Source: Halobacteriales archaeon YIM A00010
Lineage (GTDB): Archaea > Halobacteriota > Halobacteria > Halobacteriales > Haloarculaceae
Direction: 5' to 3'
Assembly: GCA_025041175.1 (NCBI GenBank)
Contig: JAKCFJ010000002.1
Location: 248,001 to 312,000 of the forward strand
Length of the DNA stretch: 64,000 nucleotides
Shown here piece by piece: positions 1 through 64,000 of the stretch. How positions within the stretch are numbered: the stretch's first letter is position 1; each line of letters starts with the position of its first letter. The position numbers were made by a program, and so were the translations under genes. A model generated the notes under the pieces. That model did no database searches. It was not told the DNA's origin and saw only the letters and a program-made list of their open reading frames with translations.

Positions 1-1
1 C

Positions 2-142
2 GACGGTAGCCCCTACGATCCGCTCGCCGAGGCGTCGCGCACCGAACTCATCGGATCGAACGGCGCGGTCCACGACACCCTGCTGGACCACATCGCAGAC
101 GAACAGGAACTGCAAGTGACCGAACCAGGAACCGCCGACTGA
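2..142 (+). CDS. C-terminal fragment of an unidentified protein (cut by window edge)
   Basis: An open frame enters from the left edge and stops with TGA at 140-142, giving the last 46 residues of a protein that ends TEPGTAD. The fragment is acidic, as expected for a haloarchaeon, and has no diagnostic motif. It converges on the amidohydrolase gene that ends at 148, leaving 5 bp between the two stops. It could belong to the purine cluster that follows, but nothing visible identifies it. Confidence 0.6.
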   Translation, partial: DGSPYDPLAEASRTELIGSNGAVHDTLLDHIADEQELQVTEPGTAD

Positions 143-147
143 GGGGG

Positions 148-1485
148 TTAGGAACGCGTATCGCGCGCCAGGAATGCCCCGTCACCAGGGGTCGACAACA
201 CCTCGTGGTCGCGGGCGGCGATCTCCCCGTTGGCGATGACGGTGTCGGCGACGGCCGACCACTCACACCCTTCGTACGGCGTCCACCCTCCGTTGTACGC
301 GAGCTGCTCGGCCGACACCGTCCACTCCTCTTCGCGGAGCAACACGATGTCGGCGTCGGTGCCCGCTCGGATCGCGCCTTTCTGCGGGTAGACGCCCATC
401 TCGCGCGCCGGCCGGGCACAGACAAGCTCACAGAGGCGTGGCCACGAGAGGCGACCCGTGTGGACGCCCTCGCTGACCAGGAACTCCAGATTGCTCTCGA
501 CCGTCGGAAGACCGGCGTACGGCTCCCAAATGTCCTCCCAGCCGCGTTCGCGGTTCTCGCGGTGGATGGGGAAGTGGTCGCTGGCGATGAGGTCGATAGT
601 GCCGTCCTGAACGGCGTCCCAGAGGCGCCCCCGTTCGGTCGGTGATTTGAGCGATGGATTCACCTTCAGAAACGGGCCTTTCTCCGGAACGTCTGCTGTC
701 GAGAACGCGAGGTACTGCGGGCACGTTTCGAGCGTGATCGGCGTGGTGGCGCGGGCCTTGAACCGCGCCCCTTCCCGCGCCCCCTGTCCGCTCGAGATGT
801 GAACCACGTGCAACGGACAGTCGGCGTACTCCGCGAACCACCCCATCTGGTCGATCGCCGCCAGCTCGGCCTCCAGCGGGCGAGAATCGGGGTACAGCTC
901 GGGCGCGTCGCCCTCGATCCCGGCCCGCGCGTGATCCATGAGTCCCTGCGTTTCACAGTGCACCCGGACCGTGCTGCCGGCGTCGCCGACCCGGTCCATC
1001 AGATCGACGATGGTACGATCGTCGGCACAGTAGGGATCGGCGGTGAACGTCTTGAACCCGGCCGTTCCCGCCCCGACGAGACCGTCGGCGTCGAGATCCG
1101 CGTCCCGAACGTTGCCGACAACGAGACCGAAATCTACGTGGGCCAAACGTTCGCACGCCTCTCGCTTCTCGCGGAACGCGGACACAGTGGTGACGGGTGT
1201 CTGAGTCGGGAGCTCCACGACGGTCGTAACGCCGCCGGCGACGGCGCTCGCCGTCTGCGTGGCGAAATCGATGTCCTCGGGGAACAGCGCCGGGTCGTGC
1301 ATGTGACAGTGGACATCCACCATCCCCGGAAGCGCAACCCGTCCGTCGGCGTCGATGACCGACGACGGTTCACCTGAGAGATCAGCTCCGACCGCGACGA
1401 TCTCCGCTCCGTCGATAGCGATGTCCCCCCGCTGAACGCGGCTCGGACCGACGATCCGCGCGTCGGTGATGAGGTGGTCTACCAT
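148..1485 (-). CDS. Allantoinase-like cyclic amidohydrolase (HyuA role)
   Basis: A 445-residue metal-dependent amidohydrolase. Visible ligands are the HxH pair H59/H61 in DVHCHMHDP, the probable carboxylated lysine K145 in AGFKTF, H176 in VHCETQ, H229 in LHVVHISS and D303 in IASDHFP, with a family ETCPQYL segment between the last two. The overall pattern is closer to allantoinase than to dihydropyrimidinase or dihydroorotase, and such enzymes hydrolyse cyclic ureides or amides. The start at 1485 (MVDHLITDARI) is preferred because the open frame upstream adds 46 residues that precede the normal first beta strand. In bacterial selenium/purine clusters this slot is taken by hyuA, so ring opening of a purine-derived ureide is a reasonable inference. 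The exact substrate cannot be read from sequence. Confidence 0.88.
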   Translation of the reverse strand: MVDHLITDARIVGPSRVQRGDIAIDGAEIVAVGADLSGEPSSVIDADGRVALPGMVDVHCHMHDPALFPEDIDFATQTASAVAGGVTTVVELPTQTPVTTVSAFREKREACERLAHVDFGLVVGNVRDADLDADGLVGAGTAGFKTFTADPYCADDRTIVDLMDRVGDAGSTVRVHCETQGLMDHARAGIEGDAPELYPDSRPLEAELAAIDQMGWFAEYADCPLHVVHISSGQGAREGARFKARATTPITLETCPQYLAFSTADVPEKGPFLKVNPSLKSPTERGRLWDAVQDGTIDLIASDHFPIHRENRERGWEDIWEPYAGLPTVESNLEFLVSEGVHTGRLSWPRLCELVCARPAREMGVYPQKGAIRAGTDADIVLLREEEWTVSAEQLAYNGGWTPYEGCEWSAVADTVIANGEIAARDHEVLSTPGDGAFLARDTRS

Positions 1486-1757
1486 GGCTCGACCGTCCGC
1501 GACGACGGACAAAACAGTTACTCCCGCCCGCTGCCACGCCGCCCGCCACACACTGTGTGCCACCACGCGGTCTCCACCGGGCACGGTCCCAACGCAGTGC
1601 GAACGATTCGTCCACGCACTCATCGAAACGCGATCGACGGATGATTTACACCCTAAGCGTGTTAACCACAGCGATGGATCGAGACCGACCGAGGAGGTTC
1701 GGTACTGAGCGTGTACGCTCCGTTACCGTTAATAGCGTCGCTCGGGAATCGGAACCA

Positions 1758-2399
1758 ATGGGTTCCTACGACGGCTGTAAAGTCGACCGTGCGATCGAGC
1801 AGTACGATCTGGACGCGGTCGAGCCGCGCCACGCGAGCCTCGATCGCGGGCTGTTGGCCCGGTGGCGCGGTGAAGACGGACACGACGCCGTCGGCTACCG
1901 ACGGTTGACGGAGTGGTTCAACAAACGGTTGTTACGGCGGATGTTCGACGAGCACGGGCGGGACACGCTCGGCGATCGGGTCGCCCACGACCACGCGGCG
2001 CTCACGGGCGACGACGAGCTGCGCCGCCACGAAGTGAGCGAGAGCCTTCGAGCAGACGGGATCGACGCCGGCGGGATCCAGTCGGCTATGGTGTCGTGGG
2101 GAACGATGCGAACGCACCTTCTGGACTGTCTCGGTGGCGAGAAGCCGACCGACCCGAGCCGGACCGACTGGGAGCACAACAGCGTCGAAGTGGCCACGTC
2201 GGTCGCGCGGGAGAAGGCTGAGACCGCGCTCTCCTCGCTGGCCTCGAAGGACCAGATCTCTGGCGTGGACCGTTCCTCGGTGTCTGTCCAGATACAGCTG
2301 CAGTGTGAGGCGTGTCCGACCCGTGTGCCACTCGATGTGGCACTCGAACAGGGGTACGTGTGTGAACACCACACGGAGCAACCGACGACCGACAGCTAA
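1758..2399 (+). CDS. rdfA: Rod-determining factor RdfA
   Basis: A 213-residue haloarchaea-specific protein. The N-terminus (CKVDRAIEQYDLD, then a stretch on Asn-Lys-Arg-Leu-Leu) and the mid-section ending MRTHLLDCLG match the RdfA family, which controls the rod versus disk cell form in Haloferax. The C-terminus carries a small Cys/His group (CEACPTR ... GYVCEHH) that could bind zinc. The start at 1758 is chosen because it begins the recognisable family sequence; the longer upstream frame reads through non-family sequence. It is followed after 4 bp by the SMC-like gene, an arrangement seen in other haloarchaea, so the two probably form one transcription unit. Confidence 0.85.
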   Translation: MGSYDGCKVDRAIEQYDLDAVEPRHASLDRGLLARWRGEDGHDAVGYRRLTEWFNKRLLRRMFDEHGRDTLGDRVAHDHAALTGDDELRRHEVSESLRADGIDAGGIQSAMVSWGTMRTHLLDCLGGEKPTDPSRTDWEHNSVEVATSVAREKAETALSSLASKDQISGVDRSSVSVQIQLQCEACPTRVPLDVALEQGYVCEHHTEQPTTDS

Positions 2400-2403
2400 C
2401 AGC

Positions 2404-4194
2404 ATGACGTGGGATATCGAAATCGAGCGAATTGCCGGAATTCTACGGGGCAGCGCGACGATCGAGCCGGGATTGAACGCCGTTCGGGCGTCGAACTGGC
2501 AGGGAAAGTCGAGCTTCGTGGCCGCACTCAAGACGGCGATCGGCGTCTCGCGGCCCCTGACCGAAGGGAAAGAACAGGGAGCAGTGGAACTCCACACCCC
2601 GACAAGGGAGATAGACGTGGAGCTGTTCCGCGACCACGGGACCGTCGAACGGGCGGGCGCGCCGTTTCTCACCGACGAATACGACGCCATCCGGGCCGAG
2701 CTGTTCGCCTGTCTCGACGAACGCAACGCTGTTCGGCGCTCTGTCCGAGAGGGAGACAGCCTCGATGACGTGTTGTTGTGGCCGCTCGATTTCCAGAACA
2801 TCGACGAACAGATCGCCGAGCGCAAGCGAGAACGCGAACGGGTCGAAACTGAACTCACACAGGCCAACGAAGCCAACAGGCGGCTTTCGACCGTTCAGGA
2901 GAACGTCACCACGCTCGAATCCGAGCTCGAAGCGCTTCGGGCGAAACACACCGAACTCTCGGACGAGGAGCCGGCGAGTGCGCCCCAGTCCGCCCAGAGC
3001 GCCCTCGCACAGGCCCGCGTCGAGCGGGAGCAGGCCCAAACCCAGATCGATCGGCTCGAGCGGAGCATCGAACGCACCGAGTCGCGTCTCGCAGAGAAAC
3101 GATCGGAGCTGGACGAGCTGGAGACCGACGACGAGCACAAAGACGAGATTGATGCACAGCTCGCTGCGGCCCGCAAGCGACACCAGGAGATACAGAACGA
3201 CATCGAAGTGCTGCAGTCGGTGTATTCGGCGACCCGGATGGTTCTGGATAAAAACCGGTTGGACCTCATCACCGAGGTGAACCGGGAGGTGATGGACGAT
3301 GCGGTCGTCTGTTGGATCTGTGGGCAAACGACCCAGCGCGAGGAGATCGCGGCCCAGATCGAGGAGCTGGGCGAACAGATCGCCACGCTCCGGGCGAAAA
3401 CCGAGTCCACGCGCGATGAGGTCGAGCGCCTCGAAGCCAGTCGAGAGGAGATAACGCAAGCACGCCGGCTCGAAACCGATCTCGAATCGGAGATCGACAG
3501 CTTGGAAGGGACCCTCGCCGATCGTCGTCGGAGTTTGGACGAAGCCACGACCCAGCGGGATGAGGCCGAACGCCGCATCGAAAAAGCGTCGGAATCCGTC
3601 GACGAGTCGGTCGAAGCGATCACCGATGTCGAAAGCGAGATCAAGTACCGGGAGGCCGAGCTCGAAGACGCCCGGGAGGAACTGGACGAACTACAACGGC
3701 GCGCTCAGCGCGTCGACACGCTCCAGTCCGAACGAGCGGAGCTGAAGACCGAGATCGAGCAGCTGCGCGACCGCAAGGAGCAGATCAAATCCGACGCGAG
3801 AGCGGCCTTCGACAGCGCGATGGCGGACATCCTCGCCCGGTTCGACACCGGGTTCGAGACAGCCCGACTGACGGGAACGTTCGATCTCGTCGTCGCGCGC
3901 GATGGGCACGAGGCGAGCCTCGACGCGCTCAGCGAGGGAGAACTAGAGCTGCTGGGGTTCGTCGCCGCGCTGGCTGGATACGAAGCGTTCGATGTGGACG
4001 AAATCGTCCCGATCATGCTCGTCGACGGGATCGGTGGCCTTGCCGACGAGAACCTCCACACGCTGATCGAATATCTCCGGGACCGGACGGAGTACCTCGT
4101 GTTCACCGTCTACCCCGAGTACACCGCATTCGAGGGCACGGAGATCGATCCCACGGAGTGGGCGGTCACGTCGAACGAGCCAACGACCGAGTAG
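2404..4194 (+). CDS. Archaea-specific SMC-related ATPase with zinc hook
   Basis: A 596-residue Rad50/SMC-like protein: N-terminal nucleotide-binding half, about 190 residues of coiled coil, a CxxC hook (C303-W-I-C306) almost exactly at mid-length, a second coiled coil, and a C-terminal ATPase half with an LSEGE signature at 509-513. The hook should dimerise two arms through zinc as in Rad50. The ATPase motifs are unusual. Walker A is N31-x-x-G34-K35-S36 with alanine in place of the first glycine, and Walker B (IMLVDG, D541) has glycine where the catalytic glutamate normally sits. ATP binding is therefore plausible and hydrolysis uncertain. The start at 2404 lies 4 bp after rdfA. Linkage to rdfA suggests a role in cell shape or chromosome organisation. 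Confidence 0.88.
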   Translation: MTWDIEIERIAGILRGSATIEPGLNAVRASNWQGKSSFVAALKTAIGVSRPLTEGKEQGAVELHTPTREIDVELFRDHGTVERAGAPFLTDEYDAIRAELFACLDERNAVRRSVREGDSLDDVLLWPLDFQNIDEQIAERKRERERVETELTQANEANRRLSTVQENVTTLESELEALRAKHTELSDEEPASAPQSAQSALAQARVEREQAQTQIDRLERSIERTESRLAEKRSELDELETDDEHKDEIDAQLAAARKRHQEIQNDIEVLQSVYSATRMVLDKNRLDLITEVNREVMDDAVVCWICGQTTQREEIAAQIEELGEQIATLRAKTESTRDEVERLEASREEITQARRLETDLESEIDSLEGTLADRRRSLDEATTQRDEAERRIEKASESVDESVEAITDVESEIKYREAELEDAREELDELQRRAQRVDTLQSERAELKTEIEQLRDRKEQIKSDARAAFDSAMADILARFDTGFETARLTGTFDLVVARDGHEASLDALSEGELELLGFVAALAGYEAFDVDEIVPIMLVDGIGGLADENLHTLIEYLRDRTEYLVFTVYPEYTAFEGTEIDPTEWAVTSNEPTTE

Positions 4195-4222
4195 CCGGAC
4201 CGCCAACGATCGACGCGTTCTG

Positions 4223-4320
4223 ATACTGTCGGCCCTGCGGACGGCGTGCGACGGACCATCCAGCTGCTGACCGGCAATTCTACCAGTAGCCGATGTGCAA
4301 TCACCCCGCTCCGACAGTGT
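4223..4320. repeat. Terminal-inverted-repeat element A, copy 1
   Basis: A 98 bp element bounded by ATACTGTCGG and CCGACAGTGT, lying between the SMC-like gene and the S17e-like gene that converges on it. The interior (CCTGCGGACGG ... AATCACCCCGCTCCGA) matches copies at 6765 and 34769. It encodes nothing and has the size and layout of a MITE. Confidence 0.85.
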
Positions 4321-4327
4321 GAGCCGC

Positions 4328-4510
4328 TCACGACGACTGAACCTGTCGGGTGATGTACCCCGCGATGCGGTTCTGGAGGTGCACGAAGCCGACCTCGGTC
4401 AGCTTCTGGACCGCGTCTTTGTTCTGTTTGAACTCGTCGGTGAATGTGTCGGGGTGCTGTTTCAGGAGTCGATCCCCGATTCCCATTACGTCGTTCGGAT
4501 CCACGGGCAT
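4328..4510 (-). CDS. S17e-like small protein, paralog 1
   Basis: A 60-residue protein in the pattern of archaeal ribosomal protein S17e: a LLKQHPDTFTDEFKQNKDAV helix segment followed by NRIAGYITRQV. The usual family core is roughly LL-RYP--F--DFE-NK--V--LT and NRIAGYVTRK. The N-terminus (MPVDPNDVMGIG) is unlike typical S17e. A close relative lies 1.2 kb away at 5733 with a near-identical start. Two diverged copies beside non-ribosomal genes suggest a specialised paralog rather than the housekeeping ribosomal protein. Methionine at 4519 is an alternative start. Confidence 0.65.
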   Translation of the reverse strand: MPVDPNDVMGIGDRLLKQHPDTFTDEFKQNKDAVQKLTEVGFVHLQNRIAGYITRQVQSS

Positions 4511-4636
4511 ATCTATCATACGCTCACGTCGGTCGAATACGGCCATAAACGCTTCGTTCGAAGTGTACCCCAATCAGATCGTAGACCCGACGGTGGTGGC
4601 CGCGCTGTCATCGCAGGGTCGAAGCGGTCGTTCGAA

Positions 4637-5587
4637 CTACGCTCGGGCGGTGTCCGTGCTGACGCGGCGATACACGTCTGTGGGGGTCAGCTCCTCCTGT
4701 TCGGCGGTCAACCGCCCGGTGACCAGTTCGAGGAGACCGATCTCCTCGAGCAGCCGCCTCGTGTGGTCGTAGTCGATCCCCAGCGAGCGCTTGACTTCGG
4801 ACACTGTCCGGGACGTCTCGACGATTTCGGTGAGCTCCCTGATTGTCAGCTCCTTTGGAAGGCCGAACCCGTCGGCGATGGGCAGTTCCTCCTCGGCCTC
4901 GCGGTCCGCCGTGGTGAACGCCTCTGCCACCGACAATCCACCCGGATCGCCGTCGTCAGCCGTCTCCTCAGTCTCCGCTCGGGCGGCTGACTCGGGAGCT
5001 TTCGCATCGTGTCGCTCTCCCGACGCCCGCGTCGACGCCCGGGATCCGCTGTCGCTGTCGCGTTCCGAGAGGGATTCGGGGGCTGATTCGCCGTCGGTGG
5101 TCGACGAATCGGTCGGGTCGTGGATGTCGAACTGGATCATGTACCGGCGCACCGTCTCCGAGGTGACGTCGACGCCCAACGCCTCGGTCATCTCCGTGAA
5201 CGAATCGTACGTTTCGTACACCGATTCGAGGGCGTCGGGATCTTTGTACGACGGAACGGCCGACTCCGTCGTGGCGACCGCTGCGGTCGAAACTCGAGAG
5301 CCTGGAGTACTGATGAGGTCGTTCGCGTGTTTGTCAGTCGGCACGGAGACCGACACCTCGAGCTCCAGTTTCTCTTCGGTCAGCTCCGTCTCGCCGGCCT
5401 GGAGCGAAACGCCCTCACAAAACGCGATCTCCGAAAGCACTGGAACACCGATCCGGACGTCGGCGGTGATCGTTTCGGGATCGCCTTCTATCGCTTCGTC
5501 CAGACGGATGTCCCGTAGGTCCACGTCCGTGCGCTCGAGACAGTCGAATATCTCGGCTAACTCTCCGATCGCGGTGCTAACCACCAT
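4637..5587 (-). CDS. Putative helix-turn-helix DNA-binding protein
   Basis: A 316-residue haloarchaeal protein of unknown role. The N-terminal third (about 1-95) is a beta-rich domain with repeated acidic strands. Two segments resemble winged or tri-helical DNA-binding units: about 115-160 (KDPDALESVYETYDSFTEM ... ETVRRYMIQF) and about 255-300 (LTIRELTEIVETSRTVSEV ... DHTRRLLEEIGLL). They are separated by an acidic Ser/Glu-rich linker. The gene lies between the two S17e-like genes and is divergent from the second across an AT-rich promoter region. A regulatory or DNA-organising role fits, but no family function is known to me. Confidence 0.7.
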   Translation of the reverse strand: MVVSTAIGELAEIFDCLERTDVDLRDIRLDEAIEGDPETITADVRIGVPVLSEIAFCEGVSLQAGETELTEEKLELEVSVSVPTDKHANDLISTPGSRVSTAAVATTESAVPSYKDPDALESVYETYDSFTEMTEALGVDVTSETVRRYMIQFDIHDPTDSSTTDGESAPESLSERDSDSGSRASTRASGERHDAKAPESAARAETEETADDGDPGGLSVAEAFTTADREAEEELPIADGFGLPKELTIRELTEIVETSRTVSEVKRSLGIDYDHTRRLLEEIGLLELVTGRLTAEQEELTPTDVYRRVSTDTARA

Positions 5588-5610
5588 GTCTTGCCTGTTT
5601 CTGAGGATCC

Positions 5611-5634
5611 AATTAATATATTTTTATTTAGGCA
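5611..5634. promoter_or_regulatory. AT-rich divergent promoter region
   Basis: An AT-only run (AATTAATATATTTTTATTTA) between the divergent starts at 5587 and 5733. It contains TATA-like sequence readable on both strands. Its distance to the minus-strand start is about 25-45 nt, typical of haloarchaeal leaderless transcripts. Confidence 0.5.
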
Positions 5635-5732
5635 ATATTGTCCTGTTAACGTTTGTGCTACTCGGTTTGGTGCGTCGTTCCGCCGACGGAGGCGGGGGAA
5701 GAGCTATTTCGACACGCACACAACGTCTCCCC

Positions 5733-5918
5733 ATGCCCGTTGACTCACAGAACATCATCACCATTGGGGATGAGCTACTGGAGCGGTATCCCGACGAGTT
5801 CGTCCAGGACTACGAGCAGAACAGACGGACGGTCGAAGCTCTCACCGATCTGCGGTCTCAGCGCGTGTGTAACCGCGTCGCGGGGTACATCACCCGAAGC
5901 TCGGCCGCAACGCGGTAA
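5733..5918 (+). CDS. S17e-like small protein, paralog 2
   Basis: A 61-residue protein: MPVDSQNIITIGDELLERYP, then DEF, NRRTVEALTDL and NRVAGYITR. It carries the S17e core and shares the MPVD start and overall length with the gene at 4328, so the two are duplicates. It reads away from the HTH gene. Basic residues that normally contact rRNA are reduced (CNRVAGYITRSSAATR at the end), which argues for a non-ribosomal role, though this is inference. Confidence 0.65.
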   Translation: MPVDSQNIITIGDELLERYPDEFVQDYEQNRRTVEALTDLRSQRVCNRVAGYITRSSAATR

Positions 5919-5948
5919 CACCGACGTGGGAGACAACAGTTATTATCG

Positions 5949-5967
5949 TGTGTACGCACCGTACACA
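5949..5967. promoter_or_regulatory. Perfect palindrome at the start of the RHH/zinc-ribbon gene
   Basis: TGTGTACG and CGTACACA form perfect 8 bp arms around a 3 bp spacer and end 2 bp before the ATG at 5970. A TATA-like TTATTAT lies just upstream at about 5940. A dyad overlapping the transcription start of a gene for a ribbon-helix-helix-type protein suggests autorepression. Confidence 0.6.
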
Positions 5968-5969
5968 GT

Positions 5970-6767
5970 ATGGCCACAATTCGCGTCCGGGACTGGACCA
6001 AAGAACGGATTGAGGAGATACGGGACGCGGAGTCCCACTCGTCCCACGACTCGGTGATCAAGACGCTGCTGAAAGACCGGGAGCTGTCCCAGTTCGTCAC
6101 TCCGGAGCCCCGGTCGAACGCGGAGCCAGAACGCGCCGAGAGCGATCGCACGGAGCCGGACGACAAAGCGTTCGAGGACCTCACTGTCCTCGAGGAGCTC
6201 GTCGCCGCTGACAACGGCGTGTTGTTTCTGTGGTGTCCCGGCTGTGGCAACGAGATCGCCCACATCGGGGGTGACAACCCGGTCTCGTGGTCCGTCTTCG
6301 AGATCAAATGCCAGCGCTGTCTCTCTCGGCTCGACCAGCACGCGATCGTCGGCATCGAGATCGGCTACCCCATCGAACGGCGGCTCGTCGAAGAAACGTT
6401 GCGATCCGATCTCAAACGCTGTGTGATCGATTACTGGAAGCGAACGCTCGGCCAGCTCGCACACGGCTCGCTCGGAGACGACGCCGACGCCGACCAGCTC
6501 GTTTGGAAGTTCGGCGACTACCGCCGCGAGTTCGGTTGGGACTGGCCGACGGACGTGCCCGTTGTGGATCTCGAACCCGGACGAACGTATCGTAACGAGG
6601 CGACCGGACGGCTGATCGAGGTGGTCGAACCCACCACAGAGCGGCGGAACGCGCTCGACGATTACCGGATCCGGAAACTGGACGGCGAAGACGCCACCGC
6701 GGAAATCATAGACGCGAACGCGGTGATGGGGCTGATTGTGAGCCGCAAGCTCTACCGAGAGGACTGA
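5970..6767 (+). CDS. Ribbon-helix-helix and zinc-ribbon protein
   Basis: A 265-residue protein. Residues 1-40 (ATIRVRDWTKERIEEIRDAE ... SVIKTLL) have the strand-helix-helix look of ribbon-helix-helix DNA-binding domains. Residues about 90-115 hold two CxxC knuckles (CPGCGNE and CQRC) that should bind zinc. The rest is an unassigned alpha/beta domain ending LYRED. The ATG follows a perfect palindrome by 2 bp. The stop codon TGA (6765-6767) is the first three bases of repeat element copy 2. A sequence-specific regulator is the best guess; the target could include the adjacent shape module. Confidence 0.7.
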   Translation: MATIRVRDWTKERIEEIRDAESHSSHDSVIKTLLKDRELSQFVTPEPRSNAEPERAESDRTEPDDKAFEDLTVLEELVAADNGVLFLWCPGCGNEIAHIGGDNPVSWSVFEIKCQRCLSRLDQHAIVGIEIGYPIERRLVEETLRSDLKRCVIDYWKRTLGQLAHGSLGDDADADQLVWKFGDYRREFGWDWPTDVPVVDLEPGRTYRNEATGRLIEVVEPTTERRNALDDYRIRKLDGEDATAEIIDANAVMGLIVSRKLYRED

Positions 6768-6865
6768 TACTGTCGGCCCTGCGGACGGAGCGGGACGGAC
6801 TATCTCTCTGCTGTCGGGCGATTCACCAGCAGCCGATACGCGATCACCCCGCTCCGACAGTATCA
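6765..6865. repeat. Terminal-inverted-repeat element A, copy 2
   Basis: A 101 bp element with perfect 12 bp ends TGATACTGTCGG and CCGACAGTATCA. It fills the whole gap between two convergent genes, and each outermost triplet is the stop codon of the gene running into it (TGA at 6765-6767 on plus, TGA read from 6865-6863 on minus). The interior includes a CTGCTG ... CAGCAG stem. It is closest to copies at 4223 and 34769. Confidence 0.9.
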
Positions 6866-8224
6866 GTCGTCTACGCCCGATCCTTCGGAAGCGGTCGAAC
6901 CGAGGGACGCGACACCGCTGTCTTCGTCCGGCAACACGAGAGTACACGCGAGCGCGCTGATGCTTCCCACCACGAGACCGGAGCTGAAAAACGGCTGTAC
7001 CGCGGCCGGAACGCTCACGACCGCGACCGGATGCTCGACTGCCAGCCCGAGCGCGATGGAGACGGCGACGATCGTCGTGTTCCGGTGCGTCCATTCGACC
7101 TCTCGTTCGATGATACCGACGCCGCTGGAGAAGATCATCCCGAAGAGGACGAGCGCGCCACCGCCGAGTACGGGTTCGGGCATCGCCGCTGCAAGCGCAC
7201 CGATCTTCGGGACAAATCCGGCGGCGAGCAGTACGAACCCACCGACGCCGACCACGTGGCGACTGGCGACGCCGGTAACGGTAACCACGCCCACGTTCTG
7301 TGAAAAGGAGGTGGTCGGAACGGCACCGAACACGGCTCCAACGGCGCTCATCACGCCGTCCGCGAGCAAGCCACCGCGCAGTTCGTCCTCCGTCGGTTCT
7401 CGGCCCACGACAGCGAGGGTCCCGGATACGTCACCGATCGTTTCCACTCCAGTGACAGCGTAGAGGAACGCGACGACAATGATCGCGCCGGGTTCGAACG
7501 CGAGACCGTACTGCAGGGGATCGGGAACCGCCACCCAACCGGCCCGCGCGACCGGGGAGAAATCCACGACACCCAACGGAACGGCGACGACGTATCCGAC
7601 GAGGATGCCGACGAAAACGCTCCCCAGCCGGAGAATCCCTTCGAAAATCTGGTCCAACGCGAGCGCGAGGAAAAACACGAACGCGGCCAGCCCGAGGTTG
7701 ACGAACGAGCCGTACTGTTGGGCGCTTGGGCCACCAGCAGCGTAGTCCATCCCGACCGGAATGAGCGTCAGTCCGATGAGCATCACCACGATCCCGCCCA
7801 CCAACGGCGGGACGAACCGATCGACGCGGTCGTGCGCGAACCCGAGCCAGATCTCTGCGACCGCTGCGGTGAGACACGCACCAAAGACCGTCGCCAGACC
7901 GAACTGCTCGCCGATTCCGACGAGCGGACCGACGAACACGAAGCTCGCACCCATCACGAGGGGCAGACGCGCCCCAACGGGACCGATGGAATACGCCTGG
8001 ACGATCGTGGCTCCGCCGGCGACGAGAAGAGCCATCCGGACGAGAAATCCCGTCTCTCCCGTCGCAAGACCGATCCCCCCGGCGATGAGCAACGGGGGCG
8101 CAACGTTTCCGAGCAGCATCACGAACACGTGCTGAAAACCGAGCGCCACCACCACCCCGATCGGTGGCTTGTCCTCGATCTCGCAGGCTACACCCGCCTG
8201 TTCGGCTGATCGCTGTCGTTCCAT
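6863..8224 (-). CDS. NCS2 family xanthine/uracil-type permease 1
   Basis: A 453-residue membrane protein of the nucleobase:cation symporter-2 family, with about 12-14 hydrophobic helices. The family signature appears as QNVGVVTVTG, and the N-terminal DKPPIG ... ALGFQHVFVMLLGN region is typical. It imports purines or pyrimidines with H+ or Na+. A paralog at 31051 has the same architecture. Context with amidohydrolases, a Mo hydroxylase and XdhC favours xanthine or urate. The start at ATG 8224 is preferred over GTG 8239 because it fits the upstream TATA. The stop codon is provided by the right end of repeat copy 2. Confidence 0.92.
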   Translation of the reverse strand: MERQRSAEQAGVACEIEDKPPIGVVVALGFQHVFVMLLGNVAPPLLIAGGIGLATGETGFLVRMALLVAGGATIVQAYSIGPVGARLPLVMGASFVFVGPLVGIGEQFGLATVFGACLTAAVAEIWLGFAHDRVDRFVPPLVGGIVVMLIGLTLIPVGMDYAAGGPSAQQYGSFVNLGLAAFVFFLALALDQIFEGILRLGSVFVGILVGYVVAVPLGVVDFSPVARAGWVAVPDPLQYGLAFEPGAIIVVAFLYAVTGVETIGDVSGTLAVVGREPTEDELRGGLLADGVMSAVGAVFGAVPTTSFSQNVGVVTVTGVASRHVVGVGGFVLLAAGFVPKIGALAAAMPEPVLGGGALVLFGMIFSSGVGIIEREVEWTHRNTTIVAVSIALGLAVEHPVAVVSVPAAVQPFFSSGLVVGSISALACTLVLPDEDSGVASLGSTASEGSGVDD

Positions 8225-8256
8225 GATCTCACAATCCACTGTTAGTATAGTACATA

Positions 8257-8265
8257 TTTATAAAT
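8257..8265 (-). promoter_or_regulatory. TATA box of NCS2 permease 1
   Basis: ATTTATAAA on the minus strand in a 60 bp AT-rich stretch (8245-8300), 33-41 nt upstream of the ATG at 8224. The placement implies a very short leader. Confidence 0.55.
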
Positions 8266-8372
8266 TATTTATAATATTATATAAAATTAATAAATTATAT
8301 AAGCTGCTATGGGTTTCGGTCGTGAGACCCCCGGTTCGACGGCAGCGTCGCCCCCTCTGGTATCGGCGGCGT

Positions 8373-9239
8373 TCAGGCGAGTTTCGTCCGCAGTCGCTCG
8401 GCGAGGTGGTCGCTCAGCAACACGAGCGCAAACACCGCGACGATCGCGGTGAGGAGCTTTCGGTACTGCAGTCGCTGGATCGTGATGACGAGGTAGTAGC
8501 CGATCCCGCCGGCCCCGACGAAGCCGAGAATGGACGCGGAGCGGATCGTACACTCCCACCGATACAGCGTGTACGACGCCAGCGTCGCGGACACTTGGGG
8601 GACCATTCCGTGACACACTGTCTGTAGCCGGGTGGCTCCGCTGGCAGCGACCGCCTCGGTCGTCGCTGGATCGGTGTCTTCGAGGAAATCCGCGTACAGC
8701 TTCCCGAGCACGCCGGCGTTGTGGATTCCGAGCGCGAGCACGCCGGCGAACGGGCCGAGACCGACGGCGGTAACGAAGAGAAACCCCCAGACGAGTTCCG
8801 GCACGGAGCGGAGGAAGCTCAACACGAACCGTCCGGCACGGTTGAGCGTTCGGCCGACCGCCCGCCGCGTCGGTGACGCTCCGGCGTACAGCGGTCCCCG
8901 GTAGGTGACCGTCGCGGCGCTTGCGAGCGCCAGCGGCACCGCGAGAACGACCGCGAGCGTGGTGCCGACGATGCTGATCGCCAGCGTTTCGATCACTGCC
9001 CAGAGCAGCCCATCGCGGAGCGAACGGCCCACGATGTACTCCCGGCTGACATCCGGCGGAAACCCCTCGGCGGCGAACGCCCACATCTGAGCGCCCGCGT
9101 CCCGCGTGAGCACCGCGAGCGGATTCGCGTTGGCGATCCACGCAGCGACGATCAGCACGGCCACGAACGCGAGCAGCCACAGCGTCGAGCGGGCGCGATG
9201 CGCTCCGGTGGCGTTTGCTCGTGTGGTTTTCTCAGACAT
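8373..9239 (-). CDS. phnE: Phosphonate-type ABC transporter permease PhnE
   Basis: A 288-residue inner-membrane permease with about six transmembrane segments. It carries the binding-protein-dependent transport loop of the PhnE family (SFLRSVPELVWGFLF ... LALGIHNAGVLGKLYADFLE). The gene overlaps phnC by 8 bp, so phnD-phnC-phnE form a translationally coupled operon. The family imports phosphonates, phosphite or phosphate esters. No C-P lyase genes are visible, and the operon sits beside selenium and sulfur-transfer genes, so another oxyanion is possible. Confidence 0.9.
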   Translation of the reverse strand: MSEKTTRANATGAHRARSTLWLLAFVAVLIVAAWIANANPLAVLTRDAGAQMWAFAAEGFPPDVSREYIVGRSLRDGLLWAVIETLAISIVGTTLAVVLAVPLALASAATVTYRGPLYAGASPTRRAVGRTLNRAGRFVLSFLRSVPELVWGFLFVTAVGLGPFAGVLALGIHNAGVLGKLYADFLEDTDPATTEAVAASGATRLQTVCHGMVPQVSATLASYTLYRWECTIRSASILGFVGAGGIGYYLVITIQRLQYRKLLTAIVAVFALVLLSDHLAERLRTKLA

Positions 9240-10020
9240 GCCAGGACGGAATCGGGTCGTTCTGTGTGTGTGTCCCCGGGACTGCCGGCGTCCGGGAGCC
9301 GTCTCCGGTCGTCTCGTCCGAATCGAAGAGGTCCTCGAGACGGTTGTCGGTCACCGAGTTCGCCGGTCGATCGAACTGGACGCGGCCGTCGGCGAGTCCG
9401 ATGACGCGCTCGAACCGTTCGCGCGCGAGGCCGGTGTCGTGGAGGACGGTGAGGAGCGTCCGGTCCCCGACGACCTCATCGAGCACGTCGAGAACGGTGT
9501 CGCTCGTTTTCGGATCGAGGTTCGTGGTCGGCTCGTCGGCCAGCAACACCGGTGGGTCCTGGACGAGGGCGCGCGCGAGCGCGACCCGCTGGCGCTCCCC
9601 GCTACTGAGCGAGTCAGTGCGCGCGCCGGCCTTCTCAGTCAGCCCCATCGCATCGAGGAGCGCGAGTGCCGGCTCCGGCGACCGTGGCACGAGCGGTTCC
9701 AACAGCCCCTGCCACCACGGCAGCGCGCCGAGCCGGCCGACGAGCACGTTTGCGAGCGCGCTCCGCCGCCCGATCAGTGTCTCCCCGTGGTACGCGAGCG
9801 CGACTCGCCCGCCGGTGATCGGCTCCCCACCGAGGGAGACACGACCGCTGTCTGTGGCGATCGTCCCGCTCGCAAGCCGGAGCAGCGTCGTCTTCCCGGC
9901 CCCCGACGGGCCGACGATGGCCACCCGTTCCCCACCGCTGACGGCGAACGAGAGGTCTCGAACCGCCGGCGATCCGTCGAACGACTTCGTTACGCCATCG
10001 AACACCAGTTGGTGACTCAT
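9232..10020 (-). CDS. phnC: Phosphonate-type ABC transporter ATPase PhnC
   Basis: A 262-residue ABC ATPase with Walker A GPSGAGKTT (about 37-45), signature LSSGERQRVALARAL and Walker B VLLADEPTTNLD. The H-loop is in TVLHDTGLA. The Pro/Thr-rich tail after about residue 235 is not part of the fold. It overlaps phnD by 4 bp (ATGA type) and phnE by 8 bp. It energises import through PhnE. Confidence 0.92.
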   Translation of the reverse strand: MSHQLVFDGVTKSFDGSPAVRDLSFAVSGGERVAIVGPSGAGKTTLLRLASGTIATDSGRVSLGGEPITGGRVALAYHGETLIGRRSALANVLVGRLGALPWWQGLLEPLVPRSPEPALALLDAMGLTEKAGARTDSLSSGERQRVALARALVQDPPVLLADEPTTNLDPKTSDTVLDVLDEVVGDRTLLTVLHDTGLARERFERVIGLADGRVQFDRPANSVTDNRLEDLFDSDETTGDGSRTPAVPGTHTQNDPIPSWHV

Positions 10021-10904
10021 TCGTCCTCCAGCAGATCCATCATTTCGACCGCTGTGTCGAGGTCCGAGAAGTTCTCGTGGCTCGTTTCGATGTACCGATC
10101 GACGCTGTGTCGCTCGAGGATCTCCGTTTTCCCGTCCTCGTCGATGGTGGTGAACGCCGTTTGGACGGCGTCAACAGTGGAGGCGTCGAGCGACGGCGCG
10201 ACCGCCCACGGGTAGTCGGGAAAGCCGGGCGTCCGCCACACCTCGACGTGGTCCGAAAGCGTTCCCTCCCCAACGAGCGCATCGTAGATACGGGCGTTCA
10301 ACGCGCCAACGTCCCCGCTTCCCCCGGTGACGGCCGTGGCCGTCGCGTCGTGGGCACCGACGTGCGTGAGTGATTCGAAATCATCCTCGGGATCGAGACC
10401 GTGTTCCTCGCGCAGAAAATACGTCGGCATCACGGTTCCGCTCGTGCTGATGGGATCACCGAACACGAGATCGATTTCTCCCGCCGTTTCGGCGACAGCT
10501 GCTATCGTCTCGACGCCGGCCGAGGGGTGTGCGATGAACGCCGACTGCCAGTCGGTCGATCCGTCCTTTTCGCCGACCACGATCGCCTCCGCGTTCGCTT
10601 TGTGGTGTGCCAGCACGTAGGAGACGCCCCCGAAATACGCCAGTCCGACCTGCTCGGCCCGCATCGCCTGAACCAACCCGGCGTAGTCGGCCGTCGTGTG
10701 GAGCTCGATCGTCGCGTCCACACGCTCTTCGAGGTGGTCGGCGAGCAAGCTGTTCTTCTCGATCGCCGTGTCGGGATCCACGTCCGGAACGATGCCGACG
10801 GTTATCGTCTCCGTTCCACCTACCCCGAGACAACCGCTCAATGCCCCGGCTGCGACGGTTCCCAGAAACGTCCGTCTCGTCGATCGGCTCTCTCGCCGTC
10901 TCAT
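10017..10904 (-). CDS. phnD: Phosphonate-type substrate-binding lipoprotein PhnD
   Basis: A 295-residue periplasmic-type binding protein. The N-terminus has a Tat-like RRTFLG motif, a short hydrophobic stretch and the lipobox LSGC, so it should be exported folded and lipid-anchored. The mature part follows PhnD proteins (TVGIVPDVDPDTA, YFGGVSYVLAHH, DLVFGDPISTSGTVMPTYF). ATG 10904 is preferred because GGAGAGAGG sits 4-12 nt before it; ATG 10934 is possible and closer to the TATA-like ATTATTTATG near 10950. It delivers ligand to PhnCE. The ligand is not deducible and may be a phosphorus or other oxyanion. Confidence 0.9.
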   Translation of the reverse strand: MRRRESRSTRRTFLGTVAAGALSGCLGVGGTETITVGIVPDVDPDTAIEKNSLLADHLEERVDATIELHTTADYAGLVQAMRAEQVGLAYFGGVSYVLAHHKANAEAIVVGEKDGSTDWQSAFIAHPSAGVETIAAVAETAGEIDLVFGDPISTSGTVMPTYFLREEHGLDPEDDFESLTHVGAHDATATAVTGGSGDVGALNARIYDALVGEGTLSDHVEVWRTPGFPDYPWAVAPSLDASTVDAVQTAFTTIDEDGKTEILERHSVDRYIETSHENFSDLDTAVEMMDLLEDE

Positions 10905-11014
10905 GTACCTCTCTCCTTCCGATCGGTCCAGCATAACCGTTTCGAATCATAAATAATGTTATATCTGGGGGATTGTGTGGTAGCGCCACGCCGATCGCGT
11001 GGGCAACGTGCCTT

Positions 11015-11031
11015 GTTCAATCAGGTTGAAT
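11015..11031. promoter_or_regulatory. Degenerate GTTCAAT palindrome
   Basis: GTTCAATCAGGTTGAAT: left arm identical to the perfect sites at 11531 and 34688, right arm matching at five of seven positions, same 3 bp spacer. It lies 80-110 bp upstream of phnD. Confidence 0.4.
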
Positions 11032-11130
11032 TCAGTGGCTATCGCGTCGGTGCTGACCGCCGTTCGGCCTGAATGTCGGGACAAATTGGTGTCACACCGG
11101 CTACTGCGGGCCGGACGACGGTTGTTACAG

Positions 11131-11150
11131 TTACAACAGTACGTGTGTAA
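11131..11150. promoter_or_regulatory. TTACA-N3-GTAC-N3-TGTAA palindrome, site 1
   Basis: TTACAACAGTACGTGTGTAA matches the symmetric consensus at every defined position. A second site lies 61 bp away. Symmetry and spacing fit a dimeric repressor or activator site; the protein is unknown. Confidence 0.55.
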
Positions 11151-11191
11151 TGGGTGGTGGATCGTGACGATCGGCTCTAGTGCAGGGTTCA

Positions 11192-11211
11192 TTACGAATG
11201 TACGTGTGTAA
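11192..11211. promoter_or_regulatory. TTACA-N3-GTAC-N3-TGTAA palindrome, site 2
   Basis: TTACGAATGTACGTGTGTAA matches the consensus with one change (G for A at position 5). The right half is identical to site 1. Confidence 0.5.
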
Positions 11212-11530
11212 GGGAGAACACGGAGCGTGGTCGGATCGTCGCGCTTCTCGCGGCGAACGGGCCGCTCCAGTGCTCGAGTGGGCCGTGGACTATGACTCAT
11301 TCCGTCTGTTCACGTCAGTAGAACGTTCGGCTGTGTGCCATCGTTCCGCTGGCGCAGGGGTATGGGGACTACTTCGTCCGAAACACCGTGATTTGCCGGT
11401 CTCTACCGAGCCAGTTCGGGCGCGCTCCGATGATACCCGGAGTGATCGGTTGAACCACCGTACTGCGACGGGGTACGTTGTACAAAGCGCGGAAGAGCGG
11501 GGTCCCACCGTCGATCAGATGCGCCAATAT

Positions 11531-11547
11531 GTTCAATTGGATTGAAC
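11531..11547. promoter_or_regulatory. Perfect GTTCAAT palindrome upstream of the dsrEFH-xdhC/yqeB operon
   Basis: GTTCAATTGGATTGAAC: 7 bp perfect arms, 3 bp spacer, 100 bp upstream of the dsrE-like ATG. The identical-arm site at 34688 lies 11 bp after the IclR gene. IclR proteins bind short palindromes, so the regulator at 33916 is the natural candidate. Confidence 0.55.
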
Positions 11548-11647
11548 GAGATGAGTGGTGGAGCGCTACGACCGACGCTCGTCTCGTGGGAGTCGACGCG
11601 GAGCGATAGAGGCAAGCGTTATGGTAGTTGATCCGCCTTTCTGTAGT

Positions 11648-12019
11648 ATGACTGAATTAGGTATCGTGCTCACTGGTGGGCCGTTCGACAGCCAACGGTG
11701 GCGGACGGCCTACGAGATCGGACGCGCGGCCCTGAACGAGGGCCGCGAAGTGACGTACTTCCTCTACCTCGACGGAACGCTCGTTCCAGTGGTCGATCAG
11801 TCGTTTCCGGCGTGTGCCGACGGGGGGCTGTTCGACGAGCTTCCGGCCGAGAAGTTCCGGTCGCTCGTAGCGGCCGGTGCGACCGTCATCTGTTGTGGTC
11901 TCTGCGTCGATGCACGCGGGATCGACGCCGAGAGCGCGTACCCGGCGGGCGTCGAGGTCGGTCTCCTTCCCGATCTCGCGGACATGCTGGGCGAGGCCGA
12001 CCGGGTGGTGTCCCTATGA
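11648..12019 (+). CDS. DsrE/TusD-like sulfur (selenium) transfer protein
   Basis: A 123-residue DsrE-fold protein. ELGIVLTGGPFDSQRWRTAY at the start and a Cys-containing segment CCGLCVDARGI correspond to the TusD region (VCVAAALRRGV) that carries the relay cysteine. It is the first of three overlapping genes matching DsrE, DsrF and DsrH (TusD, TusC, TusB), which pass persulfide sulfur along a chain. Its stop overlaps the next ATG (ATGA). Because selD, yqeB and a tusA-like gene are adjacent, transfer of selenium or sulfur to the Mo hydroxylase is proposed. The start at 11648 begins the family sequence. Confidence 0.75.
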   Translation: MTELGIVLTGGPFDSQRWRTAYEIGRAALNEGREVTYFLYLDGTLVPVVDQSFPACADGGLFDELPAEKFRSLVAAGATVICCGLCVDARGIDAESAYPAGVEVGLLPDLADMLGEADRVVSL

Positions 12020-12369
12020 AACGCGACGTTGTGGTGCTCCTCACCCGCGCGCCGTACGGCCGGGTCCACGTGGCCGAGGGATTACGAGCCGCCCGCGGCG
12101 TTGCGGCGGGCTTCGACCGGCACGACGTTACCGTCGTCTACACCGAGGACGCGGCGTTCGCCGCCCGAGCGGCGGTCGACCGCGAGCGCCTCACCATGAC
12201 CGACCACATCGTGGATCTGCACGAGGAGAACGGGACGATGGTCGCCGACCGACGCGCGCTCGACGCCCGGAACATCGATCCAGCCGAGATTGCAACCGAC
12301 ATCGCGGTTCGGGACGGCGATGCCATCGCCGAACTCGTCCGCACAGCCGATCACACCCTCGATTTCTAA
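12016..12369 (+). CDS. DsrF/TusC-like protein
   Basis: A 117-residue DsrE-superfamily protein. MKRDVVVLLTRAPYGRVHVA followed by EGLRAARGVAAGF matches the TusC start, where a similar APHG...EGLDA pattern occurs. No cysteine is present, so it is a structural partner rather than a carrier, as is usual for TusC. It overlaps the DsrE-like gene by 4 bp and is followed after 2 bp by the DsrH-like gene, consistent with one heteromeric complex. Confidence 0.7.
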   Translation: MKRDVVVLLTRAPYGRVHVAEGLRAARGVAAGFDRHDVTVVYTEDAAFAARAAVDRERLTMTDHIVDLHEENGTMVADRRALDARNIDPAEIATDIAVRDGDAIAELVRTADHTLDF

Positions 12370-12371
12370 CA

Positions 12372-12617
12372 ATGATCTACCTCATCGACAAACCACACGC
12401 CGACGTTGGACTCAGAACAGCCGCGACGGACGCCGACGCGCGCGTCGTCCTCATCCAGGACGGCGTGCTCCTCGATCCGGATCTCGACGCGCCCACCTAC
12501 GCGGTCGAATCCGACGTTACGGTGCGGGGCGTCGATCTTTCCTCGAACATCAAGCCGATCGGATACGACCGGCTGGTCGAACTCCTCTTCGAACAGGGGG
12601 TGCGGTCGTTCGTATGA
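12372..12617 (+). CDS. DsrH/TusB-like protein
   Basis: An 81-residue protein in the TusB/DsrH pattern: MIYLIDKPHADVGL at the start, VLIQDGVLL in the middle (compare LLLLQDGV in TusB) and IKPIGYDRLVELLF at the end (compare IIPIDYTDFVRL). The C-terminal cysteine of sulfur-oxidiser DsrH is absent. The stop overlaps the ATG of the XdhC-YqeB gene, tying this triad to molybdenum hydroxylase maturation. Confidence 0.7.
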   Translation: MIYLIDKPHADVGLRTAATDADARVVLIQDGVLLDPDLDAPTYAVESDVTVRGVDLSSNIKPIGYDRLVELLFEQGVRSFV

Positions 12618-14197
12618 GTGGGACCCTCTTCGAGCGGCTCGACGCGTTGGTGAACGCCGGCGAGCCGGTGGTTCTTCTCTCCATCGTCGGCAAGGAGGGA
12701 AGCGCGCCCCGCGACATCGGCGCGAAAATGCTGGTCACGGCCGAGGAGACCCACGGCACCATCGGCGGAGGAACCGTCGAAGGGCTGGCGATCGAGGACG
12801 GGCGCGACGTGCTCGCCGGCGACGCTGAGCCGGGGGTACGGACGTACGACCTGTACCCGGGGGGGAACACGGGAATGGTCTGTGGCGGATCGATGGACGT
12901 GTTCGTCGATCACGTCCGCGGCGCGCACCACCTGTACGTCGCGGGCGGCGGCCACATCGCCGCGGAACTCGCGCCGTTGGCCGCGGGCCTGGGGTATGAG
13001 GTGACCGTGATCGACGACCGCGAGGAGTACGCCGATCGGGAGCGCTATCCGGAGCCGACCCGAACCCGCCACGGAGAGTACGGCGAGCAGCTGCGCGATC
13101 TCCCGATGACCGAGGAGACGGCCGTCGTGATCGCCACCCGAAGCGGCACGTTCGACCAGCACGCCGTCGCCGCCGCGCTCGACGGTGGCGCGGGCTACGT
13201 CGGGCTGGTGGCGAGCGACACCAAAGCCCAGCACGTGCTCGACTCGCTGGCTGAGGACGGGTACGAGCGCCACGCCTTGGCCCCCGTCCGAGCGCCCGTC
13301 GGTTTGGACACCGGCGGCGGCAGACCGGAGGACGTGGCGCTGTCGATCCTCGCCGAGCTGCACCGTGACCGCCACGACGCGTCGGGAGATCGCCACTCTC
13401 GGCTGGATCTCGACGATCTCGTCGTGGTTCGGGGCGGCGGCGATCTCGGCAGCGGCGTCGCCCACCGACTCCACCGCGCGGGGTTTTCCGTCGTTGTCAC
13501 CGACGTACCGGAGCCGACCGTGGTGCGACGGGCGGTCGCCTTCGCCAGCGCGGTGTACGAGGAACGCGTCGAGATCGAGGGCGTGACCGGCTGCCGGGCC
13601 GCTACTGTCGACGAAGCGATCGAGGCGCTCTTGGATGGCGTTGTTCCGGTGCTCGCTGATCCCGACGCGCAGGTCGCAAACGTGCTCGAGGCGGGGGTAC
13701 TCGTGGACGCGATCATGGCCAAAGGAAAGCGCGACACCGGCACGCGACTGGCCGACGCGGACGTTGTCATCGGTCTCGGACCGGGGTTCGAGGCGGGAAC
13801 GGACGTCGACGCGGTGGTCGAGACCGACCGGGGGCACGAACTCGGGCGCGTCGTTTACGAGGGTCGCGCCAGCGAGTACGACGGCGAACCCGGTGAGCGA
13901 CGGGGATACACCCACGAGCGGGTTCTGCGCGCGCCGACTGACGGCGAGTGGACGCCGACAGTGGCGATCGGCGAGCACGTCTCGGCGGGTCAGGTCGTCG
14001 GTAGCGTCGGGGAGACCCCCGTCGAATCGGAGATCGGCGGGTTGGTTCGCGGGCTGGTCCACACCGGCATCCACGTCGACAGCGAGACCAAGCTGGGGGA
14101 TATCGATCCGCGCGACGGCGTCGACCACACGAAGATCTCCGACAAAGCGCTCTGTCTCGGCGGCGGCGTCCTCGAAGCGGTTCTGGCCCTCCGGTAG
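12614..14197 (+). CDS. XdhC-YqeB fusion, molybdenum hydroxylase maturation factor
   Basis: A 527-residue two-part protein. Residues about 1-245 are XdhC-like: GSAPRDIGAKMLV, GTIGGGTVEGLA and a Rossmann unit at AGGGHIAAELAPLAAGLGYE; XdhC binds molybdenum cofactor and helps install the terminal sulfur. Residues about 260-527 match the YqeB/EF2563 family of selenium-dependent molybdenum hydroxylase accessory proteins: VVRGGGDLGSGVAHRLHRAG, VDAIMAKGKRDTG, GLGPGFEAG. In bacteria these are usually separate genes. The fusion physically joins cofactor sulfuration or selenation to the Se-specific factor. It is translationally coupled to the DsrEFH triad and convergent with selD, with 2 bp between stops. 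Confidence 0.85.
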   Translation: MSGTLFERLDALVNAGEPVVLLSIVGKEGSAPRDIGAKMLVTAEETHGTIGGGTVEGLAIEDGRDVLAGDAEPGVRTYDLYPGGNTGMVCGGSMDVFVDHVRGAHHLYVAGGGHIAAELAPLAAGLGYEVTVIDDREEYADRERYPEPTRTRHGEYGEQLRDLPMTEETAVVIATRSGTFDQHAVAAALDGGAGYVGLVASDTKAQHVLDSLAEDGYERHALAPVRAPVGLDTGGGRPEDVALSILAELHRDRHDASGDRHSRLDLDDLVVVRGGGDLGSGVAHRLHRAGFSVVVTDVPEPTVVRRAVAFASAVYEERVEIEGVTGCRAATVDEAIEALLDGVVPVLADPDAQVANVLEAGVLVDAIMAKGKRDTGTRLADADVVIGLGPGFEAGTDVDAVVETDRGHELGRVVYEGRASEYDGEPGERRGYTHERVLRAPTDGEWTPTVAIGEHVSAGQVVGSVGETPVESEIGGLVRGLVHTGIHVDSETKLGDIDPRDGVDHTKISDKALCLGGGVLEAVLALR

Positions 14198-14199
14198 GC

Positions 14200-15222
14200 C
14201 TACCGCTGAACCGGCTCGATCGTCGGGTCGAGCGCAACTCCCGAGCCGTCGGTAGCGCGCCCAATGCAGCGATAGAACACGGCGCGCTCCTCGAACGCGG
14301 CTTCGAGAGCCGTGGCCCGTCTCTCGGGAACAGCCAGGAGCAGCCCCCCGCTGGTTTCTGCGCTCTCGCCGTCTGCTAACCCGTAGCCGAACAGCTCCGA
14401 GAGCGGTTCCGTTCCGGCGATGACGGGCAGGTGGGACAGTTCGATCCCGACGCCCGCGTTCGTTGCGAGCGTTCGCGCGTGGCCCACGAGCCCGAACCCG
14501 GTGACGTCGGTCCCGGCGGTCACGCCCGCGTCGAGCGCAGCTTCGGCGGCCCCTCGGTTCGGTGTCGTCATCCACGCGAGCGCCTCGGTCCCGACGGCGT
14601 CGACCGGTCTCGACGCGGCGTTCCGGACGGTCTCTGTGAACTCCCCGTCTCGAACGCGCAACGCCCCCATCGCGGGCTGGGTGCCCAGCGGTTTGGTCAG
14701 GTACAGGCGGTCGCCCGGGGACACAGCGCGCGTCGTGAGCAGCTCGTCCTGCGCACCGGTCGCGGTCACGGCAGCCCCGGCGATGGGCCACGGGTTCAAC
14801 ACCGTGTGTCCGCCCGACACGACGCCGTTCATTCCCTCGATCGCGTCGACCAGCCCGCGGAGGATTTCGCCCGCCGCGTCCCGTATCTCTCGTGGCAGTC
14901 CCAGGACGACGAGCGCGTTCACGTTGTCGACCCCCCCTTTGACGAACGCGTCGCTCGTTGCGTTACAGGCCGCAACGCGACCGAAGTCGTACGGATCGTC
15001 GATGATCGGCGTGAAGTAATCGATCGTCGTCACGAGCGCCAGCTCTTCGGTCACGGCCATCGCCGAGGCGTCTTCACCGACGCCGAACAGCAACTCGTCT
15101 CCGTCGCCGGATTCGTCCAGCCCACCTTCGGCGAGGAGCGACGACAGCTCCCCCTGGCCGACCTTACACGAGCAGCCGTGAACCGCGGCGTACTCCGTCA
15201 GCCGTGGCGTATCGGTGGTCAT
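14200..15222 (-). CDS. selD: Selenide, water dikinase SelD
   Basis: A 340-residue selenophosphate synthase. The catalytic motif GCSCKVG places C17, C19 and K20 at the same positions as in Escherichia coli SelD, with cysteine rather than selenocysteine. Other family segments are GEDASAMAV, TTIDYFTPIIDDPYDFGRVA, GGHT and TDVTGFGLVGHA. It makes selenophosphate from selenide and ATP. No SelA, tRNA-Sec or UGA-containing selenoprotein is seen here, so it looks like an orphan SelD serving the labile Se cofactor of molybdenum hydroxylases. Repeat element B copy 1 sits 21 bp upstream of the start and must affect or contain its promoter. Confidence 0.93.
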   Translation of the reverse strand: MTTDTPRLTEYAAVHGCSCKVGQGELSSLLAEGGLDESGDGDELLFGVGEDASAMAVTEELALVTTIDYFTPIIDDPYDFGRVAACNATSDAFVKGGVDNVNALVVLGLPREIRDAAGEILRGLVDAIEGMNGVVSGGHTVLNPWPIAGAAVTATGAQDELLTTRAVSPGDRLYLTKPLGTQPAMGALRVRDGEFTETVRNAASRPVDAVGTEALAWMTTPNRGAAEAALDAGVTAGTDVTGFGLVGHARTLATNAGVGIELSHLPVIAGTEPLSELFGYGLADGESAETSGGLLLAVPERRATALEAAFEERAVFYRCIGRATDGSGVALDPTIEPVQR

Positions 15223-15242
15223 CGGTTGCGAAATCGGGCCTG

Positions 15243-15352
15243 ATAGGGACTGTTGTGAGTATTTTCGGCACGGTCGTTGACTGACGACTGCTCAGGGGGT
15301 TCATGAACCGTTCTGTTTCGCCACAGCGGGACGGAATCACAACAGTCCCTAT
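15243..15352. repeat. Terminal-inverted-repeat element B, copy 1
   Basis: A 110 bp element with 16 bp perfect ends ATAGGGACTGTTGTGA and its complement. The interior is strongly conserved, in inverse orientation, with the copy at 32515 (for example CGGCACGGTCGTTGACTGAC). It is located between selD and the tusA-like gene. Confidence 0.88.
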
Positions 15353-15483
15353 GAGTCCACACGCCCCGATCGGATCGTGGCACCCGTTCGGGCGGGTGAG
15401 CGGTCAGTGCCGGCGACATGGTGTTGGGTGATCGTCCCATGCCGGTATTACACGCCCGGGACCGCATAACGCTGTCCCACGGA

Positions 15484-15732
15484 TCAGGCGTCCTCCTCGA
15501 GAGCGGACTCCTCCGATACCCGGATGCGGAGCTGGAACGCGTCCGAGGAATCGTCCGGTCCGGTGGTGACCCCAAAGCCGTGTTTGTAGCACGTGCGCCG
15601 GAGGTTCCGTTCGGCCGGCGGATAATCTCCGGTCACCAACAGTTCGTCTCCCGGTTCGAGTTCCTGCAGGCAGCGACGAACGATCAGCACGGGTTTGGGA
15701 CAGACCGCGCCCGTGACATTGACCTCTTCCAT
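15484..15732 (-). CDS. TusA-like sulfurtransferase
   Basis: An 82-residue TusA/SirA-like protein. The active-site CPKP motif (VCPKPVLIVRRCL) lies at the end of the first strand and start of the first helix. A second cysteine pair member is in RRTCYKHGFG. TusA proteins carry sulfur as a cysteine persulfide and hand it to DsrE partners, and a related protein (YedF) is associated with selenium utilisation. The start at 15732 (MEEVNVTGAVCP) gives the normal family length. It is upstream of selD on the same strand with element B between, so the two may be co-transcribed. Confidence 0.85.
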   Translation of the reverse strand: MEEVNVTGAVCPKPVLIVRRCLQELEPGDELLVTGDYPPAERNLRRTCYKHGFGVTTGPDDSSDAFQLRIRVSEESALEEDA

Positions 15733-15781
15733 GTGCGGGAATAACACGAGCGGGAACCATAACGATGTCGGGGATCGAGGG

Positions 15782-16981
15782 TCACAGCCACTGGCGAGCG
15801 AGCAGTGCCGCCCCACCAGCGACGACAACGAGCCCACCGACGCCGGACAACACCGACGGATAGCCGACCCCGATTGCCGATGCCCCTGTCGTGAACGCGA
15901 CCGGACCGGCCGTTTGTCCGAAACGGAGCGTGCTCGTCCGGACGCTCATCATCCCGGCACGAAGTTCTCCGGGAACGAGTCCGACGATCACGCTGTCCAG
16001 GGAGGGCTGGATGAGTCCGAGTCCGACACCGAACCCGAACAGGGAAAAGGCAACGAGCGCGATCCGTGGCTGGGTCGAGAGACCGAGGAGGGCCGCGCCA
16101 CAGCAGACGAATCCGACCGGGACGAGGGTGGCGGGATCGAAGCGGAGCGAAACCCGCCCGTACTGTGAGTTCATCGTCGCGCTCGCAACCGACGTGCTGC
16201 TGAGCAACAGGCCGATATGACCGCTCGAGAGGGCGTACGTCCCTCCCAACAGGAGCGGAACAGCCGTCAACACACCGCCGTAGAAGATGAAATAGACAGC
16301 AAACACGACGGCGTGAACCACGATCGCCCGGGGAAACGCCAGCGCTGCGAGCACGTTCCGGAAGTACGTGGTCGCGGAGTGCTGTCGGTGCACCGATGGT
16401 TCATCGAGCACGAACAGCGCGTACAGCCCGATGACGACGGCCAGAGCGAAAAACAGGAACGGCACGAACCAGCGGACCGACGCGAGCACGCCACCGAGGA
16501 TCGGGAACACGGCGGCACTCCCGCCGAGCGCGCCCCCGTTGAGTCCGATGGCCGCGCTTCGGCGGGGGTCGTCGTAGTAATCGCCGATGAGCGTGATTGC
16601 GAGCATGATCAACGCGCTCCCGCCAACGCCCTGGAGACAGCGCAACAGCAGTACCACCGTGAAGTTCGAGGTGAGCGCGATGGCGGTTCCGGCGATCCCG
16701 AACAACACCAACAACGGGACGAGGGTTACCCGACGGCCGAACCGGTCGGCCGCCCACCCCACAACGGGCGCCAACACGATTCCGGGGAGCGTAAACGCCG
16801 GAATGACCAGCCCGACAGCGGCGTCTCCGACGCCGAACACCTGCTTCAGCTCGGGAAGAATGGGGCTGATCAACGAGATGCCCATGATCCCCATCATCGT
16901 ACTTCCGAGAATGATGCGGAAGTTCTCCGACCGCCACGGGACCGACTTCACTCCGCTCTCTCGACTCGCCTGCTCCATCAT
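15782..16981 (-). CDS. MFS transporter
   Basis: A 399-residue major facilitator with about 12 helices. The loop 2-3 motif appears as GWAADRFGRRVTL and the first helix region as GISLISPILPELKQVFGV. This is the proton-antiporter type of arrangement. It sits 49 bp upstream of the tusA-like gene on the same strand. Substrate is unknown; export of a pathway end product or drug-like compound are both possible. Confidence 0.88.
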   Translation of the reverse strand: MMEQASRESGVKSVPWRSENFRIILGSTMMGIMGISLISPILPELKQVFGVGDAAVGLVIPAFTLPGIVLAPVVGWAADRFGRRVTLVPLLVLFGIAGTAIALTSNFTVVLLLRCLQGVGGSALIMLAITLIGDYYDDPRRSAAIGLNGGALGGSAAVFPILGGVLASVRWFVPFLFFALAVVIGLYALFVLDEPSVHRQHSATTYFRNVLAALAFPRAIVVHAVVFAVYFIFYGGVLTAVPLLLGGTYALSSGHIGLLLSSTSVASATMNSQYGRVSLRFDPATLVPVGFVCCGAALLGLSTQPRIALVAFSLFGFGVGLGLIQPSLDSVIVGLVPGELRAGMMSVRTSTLRFGQTAGPVAFTTGASAIGVGYPSVLSGVGGLVVVAGGAALLARQWL

Positions 16982-17324
16982 CGCTCCTCCCGTGCGGTCT
17001 CAGAGCCTGGAACGCCGAGAGCAGGCGCGCTGTCGGCCCGACGCCGAACGGCAGCGGCGGGTGGGTCCCACCGGATCCACCACCCCCAGCTGGCGCTGTT
17101 CGACCGTTCGTTCCGTTCGTCCGTTCGCCCTAACACCCGATCTCGGTACCAGTACATCGTCCCTCGAATCGCCGCTACCCGTCGACTGTGTGACGGCGAC
17201 ACCTCGGTTTGAACGTGCTCTGTTTTGACTGTTGGGGTACCGGCGCAACTCAGCCAACTGACGACAGAAATCAGACACATGAACAGATATAAGATAGCTT
17301 GTCAAATACACTCAGTCGGTTGTT
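16982..17324. other. Intergenic region between the MFS and YgeY-like genes
   Basis: A 343 bp divergent spacer without a convincing gene. The only recognisable signal is the TATA-like AGATATAAG at 17285-17293, 32-40 nt before the plus-strand ATG. No repeat element or strong dyad is present. Confidence 0.5.
17285..17293 (+). promoter_or_regulatory. TATA box of the YgeY-like gene
   Basis: AGATATAAG centred 36 nt upstream of ATG 17325, with no Shine-Dalgarno sequence before the start. This fits a short-leader transcript. Confidence 0.45.
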
Positions 17325-18566
17325 ATGAGCGTAGACGCAGAAACCGTTCAACCGGCTATCGAGGAGTGGGTTGCTCAGCACCGCGAAGACTGCATCGCGT
17401 TCCTGCAGGATCTGATCGCCGTTCCGTCGGCGACGACCGTCGGCGAAGACGAAGAAGAGATCGCACAGCGCCTCATCGAAGAGATGGAGGCGCTCGGGTA
17501 CGACGAGGTGTACACCGACGGCATCGGTAACGTTCACGGCGTGATCGAGGGGGAACGCGACGCGGAGGGCGCGGTCATGTTCAACTCCCACATCGACACG
17601 GTCGGCGTTGGAGACCCCGAACAGTGGGAGCACGATCCGTTCGCCGGCGAAATCGAGGACGGCACGCTGTACGGACTTGGCGCGAGCGACATGCTGTGTG
17701 CGATGGCCGCAATGGTGTATGGCGGCGGCGCGCTCGCGGCGGTCGACGCGACGCCCGAGCACGACGTGTACGTCACCGGCGAGGTGATGGAGGAGGTCCA
17801 CGAGGGCCACGCGATGCGGTATTTCGACGAGGAGTTGGACGTGGAGCTTTCGTCGGTCGTGATCGGCGAGGCCAGCGAGATGAACGTAAAGCGCGGCCAC
17901 CGCGGTCGGTGTGAGCTGAAAGTCGAGATCGAGGGATCCTCGTGTCACGCCAGCGCCCCCGAACGCGGCATCAATCCGCTGTATCACGCCTCGACAATGC
18001 TCCAGCGCATCGAGGAGCTCAACGAGGAAACGGTCGCCCACGACTTCTTGGGGAAGGGAACGATCGCGGGCACGAACGTCGAGGTTGACACCCCCTCGAA
18101 CAACGCCGTTCCGGCGCACGCGACGCTGTACGTCGATCGACGCCTCACGCTCGGCGAGGACGAGGAGACGGTCCACGCCGAGCTGGAGGACGCGATCGAG
18201 ACCGCCGAAGCTGAGTACGGCGACAGCGTGAACGCCCACGTCGAGACGCTTTCGTTCGACACTCCTGCCTACACCGGCTACCAGCAGGAGACGCCCAAAT
18301 ACTACCCGACGTGGCTGCTAGAGGAGGACCACCCGTTGGTCCAACAGACCCACGAGATCACCGATCGGGTGCTCGACTCCGACGTCGAGATCACGAAATG
18401 GACGTTCTCCACGAGCGGCAACTACACGATGGGCAGGGCTGACATCCCGACCATCGGGTTCGGTCCCTCGTGGGAAGAGTACGCACACACGGCAAGAGAT
18501 CAGGTCGAGGTCGACAACGTGATCGACGCCACCAGCGTCTACGCGGCGCTCGGGCTGGAACTGTGA
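17325..18566 (+). CDS. YgeY-like M20 family metallohydrolase
   Basis: A 413-residue dinuclear zinc hydrolase. Metal ligands are visible in FNSHIDTVG (His, with the base-positioning Asp), LGASDMLCAM (Asp), GEVMEEVHEG (Glu pair), IGEASEM (Glu) and EEYAHTARDQ (C-terminal His). Sequence and length fit the selenium-metabolism-linked YgeY group rather than ArgE or DapE. In bacteria ygeY lies beside ygeW, ygeX and hyuA in purine-degrading clusters, where an open-chain amide or carbamoyl intermediate is the probable substrate. Here it precedes carbamate kinase and the YgeW-like gene, which converge on it. Confidence 0.85.
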   Translation: MSVDAETVQPAIEEWVAQHREDCIAFLQDLIAVPSATTVGEDEEEIAQRLIEEMEALGYDEVYTDGIGNVHGVIEGERDAEGAVMFNSHIDTVGVGDPEQWEHDPFAGEIEDGTLYGLGASDMLCAMAAMVYGGGALAAVDATPEHDVYVTGEVMEEVHEGHAMRYFDEELDVELSSVVIGEASEMNVKRGHRGRCELKVEIEGSSCHASAPERGINPLYHASTMLQRIEELNEETVAHDFLGKGTIAGTNVEVDTPSNNAVPAHATLYVDRRLTLGEDEETVHAELEDAIETAEAEYGDSVNAHVETLSFDTPAYTGYQQETPKYYPTWLLEEDHPLVQQTHEITDRVLDSDVEITKWTFSTSGNYTMGRADIPTIGFGPSWEEYAHTARDQVEVDNVIDATSVYAALGLEL

Positions 18567-18568
18567 GG

Positions 18569-18670
18569 TATACTGTCGGACAGAGATGATCGAATATCAG
18601 CTGCTGGTGACCGCCAGACAGCAGCTGGATATTCCGTCTCATTCCGTACGTGACTCTGTCCGACAGTATA
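18569..18670. repeat. Terminal-inverted-repeat element A, copy 3 (hairpin form)
   Basis: A 102 bp element with 17 bp perfect ends TATACTGTCGGACAGAG and complement. It also has an inner stem (GAATATC-AGCTGC against GCAGCT-GGATATTC), so nearly the whole element can fold. It separates convergent genes and is followed by a T run. Confidence 0.88.
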
Positions 18671-18674
18671 ACAA

Positions 18675-18681
18675 CTTTTTT
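18675..18681 (+). terminator. T-rich putative terminator after the YgeY-like gene
   Basis: A CAACTTTTTTCG tract directly after the hairpin-forming element A copy 3 and 108 bp past the stop of the YgeY-like gene. T runs are archaeal termination signals; the preceding fold may assist. Confidence 0.4.
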
Positions 18682-18736
18682 CGACCGCTTCGGAACAGCG
18701 GTGCGATCGTCGTTCTGTCCCCGATCTTCGATGGGG

Positions 18737-19825
18737 TTACGCCTCGGTGACGACCGTTCCGTTGCCTTCTTCGAGGGCCGTGACGGCGTTGTCGAGCGAG
18801 GCGATGACAGCGCGGCGTTCCCGTCGGGATCCGCTCTCGACGAACTGACAGGCGGCTTCGACCTTCGGTCCCATGCTGCCTTCGGGGAACTCGCCGGCGT
18901 CGAGGTGCTTGCGCAGCTCGGTGGCGGTGATCTCTCCGATCCGCCGCTCGTCGTCGGTGCCGTAGTCGAGATACACGCCGTCCTCGTCGGTGAGAACCAG
19001 CAGATAATCCGCATCGAGCGTGTGCCCGATTGTTTGGGTCAAGCGATCCTTGTCGACCACGGCCTCGTAGCCGTCGATCTCGCCGCGGTCCCTAGCGACC
19101 GGCACGCCGCCACCCCCGCCACAGATGACGAGATCGCGCTGGTCGATGAGGCGCTTTACCGGCACTTCCTCCACAATCCCCTTCGGTTCGGGGGAGGCAA
19201 CGACCCGGCGGTAATCGCGATCTCCCGTCTCGCGCACTTTCTTGACCGTCATCCCCTGGTCGTCCATCGCGGTGGCGCGCTCCTCGTCCACGAACGGGCC
19301 GACCGGCTTCGTCGGTTCCTCCAGCGCGGGATCGTCGGGATCGATGACGGTCTGGGTCAGCAGACAGGCGACCGGAACGTGCTTCCAACGCTGTTCGAGC
19401 TGGCGGTACATCTGTTGGGCGAGCATGTAGCCGATCTGCCCCTGGCTCATCGCCCCACAGGCTTCCAACGGCTGTGCGGGCGGATTTGCCTGCTCCTGTT
19501 GGAGCAACAGCGAACCGACCTGCGGACCGTTGCCGTGGGTCAACACCACCTTGTAGCCGGCCTTCATCACGCCGACGATCTGGGCCGCGGTCCGTTCGAG
19601 CGCGGCCATCTGTTCGGCGAACGTTCCGTCGGCGTCGGGCGGCTTGATGGCGTTGCCACCGAGCGCGATCATACAGAGCGGTTTCTCCCGTGGCGTTCCC
19701 CAGAACTCCGGCGGCTCGACCGTGAGATCGAACTGTGGCCCGTCCCCGATCGGTCGGTGTTCGAAACCGGCGTCCGCAGGCCGGGACTCGGAGTCAGATT
19801 CATCGAGTGGTTCGTTTTCAGCCAT
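18737..19825 (-). CDS. arcC: Carbamate kinase (ArcC/YqeA)
   Basis: A 362-residue amino-acid-kinase-fold enzyme that makes ATP from carbamoyl phosphate and ADP. Motifs are ALGGNAIK, TVVLTHGNGPQVGSL-type sequence (VVLTHGNGPQVGS), CGGGGGVPV, DKDRLTQTIG and LVLTDEDGVYLDYG, with the closing GSMGPKVEAACQF. An acidic N-terminal extension of about 50 residues is additional to the usual ~310-residue length. It lies 12 bp downstream of the YgeW-like carbamoyltransferase on the same strand, so phosphorolysis of a carbamoyl compound would be coupled to ATP formation, as in YgeW-YqeA loci. Confidence 0.93.
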   Translation of the reverse strand: MAENEPLDESDSESRPADAGFEHRPIGDGPQFDLTVEPPEFWGTPREKPLCMIALGGNAIKPPDADGTFAEQMAALERTAAQIVGVMKAGYKVVLTHGNGPQVGSLLLQQEQANPPAQPLEACGAMSQGQIGYMLAQQMYRQLEQRWKHVPVACLLTQTVIDPDDPALEEPTKPVGPFVDEERATAMDDQGMTVKKVRETGDRDYRRVVASPEPKGIVEEVPVKRLIDQRDLVICGGGGGVPVARDRGEIDGYEAVVDKDRLTQTIGHTLDADYLLVLTDEDGVYLDYGTDDERRIGEITATELRKHLDAGEFPEGSMGPKVEAACQFVESGSRRERRAVIASLDNAVTALEEGNGTVVTEA

Positions 19826-19837
19826 GGTTGCCGTCGT

Positions 19838-20854
19838 TCACCAGCCCCGTCCGCCCATGGTGAGGGCCATCAGCGCCTTCTGGGCGTGCATTCGGTTGCC
19901 GGCCTGGTCGTAGATGACGCTCTGTGGCCCGTCCATCACCGCGTCCGTGGCCTCGTAGCCCCGCTTTGCTGGGAGACAGTGCATGTAGATGGCGTTTTGC
20001 TTTGCCGTCCCGAGCATCTCCTCGTCACAGATCCAGTGTTGGTTTCCGTCGTGGATCTCCTTTTCGGCGTCCGTGCCCCGCTCTCCGACCTTCGTCGACA
20101 CCCAGTGTTTCGGATAGACCACGTCAGCGTCGCGGAACGCGCGTTCCATGTCGTGTTCGATCGTGAAGTCGACGCCCGATTTGTCGGCGTTGCCCTGGGC
20201 TTGCTCTACGATCTCCGGATCGAGATCGATCCCTTCGGGGTGGGCGAGGGTGACGTTCGCGCCCATCTTCGTAAAGCCCAGCACCGACGAATGGGGAACG
20301 CTCACCGGACGCCTGACCTCGGGGGCGTAGGCGTACGAGATGACGAAGTTCTGGTCCTCGATCGATCCCTTCTGCTCTCGAACCGTCTGGAGATCCGCGA
20401 GCGTCTGGCACGGGTGGTAGGTGTCACACTGCATGTTGTACACCGGAATGTCCGCTCCGGCCTGGTAGTCGCGCATGATCTCCGTGCCTTTCGGGTACTG
20501 GAAGTCGACCGCGCCGCCGAGCACGCGAACCGCGAGCGCGTGGCCGTACTGTGAGAGGACCTTCGCCGTCTCCTTTGCGCTCTCGCCGTGTTCGAGCTGG
20601 AGCTGGTCGGGCGACATGATGTGTGGGTAGCCCCCGAGCTGGTTGATGCCGGCCTCGAAGGAGTTGCGCGTCCGGGTGCTCGTGTTGTAGAACAGCTCGA
20701 ACAGCGAGTGGCCTTGCAACGTGTCGTAGTGATCCCACCGGCCGGCCGCGAACTCCGCTTTCAGCTGGTCGGCAACGTCCAGCAGTACGGATAACTCGTC
20801 TTTGGTCCATTCCTGGGTCGTGATCATGTCCTTACCGCGCAGATTCGTTTGCAT
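19838..20854 (-). CDS. YgeW-like / ornithine carbamoyltransferase-family enzyme
   Basis: A 338-residue transcarbamylase. The carbamoyl-phosphate motif [11 protein letters not shown], the ornithine-type HCLPAKRG loop and the C-terminal [12 protein letters not shown] helix are present. The start at 20854 (MQTNLRGKD) gives normal family length. An arginine-pathway OTC is possible, but the neighbours (carbamate kinase, YgeY-like, SsnA-like, SelD) match the YgeW setting. There it is expected to transfer the carbamoyl group of a purine-derived ureide to phosphate. The palindrome at 20867 lies in its leader. Confidence 0.85.
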
Positions 20855-20866
20855 AGTTTCGGCTCC

Positions 20867-20890
20867 GTACCTACCGGTTCGGGTAGGTAC
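20867..20890. promoter_or_regulatory. Perfect 9 bp-arm palindrome in the ygeW-like leader
   Basis: Arms GTACCTACC and GGTAGGTAC surround a 6 bp spacer, 12-36 nt upstream of the ATG at 20854. With the TATA-like element near 20915-20924 on the minus strand, transcription should begin at the palindrome. It is either an operator at +1 or a leader hairpin with a 9 bp stem. Confidence 0.6.
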
Positions 20891-20914
20891 TATCCGGCAT
20901 GTTTCTGCGCTGGC

Positions 20915-20924
20915 AGATAAAACT
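20915..20924 (-). promoter_or_regulatory. TATA-like element for the ygeW-arcC operon
   Basis: AGTTTTATCT on the minus strand, about 25 bp upstream of the palindrome and 61-70 nt from the start codon. Confidence 0.4.
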
Positions 20925-20970
20925 TCCCCCCTCGTGGGAGTGGTGGAAAATGGGTGGCTCAACCCACATG

Positions 20971-20978
20971 TTTTTATC
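20971..20978 (+). promoter_or_regulatory. TATA-like element for the LLM oxidoreductase gene
   Basis: TTTTTATC located 31-38 nt before the ATG at 21009, divergent from the ygeW-arcC promoter. Confidence 0.45.
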
Positions 20979-21008
20979 GGTAGTCGGTATAGTTCCGGAA
21001 GAATCGCT

Positions 21009-22028
21009 ATGAGCAGCGATACAGACAGGGTTGGCCTGTACTTACAGGACAAGCATTCGATCGAGGAGAACATTGAAATCGTCAAATACGCCGAACAGCA
21101 GGGATTCGACGAGGTGTGGCAGGCCGAATCCCGGCTCGCCCGCGACGCGGTCACCCCGTGTGCGGCGTACGCGGCGGTCACCGACGACATCAAGATCGGG
21201 ACCGGCGTCATCAACAACTGGACGCGCAACGTCGCGCTCATCGCCCAGACGATGTCCACCATGGAGGAGCTTGCCGGGCCGAACCGCATCCTCTGTGGCA
21301 TCGGTGCGTGGTGGGAGCCGCTGGCCTCGAAGGTTGGCGTCAACCGGGAGCGACCGCTCCGCGCGATGCGAGAAACCGTCGAGGTGTCCCGGAAGCTCCT
21401 GGACATGGAGAACGTCACCTACGACGGCGATTTCGTGGATGTCGAGGACATCGAACTCGACATCGTCCACGGCGACACTGGTCCCCGGACGGTGCCGGTG
21501 TACGTTGGCGGTACCGGCTTCAAGATGCTCGAACTCACCGGACGGTTCGCGGACGGCGCGCTGTTGAACTACCTCGTGAGCCCCGAGTACAACGACAAGG
21601 CGCTCGACGCGCTTGCGACCGGAGCCGAGCAAGGGGGACGGACGATCGAAGACATCGACCGCCCACAGCTGGTCGTCTGCTCGATGGACCACGACGAGGA
21701 CCGCGCGCTCGACAACGCGCGGGAGCTGATCACGCAGTATCTCGGCCAGCAGCCACACATCATGAAAGCTAGCGGCGTCAGTCAGGACCTCATTGACGAG
21801 GTCGGCGACACCATCGGTGGGTGGCCCGCGAGCGAGGAGGACATCGAGAAAGGAATGCACCTCGTTCCGGACGCGGTCGTCCACAAGCTCACTGCCAGCG
21901 GCACCCCCGAACAGTGCCGCCGGAAGGTCCGGGAGTACGACGAACACGGCTGTCAGTGTCCGGTGTTGTACCCGCTCGGAGACGACGTGGAGCTGATGAT
22001 CGACGAGTTCGCCGACGGCTACCGGTAA
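21009..22028 (+). CDS. LLM-class F420/flavin-dependent oxidoreductase
   Basis: A 339-residue TIM-barrel oxidoreductase of the luciferase-like superfamily: [20 protein letters not shown] at the start, then [27 protein letters not shown] and [20 protein letters not shown]. The pattern resembles archaeal methylene-tetrahydromethanopterin reductase (Mer), which in haloarchaea acts on folate-bound one-carbon units. In a purine-degrading setting it could process one-carbon units released from the ring, but this is inference. It is divergent from ygeW and precedes moeA by 94 bp. Confidence 0.8.
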
Positions 22029-22060
22029 CCGACGGTTTCGGTCACCCCCACCTCGGCAGT

Positions 22061-22069
22061 CTTTTTCTA
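22061..22069 (+). terminator. T-rich putative terminator
   Basis: CTTTTTCTA about 33 bp after the LLM gene stop. A mirror tract lies at 23361 for the opposite strand. Confidence 0.35.
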
Positions 22070-22122
22070 TCCACACATCGTGTCACAAACGGTTTAGGTG
22101 CCGGTGTGGTAGTACCAATCAT

Positions 22123-23346
22123 ATGGAACACGACCACACTCACGACACGGACGACATGCTCGGACGCGAGCAAGCGGTCGAACACATGCTTTCTTCGCGC
22201 GCGGATGCGCTCGCCAGAAGATCCACGGAGTCGGTTGCGGTCGGGGAGGGAATCGGTGGTCGGGTGCTCGCCGAGCCGATCGTCGCCGACCGGGATGTGC
22301 CAGGGGCCGATCACGCGACGATGGACGGCTACGCCATCGATCCGGCAGACGAATATCCCCTCGAGATCGTTGAAAGCGAGGTGTTTCCGGAAAGCGAGCC
22401 GCCGGCGCTCGAAGCCGGGCAGGCCGTTCGGATCGCCACGGGCGCGCCGCTGCCAGAGCGGGCCAGTGCGGTCCTCAAAAAGGAGGTGGTAACCGTCAGC
22501 GACGAGCAGCTGAATGGGCCGCCCGTCGAACCCGGCACCTACACCTACGAGCGGGGGAGCAACGTCTCTGCCGGCGAGACGCTGTTCGAGGCGGGCGAAC
22601 GGCTAACCGCGAAGGACGCGCTGTTGTTGCGCGATCTCGGGTACGAATCTGTTCCCGTTCACGAACCGTTCTCGGTGGCCCTGCTCGCGACCGGCTCGGA
22701 GATCCACGAGGGCCGAACCGCCGATCTCGATTCCCCGATGCTCGCCGAACTCCTCCGGTCGTGGGGCCATGAGGCCACCTACGAAGGAACGGTGCCCGAC
22801 GAGTACGAGCGGGTCGAGCGACGGATCGATTCGCTCGCCGCCGAGTACGATGTCGTAATGACCACGGGCGGCACCAGCGTCGGCAAGAAAGACCACGTTC
22901 TCCGCGCGCTGGATGCGCTCGGCGAGGTCGATTTCCACCGGGTGCGCCTTCGGCCCGGCAAGCCGATCGCGCTCGCGTCTCTTCCGGACGCCACTGCCAT
23001 CGCCGTGCCGGGCAAGCCAGTCGGTGCCCACACCATCGCAACGCTGATCGCGCGCCCGTTTTTCGTGGGAGCCACGCCGCTGCCGACCGTCGACGCGGAG
23101 CTGACCGAGCAGCTCGACGTCGGGCCAGAGGGGTTCGAGTACGTCGTTCCTGTGCAGTTCGAGGAGGGAACCGCCGTCCCGCTCGGACACGCCGCTTCTT
23201 CACTCCCGATCTACGAGGAGCAGTTCGACCCGAGCGTGCTCTCTTCCTCGACGCGAGCGACCCGTGCAGAGGGGTTTTTCATCACCGACTCCCCCGTGGC
23301 CGGCGGCGAGACCGTCGCGGTCGTTCCGTACCCAGTGCTCGAGTGA
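22123..23346 (+). CDS. moeA: Molybdopterin molybdenumtransferase MoeA
   Basis: A 407-residue MoeA protein. Characteristic segments are DHATMDGYAI, ALLATGSEIHEG, MTTGGTSVGKKDHV, RLRPGKPIALA and AVPGKPVGAHT. It inserts molybdate into adenylylated molybdopterin. Haloarchaea usually carry more than one moeA, and this copy is placed among hydroxylase genes, so it may be dedicated to the Mo enzyme encoded at 26402-29399. The N-terminal His/Asp-rich MEHDHTHDTDD is an addition. It converges on the PLP-enzyme gene with 35 bp between stops. Confidence 0.92.
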   Translation: MEHDHTHDTDDMLGREQAVEHMLSSRADALARRSTESVAVGEGIGGRVLAEPIVADRDVPGADHATMDGYAIDPADEYPLEIVESEVFPESEPPALEAGQAVRIATGAPLPERASAVLKKEVVTVSDEQLNGPPVEPGTYTYERGSNVSAGETLFEAGERLTAKDALLLRDLGYESVPVHEPFSVALLATGSEIHEGRTADLDSPMLAELLRSWGHEATYEGTVPDEYERVERRIDSLAAEYDVVMTTGGTSVGKKDHVLRALDALGEVDFHRVRLRPGKPIALASLPDATAIAVPGKPVGAHTIATLIARPFFVGATPLPTVDAELTEQLDVGPEGFEYVVPVQFEEGTAVPLGHAASSLPIYEEQFDPSVLSSSTRATRAEGFFITDSPVAGGETVAVVPYPVLE

Positions 23347-23360
23347 GCTGACCCAACGGG

Positions 23361-23370
23361 ATAGAAAAAC
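23361..23370 (-). terminator. T-rich putative terminator
   Basis: On the minus strand GTTTTTCTAT, 12-21 bp past the stop of the PLP-enzyme gene. It lies in the short convergent gap with moeA. Confidence 0.35.
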
Positions 23371-23381
23371 GACGGGGCGGC

Positions 23382-24638
23382 TCAGTCGTCAGCGGCAGCC
23401 GCCTCGTCGCCGTACAGTTCGTTGATCTCCTCGATGCGCGGCTCGACGCGATTGACGCCGCCGGTCGCCTGCTTTGCGCTCTCGGTGTCTTTCAGCCCGA
23501 AGCCGGTCGAGCAGACGACGACGGTTTCGTCGGCTCCGATGATCCCTGCCTCACGGGCGGTTTGGACGCCAGCGATGGGCGTCGCTCCGGCCGGCTCCGT
23601 GTAGATGCCCTCGGTGCTCCCGAGCAACAGTTCGGCCTCGAGGATCGCCTCGTCCTCGACGAGGACAGACGTGCCGCCGCTCTCTTCGAGCGCACGACAC
23701 GCTTTCAGCGTGTTTCGGGGCCGTCCGACGGCGATGCTGTCGGCCAGCGTCTGGGCGATCTCCTCGACATCGTCGTGGCCGTGGAAGGCGTCGTGGATCG
23801 CGCTCGCTCCTTCTGCCTGCACGCCGAGCATCTTCGGCGCGTCCTCGACGTAGTCGAGGTCGTAAAACTCCCGGAACCCCTTCCACGCGCCGGCGATGGT
23901 GCAGCCGTCGCCCATCGAGAAGACGACCCAGTCGGGGACTTCTCCGCGGGCCACCGACTGCTCGGCGAGTTCGTGGCCCACCGTGCGCTTGCCCTCCACC
24001 TGGAACGGATTGATCGCGGCGTTGCGGTTGTACCAGCCGTACTCCCCCGTCGCTTCCATACTGAGATCGTACGCCTCGTCGTAGGAGCCGTCGACCGCGA
24101 GCACGTCCGCGCCGTACACCAACGGCTGGGCCAGCTTGCCCGCCGGCGCGTCGCCCGGCACGAAGATCCGACAGTCCAATCCACCGCGGGCGGCGTACCC
24201 CGACAGCGACGCGGCGGCGTTGCCCGTCGAGGCACAGATGATGATCTCCCGCCCGTCGTGTTTCGCCTTCGTGACGGCGATGGAGCTGGCGCGATCCTTG
24301 AAACAGCCCGTCGGATTGCGCCCGTCGTCTTTGACGAGCGTCCGGACGCTCAGCGCCTCGCTCAGTCCCGGTGCGTCGAACAGATCCGTCCCGCCCTCGT
24401 TGAGCGTGACCACGCTGGCCTCCTCGTGAACGGGCAAAAACGCCTCGTACTTCCACTGGCTGGTGATGTTTCCATCCAGCTCGGCGTCGAACCGGTCGTG
24501 AACGACGTCGTAGTCGTATTTGACTTCCAAGATTCCCTCGACTCCATCGTGCTCCGGGCAGGTGTATATCACCTGATCGGGATCGTACTCCGCTCCACAC
24601 AGCGTACACTCCAACGTGGTGACGTGATCCATCGTCAT
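23382..24638 (-). CDS. Threonine-synthase-like PLP enzyme (possible YgeX role)
   Basis: A 418-residue fold-type II PLP enzyme. The Schiff-base lysine is in PTGCFKDRASS, followed by ASTGNAAASLSGYAARGG and SMGDGCTIAGAWKGF. It begins with a small zinc-ribbon-like head (CTLCGAEYDPDQ ... CPEHDG) seen in archaeal threonine synthases. It could be an ordinary threonine synthase. In the related bacterial cluster this position holds YgeX, a fold-type II 2,3-diaminopropionate ammonia-lyase, so recruitment of a threonine-synthase paralog for alpha,beta-elimination is proposed. Start is ATG 24638, or ATG 24632 two codons later. Confidence 0.82.
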   Translation of the reverse strand: MTMDHVTTLECTLCGAEYDPDQVIYTCPEHDGVEGILEVKYDYDVVHDRFDAELDGNITSQWKYEAFLPVHEEASVVTLNEGGTDLFDAPGLSEALSVRTLVKDDGRNPTGCFKDRASSIAVTKAKHDGREIIICASTGNAAASLSGYAARGGLDCRIFVPGDAPAGKLAQPLVYGADVLAVDGSYDEAYDLSMEATGEYGWYNRNAAINPFQVEGKRTVGHELAEQSVARGEVPDWVVFSMGDGCTIAGAWKGFREFYDLDYVEDAPKMLGVQAEGASAIHDAFHGHDDVEEIAQTLADSIAVGRPRNTLKACRALEESGGTSVLVEDEAILEAELLLGSTEGIYTEPAGATPIAGVQTAREAGIIGADETVVVCSTGFGLKDTESAKQATGGVNRVEPRIEEINELYGDEAAAADD

Positions 24639-24894
24639 ACGTACCCCCTTCCATCCCAACGATATAAACCCCTGTGCTGTGAGCGGGGGGGTCGATCGGA
24701 CGTTGTGTCGTGGCCGGTGTGCGAACGGGTGGGAGAACGTGTGAGACCTGTGGATGAATGTGGGTCGTGTGGCACGGTGTGCAAGCGTTCGACCCAGTGT
24801 GGCCGATCGGTTCGGAATGTGGCTAGGGTAGCTGTGCGGGAGCCACGATCGTGCTCGCCTCACAACGCGCCTGTGAACTTCTTCGACAGGAATA

Positions 24895-24902
24895 CTTTTT
24901 TA
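24895..24902 (+). promoter_or_regulatory. TATA-like element of the SsnA-like gene
   Basis: TTTTTTAT 26-33 nt before the ATG at 24928, giving a near-leaderless mRNA. The 289 bp spacer to the divergent PLP-enzyme gene also contains a TGGGTCG ... CGACCCA dyad at 24761-24796 within GTGTG-rich DNA. Confidence 0.45.
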
Positions 24903-24927
24903 TCGATCGTCTCTGATTCACAGAAGG

Positions 24928-26220
24928 ATGCTACTGAACGCAGGGACGCTCGTCACCATGAACGACGAGCAGGACGTGCTCGAAGAGGTTCACGTGGTCG
25001 TCGAGAACGGCGAGATCGTCGCCATCGAGGACGGCTACGCGAGCGACGCGATCGACGCCCGAAGCGAGGTCGTGGTTCCGGGGCTGGTGAACTGCCACAC
25101 CCACATGTACGCACTCCCGATCCGGGGCGCGCCGTTGTCGGTCTCTCCCCAGAGCTTCTACGAGGCGCTCACCGACATCTGGTGGGAGGTCGACGAGGCG
25201 TTCACCCACGAGGACGCGCGGCTGTCCGCGCTCGGTTCGTCCGCGGAGATGCTCGCCGGCGGCGTGACCGCCTTCTGTGACAACTACTCCGGACCGAACA
25301 CGCTGCCCGGCGCGCTCGATTCGGTCGCGGCGGGCGTCGGGGCCACCCCGATCCGGGGGATGATAACGTTCGAGACGACCGCGCGCAACAGCGAGAGCCA
25401 AGCGATGGCGGGCATCGAGGAGAACGAACGGTTCATCCGGGAGGGCGAGGACGAACACGACCGCGTCTCCGGCCACCACTGTCTGCACACCCTCTTTACC
25501 AACACGTCAGACGTCGTTACGGCGTGTACCGAACGGGCACTGGCGGACGATCGACCCATTCAGATCCACCTCGAAGAGGGACTCGTGGACGTCCACCGAT
25601 CGATCGAGGAGTACGGGATGCGGCCCGTTCCCGCCCTCGAGTCGATGGGCTTTCTCGACGCGGACGTCATCGCCGCCCACTGCGTCCACTCGACCGAAAG
25701 CGAACTGGCGACCCTCGCGGAGCACGACGTGCGCGTCGCCCACAACCCCTACTCGAACACGAACAACGCGGTCGGCATTGCCGATGTCGAAACGATGGAA
25801 GAAAAGGGACTCACAATCGGCATCGGTGACGACGGCTGGGATCCGGACATGTTCGAAACCATGCGAACGGCGGCCGGGATCCACCAGCTCAAGGACAACG
25901 ATCCCAGCGGCTTCGATTCCGCCAAGGCCTTGGAGTGGGCAACGATCGGTAGCGCGGCCGTCATGGGAATGGACGACGAGATCGGGAGCATCGAACCCGG
26001 CAAGCGCGGCGATTTCGTCACGCTCGACCTCGGTCCGAACCCCGTGCTCCCCGAAAGCGCGCCGTACTACGTCGTCAGCGCCGCCAGTCGGGGGGACATC
26101 ACCCGGACGATCGTCAACGGCGACGTCGCCTACACGCGGGATGCGGGCGTCGCCGGCGTCTCCGACGCGGATATGACCGCGGTCGGGAACGCGAGCCGCG
26201 AGCTCTGGGACCGGCTCTGA
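24928..26220 (+). CDS. ssnA: SsnA-like amidohydrolase / deaminase
   Basis: A 430-residue amidohydrolase of the chlorohydrolase/guanine-deaminase-like branch. Metal ligands are HxH in VNCHTHMYALP, His in QIHLEEG, His in IAAHCVHS and Asp in GIGDDGWD. The family resemblance is to SsnA, the putative aminohydrolase of selenium-linked purine clusters. Deamination of an aminopurine or hydrolysis of a ring product is expected. It is followed after 181 bp by the Mo hydroxylase subunit genes on the same strand. Confidence 0.87.
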   Translation: MLLNAGTLVTMNDEQDVLEEVHVVVENGEIVAIEDGYASDAIDARSEVVVPGLVNCHTHMYALPIRGAPLSVSPQSFYEALTDIWWEVDEAFTHEDARLSALGSSAEMLAGGVTAFCDNYSGPNTLPGALDSVAAGVGATPIRGMITFETTARNSESQAMAGIEENERFIREGEDEHDRVSGHHCLHTLFTNTSDVVTACTERALADDRPIQIHLEEGLVDVHRSIEEYGMRPVPALESMGFLDADVIAAHCVHSTESELATLAEHDVRVAHNPYSNTNNAVGIADVETMEEKGLTIGIGDDGWDPDMFETMRTAAGIHQLKDNDPSGFDSAKALEWATIGSAAVMGMDDEIGSIEPGKRGDFVTLDLGPNPVLPESAPYYVVSAASRGDITRTIVNGDVAYTRDAGVAGVSDADMTAVGNASRELWDRL

Positions 26221-26320
26221 TCCCGGTGTGATCGCGTGACTGGCTCGGATCGCCCAGCTCCCGACTAGATGCGCCTCTGCTCCGTACCAACTCCGTTTCT
26301 CGATCGTACCTCCATTCGTC

Positions 26321-26333
26321 CAATAAATATTTA
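26321..26333 (+). promoter_or_regulatory. TATA-like element of the Mo hydroxylase operon
   Basis: AATAAATATTTAA, 69-81 nt upstream of the ATG at 26402. If used, the transcript has a leader of about 45 nt, which contains the direct repeat GCATAGCATGCCCAGCATAG. Confidence 0.4.
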
Positions 26334-26401
26334 ACCGTAGAATTACCATTTCACGTGTGGACGCATAGCATGCCCAGCATAGAGACTACCACGTTACACG
26401 C

Positions 26402-26953
26402 ATGAACGTAGAATTCACTCTCAACGGCAAACGCGAAACGTTCGACGTCGAGAAATCCGATCTGTTGCTCGATGTACTCCGTCGGAACGGGTACACCGGG
26501 TCCAAGCGCGGTTGTGACACCGGTGCTTGTGGGTTCTGTACGGTGCTCGTCGACGGCGAGCCGGAGAATTCCTGTGTCACGCCGGTGACGAAGATCGAGG
26601 GCAGCGAGGTCGAAACGATCGAAGGGCTGGGAACCCAGGACGACCTGCACCCGGTGCAGCAGGCGTTCGTCAACCGCACGTCGCTCCAGTGTGGCTTTTG
26701 CATTCCCGGGATGATCATGAGCGCGAAAGCCCTGCTGGAGGACAACCCCGATCCGACCAAACAGGAGGTCCGTGAGGGGCTAGAGGACAACCTCTGTCGG
26801 TGCACCGGTTACAAGAAGATCGTCGAGGCGGTGATGGACGCCTCCGAGCTGATGAACGGAGAAGTCGCCGCCGACGGCGGCTGGGTCGACGAACCGACCC
26901 GCCCAGATGCGTGTGGAATCGAGTGCTCCACCCCGGGTGAGACGAATGAGTAA
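26402..26953 (+). CDS. Molybdenum hydroxylase iron-sulfur subunit
   Basis: A 183-residue subunit with two [2Fe-2S] clusters. The plant-type N-terminal cluster uses GCDTGACGFCTVL and a later cysteine (ENSC); the helical C-terminal cluster uses QCGFCIPGM and NLCRCTGY. A C-terminal tail of about 25 residues is additional. It passes electrons from the Mo centre. The last 8 bp overlap the large-subunit gene. No FAD-subunit gene is adjacent, unlike most xanthine dehydrogenases. Confidence 0.93.
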   Translation: MNVEFTLNGKRETFDVEKSDLLLDVLRRNGYTGSKRGCDTGACGFCTVLVDGEPENSCVTPVTKIEGSEVETIEGLGTQDDLHPVQQAFVNRTSLQCGFCIPGMIMSAKALLEDNPDPTKQEVREGLEDNLCRCTGYKKIVEAVMDASELMNGEVAADGGWVDEPTRPDACGIECSTPGETNE

Positions 26954-29399
26954 GCCCGCGGGCGATCCGAACGCGGACACAGAAACCGGAGCGGCCGAGG
27001 CGATCGAGGAGACCGAGCAGTACCCGATGGAGTTCGAGGAATCGGAGAACAACCGCAAGGCCGAGTCCGAGCGCGAGAACATCTCCGACAGCGTGGAGAA
27101 GTACGACGCGCGGAAGATCGCAACCGGCGAGGCCCGATACACCGCCGATTTCAGCATCAACTTCCCGGATCTGTTGCACGCCAAGGTCCTCAGAAGCGAC
27201 ATCGCCCACGGCTACGTGAAAAATATCGACACGAGCGCGGCCGAGGAGATGGACGGCGTCTACGCCGTCATCACGCCCGAAGACGACGTTGTGCCCGACG
27301 AGCTGTACACGAGCGCCGGCCAGTCCTACCCCGAACCGACGCCGTGGGACATGCGCGTGCTCCAAACGCACGTGCGGTACGTCGGTGACCCGATCGCTGC
27401 GGTCGCAGCGGTCGATGCGGCGACCGCGGACAAGGCGCTCCGGAAGATGTCCGTCGAGTACGAGGAGCGCGAGCCAGTGCTCGATTACCACGAGGCAATG
27501 GATCCCGACGCTCCCCAGCTGTTCGAACCGGGTGACGTCGAGAACAAACAGACGGGCGCTGACTACGAACGCAACCGCGAGTCGCGGATCGCCGGCGAGA
27601 TCGGCAACGTGGACGCGACGTTCGAGCAAGCCGAGCACCGGGACGACTGGCACGTCCACGAAACGGAGTGGGAGACCCCCTACCAGTCCCACTGCATCCC
27701 CGAGCCCCACACCACGATCGGCTACCGCGACGAGGACAACCGGTACACGTTCGTCACCGCGACGCAGGTGCCAAACCACACCCGACGGCAGCTCTCACAC
27801 CTGTTCGACATCCCGGTTCGGGACATCCGCGTGCACAAGCCCCGCGTCGGGGCGGGGTACGGCGGCAAGCAGGCGATGATCCTCGAACCCATCGTGCTCG
27901 CTCTCGTGCTCGAAACGGATCACCCCGTCAAGCTCGAAGCTACCCGCCAGGAGGAGTTCACGGCGATGCGGTTCCGTCACCCGATGTCGGTCACGCTGCG
28001 GTCGGTGGTGAGCGACGACGGCGAACTCAAGGCGATGGACCTGTACGCGCTCTCGAACACGGGGGCCTACGGTCCCCACGGGATGACCGTCGCCGGCAAC
28101 GTTGGCACCAAGCCGCTGCCGATCTACCCGCGCACGGAGAACGTCAAGTTCGTGGCCGACATCGTCAACACGAACCTCCCGATCGCCGCGGCGCTGCGGG
28201 GGTACGGCGCGCCACAGGGCCATTTCGCCGTCGAATCCCACATCGACGAGGTTGCCCACGATCTCGGAATGGACCCGATCGAGTTCCGTTCGATCAACCA
28301 CGTTCGGGAGGGCGATCTCGACGCGATTGCCGGCATTCTCGGCGGGGACGCGGAGGGATCGAAACGCCGCGTGCGCTCGTGTGGAATGTCCGAGTGCATC
28401 GCCCGCGGGAAGGAGGCCATCGGCTGGGACGACCTCGAACAGCCTGAGGAGGACCACTGCCACCGCGGCGTCGGGATCGCGCTCAACGCCCAGGGCAGCG
28501 GAGTCGCCGGCGACAACCTCGGGGCAGCCCACATCAAGATGAACGAGGACGGCTCGTTCATCATGCAGGTCGGCGGCGTCGACACCGGCTCCGGCACGGA
28601 CACCATGTTCACCCAGATCGCGGCCGAGGTGATCGGGTGCGACGCCGAAAGCGTGGTTCTCCAGTCTTCCGATACAGATATCACGCCGTTCGATTACGGC
28701 TCCTACGCCAGCTCCACGACGTACATCAGCGGCCAGGCGGCGAAAAAGGCCGCCGAGGACGCGCTGGATTCGATCCTCTACTGGGCTGCGAAGCTGCTCG
28801 AGGAACCCAAAGACGACCTCGAAGCCACTGATGGCGTGGTTCGCAGCACTGTCACCGGTGAACACGTCACGCTCGAATCGATCGGCTACGAATCCATCTA
28901 CGGCGGCCCGGAGAACGAGCAGGTGATGGGCGAGGCGAGCCACTCGACGGAGGAAAGCCCCTCACCCTTTGGCGCGCAGTTCGTCGACGTGACTGTCGAC
29001 GAGGAGACCGGCGAGTACGAACTCAACAAGATGGTGTACGCCGCCGACTGTGGTGTCGCCATCAACCCGGCGCTCGTCGAGGGGCAGATCGAAGGCGGCG
29101 AACACATGAGCCTCGAACTCGCCGTCAGCGGCAACCTCGAGTTCGACGAGGACGGCGAGCCACAGACACTGGGCTTTCGTCAGTACGGGATGCCACGAAC
29201 GACCGACCACCCAGACATGGAGACGATCCTCGTCGAGACCCACGAGCCGACGGGACCGTTCGGCGCGAAATCCATCGCCGAACTCCCGACCAACGGCGTC
29301 CCGCCCGCGTTGAGCAACGCCATCTACGACGCGGTCGGCGTCCGCATCAGTACACTGCCGGTCACGGCGGAGAAGATCTCGGCTGCGCTCGAAGAGTAA
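26946..29399 (+). CDS. Molybdenum hydroxylase catalytic subunit (xanthine dehydrogenase family)
   Basis: An 817-residue molybdopterin subunit. An acidic N-terminal segment of about 45 residues precedes the first domain (GEARYTADFSINFPDLLHAK). Cofactor-binding loops are visible at RVGAGYGGKQA, NAQGSGVAGDN and GGVDTGSGTDTMF. The C-terminal GAKSIAELPTNG contains the predicted catalytic glutamate at about residue 779. The family hydroxylates purines and related heterocycles. With SelD and YqeB present, the enzyme is a candidate selenium-dependent hydroxylase acting on xanthine, urate or another purine. The start at 26946 overlaps the small subunit and begins MSKPAGDPN. Confidence 0.92.
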   Translation: MSKPAGDPNADTETGAAEAIEETEQYPMEFEESENNRKAESERENISDSVEKYDARKIATGEARYTADFSINFPDLLHAKVLRSDIAHGYVKNIDTSAAEEMDGVYAVITPEDDVVPDELYTSAGQSYPEPTPWDMRVLQTHVRYVGDPIAAVAAVDAATADKALRKMSVEYEEREPVLDYHEAMDPDAPQLFEPGDVENKQTGADYERNRESRIAGEIGNVDATFEQAEHRDDWHVHETEWETPYQSHCIPEPHTTIGYRDEDNRYTFVTATQVPNHTRRQLSHLFDIPVRDIRVHKPRVGAGYGGKQAMILEPIVLALVLETDHPVKLEATRQEEFTAMRFRHPMSVTLRSVVSDDGELKAMDLYALSNTGAYGPHGMTVAGNVGTKPLPIYPRTENVKFVADIVNTNLPIAAALRGYGAPQGHFAVESHIDEVAHDLGMDPIEFRSINHVREGDLDAIAGILGGDAEGSKRRVRSCGMSECIARGKEAIGWDDLEQPEEDHCHRGVGIALNAQGSGVAGDNLGAAHIKMNEDGSFIMQVGGVDTGSGTDTMFTQIAAEVIGCDAESVVLQSSDTDITPFDYGSYASSTTYISGQAAKKAAEDALDSILYWAAKLLEEPKDDLEATDGVVRSTVTGEHVTLESIGYESIYGGPENEQVMGEASHSTEESPSPFGAQFVDVTVDEETGEYELNKMVYAADCGVAINPALVEGQIEGGEHMSLELAVSGNLEFDEDGEPQTLGFRQYGMPRTTDHPDMETILVETHEPTGPFGAKSIAELPTNGVPPALSNAIYDAVGVRISTLPVTAEKISAALEE

Positions 29400-29506
29400 C
29401 CCAGTCAGACGGCTGATCGCGGTTCGTAACCCGGATACTGGGCCCGGTGGATCACCACCGCAACCATTTCTTCTATAGGATTTGGCTCCAATGGAGCATA
29501 CACCAC

Positions 29507-29729
29507 ATGTCCGATCTTCGTAAATCGGCCGACGACCTGCTCGCTGCGGCACGCGAGCGTATCGATGAGGTCTCGGTAGAGGAGGCCCGAGTGCTGCTCG
29601 GTGAGGAGGGAGTGGTTTTCTTGGACGTGCGTGATACCAATGAGATCAACGAGGAGGAAATGATACCTGGATCGGTGCATACGTCTCGCGGTATGGTCGA
29701 GTTCAAGGCGGATCCCGACACCGACTACG
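29507..29729 (+). pseudogene. Rhodanese 5' remnant
   Basis: The first 74 residues of a rhodanese-domain protein (VSVEEARVLLGEEGVVFLDV, RDTNEI, IPGSVHTSRG, ending DPDTDYG). The homology breaks at 29729. Beyond it the frame runs into an inverted piece of a cstA-like gene and stops at 29947. The catalytic Cys loop, which belongs to the missing half, is absent, so the product cannot be an active sulfurtransferase. It lies 107 bp after the Mo hydroxylase; rhodaneses can deliver selenium, so an intact ancestor may have served this cluster. Confidence 0.75.
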
Positions 29730-29852
29730 GTGAGCCGGGGTCGAATGAGTGTCATCGATGTCGAGAACACGCCCGAGGTAGCGACCGTACACCACGTACG
29801 CGAGCGCAAATATCCCGACTACTACGACGAGTACCGAAAGCAGAGCGGTCAT
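29730..29852 (-). pseudogene. cstA-like 5' remnant (inverted)
   Basis: Read on the minus strand this encodes MTALLSVLVVVVGIFALAYV, then VYGRYLGRVLDIDD and TPAH, the start of CstA-type carbon-starvation/peptide permeases. It ends at TPAH (29730), exactly where the rhodanese homology begins on the other strand. Only about 41 residues of a protein normally several hundred long remain. Confidence 0.65.
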
Positions 29853-30029
29853 CTGCCCACTCTGACCGCCCGATCCCCGGACCACTCGCTACGGATCGAA
29901 AGCCACGCCTGATTCCAGCGAACGTGAACGAACATGATCCCTGTTGATAGCGTGTTGGTGAATAGCTGTTGTCAGTGGATTGGGGACGACTCCGTGACAC
30001 AGATCGCGTCGTCGATATCAGATCGGGAG

Positions 30030-30152
30030 CTAGTCCTCGTCTGTGAGGAGCGTGTCCCACTGACGCTCCCTCCAGAACGCGGCCCGAACGCAAGAGCACT
30101 CGAGGACGGACTCCGGGAGTAGACGCTCGAGCAGTCGGTACTCGGAGCGGTG
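30030..30152 (-). pseudogene. Possible 3' remnant of an unidentified gene
   Basis: A minus-strand frame reads SEYRLLERLLPESVLE, then a Cys pair and FWRERQWDTLLTDED before a stop at 30030. Composition looks protein-like and acidic at the end. An upstream stop leaves only about 40 residues. I do not recognise it. With the rhodanese and cstA pieces it makes 29.5-30.15 kb a patch of gene fragments. Confidence 0.3.
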
Positions 30153-30193
30153 TCACGACAGTAAACGTCGGTTGCCGACCGCTCGGCGCCCGA

Positions 30194-30583
30194 CTATATG
30201 ACGCGGTTCTGGAGGTAATCGAGGTGTTTCGCGTTGAAGACGAGCTGTACCTCCTCCGCGCCGGGACGACCGATACACGTCAACCGGACGTTCCGCTCCG
30301 CCACTTCTTCGTCCGAGAGGATCTGTTGCATATCCATCTCGATCTCGCCCTCCGTGATGATGGCAGCACAGTTCGCACACGCTCCTGCGCGACACGAGAA
30401 CGGCCAGTCGGCACCCGTCGCCTCCATCGCTTCGAGGATGTACTCGTCTTCGTCTACCTCGATCGTTCCGTGGTCCGCCTCCGGAAGCTCGGCCGTGCGG
30501 GCCTTCTCGAACAGATTCTCGTCAGCGAGCGTCCATCCGTGGTCGTCGAGCAGCTCGTAGTTGAGATATTCGACTGACGACAT
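30194..30583 (-). CDS. [2Fe-2S] ferredoxin
   Basis: A 129-residue plant-type ferredoxin of the haloarchaeal form, with its acidic N-terminal insertion before the core. The cluster ligands are in [11 protein letters not shown] and the later LTCIGRP. It is a cytoplasmic one-electron carrier. The nearby Mo hydroxylase has no FAD subunit, so this ferredoxin is a candidate electron acceptor, although haloarchaea also use such ferredoxins with 2-oxoacid oxidoreductases. Confidence 0.93.
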
Positions 30584-30757
30584 CGTTCCTCTATCGGACG
30601 TTCTTCCTGTTAGAACTTGTCATTCGATCAATCACGAACGATCACACAAAACGAGGGTGGGGGTCACACACGGCTCACCAGCGACGAACGACACGAATGG
30701 CACACGGTACCACTAGGCGAAACATTTATGCTCCGTAGTTAGTGAATGTATCTACGC

Positions 30758-30853
30758 ATGTCGCCGGAAAAGATTCGCGAGCGACTCGACGTATCGGATG
30801 TCGATCCCGAGGAGTACGTCGCGGCGCTCCGGTACGTGCGTGGCGAACAGTAG
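30758..30853 (+). CDS. Possible small acidic protein
   Basis: A 31-codon frame beginning MSPEKIRERLDVSDVDPEEY and ending RGEQ before TAG. Composition is haloarchaeal and helical, and a TATA-like ACATTTATG lies about 30 nt upstream (30721-30730). It could be a real microprotein or the N-terminal scrap of a longer gene. No family is recognised. Confidence 0.35.
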   Translation: MSPEKIRERLDVSDVDPEEYVAALRYVRGEQ

Positions 30854-31023
30854 ACGACGGGGAGCAGACGAACTGCGTCATCGATCGTGCCGACCCCGTG
30901 TCCGATGAATGTCGGGCGAAACCACTTTCGATCGAACTCCGCCAGATCGAGACCAGCCGACTACGTTGGTACTGATTCACAACTATTTGTTGAATGGATA
31001 TATAGGCATTATACACGACATCA

Positions 31024-31046
31024 AAATATAAGTAGGTAGGATATAA
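31024..31046 (+). promoter_or_regulatory. TATA-like elements upstream of NCS2 permease 2
   Basis: Two TATA-like words, AAATATAAG (31024-31032) and GATATAAAG (31040-31048), precede the ATG at 31051. The first is at the normal distance for a leaderless transcript. Confidence 0.45.
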
Positions 31047-31050
31047 AGTC

Positions 31051-32445
31051 ATGAGCAGCGGTATCATGGGATCAACTGACAAATAGGAGCAGTCCGATAT
31101 AGCGTACAGTATCGAAGACAAGCCACCGATCGGTGAGGCGACCGCACTCGGCTTCCAGCACGTATGTGCGATGCTTTTGGGCAACATCACGGTGCCGCTG
31201 GTGATCGCGGGGACGGTCGGACTCACGACGGGGGAGACGGCGTACCTCGTGCAGATGGCCCTAGTTGTGGCGGGCGCAGCAACGCTCGTGCAGGTGTACA
31301 CGATCGGCCCGGTGGGCGGTCGCGTCCCGATCATGATGGGAACCAGCTTCGCGTTTCTCGGTACCCTCACCACCATCGGCGAGGAGTTCGGTTTGGCAAC
31401 GATCTACGGGGCGGCGCTTGTTGCGTCGGTCGTGCAGTTGGCCATCGGGGTCGCATACGAGTGGTTCGAGCGGTTTTTCCCACCGTTGGTTAACGGCGTG
31501 GTGGTCATGCTCATCGGACTGACGCTCATTGGGACGGGGATGGATTACGCTGCCGGTGGCGAGGGGGCAGCTAACTACGGTGCGTTGGCGAATCTCGGGT
31601 TAGCCGCGTTCGTGTTTCTGATCACGCTCGGGTTGAACCAGTTTTTTGAAGGCTTCCTTCGGATCGCGAGCGTCTTTTTCGGCATCGTTGCCGGCTACGT
31701 CGTGGCGATCTTCGCGGGGATGGTGGATTTTTCCCAGGTGGCACAGGCGGGATGGATCGCGTTTCCGACGCCGCTGGAGTTCGGCATCGCCTTCGAACCC
31801 AGCGCCATCATCACCGTTGGATTCGTGTATCTCATCGTATCGATGGAGACGGTGGGTAACATTTCCGGCACTGTCGCCGTTACTGGACGAAACGCGACGT
31901 CGAGCGAGATCCGTGGGGGGCTGATCGGTGATGCAGTGATGAGTGCCGTCGCTGCGATTTTCAATGCCTTTCCGAACACCTCTTTCGCACAAAATGTTGG
32001 GCTCGTCAATTTCACAGGAGTCGCCAGCCGCCACGTTGTCGGCATCGCTGGCGGTATTTTGATCGTCTTCGGGTTCGTTCCGAAGGTCGGTGCGCTCATC
32101 GGGGCGATGCCCGATCCCGTTCTCGGCGGTGGGGCGCTCATTCTGTTCGCCATGATCTTCATCAGCGGCTTCGAGATCATTCACCGGGACGTCGATCTCA
32201 CCCGTCGGAACACGACGATCATCGCCGCCTCCATGGCGCTCGGACTCGGCGTGGAGTTCCGGCCAGGTGCGATCGAATACCTCCCCGAAACTCTCAAACT
32301 CCTGTTCCACCATGGACTCGTGCTCGGAGGGCTTGCCGCGCTCGTGCTCAACATCGTGCTCCCGGAATCAGTTCCCGACGGGGATAACACGACGGCCAAG
32401 AGCGATCATCCGGTCCCGAGCGAAACAGCGGACGGTGATGACTGA
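31051..32445 (+). pseudogene. NCS2 family permease 2 with in-frame amber codon
   Basis: From ATG 31051 the frame reads MSSGIMGSTDK, then TAG (31084-31086), and continues as EQSDIAYSIEDKPPIGEATA and on through a complete NCS2 permease to 32445 (464 codons). The continuation before the next start codon (ATG 31171) matches the N-terminus of the paralog at 6863 (EDKPPIG ... ALGFQHV), so coding identity is preserved across the stop. No ATG, GTG or TTG lies between the TAG and 31171, and starting at 31171 would remove part of helix 1. The rest is intact, including QNVGLVNFTG. It is a very recent nonsense mutation, a readthrough case, or a sequencing error. Confidence 0.8.
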
Positions 32446-32514
32446 TGCGCGTTCCAACGAACGCAGAGCGCTTTGGCACACAGGAGGTGACAGGGTCAGG
32501 CGGTTGGTGGCGTC

Positions 32515-32621
32515 ATAGGGTCTGTTGTGATTCCGTCCCGCTGTGGCGACACAGAACGGTTCGTAAAACCCCAGAGCAGTCGTCAGTCAACGACCGTGCC
32601 GAAAATATTCACAACAGTCCC
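32515..32621. repeat. Terminal-inverted-repeat element B, copy 2
   Basis: A 107 bp element with ends ATAGGGTCTGTTGTGA and TCACAACAGTCCC. Its reverse complement aligns along its length with copy 1 at 15243. It ends 33 bp before the next gene start. Confidence 0.87.
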
Positions 32622-32654
32622 GATCAGCGCGCGAGGCGGACGAGGAAGTAGGCT

Positions 32655-33635
32655 ATGCGTGTGCTCGTCACCGGTGCAACGGGATTTGTCGGGAGTCGAC
32701 TCGTACGCGCGCTCCTCGCGGCCGGTCACGACGTGAGGGTGCTCACCCGCGACGCTGACCGGTACGACGGTCCGGACGGGGCGACCGTTTTCGAGGGCAA
32801 CGTGCTCGTCGCCGGGAGCTTCGAACGCGCTCTCGACGGCGTGGAGGCGGCGTACTACCTCATCCACTCCATGGGTGGCGGATCGGACTTCGCCGACCGC
32901 GACCGTCGAGCGGCGCGAAACTTCGCACGGGCGGCGAGCGACGCCGGCCTTTCCCGCGTGATCTACCTCAGTGGACTCGGTAACGACGACGATCGTCTCT
33001 CTGCACATCTGCGCTCGCGCCGGGAGGTCGAAACGGCGCTCGACGACGGGGAGTACGACCTAACGACGCTCCGGGCGGCGATAATCATCGGCGACGGATC
33101 CTCGAGCTTCGAGATCGTCCGTCAGCTCGCGCGCCGTCTGCCGGTGATGATCACTCCTCGGTGTATCCGGACCGAGTGCCAACCGATCGCCATCGACGAC
33201 GTGATCGAGTATCTCGTCGCTGTGCTCGAAACGCCCGAGACCGCGAACGACACCTTCGAAATCGGCGGGCCGGAGACGCTTCCGTACAAGGAACTCCTCG
33301 AACGGACGGCACGGCTTCTCGGTTCCCGGCTTCTCATCGTTCCAGTGCCGTGGTTCCCCCTGTCGGCGGCCGCGCGCTGTGTCGATCTCGTCACAAGCGT
33401 TCCGAACACCGTCGTCCAACCACTGGTTCTCGGGATGGAAAACCGGGTGATCGTGGAGCACAACCGCATCGATCCGCTGGTTTCAGTGGAACACACGCCG
33501 GTCGAGACGGCAATCGAGCGGGCGCTCCACGGAGCGTTCGAACCCCCGAGGGGTCAACGCAAGGAGTGGGATCCGTGGGCGCTCGGTCTCGATCACTCGC
33601 TCGACGCACCCCCCACGCGCGAACGAACGAAATGA
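32655..33635 (+). CDS. NAD(P)-binding epimerase/reductase-like protein
   Basis: A 326-residue extended or atypical SDR-type protein. The nucleotide loop is VTGATGFVGSRLVRALLAAG, followed by AYYLIHSMGG, RVIYLSGLG and TLRAAIIIGDGSSSFEIVRQ. The YxxxK pair of classical SDRs is not apparent, as in the NAD(P)H-binding/complex-I-assembly-like group. Substrate unknown. It lies just downstream of element B copy 2 and upstream of the IclR gene. Confidence 0.82.
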   Translation: MRVLVTGATGFVGSRLVRALLAAGHDVRVLTRDADRYDGPDGATVFEGNVLVAGSFERALDGVEAAYYLIHSMGGGSDFADRDRRAARNFARAASDAGLSRVIYLSGLGNDDDRLSAHLRSRREVETALDDGEYDLTTLRAAIIIGDGSSSFEIVRQLARRLPVMITPRCIRTECQPIAIDDVIEYLVAVLETPETANDTFEIGGPETLPYKELLERTARLLGSRLLIVPVPWFPLSAAARCVDLVTSVPNTVVQPLVLGMENRVIVEHNRIDPLVSVEHTPVETAIERALHGAFEPPRGQRKEWDPWALGLDHSLDAPPTRERTK

Positions 33636-33915
33636 CCACAACCCACGGGGTTCGTCTCTGTTGGACGTGTGAGACGGAACAACGGCCGGGGATACAGTTC
33701 CCGACGAACGGTATCGTTCTCCAATCATCGCACGGGAGTGGCCGACCGAGCGATCCATTCGTTCGAATTGAACCTCCATCCCTGTACCACGCGTTCAACG
33801 TGAACGAATCGCCCGTTTCCGGACCGAACGATCGACTGCCGACCCGCGTTGGTTGCTGAGATCCGGTGTAGTGGTACAAAAGGTTAAACACACACACACT
33901 ACCCTAGTACTGAGC

Positions 33916-34677
33916 ATGCCCGACGAACCGGTGAAAATCGAATCGATCGAGAAGATCACGCGGATACTGGATGCGCTAAAGGAACTCGACCACGGTGGGG
34001 TCACGGAGCTCTCCCAATACACGGGGATACCGAAAAGCACGATGTACTACTACCTGACGACGCTCGAACGAAACGAATACGTGGTCAAGGAGGGAGAAAA
34101 ATACGCTCTCGGCCTTCGGTTTTTGGAGCTGGGAGAGAAGGCGCGAGAACACCGCGAGCTGTACGACGTGGTGAAACCGGAAGTGGACAATCTGGCCGAC
34201 ACGACGGGTGAAATCGCGTCCGTGTTGGTCGAAGAACACGGCCGCGGGGTGTTTCTTTGTATCGCAGCCGGTGAACGGGCCGTCCACATCGATAGTTACC
34301 TCGGACAGCGGGTCCATCTCCACACCCTCGCCCTCGGAAAAGCCATCCTCGCCCATCTCCCGCGCGACCACGTGAACGAAATCGTCGAAACCCACGGTCT
34401 TCCCAAGCGAACCAATCTGACGATCACCGACGAGGCGGATCTGTTCAACGAACTGGAACAGATCCGCCAGAGCGGCATCGCGTTCGGTCCAGGAGAACGG
34501 TTGGAAGGGTTACACGGGGTAGCGGCACCGATCAAAGCCCCGGACGGCGACGTCGCAGGGGCGATCAGCGTCGCCGGTCCCTCGAAGAGAATCTCCGAAG
34601 AACGGTTCAGAAACGAACTGCGTGACCTGGTGTTGAGTGCTGCTAACGTCATTGAACTGAACGCCACGTACAATTAA
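33916..34677 (+). CDS. IclR family transcriptional regulator 1
   Basis: A 253-residue IclR protein. The N-terminal winged helix (SIEKITRILDALKELDHGGV, then PKSTMYYYLTTLERNEYVV) is followed by the effector domain (GEIASVLVEEHGRGVFLCIA, LHTLALGKAILAHL, GIAFGPGERLEGLHGVAAP). The start at 33916 fits the family. It is the only typical regulator next to the purine cluster. Two perfect GTTCAAT palindromes, one 11 bp downstream of this gene and one upstream of the dsrEFH operon, are candidate binding sites. Confidence 0.92.
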   Translation: MPDEPVKIESIEKITRILDALKELDHGGVTELSQYTGIPKSTMYYYLTTLERNEYVVKEGEKYALGLRFLELGEKAREHRELYDVVKPEVDNLADTTGEIASVLVEEHGRGVFLCIAAGERAVHIDSYLGQRVHLHTLALGKAILAHLPRDHVNEIVETHGLPKRTNLTITDEADLFNELEQIRQSGIAFGPGERLEGLHGVAAPIKAPDGDVAGAISVAGPSKRISEERFRNELRDLVLSAANVIELNATYN

Positions 34678-34687
34678 TACTATATCA

Positions 34688-34704
34688 GTTCAATACGATT
34701 GAAC
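34688..34704. promoter_or_regulatory. Perfect GTTCAAT palindrome after the IclR gene
   Basis: GTTCAATACGATTGAAC, 11 bp past the IclR stop codon, same arms and spacer length as the site at 11531. No intact gene follows downstream, so the original target may have been lost. Confidence 0.55.
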
Positions 34705-34768
34705 GAAGTAATCCTCCACGATCCCCAGCGTCGGTTCGTAGAACGCGCGGTCACGACCGGACTTTTCG

Positions 34769-34863
34769 TACTGTCGGACCTGCGGACGGCGTGCGATGGA
34801 CGAGCCAGTTGCTGTCTGACGGGTCACCAGCAGCCGAGACGCGATCACCCCTTCCGACAGTAT
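34769..34863. repeat. Terminal-inverted-repeat element A, copy 4
   Basis: A 95 bp element, TACTGTCGG to CCGACAGTA(T). The interior CCTGCGGACGGCGTGCGA ... CACCAGCAGCCGA matches copies 1 and 2. Confidence 0.83.
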
Positions 34864-34943
34864 CAGGTCGTGTTCTCACTGTCGACGGCGATGGGTCGTT
34901 GACGGCCACCGGTTTGACCCGGGAGATCGCTCCCGCGCCGTTC

Positions 34944-34963
34944 TCACAGGAGTACGGATGTAA
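34944..34963. promoter_or_regulatory. TTACA-type palindrome, site 3
   Basis: TCACAGGAGTACGGATGTAA, one mismatch to TTACA-N3-GTAC-N3-TGTAA. Confidence 0.45.
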
Positions 34964-35049
34964 TGGGCAGCTCGGACGCGTTCACACGAGCAGCTGTCGC
35001 GGCGTGGGGGTTTTCGACGGAAGATAGATCGGCGACGAAAGGCAGGCCA

Positions 35050-35069
35050 TTCCAACAGTACTCCTGTAA
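35050..35069. promoter_or_regulatory. TTACA-type palindrome, site 4
   Basis: TTCCAACAGTACTCCTGTAA, two mismatches in the left arm, right arm and centre intact. It is 106 bp from site 3 and immediately upstream of the glycosyltransferase remnant. Confidence 0.4.
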
Positions 35070-35078
35070 TGATACTGG

Positions 35079-35716
35079 ATGGTGCGTCCGGAAGCGCTGC
35101 TACCCGACGCCGGAGAGAGTAACGTGGAACACCCCTTGCTCATCGAGGATACGACGTTCGTCTGGAACGCGGCTGCCACCGGCGACGTTGACTTCGAAGT
35201 CGCCCACACAACGTTTGCCACACAGGTCCCACCGACGGTTCGCGCGCTGGTCGGTCAGCGTCGGCGGTGGTCCGCCGGCTCGTGGAACAACGCTCACCTC
35301 CTCACGCCGGTGTACCGCCTGATCACCACCGTCCGTAACCTGGCGTGGGCGCTTTCGGCCATCATCCCGGTGCTCACACTTCTCTCAGTGATCGCTCCTG
35401 GTACTATTCTCTTCGAGACGGCGTTTCAGGAGGTTTCGATCCTGATTTTCGCCTCCTTTCGATCTGGTCGCTTCTAGGACTGCGGTACTACCACGAATCA
35501 TGGATGGTCGGACTCGTGATCCTCGTGTTGCTTCCGATCGTTAGCTTTCTCCACTCGCTGGGCGCATGCGCTGGACTGTTTCCATCGTCTGCCTGGATGC
35601 GGTGTCGTATCCATACAGAAAACTTCCGGGATAAATCGCTGGCAATGGACTGTGCTATTCACCACCGTTCGATCGGATTCGTACTTTCGGACAGTTCCGG
35701 GAATACGCGCGAGTGA
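35079..35716 (+). pseudogene. Glycosyltransferase family 2 remnant, frameshifted
   Basis: The first frame gives about 130 residues with the processive-glycosyltransferase motif GQRRRWSAG followed by two hydrophobic segments, ending at 35477. The homology continues in another frame (IWSLLGLRYYHESWMVGLVI, then VSFLHSLGA) to 35716, so a frameshift lies near 35440-35460. The N-terminal catalytic half with the DxD motif is missing. It is a decayed C-terminal half of a cellulose-synthase-like enzyme. Confidence 0.7.
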
Positions 35717-36002
35717 ACGGTCCCGCCGACGGCAGTTGCAGGATGGCCCTATCACTGATTTTTCTGTCTTTCCTGATGAATTGTCGAATAATACGCCTGG
35801 AAGCGAAGCTTTCACTTACATCGGCAAACAAACACGTCGTAGACCGCCTCGAAGGGACGTTCCCTATCTGATCGCTGTTGTGTGTAGCGAATAAATATGC
35901 AATAGTTATCTTGGGCGTACGACGACGGTGAGATTTCCCGCATCCAGCAAATCTGCGATTTTCCCTGTCCTCAACGAGCGAATAGAGGCAAGCGGGGGAA
36001 GT

Positions 36003-37094
36003 TCACAACGGAACTGGCACGTAGCCAGCCGACGGGAAGACGCCAGCGACGTGGAGTACCACGATCAGGAAGGAGGTCACGACGATACTCGTCGCTGGCG
36101 GATCCCAGTGGGTGTCCCCGTGCATGTAGAAGATGCGCTGGGAGAGCTCACCCAACAGCGCTCCGATGAGACCGAAGAGTGCGCCGATGACGACCACCTC
36201 GATGAGCAGCAGCTCGGTCTGCACGACGGCGATTTCCGTACCGATTTCGAGTCCCGCGTAGGCGGCCGGTGCCGTTGAGGCCGGTAGCGTGATGTGGTGT
36301 GTGACCGGAACCGGAACCTGGAAGATCCCGAAATCCTCGGCGATCCCCAAGTTCAGGAAGATCAGCGACGCGGCGCTGAATCCGAACGCGAGGAACATAC
36401 TTCCCGTCCAGTAGAAGGTGATGCCACCAAGAACGCCGAACGCCATCCCGATAATGGCGACGTTTTCCCACTTGTAGTGCCAGGGGAGCCACGGTTCCGC
36501 GTTCAGCCGCTCTTCGGGCGCTCCTGTCTCGTCGGTTGTCCGGGTCTCATCGCGTTCGAACGGTGACACATCGAGGAGACCGTCGCCACGGACCGTCCCA
36601 ATGACGTCATATCCCAAGGCTAGCCGATGGGCCAACGCCGAGAGGACGACACCCAGCGCGATCGGGTCCCACGGCGCCGCGATGGCGTCGGAGACGTAAA
36701 AAACGACGTACCCGAGGACGCCGAACAAACCGCCGACGAGCAGGACATCTGTGTGTTTGCCAGCGAACGCGATCAGGATGTTTTTCCCGTCGTGGTACCC
36801 CCAGTTGCCGCCGAATCCAGGCTCCATGTACCCTTTTTTGGCTGCGTACGCGCTTGCGGCAGCGCCGCCCGCGAACGCTATGTGCGGCCCGAAGAACGCG
36901 CCGAACGCGAGCTCGAACGAGTAGCCAGGGATGTCTACGCCTTCGATGTTTATCGCCGCGATCCGCACTGCTTCGCCGCCCATGAGCGCAAAGCCCGTAA
37001 AAACGAACGCGGGCAACGATCCGAGTGCTGCCCCGAGCACGCCCCCGGCGAACGCTGCGATCATGTACGCAACGATGAATATCGGGTCAGCCAT
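36003..37094 (-). CDS. Haloarchaeal integral membrane protein of unknown function
   Basis: A 363-residue protein with about eight to nine hydrophobic helices rich in Gly and Ala. It begins MADPIFIVAYMIAAFAGGVL and has a short charged cytoplasmic loop in the middle (about residues 165-205, SPFERDETRTTDETG). Repeated GGLFGVLGY and FGVLGGITFY stretches hint at an internal duplication. I recognise no family. It lies between the glycosyltransferase remnant and the NhaC-type antiporter, both separated by long spacers. Confidence 0.75.
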   Translation of the reverse strand: MADPIFIVAYMIAAFAGGVLGAALGSLPAFVFTGFALMGGEAVRIAAINIEGVDIPGYSFELAFGAFFGPHIAFAGGAAASAYAAKKGYMEPGFGGNWGYHDGKNILIAFAGKHTDVLLVGGLFGVLGYVVFYVSDAIAAPWDPIALGVVLSALAHRLALGYDVIGTVRGDGLLDVSPFERDETRTTDETGAPEERLNAEPWLPWHYKWENVAIIGMAFGVLGGITFYWTGSMFLAFGFSAASLIFLNLGIAEDFGIFQVPVPVTHHITLPASTAPAAYAGLEIGTEIAVVQTELLLIEVVVIGALFGLIGALLGELSQRIFYMHGDTHWDPPATSIVVTSFLIVVLHVAGVFPSAGYVPVPL

Positions 37095-37512
37095 GTGTCA
37101 CCACCTCGGCGTCCGGGCCATCGTGCTTGCCCCTGCCCGGCCTGGAATCGCTCTGTTCGTGGAGTTCGTATGCGTAGTTCTGTGGCCACAGCGGTCGAAC
37201 ACCGGGAAACGAGTGCTCGTCGTGTCCCGATCGATCGCACCGAAACGAGTGGTTTCTTTCATGTTCAGTCTCCAGACGGGCCTCACCCACTTGTCGCACC
37301 CTGGTATCTTGATCCATTCTACCACCAATTTTCCACATGCTGGTCGATAAAGTTAACGAACCCAAAAGCACATGTTGATCGAGCAGAAATATGTTCAGAT
37401 GCCAATGTTTCGGTGCGAGTCTAGTACTCTTTCGGAGAGTCCGTCGTGGACAGGCAGGTGATGTGTAGTTCCATCGTGACCGAAAATGATGCGTTGATCG
37501 ACGTCCCTGCGG
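37095..37512. other. Intergenic region, no recognisable feature
   Basis: A 418 bp spacer between two minus-strand genes. Translations give no family match, and I see no repeat element, strong dyad or RNA-gene signature. Confidence 0.4.
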
Positions 37513-39126
37513 TCAATCCCTGCCGACCTCCTCGCGGGACGCTTCGATGACTTTCGGGGAGACATCCTTGCGGTCGGCGTCCCATTCAGAGAACGCGTAG
37601 ACGAGCCCGACTAGGAGCACGATTCCGAGGGGAAGCAGGATGAGGGGAGTGATCCCGAGATACCCGTAGACCAGGTACAACAGGATGGAGACGAGGAATA
37701 CGGTGCCGGCGTAGTACAGTTGGGTTCGGACGTGGTCGATCAGGTCGGCGCCGGTGAACGTCGAGGAGAGGACGGACGTGTCGGAGATGGGCGAAGTATG
37801 GTCGCCGAAGATCGCCCCGCTGAACACCGTTCCGACGACGACGCCGAGCAGTTCCGGCGACTGCCCGCCGATGTTCCAGGCCAGGGGAATCGCAACCGGG
37901 GTTACGATCGCCATCGTCGACCAGGAGCTTCCCATCGAGAACGCGATGAAAGCCGAGGCGAGCAGAACGATGACCGGCAGCAGCGACGGACTGACGACCC
38001 CCTCGGCGAGCGCGGTGACGTACTCGCCGGTACCGAGCTCCTCGGCAACGGTGCCGATCGACCACGCGAGCACGAGGATCGTGACCGCCGTCAGCATGAG
38101 TCCGAAGCCGTCGATGAGGGTGTCTACGGATTCGCTCAGGTCGAGCAGGTCGTAGGCCTGACCGAGCACGAAGCCCGCGGCCACCATGGCGAATCCGCCC
38201 CAGACCAGCGACGCCGCCCAGTCGGCGTTGCCCGCAACGCCGATGATACCATCAACGGTGGTGAGCGGCTCTTCGGGCGGGTAGCCGGTCCAGAACGCCC
38301 CAGCGAACGCCACCACCACGAGCGCGAGGATCGGGACGAAAAAGGACCGCAGCATGGGCCGGCTCTCGTTGGGCGCGCCGAGGTCTTCGTTGACGCTCTG
38401 GAGCGGCTGGGCGTCCTCACGGAGGACGTTCCCCGTTTGATACGAGCGGTGTTCGGCGCTCAGCATTTCCCCGTAGTCGCGCCGGGAGAAGACGACGATC
38501 GCAACCATCACGATCGCCAGCAGACAGTAGATGTTGAAGGGGATCGAGCGGAGAAACGTGACGAACACCGTGCCGGCTTGAGCCTCCGTGATGCCAGCGG
38601 CGTCGTATCCCTCCTGGATCATGCTGAGCTGGAACGCCGTCCACGTCGAGATGCCGAACGTGGCGACCGGTGCGGCCGTCGAATCGACGATGTAGGAGAG
38701 CTTCTCGCGGGATATTTGTAATTCATCGGAGATGTCCCGCATCGCGCTGCCGACGATGGCCGAGTTGGCGTAGTCATCAAAGAACAGGAGCAGGCCCAGT
38801 CCCCACGCCATGATGCCTGCCCTCCGCTGGGTCTCGATCCGATCGGTGGCATACCTGGCGACCGCCAGCGATCCGCCCAGCCGCCAGACGAAAGCCACGC
38901 CCGAACCTAACAGCAGCGTGAAGATGAGGATCTGAACGTGGAACTCGTCGGCCATTGATTCCACGATCCAGTCGAACGTCTGGCCGAGTCCCAGACTCCC
39001 CGTGGCGATCACACCGCCCGCCCAAATCCCCAGAAACAGCGACAGCACTGCCCGCCGGGTAACGATCGCAAGCACGATTGCCAGCAGCGGCGGTAGCAAC
39101 GACAGCGCTCCGAACTCCGATGACAT
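37513..39126 (-). CDS. NhaC family Na+/H+ antiporter-like transporter
   Basis: A 537-residue membrane protein of the NhaC/ion-transporter superfamily. Typical segments are VTRRAVLSLFLGIWAGG, LLFFDDYANSAIVGSAMRDI, AWSIGTVAEELGTGEYV, MGSSWSTMAIVTPVAIPLAW and GDHTSPISDTSVLSS. Members exchange Na+ for protons or for organic solutes such as malate. Its position beside amino-acid and organic-acid catabolic genes allows a solute-linked role. The start at 39126 (MSSEFGALSLLPP) begins the first helix properly. Confidence 0.9.
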   Translation of the reverse strand: MSSEFGALSLLPPLLAIVLAIVTRRAVLSLFLGIWAGGVIATGSLGLGQTFDWIVESMADEFHVQILIFTLLLGSGVAFVWRLGGSLAVARYATDRIETQRRAGIMAWGLGLLLFFDDYANSAIVGSAMRDISDELQISREKLSYIVDSTAAPVATFGISTWTAFQLSMIQEGYDAAGITEAQAGTVFVTFLRSIPFNIYCLLAIVMVAIVVFSRRDYGEMLSAEHRSYQTGNVLREDAQPLQSVNEDLGAPNESRPMLRSFFVPILALVVVAFAGAFWTGYPPEEPLTTVDGIIGVAGNADWAASLVWGGFAMVAAGFVLGQAYDLLDLSESVDTLIDGFGLMLTAVTILVLAWSIGTVAEELGTGEYVTALAEGVVSPSLLPVIVLLASAFIAFSMGSSWSTMAIVTPVAIPLAWNIGGQSPELLGVVVGTVFSGAIFGDHTSPISDTSVLSSTFTGADLIDHVRTQLYYAGTVFLVSILLYLVYGYLGITPLILLPLGIVLLVGLVYAFSEWDADRKDVSPKVIEASREEVGRD

Positions 39127-39204
39127 ATGATGACAATTCACAATCCTCGCTATTGGAGCTTTCGCTCGTTCGACGACCCGTACCCTTTCGGAGTACCCGC
39201 GGAC

Positions 39205-39312
39205 TGATACTGTCGGCCATGGTCCGTCGAACACTCGGTTACCCGTTCACCACGCGTCCCATCGCCGCGACACAGACCACCGTAGGCTCCACGTAATTAT
39301 GACCGACAGTAT
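39205..39312. repeat. Terminal-inverted-repeat element A, copy 5
   Basis: A 108 bp element, TGATACTGTCGG to GACCGACAGTAT. The interior (CATGGTCCGTCGA ... CGCGACACAGACCACCGTAG) matches copies at 41600 (reversed) and 45432. It lies 79 bp upstream of the NhaC-type gene. Confidence 0.88.
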
Positions 39313-39380
39313 GTAACGATAGCATCTACCGGTACCCCAGTATGATATGCATTACGTAACGGGAGACGTTGATAGGGGGA

Positions 39381-40346
39381 TCAGAACGGGAGTTCCGTTC
39401 CGACCTCGGCCCCAACGGTCTCGGTGAAGAGGTGTTCAGCAGCCGCCGCATCGAGCACGGCACTCCCCACGCTCTCAACGACGTGAGTACCCGTGGGTGG
39501 CTCGTCCTCATCGGAGAGCAATACCCCCAGCGGCACGAGATCTGCTTCATCGAGGTCGGTCGCACGGAGGTCGCCGGTCTTTGCGACTTCGCTCGGCACG
39601 TCGGCGTACACCGTGCTTGCAGACTCGATCACAGGGGCCTCGATCTCCTGCATTTCGCGCGTGTAAGCGCCGATAGCGACGACAACCGCGTCGTCCCGAA
39701 GGGCCTCGGCCGCGAACACCGGTTTTCGGCTCGTTGTCGCCGTCACGACGACGGAGGCACCCTCGACGGCTGCATCCGGCCCGTCCACGGCCGTCGTATC
39801 GAAGCCGTCGCTGCGGAGGGCTCGTGCACAGTCGTTTTTCGAGTCACTGGGGGAGTAGATTCGGACCGACGCCACGTCGATGGCTGCTCCGATCGCCCGG
39901 GTCTGCCAGCGCGCTTGGGCACCAGCCCCCAGAACGCCGAGGGTGACTGGGCCCTCTTTCATCGCTCGGACGGCCACGCCACCGATACAGCCGGTGCGTG
40001 CGTTCGTCACGGTGGTACCGTCCATGAACGCGACGGGACGACCAGTGTCGGTCTCAGTGAGCACAATCTGTGCGTGTACCGTTGGCAGGCCCCGCTCGGC
40101 GTTGCCCTCGTGGACGCCAACGATCTTGGTGGCAAAATGCGGGCTACCGTGGATGTACGCCGGCATCACGAGGCTGGTTCCGAGCGGCTCCTCGGATTCG
40201 AGCCCGGTTCCGACGGGATACTCGGGGCGGTCCGGACGCTCGACCTCGCCGCGGGCCTGTTTGACCAGTCCACGCTCGACCTCGTCTAACAGCGCTTCCA
40301 GATCGAGGACAGCCGCGATGTCGGTTTCGGAGAGCACGCGTATCAT
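39381..40346 (-). CDS. Ornithine cyclodeaminase / mu-crystallin family protein
   Basis: A 321-residue Rossmann dehydrogenase-like enzyme. NAD binding is in TLGVLGAGAQARWQTRAIG; the substrate side includes MPAYIHGSPHFATKIVGVHE and DGTTVTNARTGCIGGVAV. Members act as ornithine cyclodeaminases, alanine or ketimine dehydrogenases. It is divergent from an FAD-dependent amine oxidoreductase (111 bp), which suggests the pair handles a secondary amine or cyclic imino acid. Confidence 0.88.
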   Translation of the reverse strand: MIRVLSETDIAAVLDLEALLDEVERGLVKQARGEVERPDRPEYPVGTGLESEEPLGTSLVMPAYIHGSPHFATKIVGVHEGNAERGLPTVHAQIVLTETDTGRPVAFMDGTTVTNARTGCIGGVAVRAMKEGPVTLGVLGAGAQARWQTRAIGAAIDVASVRIYSPSDSKNDCARALRSDGFDTTAVDGPDAAVEGASVVVTATTSRKPVFAAEALRDDAVVVAIGAYTREMQEIEAPVIESASTVYADVPSEVAKTGDLRATDLDEADLVPLGVLLSDEDEPPTGTHVVESVGSAVLDAAAAEHLFTETVGAEVGTELPF

Positions 40347-40456
40347 GGCTTGCAGCCGTACCTTCGGGGGAACGGGTGTTTAATTCCCGGTTCCTGGCCC
40401 CGGAGATCGCCTCCTCAGCCGGTAGACTATTTAAACCGCGGCGACAACCACGTGGC

Positions 40457-41602
40457 ATGAGAACGATCGTTGTTGGTGGGGGTATCATCGGCCTGGCGAG
40501 CGCGTATTACCTCGCTGAGCGGGGGGTGGATGTCACCGTACTGGAAAAAGGTGCCCTCGGAAACGCGAGCACCGGCCGCTCTGCGGGCGGTATTCGCAAG
40601 CAGTTCTCGACCCCGGTCAACGTCGAACTATCGAAAATCAGCTGTCGGGTGTGGGACCGCTTCGAGGAGGAGTTTGGCGTCGACATCGCCCGCCGCCAGG
40701 TTGGCTACCTCCTTCTCGCTCGTGAGGAAACCACCGCTGGCGAGTTCGAGGCGAACGTCGCCATGCAGAACGATCTCGGCGTTCCCAGCGAGTACCTCAC
40801 TCCCGAAGAGGCGTCCGAGTACTGTCCGGAACTCGTGACCGAGCGCTTCGCCGGGGCGGCGTACCTCGAAACGGACGGCTTCGCTGATCCGAACCTCGCT
40901 GTCCAGGGCTACGCCAACGCCGCCACTGCGGCCGGCGTGGACGTTCGAACCAACGTCGCAGTCACGGACGTTCACACCCGAAACGAGCGCGTGACCGGTG
41001 TGGAGACCGGCGACGGATCCATCGAGGCGGAGTACGTGGTAAACGCCACGGGAGCGTGGCTGTGTCGCGTTGGGGCGATGGCTGGGGTGGATATCCCGGT
41101 TGTGCCGCGGCGACGCCAACTCGCCGTCGTCGAGCCCGAGGTGCCAGTGCCGGAGACGGTCCCGCTGACGATCGACCTCGACACGGGATCGTACTTCCGG
41201 CCGGAACGGGAGGGGGCTGCGCTCGTTGGGGGACAGTTCGGTGACGATCCGGCCGTCGATCCCGATGCCTACCGGGGCTCCTACGACACGGAGTGGGCGA
41301 TCACCGCCTTGGAACACGCCCAAGAGTACGTGAGCTACTTCGGTCCGGATTCGCGCATCCGGAACGGGTGGGCAGGGCTCTACGCGGTCACGCCCGATCA
41401 TCACCCGATCGTCGAGGAAGCGATCCCGGGATTCGTCGTCGCCGGTGGATTTTCCGGTCACGGCTTCCAACACGCCCCGGCCACGGGACGACTCGTTGCC
41501 GAACTCGTGATCGACGGCTCGCCGTCACTCGTCGACGGGGATCGGCTAGCCAGCGACCGGTTCGAAACGGACCACACCCCCCTCGAACGGAATGTGGCCT
41601 GA
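40457..41602 (+). CDS. DadA/sarcosine oxidase-like FAD oxidoreductase
   Basis: A 381-residue flavoprotein of the glycine/D-amino-acid oxidase family. The dinucleotide motif VVGGGIIGLASAYYLAERG starts the protein, with NASTGRSAGGIRKQF next and the C-terminal FAD contact GFVVAGGFSGHGFQHAPATG. It oxidises a D-amino acid or N-methyl or cyclic amine. ATG 40457 is chosen because the motif normally begins within a few residues of the start. The stop codon TGA (41600-41602) is the first triplet of element A copy 6. Confidence 0.9.
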   Translation: MRTIVVGGGIIGLASAYYLAERGVDVTVLEKGALGNASTGRSAGGIRKQFSTPVNVELSKISCRVWDRFEEEFGVDIARRQVGYLLLAREETTAGEFEANVAMQNDLGVPSEYLTPEEASEYCPELVTERFAGAAYLETDGFADPNLAVQGYANAATAAGVDVRTNVAVTDVHTRNERVTGVETGDGSIEAEYVVNATGAWLCRVGAMAGVDIPVVPRRRQLAVVEPEVPVPETVPLTIDLDTGSYFRPEREGAALVGGQFGDDPAVDPDAYRGSYDTEWAITALEHAQEYVSYFGPDSRIRNGWAGLYAVTPDHHPIVEEAIPGFVVAGGFSGHGFQHAPATGRLVAELVIDGSPSLVDGDRLASDRFETDHTPLERNVA

Positions 41603-41699
41603 TACTGTCGGTCTAATATGTGAAATCTACGGTGGTCTGTGTCGTGGAGAGCGTGGTGAACGGGCAACTGCGTGGTCGACGGACCATGACCGACAGTAT
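41600..41699. repeat. Terminal-inverted-repeat element A, copy 6
   Basis: A 100 bp element, TGATACTGTCGGTC to GACCGACAGTAT, in inverse orientation to copies 5 and 7, which it matches along most of its length. The leading TGA is the stop of the preceding gene. Confidence 0.9.
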
Positions 41700-41750
41700 G
41701 AGGAGCGACGGTTCGAATGAACCCGAGACCGTTTTAGCGGTCCAGGGTGC

Positions 41751-41975
41751 TCACGCCACGAAGAAGAGGTAGAGCCACCAGAGATACCCGCTGATGAGCA
41801 CGACGGCGATGATTGCCTCTATCGCGTTGAGGTAGGTTTCGCTGTGATCACGGCGAAACTCCTGCACCCGCTCGATAGGACGCCACAGCGGCTGGAGCGG
41901 CGCCGGAAGCACCTCACCGAGGCTACCGACGTCCTGCGTGTCGCCCGCGTCTTCTGTCGGGTCACGCGCGCTCAT
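41751..41975 (-). CDS. Small single-helix protein of the TRAP operon
   Basis: A 74-residue protein with one predicted C-terminal membrane helix (AIIAVVLISGYLWWLYLFFV) after a hydrophilic Pro-rich region. It overlaps the fused TRAP permease gene by 4 bp, so it is translated with it. A small accessory membrane subunit is likely. The large permease already carries extra helices that could replace a DctQ subunit, so its precise role is open. Confidence 0.8.
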   Translation of the reverse strand: MSARDPTEDAGDTQDVGSLGEVLPAPLQPLWRPIERVQEFRRDHSETYLNAIEAIIAVVLISGYLWWLYLFFVA

Positions 41976-44023
41976 GGTTTCTCACCCGCGATGCGTGGGA
42001 TTTCCATCCCCTGGATCATAACTTTTTCACCGAGGAACACGACGCAAAACGCGAGAATACCGGCGATCTTGAACGTTTGGTTGGGGTGGATCATCACGAA
42101 CACGCCCAATGCAGTCAGTCCGAGCCTGGCGGCGATCCGGCTGCTCTTTCCCATCTCGAACGGGTAGTTAAGACCGTAGATCATAGCGATCGCTCCTCCC
42201 AGCACGAGCGTCCCGGTGAGCAGCGTCGCCAGTCCCGGCGACAGGGAGACGAGACCGGGGTTGTAGACGAAGGCGATCGGAAGAACGAACAGGGGCGCGG
42301 CGATCTTGATCGCAACGCCGCAGGTCCGCCAGAAGTTTGCCTCGGCGATTCCGGACGCAACCACCGCAGCGATCGCTATCGGCGGCGTGATTCCGGCGAG
42401 AACGGCGGCGTAGAAGACGGTGTAGTGGGCGGCAATGCTCGGAACGCTGAAGTCCGCGATGAGCGTCGGCGCAATGAGGATGGCGACGATGACGTAGGCT
42501 GCGACGGTCGGCATCCCGATGCCCATGAGGATGGCGACAACCATCCCGAGGAGAACGGCAAACAGCAGGACACCACCGGAGAGGTTGATCAACAACAAGG
42601 CGATCTTGTTCGGAACGCCCGTCGTGTTGATGACGTTCACGACGCCGCTGATCGAGACGAGAATGATGGCGATCGGCCCGAGAATGATCGCGCCGCGGCG
42701 GAATCCCGTGATCGTGTTCCGAATCTGCGTCGTGAACGCCTCGATCGCGTTCGTTTTCGTCTCATCAATGCCGCGCTGGAGCGTGGGCAGCGAGACGCCG
42801 GTGACGATCATTGCGACGATCGTCCACATCGCGGAGCTCTGCACCGTGTACTGTGCGATACCGAGCAGGTAGATGAGGATGGTAAGCGGAATTCCGAACC
42901 GAAGCAGCTCGAAGGCTTTCTGTCGCCTCGAGAGCGTCTCCTCGAAGTACTCCTCGGTCTGCATATCCTGCGTACTTCCGTCGCTGATCGCGGTGTAGTG
43001 GACGGCAACGGCAATACTGACCACGAGGATCGCCGCTGGAACGAGCCCCGCAACGACGATACTGAGGTACGTCTTCCCGAGATACGACGCCATCACGAAC
43101 GCCGACGCTCCCATGACTGGTGGAAGGACCTGCCCCGACGTCGAGGCGACGGATTCGATGCCAGCCGCCCGGGAGCTTGACATGCCGCTTTCTTTCATCG
43201 TTGGGATCGTGAACGACCCCGTCATTGCGGCGTTTGCGGCGTACGATCCGTTGATCGACCCGATGATGGCCGACGCGAGCACTGCCGTCTGTGCAACTCC
43301 CGAGCGGACGTACTTCGACGCCACGATGGCGATCCGCAGGATCAGATCGAAGGCTCCGTACCCGAACAGCAGGCCCGCATACAGGAGGAACGGAGCGATC
43401 CACGACGCAGTCAACTGCGTGAGGCTGCCGTAGAAGCCGTACAGATCGGTGACGAGCACCTGCAACAGAGTCAGCTCCCCCATCCCGCCGTGTCCGAGGA
43501 TGCCGCTGATGTGGTTGCCGAAGACGCCGTACAGGATTATGCTCCCGATCACCCCGAGGAACACGTTGCCGAACTCGCGCCACGTCAGATACAGCAACGA
43601 GATGGCGACGAGGCGGGCGAGCATGTATTCGTGCTCCAAGGCGTAGCCTTGCCGTTGAACGTACACCGCGTCGAAGTTCGCTGCGAAGTACAGCGAGGCC
43701 GTGATCAGGACGATCACCGACGGCAACAACACGGCGGCGTCGATCCGGTCGTTCCTCTCGATCGCCTGCCGGGTCTGGTCGAGCGCGTACACCGTCATGA
43801 TGCCCCCCACGAAGACCACTCCGTACTGCACCTGTCCCATTTCCAGTATGGACGCCCAACCGAGGACGATCGACCAGATATCGTGGGCAGAGGCGAGACG
43901 CAAAAGCCACGGGCTGAACGCCCAGCCGAGGAAGAGCGCCCAGAACAGAACTGCGGCGATCGTGACGCTTGCGTCTACGCCACGGAGAAACCCGGAGTGG
44001 TCGGCGCGCTGTCGTGAACTCAT
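41972..44023 (-). CDS. TRAP transporter fused permease (TAXI type)
   Basis: A 683-residue membrane protein with roughly 18 or more helices. The N-terminal part resembles the small DctQ-like region and the remainder is the DctM-type permease, with family segments SGSGQVLPPVMGASAF-like (STSGQVLPPVMGASAFVMA), GSINGSYAANAAMTGSFTIP and GMPTVAAYVIVAILIAPTL. Such fused permeases pair with TAXI solute receptors and use Na+ gradients to import carboxylates. The start at 44023 (MSSRQRADHSG) fits; ATG 44047 is also open. Confidence 0.92.
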   Translation of the reverse strand: MSSRQRADHSGFLRGVDASVTIAAVLFWALFLGWAFSPWLLRLASAHDIWSIVLGWASILEMGQVQYGVVFVGGIMTVYALDQTRQAIERNDRIDAAVLLPSVIVLITASLYFAANFDAVYVQRQGYALEHEYMLARLVAISLLYLTWREFGNVFLGVIGSIILYGVFGNHISGILGHGGMGELTLLQVLVTDLYGFYGSLTQLTASWIAPFLLYAGLLFGYGAFDLILRIAIVASKYVRSGVAQTAVLASAIIGSINGSYAANAAMTGSFTIPTMKESGMSSSRAAGIESVASTSGQVLPPVMGASAFVMASYLGKTYLSIVVAGLVPAAILVVSIAVAVHYTAISDGSTQDMQTEEYFEETLSRRQKAFELLRFGIPLTILIYLLGIAQYTVQSSAMWTIVAMIVTGVSLPTLQRGIDETKTNAIEAFTTQIRNTITGFRRGAIILGPIAIILVSISGVVNVINTTGVPNKIALLLINLSGGVLLFAVLLGMVVAILMGIGMPTVAAYVIVAILIAPTLIADFSVPSIAAHYTVFYAAVLAGITPPIAIAAVVASGIAEANFWRTCGVAIKIAAPLFVLPIAFVYNPGLVSLSPGLATLLTGTLVLGGAIAMIYGLNYPFEMGKSSRIAARLGLTALGVFVMIHPNQTFKIAGILAFCVVFLGEKVMIQGMEIPRIAGEKP

Positions 44024-44077
44024 CTTCGATCGTCCCTCCTGAAGCACCGTCCCCTCCGGGACGAGACGGTATCACTA

Positions 44078-45151
44078 TTAGTCATTCGAACCGGTTTCGA
44101 GGCTGTCGTCCCACACATCGTTGTCCTTGTAGTATTGGGCCGCCCCCGGATGGACTGGGATCCGCTCGCGGGCAGAAGCAAGCATCTCGTCGCTCGATTC
44201 GAAGTCGTTGAACTGGTCTTCGGCCTCATTGATGGTATCGGTGTGCTCGTTGACGACGCGACACAGCTCGTACACCGCATCGTTGTTCGCATCCGCATTG
44301 AAACAGTAGTTCACTTCCAGATTCCAATGGAACACCTCGTCGGTGCCGATGTCCTGTCCCAGACCCCAGTTTTCGTAGGCGGTCCGTCCGGTTCCCGAGC
44401 CGCTGTAGGACTCGGCGGATTCGATCAACGCGTCGGTCGGCTGCACGTAGTGGAAGTTGACCCGAGAGGACGCTTCCTGTACGTATCCCGTGTATCTGAC
44501 GCCGGGGGTTCCGTACACGATGGTTGCGTCGATTTGGCCCTCTTCCATCGCGCCCGGTGCGTCGTCGACGCTGACGTTCTGGATGTTCATCTGGTCGTGG
44601 ATGTCGGCCGTCGGCTCCTGTGACCAGACGTCGAGGGTGGTGGCCCGCGTCGAGTATCCCGGTTCCGCTGGATAGACGTTTGCGCCCGCAAGGTCGTCGA
44701 ACGTCTCGATGCCCGAGCCATCGAGGGCAACGAGATACACCGCGTAGGGGAACGCAAAGAATCCGTACTGAGGTATCTGGTCGACTGGACTCTCAGAGAA
44801 GCTTCCCCGCTCGTCGAGCGCCTTGGTTAGCGAGTTGTTGTCCGTAATTCCCGCGTTGAACTGACCCTGTGCCATCCGGCGAATCGTTCCGATGTACCCC
44901 GGACTCTCGATCGTAGCGTAGTCGAGCGTGTCGCTGTGCTGGCTGACGGCCCGCTCGACGGCAGCCCCCACGTCGTACGTCCCGCCGGCTGACGTCCCGA
45001 CCCGGAGCGAATACTCGCCGCCGCCGTTCCCTCCGTTCGACCCACCACCGCCGTCTTCGTTCGGATTGCCCAGACAACCCACCAGACTAATCACACCGGC
45101 AGTTGCCGCTCCCCGCAGAAATCGACGTCGTGGATAGTCATCATACACCAT
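44078..45151 (-). CDS. TAXI family TRAP transporter solute receptor
   Basis: A 357-residue lipoprotein. It has a Tat-like RRRFLRG, a hydrophobic stretch and the lipobox LVGC, then a Gly/Asn-rich linker, then the TAXI fold (LRVGTSAGGTYDVGAAVERA, FNAGITDNNS, TFDDLAGANVYPAEPGYSTR). It binds a carboxylate outside the membrane and hands it to the fused permease 54 bp downstream. Ligand unknown; glutamate or dicarboxylates are typical for this family. Confidence 0.92.
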   Translation of the reverse strand: MVYDDYPRRRFLRGAATAGVISLVGCLGNPNEDGGGGSNGGNGGGEYSLRVGTSAGGTYDVGAAVERAVSQHSDTLDYATIESPGYIGTIRRMAQGQFNAGITDNNSLTKALDERGSFSESPVDQIPQYGFFAFPYAVYLVALDGSGIETFDDLAGANVYPAEPGYSTRATTLDVWSQEPTADIHDQMNIQNVSVDDAPGAMEEGQIDATIVYGTPGVRYTGYVQEASSRVNFHYVQPTDALIESAESYSGSGTGRTAYENWGLGQDIGTDEVFHWNLEVNYCFNADANNDAVYELCRVVNEHTDTINEAEDQFNDFESSDEMLASARERIPVHPGAAQYYKDNDVWDDSLETGSND

Positions 45152-45534
45152 ACTATTCTGGGTGTATTTGTGGAACCGTAATAATACTTTGGTTATACAT
45201 AAAAGTATTTATGTAATGTAGGATGGATTGCTTGCCCACTAGTGGTTGGGACCGTTCGGACGCAAGGGACACGCCGCTCGCGGCGTTCCGAGGCGTCAGT
45301 CCGGTCGGGCGGAACGATAGGCGCTTCGTCACGGCAATCGCGTCGTGATCGCAATCGGTCCAGCAGAAATCACGATGTGCTACGTGTCATACGTGATCGT
45401 TTCGGTCGCGGGTGCGCTGTCGACGCTCCTCATACTGTCGGTCATGGTCCGTCGACCACGCAGTTGCCCGTCTACCACGCGTCCCATCGCCGCGACACAG
45501 ACCACCGTAGATTTCACATATTAGATCGACAGTA
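45152..45534. other. Intergenic region with AT-rich promoter and repeat element
   Basis: A 383 bp spacer. About 45160-45230 is AT-rich with TATA-like sequence for the TAXI receptor gene. Element A copy 7 occupies 45432-45535. No gene is recognised between. Confidence 0.5.
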
Positions 45535-45535
45535 T
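45432..45535. repeat. Terminal-inverted-repeat element A, copy 7
   Basis: A 104 bp element, ATACTGTCGGTC to GATCGACAGTAT. The interior is nearly identical to copy 5. The last base is also the last base of the SDR gene stop codon on the opposite strand (TAA, 45537-45535). Confidence 0.88.
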
Positions 45536-46323
45536 TATAGGTTTGCCCCGGTGGAACCTCCATCGACCGGGATCGCTGCTCCGTTGACGTATCCCGCTAC
45601 CGGCGACGAGAGGAACGCGACGGTGTTGCCCAGTTCCATCGGGTCCCCGATGCGATCGAGCGGATTGCTCGCCCAGTCGTCCATTCCCGCTTCGTAGGAG
45701 TCGTACTCTCCTCGCTCGACCGCTTGGTCGACGAGTTCCTGAATGCGGGACGTTTCGTGGGAGCCGGGTAACACGGCGTTCGAACGGATCTCGGGAGCGA
45801 ACTCCTTGGAGAGTGTTTTTTCCAGCCCGACGACACCCATTCGAACCGAATTCGACAGCACGAGGCTGTCGATGGCTTCCTTGACGCTTCGGGAGGTGAT
45901 GGTGACGATGGTCCCTCCGCCATCCGCACGGAGATGGGGCTCCGCCTCGCGCGCGAGGCGAACGACGCTCATCACGAGGAGCTCGTAGGCGTCCTGCCAG
46001 TCCTCGTCGTCGGTTTCGAGGAACGCTCCCGACGGCGGTCCGCCGGCGCTCGTTACGAGGTGGTCGAGCCGCCCGAACTCGTCGACCGTTCCCTCGACGA
46101 GCGCGGTGACGTCGTCGCTGTCGGTGATGTCCCCCGCGATCGAACGAACCTCACCGGTTGCGACGTTCTCGATCTCCTCGGTCGCCGCCCGTAGCTGTTC
46201 TTCTGACCGGCCGTTGATGACGACGTTCGCACCCTCACGCGCGAGCGCCGTTGCTGAGGCCTTGCCGAGTCCGCTTGAGGACGCCGTTACCAACGCAACG
46301 TTTCCATCGATCTGTAGGTCCAT
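45535..46323 (-). CDS. SDR family oxidoreductase
   Basis: A 262-residue classical-type short-chain dehydrogenase. The cofactor loop is VTASSSGLGKASATALAREG, NAG-equivalent VTSAGGPPSG, then the active-site region IVTITSRSVKEAI. The catalytic tyrosine expected after the serine is not obvious (SVRMGVVGLEKTL places a lysine but methionine or valine near the tyrosine position), so activity needs caution. The tail DGGSTGANL is typical. The start is ATG 46323. It probably oxidises or reduces a sugar acid or hydroxy acid in the adjoining pathway. Confidence 0.85.
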   Translation of the reverse strand: MDLQIDGNVALVTASSSGLGKASATALAREGANVVINGRSEEQLRAATEEIENVATGEVRSIAGDITDSDDVTALVEGTVDEFGRLDHLVTSAGGPPSGAFLETDDEDWQDAYELLVMSVVRLAREAEPHLRADGGGTIVTITSRSVKEAIDSLVLSNSVRMGVVGLEKTLSKEFAPEIRSNAVLPGSHETSRIQELVDQAVERGEYDSYEAGMDDWASNPLDRIGDPMELGNTVAFLSSPVAGYVNGAAIPVDGGSTGANL

Positions 46324-46481
46324 ACCACATCGTGTCCGGTGATCGTTGAAAACGTTTCTCAAGAGGCAACCCGTGACCGGGCGTTCGAGGGCACCGACGG
46401 GAATACGAGCACTGCGTTTTGAAGTCAAGTTTGCCGAGACGACTGTTTATTTACAGCCGTGTGGTGTTTCGTGCTGTGACG

Positions 46482-47588
46482 ATGGAGATCGCACACGTAG
46501 AATCATATCCGATACACATCCCGCTGGAGTCTCCGGTGTCGTTTTCGAACCGGACGATCACGTACCGCGACCACGCGATCACGTACGTTCGAACCGAGAG
46601 CGGACTCGAAGGGGTCGGTTACTCGTTGGGTTATGAGGGGGCCGGACTGATTTCCCAAGCGGTCGAATCGCTGCTCGAACCGATGCTTGTCGGCGAGGAT
46701 CCCAGAGACACCGAGCGCCTCTGGCACGAAATGTATGATGGAACGCTCCAGATCGGGCGAGCCGGGATCGTGCTCCGGGCGATCTCGACGGTCGACATCG
46801 CGCTCTGGGATGTAAAGGCCAAAGCAGCGGACCAGCCGCTGTCCAAGCTCCTCGGTGGCTACGCCGACGCGGTTCCCGCCTACGCGAGCGGTGGCTACTA
46901 CCGCGACGACAAGGACCGCGAGGGGCTTCGGGGTGAGATGCGCCGCTATCTCGCGGAGGGTCACGACGTCGTGAAAATGAAGGTCGGTCGTCGTTCGGTC
47001 GCCGAGGAGGTCGACCGCGTTGCGGCCGTCCGCGACGAAATCGGTGACGACCGGACGCTGTTGCTCGACGCCAACGGCGTCTGGTCGTCACCGACTGAAG
47101 CCATCCGAGCGTGTCGATCCTTCGAACCGTACGGCCCCTACTTCATCGAGGAGCCGGTGATGATAGACGAGGTTGAGACGATGGCGACCGTCAACGACGC
47201 ACTCGAGTACCCCGTCGCCACGGGCGAGCTGGAGGGGACGCGCCACAACTTCGCGCGGCTCCACGACGAGGGCGCAGCGAGCGTCCTCCAGCCCGACGCG
47301 ACGGTGTGTGGTGGCATCACCGAGTGGCTCCGCATCGCCAACTACGCGGCGGCGTACGACATCCCCATCGCGCCCCACTACAACTGGAACCTCCACGCGT
47401 CGCTGCTCGGTGCCATCGAGAACGGACTCTGGATCGAGTACTTCTACCGCGACATGGACGTGAAGGTGTTCGACGACGTGGTGGCCGATCCGCTCGAACC
47501 GGACGACGGGACGATATCGCTCCCGGATACGCCGGGACACGGCGTCTCGCTCGATAAACCCGCGCTTCAGGAGTTCAAACAGACATGA
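46482..47588 (+). CDS. Enolase-superfamily enzyme 1 (mandelate racemase/muconate lactonizing type)
   Basis: A 368-residue enzyme with the complete active site of the MR/MLE group. The KxK motif is K165-M-K167, metal ligands are D196 (LLLDANG), E223 (YFIEEPV) and E249 (ATGELEG), and the opposite base is H299 (IAPHYNW). These enzymes abstract an alpha-proton from a carboxylate and racemise or dehydrate it. The start at 46482 (MEIAHVESYPIHIP) gives standard length. It overlaps the second enolase-superfamily gene by 4 bp, so both are made together. Confidence 0.9.
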   Translation: MEIAHVESYPIHIPLESPVSFSNRTITYRDHAITYVRTESGLEGVGYSLGYEGAGLISQAVESLLEPMLVGEDPRDTERLWHEMYDGTLQIGRAGIVLRAISTVDIALWDVKAKAADQPLSKLLGGYADAVPAYASGGYYRDDKDREGLRGEMRRYLAEGHDVVKMKVGRRSVAEEVDRVAAVRDEIGDDRTLLLDANGVWSSPTEAIRACRSFEPYGPYFIEEPVMIDEVETMATVNDALEYPVATGELEGTRHNFARLHDEGAASVLQPDATVCGGITEWLRIANYAAAYDIPIAPHYNWNLHASLLGAIENGLWIEYFYRDMDVKVFDDVVADPLEPDDGTISLPDTPGHGVSLDKPALQEFKQT

Positions 47589-48799
47589 GGGACTTTTCGA
47601 ACCAGATAACGAACCGCGATCCCGAGCGCGACGTACGGATCACCGACATCAAAACGTGTGTCGTCGAGGGGAACTTCGAGTGGAACCTCATCGAGGTCGA
47701 AACCGACGCCGGCGTCACCGGCATCGGTGAGGCGTACCGAGGTGGTGGGGTTCCCGAGCTGGTCGAGTACACGAAACGGTTTCTCATCGGCGAGAATCCG
47801 CTCGATGTCGAACGCATCGTCCGGTACATCGTTCAGGAAATGTCCGGCCACGGCGGCACCACCGGCAAAGTCGTGACGGCAGCCTCCGGCATCGAGATCG
47901 CTCTGTGGGACGCCGCCGGGAAGATTCTCGGGATGCCGGTGTACCAGCTGCTCGGCTCGAAGTACCGCGATGAGGTTCGTCTCTACTGTGATTGTCACGC
48001 TGGCGAGGCCTACGCGGTCGAGGACGGGTCGACGGCTTACGCCGAGGCGGAGGCGTACTCGCCCGAGGCCTACGCCGCGGAGGCGGCGCGCGTCGCCGAC
48101 ATGGGGTTTACCGCGCTGAAATTCGATCTCGACCTGCCGGCGGACAACGATCCCGACCCGTACAACGGCCGGCTCACGAACGCGGCCATCGAGGAAAAGC
48201 GCGAGATCGTTGCGGCCGTCCGCGAGGAGATCGGCTACGACATCGATCTCGCGTTCGACTGCCACTGGGACTACTCCGTCGAGAGCGCGAAGCGACTGGC
48301 CCACGAACTAGCGGAGTATAAACTGCTGTGGCTTGAGGATCTCGTCCCACCGGAGAACACGGACGCCCAGATCGAGGTGACACAGGCGACGCGGACGCCC
48401 GTCGCCACCGGGGAGAACCGGTTTCGGGTCTTCGAACTCACCGACCTCATCTACGAACACGGGGTCGACATCGTCACACCGGATCCGACAACCGTCGGCG
48501 GTCTCGCGGAAACGATGCGCATCGCAGACCGCGCGGAGGAGAACTACATCCCGATGTCGCCCCACAACGTCTGTAGCCCCGTTGGGACGATGGCCTGTGT
48601 CCACCTCGGCGCGGCGGTGCCGAACTTCGATCTGTTGGAGTACCACGCGCTCGACGTTGCGTGGTGGAACGATCTGACGAGCCGAGCCGAGCCGTTGATT
48701 CAGGACGGCTGCATCGAGGTGCCCGAGGCTCCCGGTCTGGGGATCGAACTGGACGAGGCGGTCGTCGAGGAGCATCGCCTCGAAGGAACCGGGGTTTGA
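47585..48799 (+). CDS. Enolase-superfamily enzyme 2 (sugar acid dehydratase type)
   Basis: A 404-residue MR/MLE enzyme. Active-site segments are ALKFDLD (lysine of the KxD form), AFDCHWDY (metal Asp and general-acid His), LWLEDLVPPEN, ATGENRF and MSPHNVCSPVG. The DxH arrangement resembles galactonate or gluconate dehydratases, so loss of water from an aldonate is the best guess. It overlaps gene 1 by ATGA. The stop codon TGA (48797-48799) is the first triplet of element A copy 8. Confidence 0.9.
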   Translation: MRDFSNQITNRDPERDVRITDIKTCVVEGNFEWNLIEVETDAGVTGIGEAYRGGGVPELVEYTKRFLIGENPLDVERIVRYIVQEMSGHGGTTGKVVTAASGIEIALWDAAGKILGMPVYQLLGSKYRDEVRLYCDCHAGEAYAVEDGSTAYAEAEAYSPEAYAAEAARVADMGFTALKFDLDLPADNDPDPYNGRLTNAAIEEKREIVAAVREEIGYDIDLAFDCHWDYSVESAKRLAHELAEYKLLWLEDLVPPENTDAQIEVTQATRTPVATGENRFRVFELTDLIYEHGVDIVTPDPTTVGGLAETMRIADRAEENYIPMSPHNVCSPVGTMACVHLGAAVPNFDLLEYHALDVAWWNDLTSRAEPLIQDGCIEVPEAPGLGIELDEAVVEEHRLEGTGV

Positions 48800-48908
48800 T
48801 ACTGTCGGTCATCGGTCTGTGACCACTCGATCGCCGGTGCAGCCAGCAGCGCGCTCCACGATCACGAAGCGCCCACTGCCGGTGTACGTGAGTATGACCG
48901 ACAGTATG
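48797..48908. repeat. Terminal-inverted-repeat element A, copy 8
   Basis: A 112 bp element, TGATACTGTCGGTCAT to ATGACCGACAGTAT. The interior (GCAGCCAGCAGCGCGCTCCA) matches the reverse complement of copy 10 at 54178. It supplies the stop codon of the preceding gene. Confidence 0.9.
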
Positions 48909-48998
48909 AGTCGACAGCCCATCGTTCGGGCCGACTGGCCCATCTCTGCCACCACAGTTATATGGGAACGGAACGTGTAGCAGTGACACCTACTCACT

Positions 48999-50291
48999 AT
49001 GGAATTTCCACCACCCAGAACGTTCACCGACGTGCTTCCCGATCCCCCGTTTCCCGACTTCGTCGACGTTCGCTACGACCCGCCGACGCCGGTGCTCGAC
49101 GACCCGGCGACGGCGGCCGAAAACGCGATCCGCAATCTCTCGCTCGACGGCGTTCCAGCCGGTGGTTCGATCGCCGTCGGACTCGGTAGCCGCGGCATCC
49201 ACGACATCGTGCCGATGGCGTCGAGCATCATCGAAGCGCTCCAGGAGGCCGGTTACACCCCGATCGTCGTCCCGGCGATGGGAAGCCACGGTGGCGCGAC
49301 CGCCGAGGGACAGCGACGGACGCTCGCCGAACTCGGGCTGACGGCCGATCGGTTGGGCTGTCGAATCGACGCCAGCATGGAGACCACGGTGGTCGGTGAG
49401 ACGCCAGCGGGTGCTCCCGTCCATTTCGCAACCCCGGCCCTGTCGGCCGACGGCGTCGTCGTCGTTAACAGGATAAAACCGCACACGAACTTCACCGGCC
49501 GGTTCGAGAGCGGTCTCGTCAAAATGTCCACGATCGGCCTGGGCAAACAGTCCGGCGCGCAGGCGATCCACGACCGCGCGCTCGTCGACGGGTACGTAGA
49601 GACGCTCGAGAAGGCGTTTTCGGTCGTTCGGGACCAAACCCCCTTGCTCGGGGGAATCGCCATTGTCGAGAACTTCGAGGACCGAACCGCGGCGGTCGAG
49701 CCGATTCGGGCGGCTGCCCTTCCCGACGGTGAGACGGAGCTGTTGGAGCGCGCGACCGAACACATGCCGACGCTGCCCTACGACGACCTCGACGTGCTCG
49801 TTATCGAGAAGATCGGAAAGGACGTCAGCGGTGCCGGGATGGACACGAACGTCATCGGCCGCTATCAGGTTCTCAACACCGGTGACCCGGCGACGCCGGA
49901 CATCGATCGGATCGTCGTGCTGGGGCTGACCGAACCGACCCACGGCAACGGCCAGGGGATCGGGCTCGCGGACATCACGACACAGGGGGTGGTGGACCAG
50001 CTTGATTTCGACCAAATGTACACGAACGCGCTCACGAGCAGCTCCCTCTCGAAGGCACGTCTTCCCGTTGTCCTCCCGGACGACGAGCACGCACTCCGCG
50101 CCGCGGTCTCCACTGTCGGCCCGTACGATCCACGAACGATCCGCATCGCGTGGATCCGAACGACCGACCAGCTCGCATCGTTCCGCGTCTCGCCGGCGCT
50201 CGCAGAGGAAGCGCCCGCCGACGTGCGCTCGGACGGGACCACAACGCTTCGCTTCGACGATGGGGCGGCGCGGTTCGATCCGTCGGAGTAG
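48999..50291 (+). CDS. LarA-like (DUF2088) lactate racemase domain protein
   Basis: A 430-residue protein related to nickel-dependent hydroxyacid racemase LarA. Histidine-bearing segments VVPAMGSHGGATAEGQ and NRIKPHTNFTGRF correspond to catalytic His regions, and LVKMSTIGLGK holds the likely cofactor lysine, but the sequence is divergent from LarA. It may epimerise an alpha-hydroxy acid, matching the neighbouring enolase-superfamily enzymes. No larB, larC or larE genes are visible here, so the cofactor would be made elsewhere. Confidence 0.8.
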   Translation: MEFPPPRTFTDVLPDPPFPDFVDVRYDPPTPVLDDPATAAENAIRNLSLDGVPAGGSIAVGLGSRGIHDIVPMASSIIEALQEAGYTPIVVPAMGSHGGATAEGQRRTLAELGLTADRLGCRIDASMETTVVGETPAGAPVHFATPALSADGVVVVNRIKPHTNFTGRFESGLVKMSTIGLGKQSGAQAIHDRALVDGYVETLEKAFSVVRDQTPLLGGIAIVENFEDRTAAVEPIRAAALPDGETELLERATEHMPTLPYDDLDVLVIEKIGKDVSGAGMDTNVIGRYQVLNTGDPATPDIDRIVVLGLTEPTHGNGQGIGLADITTQGVVDQLDFDQMYTNALTSSSLSKARLPVVLPDDEHALRAAVSTVGPYDPRTIRIAWIRTTDQLASFRVSPALAEEAPADVRSDGTTTLRFDDGAARFDPSE

Positions 50292-50315
50292 CGTCCGGTG
50301 GCGTGCTGATTCCGA

Positions 50316-51635
50316 TCAGAGCGGCACTGCCCGCGTAACCACGGCGACGACGAGAATGACGAGCGACGTGAGCCACATCCACGGAAACGTGAACTTGATG
50401 TGATCCCCGAGCTCAACCTCCGCGAGACCGATCAGGAGAAAGGTCGCACCGGTGAGCGGTGAGATGGGGAACCCGACGGTCATCTGGCCGACGACCGCGG
50501 CCCGGACCATCTCGACTTCCGTGAAACCGAACTGGGTGCCTGTCTCGGCGAGCACCGGGAGCACGCCGAAGTAGAACGCATCCGGGCTGAAGAGCAGGCT
50601 CGCGGGCATGGCGATCACCCCGACGACGAGCGGGAGGACACCCCCGAGCGACGTCGGGATGACCGCCACGAGGAGGTTCGCCATCTGCGTGATCATTCCG
50701 CTTTCTGCGAGCACGCCGATGAGGACACCGGCCGCGAACAGGATGCCCACGTACGTCATCACCTGGTCAGCGTACCGTTCGAGGACGTCGCGCTGGGCGT
50801 CGTAGTCGGGGTTGTTGGCGATGAGTGCGATGACGACGCCGACCATGAAGGCCATCGCGGGGCTGGTGAACCCGGAGACCAGCGCCCCAATGACGGCGAC
50901 CGTGAGCGCCACGTTGAATCCCCATTTCCAATCGATAACGGGCGTTCGGCCGTCGAGCGCGTCGTCCAACAGCTCCTCGTCGTCTAGCTCGGTGAGCTGC
51001 GTCGTATCGCTACGGACCCGCCGGCTGAAGTAGACGCTGATACCGAGGACCGTCACCAAGCCCGCGGCGTGGGCCGGCAGCATGGGGTTGTAGACGTTCC
51101 CGACCGTCGCTGGCTCGATCGCACTGATACCCCGGACGACCACGCCACCCCACGGAACCATGTTCATCGTCCCCGCCGTCAGACCGACGAGCGCCGCGAG
51201 AACCTTCCGATCGACGTCGAGCGCGTCGTACAACGGAACCATGGCTGGAACGGTGACGAGCATCGTCGTCGCGCCCGATCCGTCGAGGTGGGTCATCATC
51301 CCGATGATCACGGTACCGACGGTGAGCATCGCCGGCCGACTGGCGATGCCCCGGATCACCCGCGCGATGAGCGGATCGAACAGACCGTACTCCCGCATGA
51401 GGCTGAAATACCACACGGCGAACGCGAACATCGCGGTGATGGCGACGATTCCCTCTAGCCCGGACGCTGCGAACGATCCGATCTGTTCGGGAGAAAAGCC
51501 CGCGATGAGCGCCCCGAGCACCGGTGTGAGGATCAACGTCGGAACGACGTACAGCTTCTTCCGGATGATGAGCACCAGTACTAGTGCGACGATACCGTAG
51601 CCTACGAGTCCCAATGGCACGCCCTCCAGTGGCAT
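50316..51635 (-). CDS. CitMHS-type organic acid transporter
   Basis: A 439-residue membrane protein with about 11-12 helices of the citrate-metal/H+ symporter (ArsB/NhaD) superfamily. Segments are VPTLILTPVLGALIAGF, GIVAITAMFAFAVWYFSLM, MMTHLDGSGATTMLVTVPAM, TAGTMNMVPWGGVV and LLFSPDAFYFGVLPVL. It probably imports a di- or tricarboxylate. It is convergent with the LarA-like gene, 24 bp apart. Confidence 0.88.
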   Translation of the reverse strand: MPLEGVPLGLVGYGIVALVLVLIIRKKLYVVPTLILTPVLGALIAGFSPEQIGSFAASGLEGIVAITAMFAFAVWYFSLMREYGLFDPLIARVIRGIASRPAMLTVGTVIIGMMTHLDGSGATTMLVTVPAMVPLYDALDVDRKVLAALVGLTAGTMNMVPWGGVVVRGISAIEPATVGNVYNPMLPAHAAGLVTVLGISVYFSRRVRSDTTQLTELDDEELLDDALDGRTPVIDWKWGFNVALTVAVIGALVSGFTSPAMAFMVGVVIALIANNPDYDAQRDVLERYADQVMTYVGILFAAGVLIGVLAESGMITQMANLLVAVIPTSLGGVLPLVVGVIAMPASLLFSPDAFYFGVLPVLAETGTQFGFTEVEMVRAAVVGQMTVGFPISPLTGATFLLIGLAEVELGDHIKFTFPWMWLTSLVILVVAVVTRAVPL

Positions 51636-51760
51636 AGAATGGCGTATACGGGTCGCTTATAAATAGGTTGGGGCTGTGGACCGAGCACACGGGGTGTGCC
51701 GATCGCGTTCACCGCCGCCGCGACCATCCGAGCGCAACGGTACGCCGTGGCTACAGCGCA

Positions 51761-52963
51761 TTACCGGTCAGGGTGTGACGTCTCCGGGGTGCCTACCACG
51801 CCCCGTTCGATCAGGGCTTCGATCTCGGTTCGGGAGTACCCCATCTCCGCCAGCGCGGATCGGCTGTTCTCACCGACGCGGGGAACGCCTTCGGGGTGAC
51901 CGAGGTCTCCGGCAGTGGAGTTGATCGGGTGGTCGATCACGGGAAACTGGCGGTCACCGACGTCGATATCCGAACGCACGCCTCTCGCCCGAACGTGTTC
52001 GTCCTCCCAGACTTCCTTCGTGTCGTAGATGGGTCCGGCGGGCACGCCAGCCGCGGCCATTTCATCGAACCACTCGTCCGTCGATTTCTCCGAAAGCTCT
52101 CTTTCGAGGAGCGCCTCCAGTTCGTCCCTGTTGGCCCGCCGCTGATCCGCTGTCCGGAACCGTTCGTCCTCGGCCAGCTCCGGGCGGCCAATGGCCTCAC
52201 ACAGCTTCGCCCAGTGGTGGTCCTGTACCACCACGACCGCCAGGTACGAATCGCTCGTTTCGAACACCCCGTACGGAACGAACTCCTCGAGCTTGTTCCC
52301 CATTCGCGGGTACGGCTCCCCGGTTGCGAACGAGCTACCGGCGCGCACGGTCAACCACGAAATGATCGAATCGAGCATCGATACGTCCAGATGCTGTCCC
52401 TCGCCCGAGCGCGCGCGCTGGTAGAGCGCACCGAGAATCCCCTGAACGGCGTACATCGAGCCCGCGATGTCAGCAACCGGAATTCCCGAGCGGTAGGGCT
52501 GGGACTCTACCGGTCCCGTGATGCTCATGTTGCCTGACATCGCTTGCGCGATGATGTCGAGTGCAGGGTAGCCCGCGTACGGGCCGTCCTGTCCAAACCC
52601 CGTGATCGAACAGTAAACGATCGCCGGATTCCGTTCGGCGACGGTTTCGTAATCGATGCCGAGCTTCTCCATCGTTCCCGGCGTGAAGTTCTCGACGATA
52701 ACGTCTGCCTTCTCCGACAGATCGAGGAACAGGGACCGTCCGTCCTCGCTTTTTAGATCCAACGACACCGACTTTTTGTTCCGGTTCACAGAAATGAAGT
52801 ACGAACTGAAATCACCGACGTACGGCGGGTTGTGACGACTCACGTCGCCACCTCGTGGCCGTTCGATTTTGACCACCTCCGCGCCCATATCCGCTAACGT
52901 CATCGATGCGAACGATCCTGAAATTACTTGTGTGATATCTAATACTTTGACGTTGTCGAGCAT
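51761..52963 (-). CDS. CaiB/BaiF family CoA-transferase
   Basis: A 400-residue type III CoA-transferase. Family segments are VLDITQVISGSFASMTLADM, GAEVVKIERPRGGD, ADVIVENFTPGTMEKLG and VADIAGSMYAVQGILGAL with the probable catalytic Asp in the last. It moves CoA between carboxylates. It is divergent from the second IclR gene (220 bp) and would activate an acid produced or imported by the island. The start at 52963 is the family start. Confidence 0.92.
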   Translation of the reverse strand: MLDNVKVLDITQVISGSFASMTLADMGAEVVKIERPRGGDVSRHNPPYVGDFSSYFISVNRNKKSVSLDLKSEDGRSLFLDLSEKADVIVENFTPGTMEKLGIDYETVAERNPAIVYCSITGFGQDGPYAGYPALDIIAQAMSGNMSITGPVESQPYRSGIPVADIAGSMYAVQGILGALYQRARSGEGQHLDVSMLDSIISWLTVRAGSSFATGEPYPRMGNKLEEFVPYGVFETSDSYLAVVVVQDHHWAKLCEAIGRPELAEDERFRTADQRRANRDELEALLERELSEKSTDEWFDEMAAAGVPAGPIYDTKEVWEDEHVRARGVRSDIDVGDRQFPVIDHPINSTAGDLGHPEGVPRVGENSRSALAEMGYSRTEIEALIERGVVGTPETSHPDR

Positions 52964-53183
52964 CGGTGTGATTCCTCTCGGTTGCGGTAGTAGAGAGCAG
53001 ACGGCTCCCACTAATAAATCCCCGGCACGTCGGTCGACGGAGTAGGAGGGGTGTTGGGCAGCCACTGATTCTGCCCCACTGGAATTCATAATATGAAACT
53101 AAATTTTCTATCGAGAATTATACTGTCTGATCGTTTGCTGAGAGAAACAAATAAGTCGATTCGAGGACTTGGGCAGGCAGAAC

Positions 53184-53969
53184 ATGGGAAACGACACGGG
53201 TGACCAAACGAAATCGAGCAATCGGACTATCACGTCCGTCGAGACGTCGATCACAATCATTAGGGCGCTGAAACGGAAGGAAACGGCCGGGATCAACGAA
53301 CTGGCCGAGGCGACCGGCTACTCGAAAGCGAACGTCTACAAGCACCTCACCACGCTGCGAGAGCACGGCTTTGTCGTTCGAGAGAACAGTACGTACCGAC
53401 TCGGGCTCAAGTACCTCGACTTCGGGGGGTTAGTGAGAGAACAGATCGAGGGATCTCAGTGGATCAAGTCGAAGATCGCGGAGGTAGCCGAAATGACCGG
53501 CGAAGTCGCTCAGTATATGGTCGAAGACAGGGGAAAGTCCGTGATCGTCTTCAAGGAAGTCGGACACCAGGGCGTGGCGATACGAACGCGCGTCGGCAAG
53601 CATCTCCCAGTCCACCAAGTCGCTTCCGGGAAGGCGATGCTCGCGTATCTGCCCGACGCTCGGATCGAAGAGATCGTCACGACCCACGGTTTGCCTGCCG
53701 CGACGGAGAACACGATTACCACCCGTCAAGCGCTGTCCAACGAGCTAGAGACCGTTCGAGAGCGAGGCTACGCGGTAAACCGGGCCGAAAGCACGAAAGG
53801 ACTGTTCGCGGTGGCTGCTCCCGTCCGAACCCCCGATGAAACGGCGATCGGTGCGTGTACTGTTTCTGGACCGTCTTATCGTATAAAAAAGGATGGGAAA
53901 ATAGACCATATCGCCGAGGTTTTACTCGGTATGGCGAACGAAATCGAGCTTAATCTCGCCCATTCTTGA
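53184..53969 (+). CDS. IclR family transcriptional regulator 2
   Basis: A 261-residue IclR protein. The winged helix reads SVETSITIIRALKRKETAGI, YSKANVYKHLTTLREHGFVV; the effector domain has GEVAQYMVEDRGKSVIVFKE and HQVASGKAMLAYLPD. Methionine at 53184 is preferred; a TTG five codons earlier is possible. Divergent from the CoA-transferase gene and at the centre of the catabolic island, it is the likely pathway regulator. Confidence 0.92.
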   Translation: MGNDTGDQTKSSNRTITSVETSITIIRALKRKETAGINELAEATGYSKANVYKHLTTLREHGFVVRENSTYRLGLKYLDFGGLVREQIEGSQWIKSKIAEVAEMTGEVAQYMVEDRGKSVIVFKEVGHQGVAIRTRVGKHLPVHQVASGKAMLAYLPDARIEEIVTTHGLPAATENTITTRQALSNELETVRERGYAVNRAESTKGLFAVAAPVRTPDETAIGACTVSGPSYRIKKDGKIDHIAEVLLGMANEIELNLAHS

Positions 53970-54070
53970 AGATCACTTAGGATTGTTGGCATCCATCGAT
54001 TTACTATCCTGATTCGGCCCTCGAACGCACGGTCGGGGGGAGCGAATCGGCCGAAGCTTCCTCGTTGGAT

Positions 54071-54180
54071 ACACTGTCGGTCATACGTGCGTGACTGTAC
54101 GGTGGCATTGTCGGGCGCATGGGGCACTGGCCTGACTGTACAGGTCAGCGAGCGTGCAACGATCCATGACCGACAGTATA
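54071..54180. repeat. Terminal-inverted-repeat element A, copy 9
   Basis: A 110 bp element, ACACTGTCGGTCAT to ATGACCGACAGTATA, with an interior unlike the other copies but itself dyad-rich (CCTGACTGTACAGGTCAG). It abuts copy 10. Confidence 0.83.
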
Positions 54181-54286
54181 CTGTCGGTCATAGTTACGTA
54201 CACCGTCAGTGGACGCTTCGGGAGCATGGAGCGCGCTGCTGGCTGAACCGGCGACCGAGTGTTCTCAGATCGATGACCGACAGTAT
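54178..54286. repeat. Terminal-inverted-repeat element A, copy 10
   Basis: A 109 bp element that shares the TA of copy 9's end (GACCGACAGTATACTGTCGG across the junction). Its reverse complement matches copy 8 at 48797. Confidence 0.85.
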
Positions 54287-54425
54287 ATACTTCCGTTCCG
54301 ACTCGCCAGTGTAATCGAGCCGCAGACAGACGGGTGGCAAGCGGTACGATCCGACGCGTCTCCGATACGACCCATCGAAAACGAAGCAGTCACAACGGCG
54401 CGCACCGTCCCGACCGCGTTCAATA

Positions 54426-55580
54426 TCAGATTTCGATGAGCACTTTCCCATCGACGCGCTCGGCCGCTCGCTCAATCGCCTCGTCGGCCTCAAAGAGATC
54501 GAATGTTGACGTGACGATCGGTAGATTGTCGATGTGACCGCTTGCCATGAGTCGAATCACGCTGGGATAGATCCGATCGCCCGTGTGACCTTCCGAGCCG
54601 TAAATCTGTGCGGTGTTGGCCTGATACTTCCGAAGATCGACCGGAGCGGCTTGCCCAGCGTTGCTGATGTGAACGACGTTTGCTTCCTCCGCGAGCGTGT
54701 TCTCGATAGACGGGTACGTCAGATCCACCGCCCCTGCCGTTTCGACGTGGACATCGACACCCGATCCGCCGGTGACGCCAGCCACAGCCTCGATCGGCGG
54801 CGTCTCGGCCGGATCGAACACGTGTTCGAATCCGAGCGCCCGAGCGACATCGCGTCGCGCCGGGGATGGTTCGAAGGCGATGACCGCTCCTGCGCCAGCT
54901 GCCCGCGCGACGTTCATGCCCGTGAGTCCGATCGGTCCAACGCCGTGGAACGCGTAGTAGTCTCCTGGTCGGATGCCCTCCGCTCGCCCAAACAGTCCGT
55001 TATACGTGATGGTGCTCGGTTCGATCGTCGCGGCCGCCCGGAGGAGTTCGTTCTTCGAATCGTACGCGTCTCTGAGCGGGGTCACGTCCCACAGCAGCTT
55101 CTCGGGGACGGAGACGTACTCCGCGAACGCACCGGGGATGGTGAACCCCAGCTGTTCGAACTGCTCACAGTGTCCGGTGAACCCCCTTCGGCACATCTCA
55201 CACCGCCCGCAGTAGTCGGTCACTTCGGCGGTCACGAGGTCACCCTTGGAGAACATCCGAACGTCCGATCCGGTTCCGACGACCTCGCCCGAAAACTCGT
55301 GCCCGATGACGTTCGGAAGGGCCGTATACGCCGAGTAGTGCATGTATCCCCTGTCGTCGGTTTCGGTCATCGAGACGTCGCTCCCACAAACGCCGGCGTA
55401 CCGAACTTTGATGAGCACGTCGTTGTCCCTCGGTGTCGGGCGATCGCGCTCTTCGATCCGGAGTTTGGGGTGTCTCCACACGGCGGAGCTATTGTTCGCT
55501 CGGGTCCCCTCGCGTTCGGCAACGGTCGGCTCGTAGCCGTCTCTCGGTGCCCACTTCCCGTCCAACACGAGTGCTTGCAT
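54426..55580 (-). CDS. Zinc-dependent medium-chain dehydrogenase (scyllo-inosose 3-dehydrogenase-like)
   Basis: A 384-residue MDR dehydrogenase. Catalytic zinc sites are in GVCGSD and IGHEFSG; the structural zinc cysteines are in CGRCEMCRRGFTGHC; the nucleotide loop is FHGVGPIGLTGMNVA. The N-terminal block with KWAPRDGYEPTVAEREG and the VWRHPKL segment resembles bacterial scyllo-inosose 3-dehydrogenases. It therefore probably oxidises a polyol or cyclitol. ATG 55580 (MQALVLDG) is the natural start. Confidence 0.87.
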   Translation of the reverse strand: MQALVLDGKWAPRDGYEPTVAEREGTRANNSSAVWRHPKLRIEERDRPTPRDNDVLIKVRYAGVCGSDVSMTETDDRGYMHYSAYTALPNVIGHEFSGEVVGTGSDVRMFSKGDLVTAEVTDYCGRCEMCRRGFTGHCEQFEQLGFTIPGAFAEYVSVPEKLLWDVTPLRDAYDSKNELLRAAATIEPSTITYNGLFGRAEGIRPGDYYAFHGVGPIGLTGMNVARAAGAGAVIAFEPSPARRDVARALGFEHVFDPAETPPIEAVAGVTGGSGVDVHVETAGAVDLTYPSIENTLAEEANVVHISNAGQAAPVDLRKYQANTAQIYGSEGHTGDRIYPSVIRLMASGHIDNLPIVTSTFDLFEADEAIERAAERVDGKVLIEI

Positions 55581-56230
55581 GGTAGTCAATCACGCGTCGT
55601 TCCATGCACGGATAACTGTTCCCCCCTTCGTCGGTTACCGCTCCCATACCGCAGCTGTGCCGTCTGGAGTCTCTCTGTGCTCTTCGTTCGGTAGTGGCGA
55701 ACGCGACTGTGCGGATCGCAAAGAACAGTTACAACCGTACTGCTGTAACGCAACCCGTGACTCCGTGGTGAGCGCGTGATCGATACGGACGGCTCGCCAC
55801 GCAGTCGTGCGAACGCGATCACGGTGTGGATAGCACGAACGCCTGCGGAGACTGTCGCATCGACATATTTTATCAAAAGATAGAACATAATAGGCAAAAA
55901 CAACCAAATAGACATATAGGGGGTGACGGAGCCATCGACCGGTGCGGCATAGAGTATTGCTGGTCAGGCTTCTATTGGTGTATATACATATATTACACTA
56001 TTAAATTAATATTTGTAGAACAATGAGGGAATAGATGGGGCACGAATTAACATACTAGTATGATGTTTAGAAATATGTTAGATATGGTGGGGTGATACGG
56101 AATTTTCACCGCGGTGTATCGAACCGTTCCGCCGCGCGCGGCGGGCGTCGACACGGTCCCGATCGGCTCAGACGGTAGATGGACAGCGACAGGGAGCTAC
56201 ACGAGACAGCGCCAGTCCCCGTTCGACGCA
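55581..56230. other. Long intergenic region, mostly AT-rich
   Basis: A 650 bp spacer. It contains one TTACA-type palindrome at 55729. From about 55860 to 56100 the composition drops sharply in G+C, with short A/T runs, unlike flanking DNA. No gene is recognisable. Confidence 0.5.
55729..55748. promoter_or_regulatory. TTACA-N3-GTAC-N3-TGTAA palindrome, site 5
   Basis: TTACAACCGTACTGCTGTAA, a perfect match to the consensus, about 150 bp upstream of the zinc dehydrogenase gene. Confidence 0.55.
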
Positions 56231-57241
56231 TCATTTTCTCCCGACGACGACTGATTCCCGACTGGAAAGGTCACACGCCTCTGTTTCGGAGAAACCGGCC
56301 TCCTGTAGCCACGTTTGACACTGCTCGTGGGTGTAGTCGAAACCGTTCGTCTCGACCCGGATGTACAGGCTCATCAGCAACGCGTCGTCCTTCTCGTGGC
56401 GTTCGTCGTCGATCATCGTTCCGTACACGATGAGCGCGCCCCCCTCCGGCAGCGCATCGTAGGCGCGCTGGACGAGTTCCTTCTTGCGAGCGAGATCGAA
56501 GTCGTGCAGCAGCCGCCCCATCACGAAGACGTCGTGTTCGGGAAGCTTCTGGGCAAAGACATCGCCGGCGTGGAACGTCACTCGGTCTTCTACCTCACTG
56601 TTTGCGATGAACTCCGTTGCGACCGGCTCGAGCGGCGGGAGATCGAACGCCGTCGCCTCGATGTGATCGTTTTTTTCGGCCACGGTCACGGGAACGACGC
56701 CTTTCGCGGCGCCGACGTCACACACCGTCTCGTAGGCCTCCCATTCGAAGGCGTCAGCGAGGATTTCGGCAATGCGGAGGCTCGTTCCCGACATCCCCGC
56801 CACAAAGCGTTCGAAGAGATCGTCGTCCCCGTACAGTTGGTCGAAAACGTTCTCGTCCTCACCGCGTGTGCCCTGTGGCTCGCCACTCCGAAGCGTCTCA
56901 CCGAGACGCCCGAACAACGGGTACATCCGCGCGTTCGCCCACTCGAAGTGACCACCGATGTACGTCTCTTTGTTCCGGTCGAGATACGTATCCGCGTCGG
57001 GTGCGTTCCGGTACTCGCCATCCTCGCGTTCGAGCAGGTCTAAAGCGACTAACGCATCGAGGAAGTCGGCCGAGAGCCGTGGGTGAAGATCGAGACGGGC
57101 AACGAGCGCCTCCCGCGATAACGGGCCGTCCGCCAGCTCTGTGAACACGCCGAGCTCGACGGCACTGAGGAGTGCTTTCGATGCTAAGAACCCGAACCCG
57201 ATTCGACGGAGCCGTTCTGGGGTCCGCGTCTGGCCCGACAT
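56231..57241 (-). CDS. SAM-dependent O-methyltransferase
   Basis: A 336-residue caffeate-O-methyltransferase/hydroxyneurosporene-methyltransferase type protein. An N-terminal winged-helix dimerisation domain (FLASKALLSAVELGVFTELA) is followed by the SAM loop VCDVGAAKGVVPV and the catalytic histidine region MGRLLHDFDLARKKELV. Substrate unknown, possibly a quinone or small phenolic or isoprenoid. Start ATG 57241 or 57253. The TetR gene lies 54 bp upstream on the same strand. Confidence 0.87.
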   Translation of the reverse strand: MSGQTRTPERLRRIGFGFLASKALLSAVELGVFTELADGPLSREALVARLDLHPRLSADFLDALVALDLLEREDGEYRNAPDADTYLDRNKETYIGGHFEWANARMYPLFGRLGETLRSGEPQGTRGEDENVFDQLYGDDDLFERFVAGMSGTSLRIAEILADAFEWEAYETVCDVGAAKGVVPVTVAEKNDHIEATAFDLPPLEPVATEFIANSEVEDRVTFHAGDVFAQKLPEHDVFVMGRLLHDFDLARKKELVQRAYDALPEGGALIVYGTMIDDERHEKDDALLMSLYIRVETNGFDYTHEQCQTWLQEAGFSETEACDLSSRESVVVGRK

Positions 57242-57295
57242 GGCTTCAGACAAGAGTGGTAGATATTAGAATATTCCTGTTTATCAGGAGGGACG

Positions 57296-57928
57296 TCACT
57301 CGACCGTCAATCCTCGGGCGAGTGTTTCGATCAGTACGTTCTGAACGTGTTCGTAGTACCCTTCGTCGACCCCACCGAATCCCTCGTACTCTTCGTACTC
57401 GTCTTTGTGCAGCATGAGTACGCCGATCGATCCACCCATAACCCCGAGAACGGTGAGCGGATCCATCTCCGAGATCGGACCATCGCTCCGTGCTTTGAGT
57501 TCCTCGATGATAGGGACGAACTCCGCTAGCTCCCGGCGCTGTAGCTCTGCGACCTGGTCCGGTGAGACGTTGCGAAGGATGTCGTGGTAGTTGCCCTGGA
57601 TGATTGTTTGTTGAATGAACGGATTTTCCTCACCGAACTCGGCGTAACACCGAAAGAATCGCTCCAGTCCTTCCCGTGGATCGTCCACGTCTAGCAGTTC
57701 GGTCCGAACGGTTTCCATGTACTCTTCAAACTCACGCTGGAGAATCACGAGGTAGAGATCCGATTTGCTATCAAAAAATTGATAGAATGTCGGCTTGGCG
57801 ATTCCGGTCGGATCAGTGATGTCCGCGACGGTCGTTTTCTTCGGACCGTACTGCAACAGTAACTCGTGTCCAGTTTCGACGAGCTGCTCCCTGATGCGTT
57901 CTCGTTCTTCGTCGGTGAAGCCAGACAT
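57296..57928 (-). CDS. TetR family regulator
   Basis: A 210-residue TetR protein. The HTH (TTVADITDPTGIAKPTFYQF) is followed by the conserved FDSKSDLY, then a helical ligand domain. It is divergent from the ABC exporter genes with 96 bp between starts. That gap contains four ATAAC-type half sites, so it should repress the exporter and itself and respond to an exported compound. Confidence 0.9.
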   Translation of the reverse strand: MSGFTDEERERIREQLVETGHELLLQYGPKKTTVADITDPTGIAKPTFYQFFDSKSDLYLVILQREFEEYMETVRTELLDVDDPREGLERFFRCYAEFGEENPFIQQTIIQGNYHDILRNVSPDQVAELQRRELAEFVPIIEELKARSDGPISEMDPLTVLGVMGGSIGVLMLHKDEYEEYEGFGGVDEGYYEHVQNVLIETLARGLTVE

Positions 57929-57952
57929 GGTCACCGTTCGTTCCACAACTAT

Positions 57953-58007
57953 ATAACTAAACTGGTTATCATTCATGATCTTATAACCGAAAGAGATATC
58001 TAGTTAT
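57953..58007. promoter_or_regulatory. ATAAC/GTTAT half-site array (putative TetR operator)
   Basis: ATAACTAAACTGGTTAT at 57953-57969 (5 bp arms, 7 bp spacer) is followed by ATAACCG at 57983 and TAGTTAT ending 58007 (spacer 15). All four half sites share ATAAC. The array fills the space between the divergent starts at 57928 and 58025. Confidence 0.5.
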
Positions 58008-58024
58008 GAGACTACTAGGGTAGT

Positions 58025-58945
58025 ATGGGCGCAATCGAAGTGGGCGATCTAACGAAGGAGTACGGGAGCGTACTCGGGGTCGATTCGCTGTCGTTCACGG
58101 TCGAGGATGGCGAGATTTTCGGGTTTCTCGGTCCGAACGGCGCTGGGAAGACGACCACGATCCGCGCGCTTTTGGGGTTGATCTCCCCAACGTCGGGAAC
58201 GGCAACGGTGCTCGGGGCGGACGTCCGAAACGAGGATTCGTTGATCGAAGCCAAGCAGCGAATCGGTTACCTCCCAGCGGATCTCGGTTTTGATGAAGGG
58301 GTGACGGGGCGACGAGTGCTCGACTACCACGCGTCCATCAAAGGTGACCACCGGCGAGACGAACTCCTCGAGGTGTTCACCCCGCCCCTCGAGCGACCGA
58401 TCCGTGAGTATTCGACGGGGAACACGCGAATGTTGGGCCTCATTCAGGCGTTCATGCACGATCCGGATCTCGTGATCATGGACGAACCGACCGCCGGGCT
58501 CGATCCGCTGAAACAGGAGGAGTTCAACGAGTTCATTCGGGCCGAACGGGAGCGAGGAACGACGGTCTTTTTCTCCTCGCACGTGTTGAGCGAGGTTCGT
58601 CGGGTCTGTGACCGCGTTGGGATCCTCAGGGCGGGACAACTCGTCGGACTCGAGGAGATCGAGGCGCTGCTCGACCGGGGTGGAAAGCGGGTCCACGTGG
58701 TACCGGTCGACGGGGACAATCCGGCCATCACCGAACTCGACGGCGCGTTCGACGTTACGAGTGTCGGCGAGGAGGTACAGTTCACCTACACCGGCGATTA
58801 CAACGCGTTACTCGCTGAGCTCGCGCGCCACGACGTGCGCGACGTCGAGATCAGCGAGCCGGCGCTCGAGGACGTGTTCATGCACTACTACGGGACGGAC
58901 GACGCGAACGGTGAAGCGAGTACCCCGGAGGCGGCCGATGTTTGA
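58025..58945 (+). CDS. ABC-2 type exporter ATPase
   Basis: A 306-residue ABC ATPase of the multidrug/antibiotic export group. Walker A is GPNGAGKTT, the signature is the variant YSTGNTRMLGL, Walker B is VIMDEPTAGLDP and the H-loop is FFSSHVLSEV. A C-terminal domain of about 80 residues follows. It overlaps the permease gene by 8 bp. Divergence from tetR suggests induced efflux. Confidence 0.93.
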   Translation: MGAIEVGDLTKEYGSVLGVDSLSFTVEDGEIFGFLGPNGAGKTTTIRALLGLISPTSGTATVLGADVRNEDSLIEAKQRIGYLPADLGFDEGVTGRRVLDYHASIKGDHRRDELLEVFTPPLERPIREYSTGNTRMLGLIQAFMHDPDLVIMDEPTAGLDPLKQEEFNEFIRAERERGTTVFFSSHVLSEVRRVCDRVGILRAGQLVGLEEIEALLDRGGKRVHVVPVDGDNPAITELDGAFDVTSVGEEVQFTYTGDYNALLAELARHDVRDVEISEPALEDVFMHYYGTDDANGEASTPEAADV

Positions 58946-59723
58946 AACCGCCAGATACGAATCGGAGCGCCGTCTCCGCGGAACCGCCGCCATTTCGATC
59001 GGTCTGGCCGTCCTTATAGCGTTTTTTGTCTGGTATTTCTCCGTACTCGACACGGAGAGTCTGGAACAGATGGCCCAGTCGCTCCCCCCATCGATGCTCG
59101 AAGCGTTCGGGATCGAGACGATCGCCACCATCGAAGGGTTTCTCGCCGCCGAAGTGTACAACTTCCTCTGGGTGCTCGGTCTCGGGCTGTACTTCGCGTA
59201 CACCGCGGGCGGACTGATCGCGGGTGACATCGAGCGCGACCGGATGGAGCTGCTGCTGTCGTTTCCCATCTCCCGGTCGCGGCTACTTCTCGAGAAGTTC
59301 AGCTCTTTGCTCGTCCCGATCGTCGCGTTCAACGCCGTCGTGGCTCTCGTCGTCTACGCCAGCGCAGCGGCGATCGGTGAATCGATCGCTCCGATGGATC
59401 TCCTGTTGGTACACCTCCTTTCGATCCCGTACCTGCTCACGTGTGCGGCGATCGGTACCGTCTTCTCCGTGCTCCTCGACCGGGCGGACACCGCAAAACG
59501 GGGGGCGATCGGGCTGGTCTTTGCGCTCTTTCTGATCGACTCGGTCACCGCCGGTGCCGAGAGCCTCGACTGGGTCGGGAAGCTGAGTCCTACGCAGTAT
59601 TACAACCCGAGCGAGATGCTCGTGGACGGAACGTACGCTCTCGGGGACAGTGGTGTCCTGCTCGTTGTTGCTGCTGCCCTGTTGATCGCTAGTCATATAC
59701 TGTTCAAGCGTCGAGATATCTAA
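58938..59723 (+). CDS. ABC-2 type exporter permease
   Basis: A 261-residue membrane protein with about six helices. The segment GLIAGDIERDRMELLLSFPI, then SRSRLLLEKF is typical of ABC-2 permeases. It starts inside the ATPase gene at 58938. The pair exports an unknown hydrophobic compound or lipid. Confidence 0.88.
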   Translation: MFETARYESERRLRGTAAISIGLAVLIAFFVWYFSVLDTESLEQMAQSLPPSMLEAFGIETIATIEGFLAAEVYNFLWVLGLGLYFAYTAGGLIAGDIERDRMELLLSFPISRSRLLLEKFSSLLVPIVAFNAVVALVVYASAAAIGESIAPMDLLLVHLLSIPYLLTCAAIGTVFSVLLDRADTAKRGAIGLVFALFLIDSVTAGAESLDWVGKLSPTQYYNPSEMLVDGTYALGDSGVLLVVAAALLIASHILFKRRDI

Positions 59724-59841
59724 CATTCGTTCCGAGAACGATCGAATCGGTGATCGGAACTCGATCCGCGGCAGCCGCCTCCAGCCACTTCCAGAGCGTT
59801 ATACGACAGTTATAAATATATTGGAGAAACTAAAATGCGAC

Positions 59842-60669
59842 ATGTTATCCGACGCACTGTCGTATCCTCAGAGCGGTGATGGGTGGCGGTCCGTTGTCAT
59901 CGGTGGACTACTGATGGTTTTCAATTGGCTCTTGCTTCCGGCGTTCATCGTGTGGGGCTACTACGTTCGCGTGCTCCGTGGAGCGGCGTTGGAGGAGGAC
60001 GAAGCGCCCCGGTTCGAGGACGGAGGCGAGTTGCTCGCAGACGGGTTCAAATCGTTCCTCATTTTTCTCGGGTACATTTTCCTTCCACTTTTGCTCGTGG
60101 GCGTTCTCGTAGGTAGTACAGCCGCGATCGGTGGAGAGAACGGTGGTGTGGTGCTCTCCTTGTTGGTTGGATTGCTCGGAATGGTGTTCATGTTGGGCAT
60201 GGTCTATCTCTTCCCGGTCGCAATGACCACCTTCGCGCTCACCGACCGCCTTGGCGCAGCGTTCGAGGTCGGGACGATCGTGCGATCGGCGTTCACCGGT
60301 GATTACGCCGTTGGCGTCCTCCTCACTGTGGTTCTCAGGGCCGGCGTCGGAATGGCTATCGGCATGGTTATGTACATCGTTCAGATCGTCTTCGGATTCA
60401 TCTTCGTTTTCGGTATGTTCGGGTTCGCTGGGGGAGAGGCCGATCCAGCCATGGGTGTGGGAATGATGCTCGTCGTCTTCCTCGTCGGGTTGCTCGTCTA
60501 TTTGCTGTTCTTAGCGTTCTTCACTATCGTCAATTTTTACGCAGGGGTGGCCGGATACTACCTCCTCGGCCGGGGCTGTGGGCCGTCGCTTCTCGACGCG
60601 TTGCCCGTAGAACGTCCGACACCGGACGAAACGTCCCGAGTGGGACCGGAGCGGCCCAGGGATCGGTGA
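59842..60669 (+). CDS. DUF4013 family membrane protein
   Basis: A 275-residue protein with about six hydrophobic segments. The start (LSYPQSGDGWRSVVIGGLLM), the GYYVRVLRGA motif and PRFEDGGELLADGFKSFLI are those of DUF4013 proteins, common in haloarchaea and of unknown function. ATG 59842 is preferred over the TTG at 59821. A TATA-like TTATAAATATA lies about 30 nt upstream (59811-59821). Confidence 0.83.
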   Translation: MLSDALSYPQSGDGWRSVVIGGLLMVFNWLLLPAFIVWGYYVRVLRGAALEEDEAPRFEDGGELLADGFKSFLIFLGYIFLPLLLVGVLVGSTAAIGGENGGVVLSLLVGLLGMVFMLGMVYLFPVAMTTFALTDRLGAAFEVGTIVRSAFTGDYAVGVLLTVVLRAGVGMAIGMVMYIVQIVFGFIFVFGMFGFAGGEADPAMGVGMMLVVFLVGLLVYLLFLAFFTIVNFYAGVAGYYLLGRGCGPSLLDALPVERPTPDETSRVGPERPRDR

Positions 60670-60693
60670 CGGGACGGTGGTAGATTCCTGTGT

Positions 60694-61233
60694 ATGAGTG
60701 ATACGAGAACGCTCGAATCGATCCGGTTCGAAGCCGAGGAGGCGACGTACGTCGAGGCAGGGACAGACTTTCGATCGGGAACCCGCCTGTACGATTCGGG
60801 CGTCGTGGGCACCGTCCACCTGTTCCTGAACGGAACGGAACTCGTCGCCGGAACCAGGCTTCCGGCGGCGTTCGAGCTCTCTGCCACCGTCACGGAGATA
60901 CACCAGATGCTCGCTACAGCCACAGCCGAGGGCTACGCCCGAAGCCACCCGTTCTGTTGTGTCTGCGGTGCCCCGAGCTGTACCGGCGTCCGGTGGGCGC
61001 TGGAACGGACGGATGCGGGGCTCGTCCTCAAGGTGGACGACTCGATCAGGAACGACCTCCCAGCACAAACCTACCGAATACAGCCCGACACCCTCCGTGG
61101 AGCGCTTTCGGCGTTGACCGAAACCCTCCTCGCAACGCTGGAGTGTGCAGACGCCGACGCGACCACGGCGGGCACGATTCGAGAGTTTCAGAACTGGCAG
61201 CGAAGAACGCAGGGCGATCCTCGCGGCCGGTAG
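60694..61233 (+). CDS. Hypothetical haloarchaeal protein
   Basis: A 179-residue soluble protein with no recognised family. It has a central Cys group (FCCVCGAPSCTG) that may bind metal, between an N-terminal beta-rich part and a C-terminal helical part. It begins 24 bp after the DUF4013 gene and is probably co-transcribed. Function unknown. Confidence 0.7.
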   Translation: MSDTRTLESIRFEAEEATYVEAGTDFRSGTRLYDSGVVGTVHLFLNGTELVAGTRLPAAFELSATVTEIHQMLATATAEGYARSHPFCCVCGAPSCTGVRWALERTDAGLVLKVDDSIRNDLPAQTYRIQPDTLRGALSALTETLLATLECADADATTAGTIREFQNWQRRTQGDPRGR

Positions 61234-61320
61234 CCCGGTCCGATTCATACATGCCACGCGGTTGATTGTTCGAAAAACGGACCAGAACCAGTATGTACCC
61301 GGACTCTCTGATCACAGACG

Positions 61321-62379
61321 ATGGACCGACGAAGTTTTCTTCGGGCGGGCGGTGGACTCGCCGCTACGGCCGTTGCAGGCTGTTTGGAGGGCGTGTTCGA
61401 GACCCAATCAGTCTACGCACCGCCGCCGGTCGTCGAAGACCGACCCGACGCCGTTTACGTTCCCACTCACACCGAGGGGATGGAGATGATCGGAACGGCT
61501 ACGGAGAAGTGGTACACGGTTGGACTGATGTTCAGCTTTCCTCACCGGTTCTGGAACGTGACCAGTCGAGACACGCAGAAAGTGACGATCGGCGACGACG
61601 ATTCGATCCATCTGATGGCGAGTCTCTGGGACACCGAGACCGAAACGGTTCCGCCGAACGCGAACCTCAGGGTCGAGATCGAACGCGACGGCGAGCGGGT
61701 CGTTACAAAGCCCCTGTGGCCGATGCTGTCCCAGAACATGGGGTATCACTTCGGGGACAACGTCGCCCTCTCCAGGGATGGAACCTACACCGTGACGGTG
61801 CGCGTCGGCCCGATCGATGCCCGTCGCACGGGGAATCTTCGCGGGCAGTTCGGAGAGTCCGCTTCGTTCACGGTCACGTTCGACTACAGCCAGGAACAGC
61901 GCGATGAGATCTCCTTCGAGGAGTTGCCCGAGCGGAAGGGACAACCGGGAGCACTCGATCCGATGGAGATGGAACTCCCATCCACGCAGCTCCCGCCAGG
62001 CTCGGAGCTTCCGGGGTCTCCTGTCGGTGAAGCCGAAAGCGGCGATGGGCGATTCCTCGTGCGGAGACTCGATGCGCCACCGGAAGGGATCGACGGATCG
62101 GATCCCTACCTCGCCGTCTCGCCCCGGACGCCGTACAACCGGCATCCGTTGCCGTTCATGTCCCTCTCGGGAACGATCGAACGCGACGGGAACGCCGTGT
62201 TCGAGGGAGCGCTCTCTCCGACGATCGATCCCGGACTCGGATACCACTACGGGACCGTTGCGGACGCACGACCGGGGGATGCGCTCGCGCTCACTGTGGA
62301 CACGCCACCCCAGGTCTCCCGCCACGAAGGGTACGAAACGGCATTTTTCGACACGCCACCGATGGAGTTCTCGCTGTGA
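61321..62379 (+). CDS. P19/Tp34-like iron transport Tat lipoprotein
   Basis: A 352-residue lipoprotein. The N-terminus MDRRSFLRAGGG with lipobox VAGC marks Tat export and lipid anchoring. The mature part has features of P19-type periplasmic iron-binding proteins: HTEGMEMIG, VGLMFSFPHRFWNV, MLSQNMGYHFGDNV, and a second half with similar GLGYHYG. Met and His residues in these motifs are the likely metal ligands. It converges on a DyP-like gene (19 bp), a pairing that recalls EfeO-EfeB iron acquisition. Confidence 0.78.
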   Translation: MDRRSFLRAGGGLAATAVAGCLEGVFETQSVYAPPPVVEDRPDAVYVPTHTEGMEMIGTATEKWYTVGLMFSFPHRFWNVTSRDTQKVTIGDDDSIHLMASLWDTETETVPPNANLRVEIERDGERVVTKPLWPMLSQNMGYHFGDNVALSRDGTYTVTVRVGPIDARRTGNLRGQFGESASFTVTFDYSQEQRDEISFEELPERKGQPGALDPMEMELPSTQLPPGSELPGSPVGEAESGDGRFLVRRLDAPPEGIDGSDPYLAVSPRTPYNRHPLPFMSLSGTIERDGNAVFEGALSPTIDPGLGYHYGTVADARPGDALALTVDTPPQVSRHEGYETAFFDTPPMEFSL

Positions 62380-62398
62380 CCGGACGGGGCCAACCGGG

Positions 62399-63709
62399 CT
62401 ACGGGGACGCCGGCGGAAGCGCGCGCAGCGACCGGGGTGGAAGGAGGTAGTTGCCTCTCCGTTCGACGGTCATGTACTGGAGAATGCCGTTGTTGGTTCG
62501 CTGGCCGACGGCCGTTTCTTCCGAGAGATCCGTTCCGTTCATCGCCTCACGCGTCTCCACGAAATCGCCGATCGTCCGATGGAGCGAGAGGAAATGCAGG
62601 CTCGCGGTGTCATCGTCGGTCGAATCGAAGTCCCGCCGGAGGATGATGGGGTCGTCGTTTTCGCGCGCTCGTGCTGATTTCTGGGAGTGGCCGACGACGC
62701 CGTGCTCGCGCGCGTGCTGTTCGGTGTGGGCCGGACAGTCCGTTTCGGTCATCTTGCTGGAATCGCCTAGGTTCTCGCCAGTCCCCTCAACGAGATCCCG
62801 TTCGGCGTGGACCGGACAGAACATCGTTGCGACGCGGTGGTACCGGCTGTCCTGTTCGTACCACTGCTGGAGGTGGAGCCGGATCAACGAGACGTGTTGG
62901 GTGGTTCCACCGGCGAACGGGCCGTCGCGGATCGTCACCCGGTCCTCGCTCGCCTGGTTCTTCCGGAAGTTCGATTCGAAGCCCATGTACAGCGGTGTGT
63001 CCTCCGACACCGGCTCCGAATCCGGAACGCCCGCAACGTCCTGGTTCGCCGCGGGCAGCCCCGCGCCGACGAACCCCGTCCGCCGATCCACTCGATCGAA
63101 CGCGTCGGTGAGTCGTTCGCTGACCTCGACGCCGTTCAGCGTCTCTTTGTCGCCCAACAGCGCCTCCTCGGCACCGAGCACCACTGAGCCGTAATCGCTA
63201 GCGAGGTGGACCACCGCGTCCGGACGGTCGAACGACGGATCTTCGAAGGGAGCGAGCGCTTCCGGCTCGGGGAGATCGACCGTTTCCGGTAGGGAAACAT
63301 CGAACCGCTCGAAGTACGCGGGCGAGTAGCTCGCGGTGAACAACAAGCCCTCGTTGCTCCGTGGATACGCCCGTTCGAGCGTCCGGAACGCCTCCTCGAC
63401 GGTCCGTCGATCCTCGGGCGTCGGGCGCTCATCGCGCGCGTAGTCGAGAGACAACAGCAGGCGGTGGCGAGGGGGAACGTGATTCCCGTGGTCGTCGGTG
63501 GCGAGCGATTCGTTCCACGCGTGTTGGCGCTCGGGCAGCTCAGAGAGATCCGTCGGACCCTGGGGCAGTTCCGGCGGTTCTTCCCGATCGAGACACGCCG
63601 CCAACGCTGCACCTCCTCCGATCGAAACGGCCGTCTTCACGAACGTGCGCCGTGGAATGGTCCGTTCTCTTCCTGTGGTGTCCGCCGGTTGGTCCGAACG
63701 ATCCGCCAT
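62399..63709 (-). CDS. DyP-peroxidase-like Tat protein
   Basis: A 436-residue exported protein. The signal has a twin-arginine IPRRTFVK and a Cys after a hydrophobic stretch (AACLD). The body resembles dye-decolorising peroxidase-fold proteins: FVGAGLPAANQDV, YMGFESNFRKNQA, GGTTQHVSLIRLHLQQWYEQ and the C-terminal IILRRDFDSTDDDTASLHFL, then RTIGDFVETREAMNG. The canonical GxxDG motif is not evident, so haem binding is uncertain. It may release or oxidise iron for the adjoining P19-like receptor. Confidence 0.75.
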   Translation of the reverse strand: MADRSDQPADTTGRERTIPRRTFVKTAVSIGGGAALAACLDREEPPELPQGPTDLSELPERQHAWNESLATDDHGNHVPPRHRLLLSLDYARDERPTPEDRRTVEEAFRTLERAYPRSNEGLLFTASYSPAYFERFDVSLPETVDLPEPEALAPFEDPSFDRPDAVVHLASDYGSVVLGAEEALLGDKETLNGVEVSERLTDAFDRVDRRTGFVGAGLPAANQDVAGVPDSEPVSEDTPLYMGFESNFRKNQASEDRVTIRDGPFAGGTTQHVSLIRLHLQQWYEQDSRYHRVATMFCPVHAERDLVEGTGENLGDSSKMTETDCPAHTEQHAREHGVVGHSQKSARARENDDPIILRRDFDSTDDDTASLHFLSLHRTIGDFVETREAMNGTDLSEETAVGQRTNNGILQYMTVERRGNYLLPPRSLRALPPASP

Positions 63710-64000
63710 TGGCTGGCTGTAGGGTCGAGCGAGTCAAAGGATCTTTGGGTACCGTTCCCGAACGACGTATCTCGGGACTGTTGGGTGTGATCTACGCGAG
63801 ATGGCTTCGCTATTCTGGCAATCGTTGGTTCCCCGTGCGTCCGGGTCGGTTCACACCTCGTCGACAGCCTAGTTATCGACGCTGTACGACTGATCATATC
63901 ATAGTTACATTTATTATTGAAATACATCATAAATGCATTCAGTGATCGCTAATCGACGTTTACTGTTTCATATTCCATCCCAAATTATCTGAAAGATAAA
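63710..64000. other. Terminal intergenic stretch
   Basis: No gene is recognisable. G+C falls strongly from about 63880 to the window end, which may be the promoter region of a gene outside the window and of the DyP-like gene. Confidence 0.4.

Follow-up and report, generated by a model that had tools for sequence, protein, structure and literature searches.

The closest described counterparts of the elements analyzed here are small, non-coding mobile repeats. SMR-A of Haloquadratum walsbyi is about 110 bp long, has prominent terminal inverted repeats, is present in tens of copies and does not code for protein (PMC3119063). Its mobilization has been called enigmatic, and it is reported to make no target duplication and to insert in the near-terminal palindromes of IS605/PATE elements (PMC3119063). 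A review of prokaryotic MITEs describes them as AT-rich and as inserting into AT-rich intergenic DNA, with stop codons going unmentioned (PMC10969869). Our literature search for the sequence of the present element, or for elements that target stop codons, returned nothing relevant, an absence that is weak evidence.

Here, we examined a 64,000-nucleotide window of the genome of Halobacteriales archaeon YIM A00010 (contig JAKCFJ010000002.1, positions 248,001 to 312,000). An inverted-repeat element of 94-107 bp, with TACTGTCGG...CCGACAGTA as its ends, occurs there ten times; we call it family A. Four of the ten adjoin gene stops, accounting for five gene ends in total, as the initial annotation had counted. 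That annotation had also let the element begin with TGA, and this was wrong: the TGA lies outside, as one half of a 3-bp duplication, TCA is about as frequent in its place, and the edge was off by three bases. At 6765-6865, where both convergent genes had been described as terminating exactly in the element ends, we find the same. The gene at 5970-6767 (+) closes with the TGA at 6765-6767, which is the outer triplet of the 95-bp copy at 6768-6862, and the nucleobase permease-like gene at 6863-8239 (-) closes with the TGA at 6863-6865 (-), at its native C-terminus (DD-stop), so that the copy has TGA/TCA flanks. The copies at 41603-41698 and 48800-48906 both carry a TGA/TGA duplication, whose left TGA (41600-41602 and 48797-48799) is the native stop of the gene at 40457-41602 (+) and 47585-48799 (+), respectively; the upstream TGA adjoins each element as had been noted, but it is not the element's first triplet, the elements starting at 41603 and 48800. 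Similarly, a stop does stand at the end of the copy at 45433-45534, but it adjoins the last base, 45534, and does not overlap it. The flanks of this copy are TCA/TTA, the right TTA being the TAA stop of the gene at 45535-46323 (-), and would fit a native TGA stop that was later changed to TAA.

The other six family A copies lie at 4224-4319 (intergenic, TGA/TGA flanks), 18571-18668 (TA-type flanks, GTA/TAA), 34769-34862 (TCG/TCA), 39208-39311 (TGA/TGT), 54072-54178 and 54179-54285. The last two stand back to back, the first directly adjoining the second, with TA-type flanks instead of TSA (TGA or TCA). TA-type flanks recur in about 26 of 153 candidate pairs of ends, so TSA does not capture the whole target rule. 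We also observed that two inverted copies, matching at 22 of 24 end bases and both with TGA as the outer triplet, bracket a two-gene segment at 39208-41698 in a composite-like arrangement.

Across 2.0 Mb of the same genome, we found 111 copies of family A. An identical outer TSA triplet stands on both sides of 62 of them (37 TCA/TCA and 25 TGA/TGA), and the match between the two flanks never reaches 4 bp (0/111). Thus, the elements carry a 3-bp target-site duplication, backed by paralogous empty sites, and TGA and TCA are a single target read on opposite strands. The empty sites come from a second family, family B (TAGGGACTGTTGTG...CACAACAGTCCCTA, 108 bp, 22 copies across the 2.8 Mb analyzed), which itself has a TSA duplication as in family A and is often found on TGA stops; the window has copies at 15244-15351 (TAGGGACTGTTG ends, TGA/TGA duplication) and 32516-32623 (TCA/TCA duplication). 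One internal TGA of family B is a recurrent target for several subfamilies of family A (9/24 copies in 2.0 Mb). Uninterrupted copies read GACTGACGAC at this position, a paralogous empty site of the form GAC-TGA-CGAC, and when the site is hit the family A element lies between two TGAs. Besides these insertions of family A inside family B, nested insertions give evidence of movement, such as the one at C1:128306-128510, a 107-bp copy that contains a 95-bp copy plus 3 bp. Family C, the third group, has TAMGGGTTGTTG ends and likewise duplicates TSA; it is represented by one copy at C1:1352657-1352764 and one at C2:129221-129329, each of which sits on a TGA stop.

For the three genes examined, with homologues in many genomes, element-free homologues stop at the same codon, and so the element did not supply the stop. 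The gene at 40457-41602 ends in the conserved C-terminus ERNVA, as its element-free homologues do; the terminal region of the gene at 47585-48799 is the same in homologues that are 86% identical; and DD-stop also ends the element-free homologues of the permease gene at 6863-8239. Judged by these comparisons, the TGA is the host gene's own stop and predates the element. That stops adjoin the element could also be read as truncation, with elements creating new stops in longer genes. We give this almost no credence: when the element and one triplet are removed, the TGA is still the in-frame stop, and the shared end point of homologues in many genomes contradicts it for all three genes.

The copy at 6768-6862 differs from the rest in being the sole candidate pair, out of 153, with stops at both ends, and its flanks are mismatched (TGA/TCA), as they are in six other pairs. 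GAC-TGA closes the gene on either side, and for the permease this end is native. For this copy only, the arrangement would be explained if two stop-inserted copies had recombined or if the duplication had undergone a single base change; the pre-event gene order was not found in relatives, and we consider such an event about as likely as not.

The initial annotation had proposed a genome-wide tally of element ends against stop codons, and had judged the copies fused to stops too many for random insertion. We ran the tally on 2.8 of the 5.97 Mb, 2.0 Mb first and then 0.8 Mb held out, and the share of insertions on stops was well above the random expectation. Genes were called with a home-made 5th-order periodic model on sequence from which every element, together with one of the two duplicated triplets, had been excised, and duplicate insertions were removed by flank similarity. 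In the first 2.0 Mb, 53 distinct family A insertions comprised 19 on TGA stops, 31 intergenic and 3 in called genes. With every non-coding TSA site taken as equally tolerant, the 19 of 50 non-coding insertions (38%) compare with 8.7% expected (p=1.5e-8). A share of about 35-40% for family A was predicted before the 0.8 Mb was examined, and 9 of 21 were observed there on stops, compared with 6.3% expected (p=2.4e-6). The 60% predicted for family B was not reached in the held-out DNA (2/5), and its share is therefore best taken as about half; by the overall count, 10 of 21 insertions of this family, whose sequence is unrelated to that of family A, are on stops versus 8.2% expected. In other haloarchaea, 22 of 60 insertions are on stops versus 10.4% expected, among 80 loci from the matches listed, a few genomes dominating. 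A final combined scheme, which detects elements slightly differently from the first tally, counts 71 distinct family A insertions outside CDS in 2.8 Mb and places 31 of them on TGA stops, against 8.2% expected (p=1e-15), along with the same 10/21 for family B, 2/2 for family C and 25/62 for other haloarchaea (among the loci listed). Overall, distinct insertions outside coding DNA are on stops in 40-48% of cases for families A and B, and the observed frequency of elements exactly on TGA stops is about fivefold the expectation.

The suggestion that the element may target TGA-containing 3' ends is supported in that TSA is the target and that stops are hit more often than other sites. In this genome, the hit rate per 1000 TSA sites rises from 0.08 in CDS to 2.5 in intergenic DNA, 6.1 at sites no more than 60 nt from a stop and 28 at the stop itself. 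The per-site rate at TGA stops is 11-fold that at other intergenic TSA sites on this crude count, and about 5-fold once context and GC are adjusted for (odds ratio 5.2 [3.3-8.1]). Stop and intergenic hits follow common base rules: C (or G) is favored before TSA, and T directly after it is almost never used (0/50 in this genome). With a position-weight model, up to 17-22% of hits are expected on stops, still below the 37-38% observed. Sites near the 3' end (within 60 nt of a stop) exceed intergenic sites 2.8-fold after adjustment, and stops exceed these near-3' sites with an adjusted odds ratio of 1.9 [1.15-3.1]. Local hairpins at target sites gave no signal relative to GC-matched sites. We rejected the explanation that intergenic targets are stops of missed genes, as only a few look so. 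Collectively, the target motif, its context and the survival of insertions at 3' ends would account for most of the excess, and the modest leftover (~1.9-fold over near-3' sites) could reflect true targeting or an imperfect model.

True targeting would mean a safe-site strategy in which stops attract the mobilizing enzyme, or a partner of it, beyond what the local DNA sequence dictates. The context-adjusted odds ratios over near-3' and intergenic sites both speak for this, as does the stop excess seen in families A, B and C despite their unrelated sequences, and, relative to background, a preceding GAN matters less for hits at stops than for those elsewhere. However, the enrichment of near-3' sites is what survival would give, the base rules at -1 and +1 are unchanged at stops, and the context model, built from few sites, may under-correct. 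We therefore think dedicated targeting unlikely, though worth keeping in view, and are just as doubtful of its broader form, in which sequence-unrelated haloarchaeal miniature elements share a mobilizer that homes to TGA stops and use the duplicated stop as a safe harbor. Far less probable still is the idea, raised in the initial annotation, of a selected stop-plus-terminator module, kept because translation and transcription both end there. The elements do sit at 3' ends, and they fold better than mononucleotide shuffles (mean z -3.3), as expected of any inverted-repeat element. Nevertheless, the stop pre-exists in element-free homologues, the elements point either way at random with respect to the gene (12:10 and 6:5), and intergenic regions between convergent genes show no enrichment relative to the rest. 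Nor does the stem lead into the T-run of an intrinsic terminator: a run of five occurs in 1 of 111 copies (four or fewer in 110) and in none of 28 stop-inserted cases.

Our data are best explained by MITE- or SMR-like non-autonomous elements that have a TSA target and often insert at TGA stops, a reading that we consider probable. A transposase acting in trans, supplied from elsewhere, would move these inverted-repeat elements, and insertion at TSA (TGA or its complement TCA) would duplicate those three bases. Where the target is a TGA stop, one copy of the duplication would stay in place as the stop and leave the gene unharmed. The excess at stops would arise mainly because the TGA stop is itself the target. 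In GC-rich haloarchaeal genes, this stop would also tend to follow a GC-rich flank and one of the favored bases, C or G. Insertions that land in coding DNA or in upstream (promoter) regions would in addition presumably be lost.

We did not find an autonomous partner with matching ends by searching for long-range paired ends in the 2.8 Mb and the 80 foreign loci listed; every pair recovered consisted of miniature copies or half copies. No transposase gene in the sequence analyzed here matched the ends TACTGTCGG and TAGGGACTG. Genome-wide, there are 38 DDE_Tnp_1 matches, most of them on contigs beyond the analyzed 2.8 Mb, the majority of DDE transposases being on contigs C3-C7. A 1.6-kb IS in the sampled chromosome was rejected as a partner, its ends being different (GGCCTTGTTGAA). 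In a relative (genome G132, C29:39600-40633), a pair of TACTGTCGG ends spans 1.03 kb and is flanked on either side by TGA, possibly marking an autonomous element; this segment had no DDE_Tnp_1 or DDE_3 match. Strict copies number 117 in the present genome and zero in six genomes of the same genus, and the same class of element with the same duplication occurs in Natronomonas, Halobellus, Halococcus, Halomarina and MAGs, with species-specific lengths in other haloarchaea of 79, 98, 107, 108 and 109 bp. An Rfam search with the element gave 0 matches, and viral contigs contained no match to it.

Mobile elements need sites that are harmless to the host, and a duplication that reproduces a stop codon lets an element occupy gene ends at no protein cost. 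The old question of target choice versus survival becomes directly testable with such elements. For annotation, the stop is part of the gene and the element starts one base after it.

IS5-family elements make 3-bp TNA duplications, a type with which the TSA duplication agrees, while the ends of the present elements matched no transposase gene here. Like prokaryotic MITEs, the elements are short (79-109 bp as a rule, too short for a transposase), have terminal inverted repeats of 9 to at least 15 bp, duplicate their target, are multicopy, lie mostly outside genes and are nested in one another. They have the features of a MITE, although no autonomous partner sharing their ends was found in the 2.8 Mb or the foreign loci listed. 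The likeness to SMR-A, compared by description, extends to a length of ~110 bp, inverted terminal repeats shared with no known transposon within the analyzed sequence, tens of copies, no coding capacity and a strong preference for certain sites within other mobile repeats. SMR-A was reported without a target duplication, and for this reason we do not file the elements here as its members. One site that family A hits repeatedly lies within family B, a repeat that is not a PATE, since it has terminal inverted repeats. Unlike SMR-A, with its IS605/PATE palindromes as target, the present elements have a 3-bp TSA duplication and are frequently located at TGA stops.
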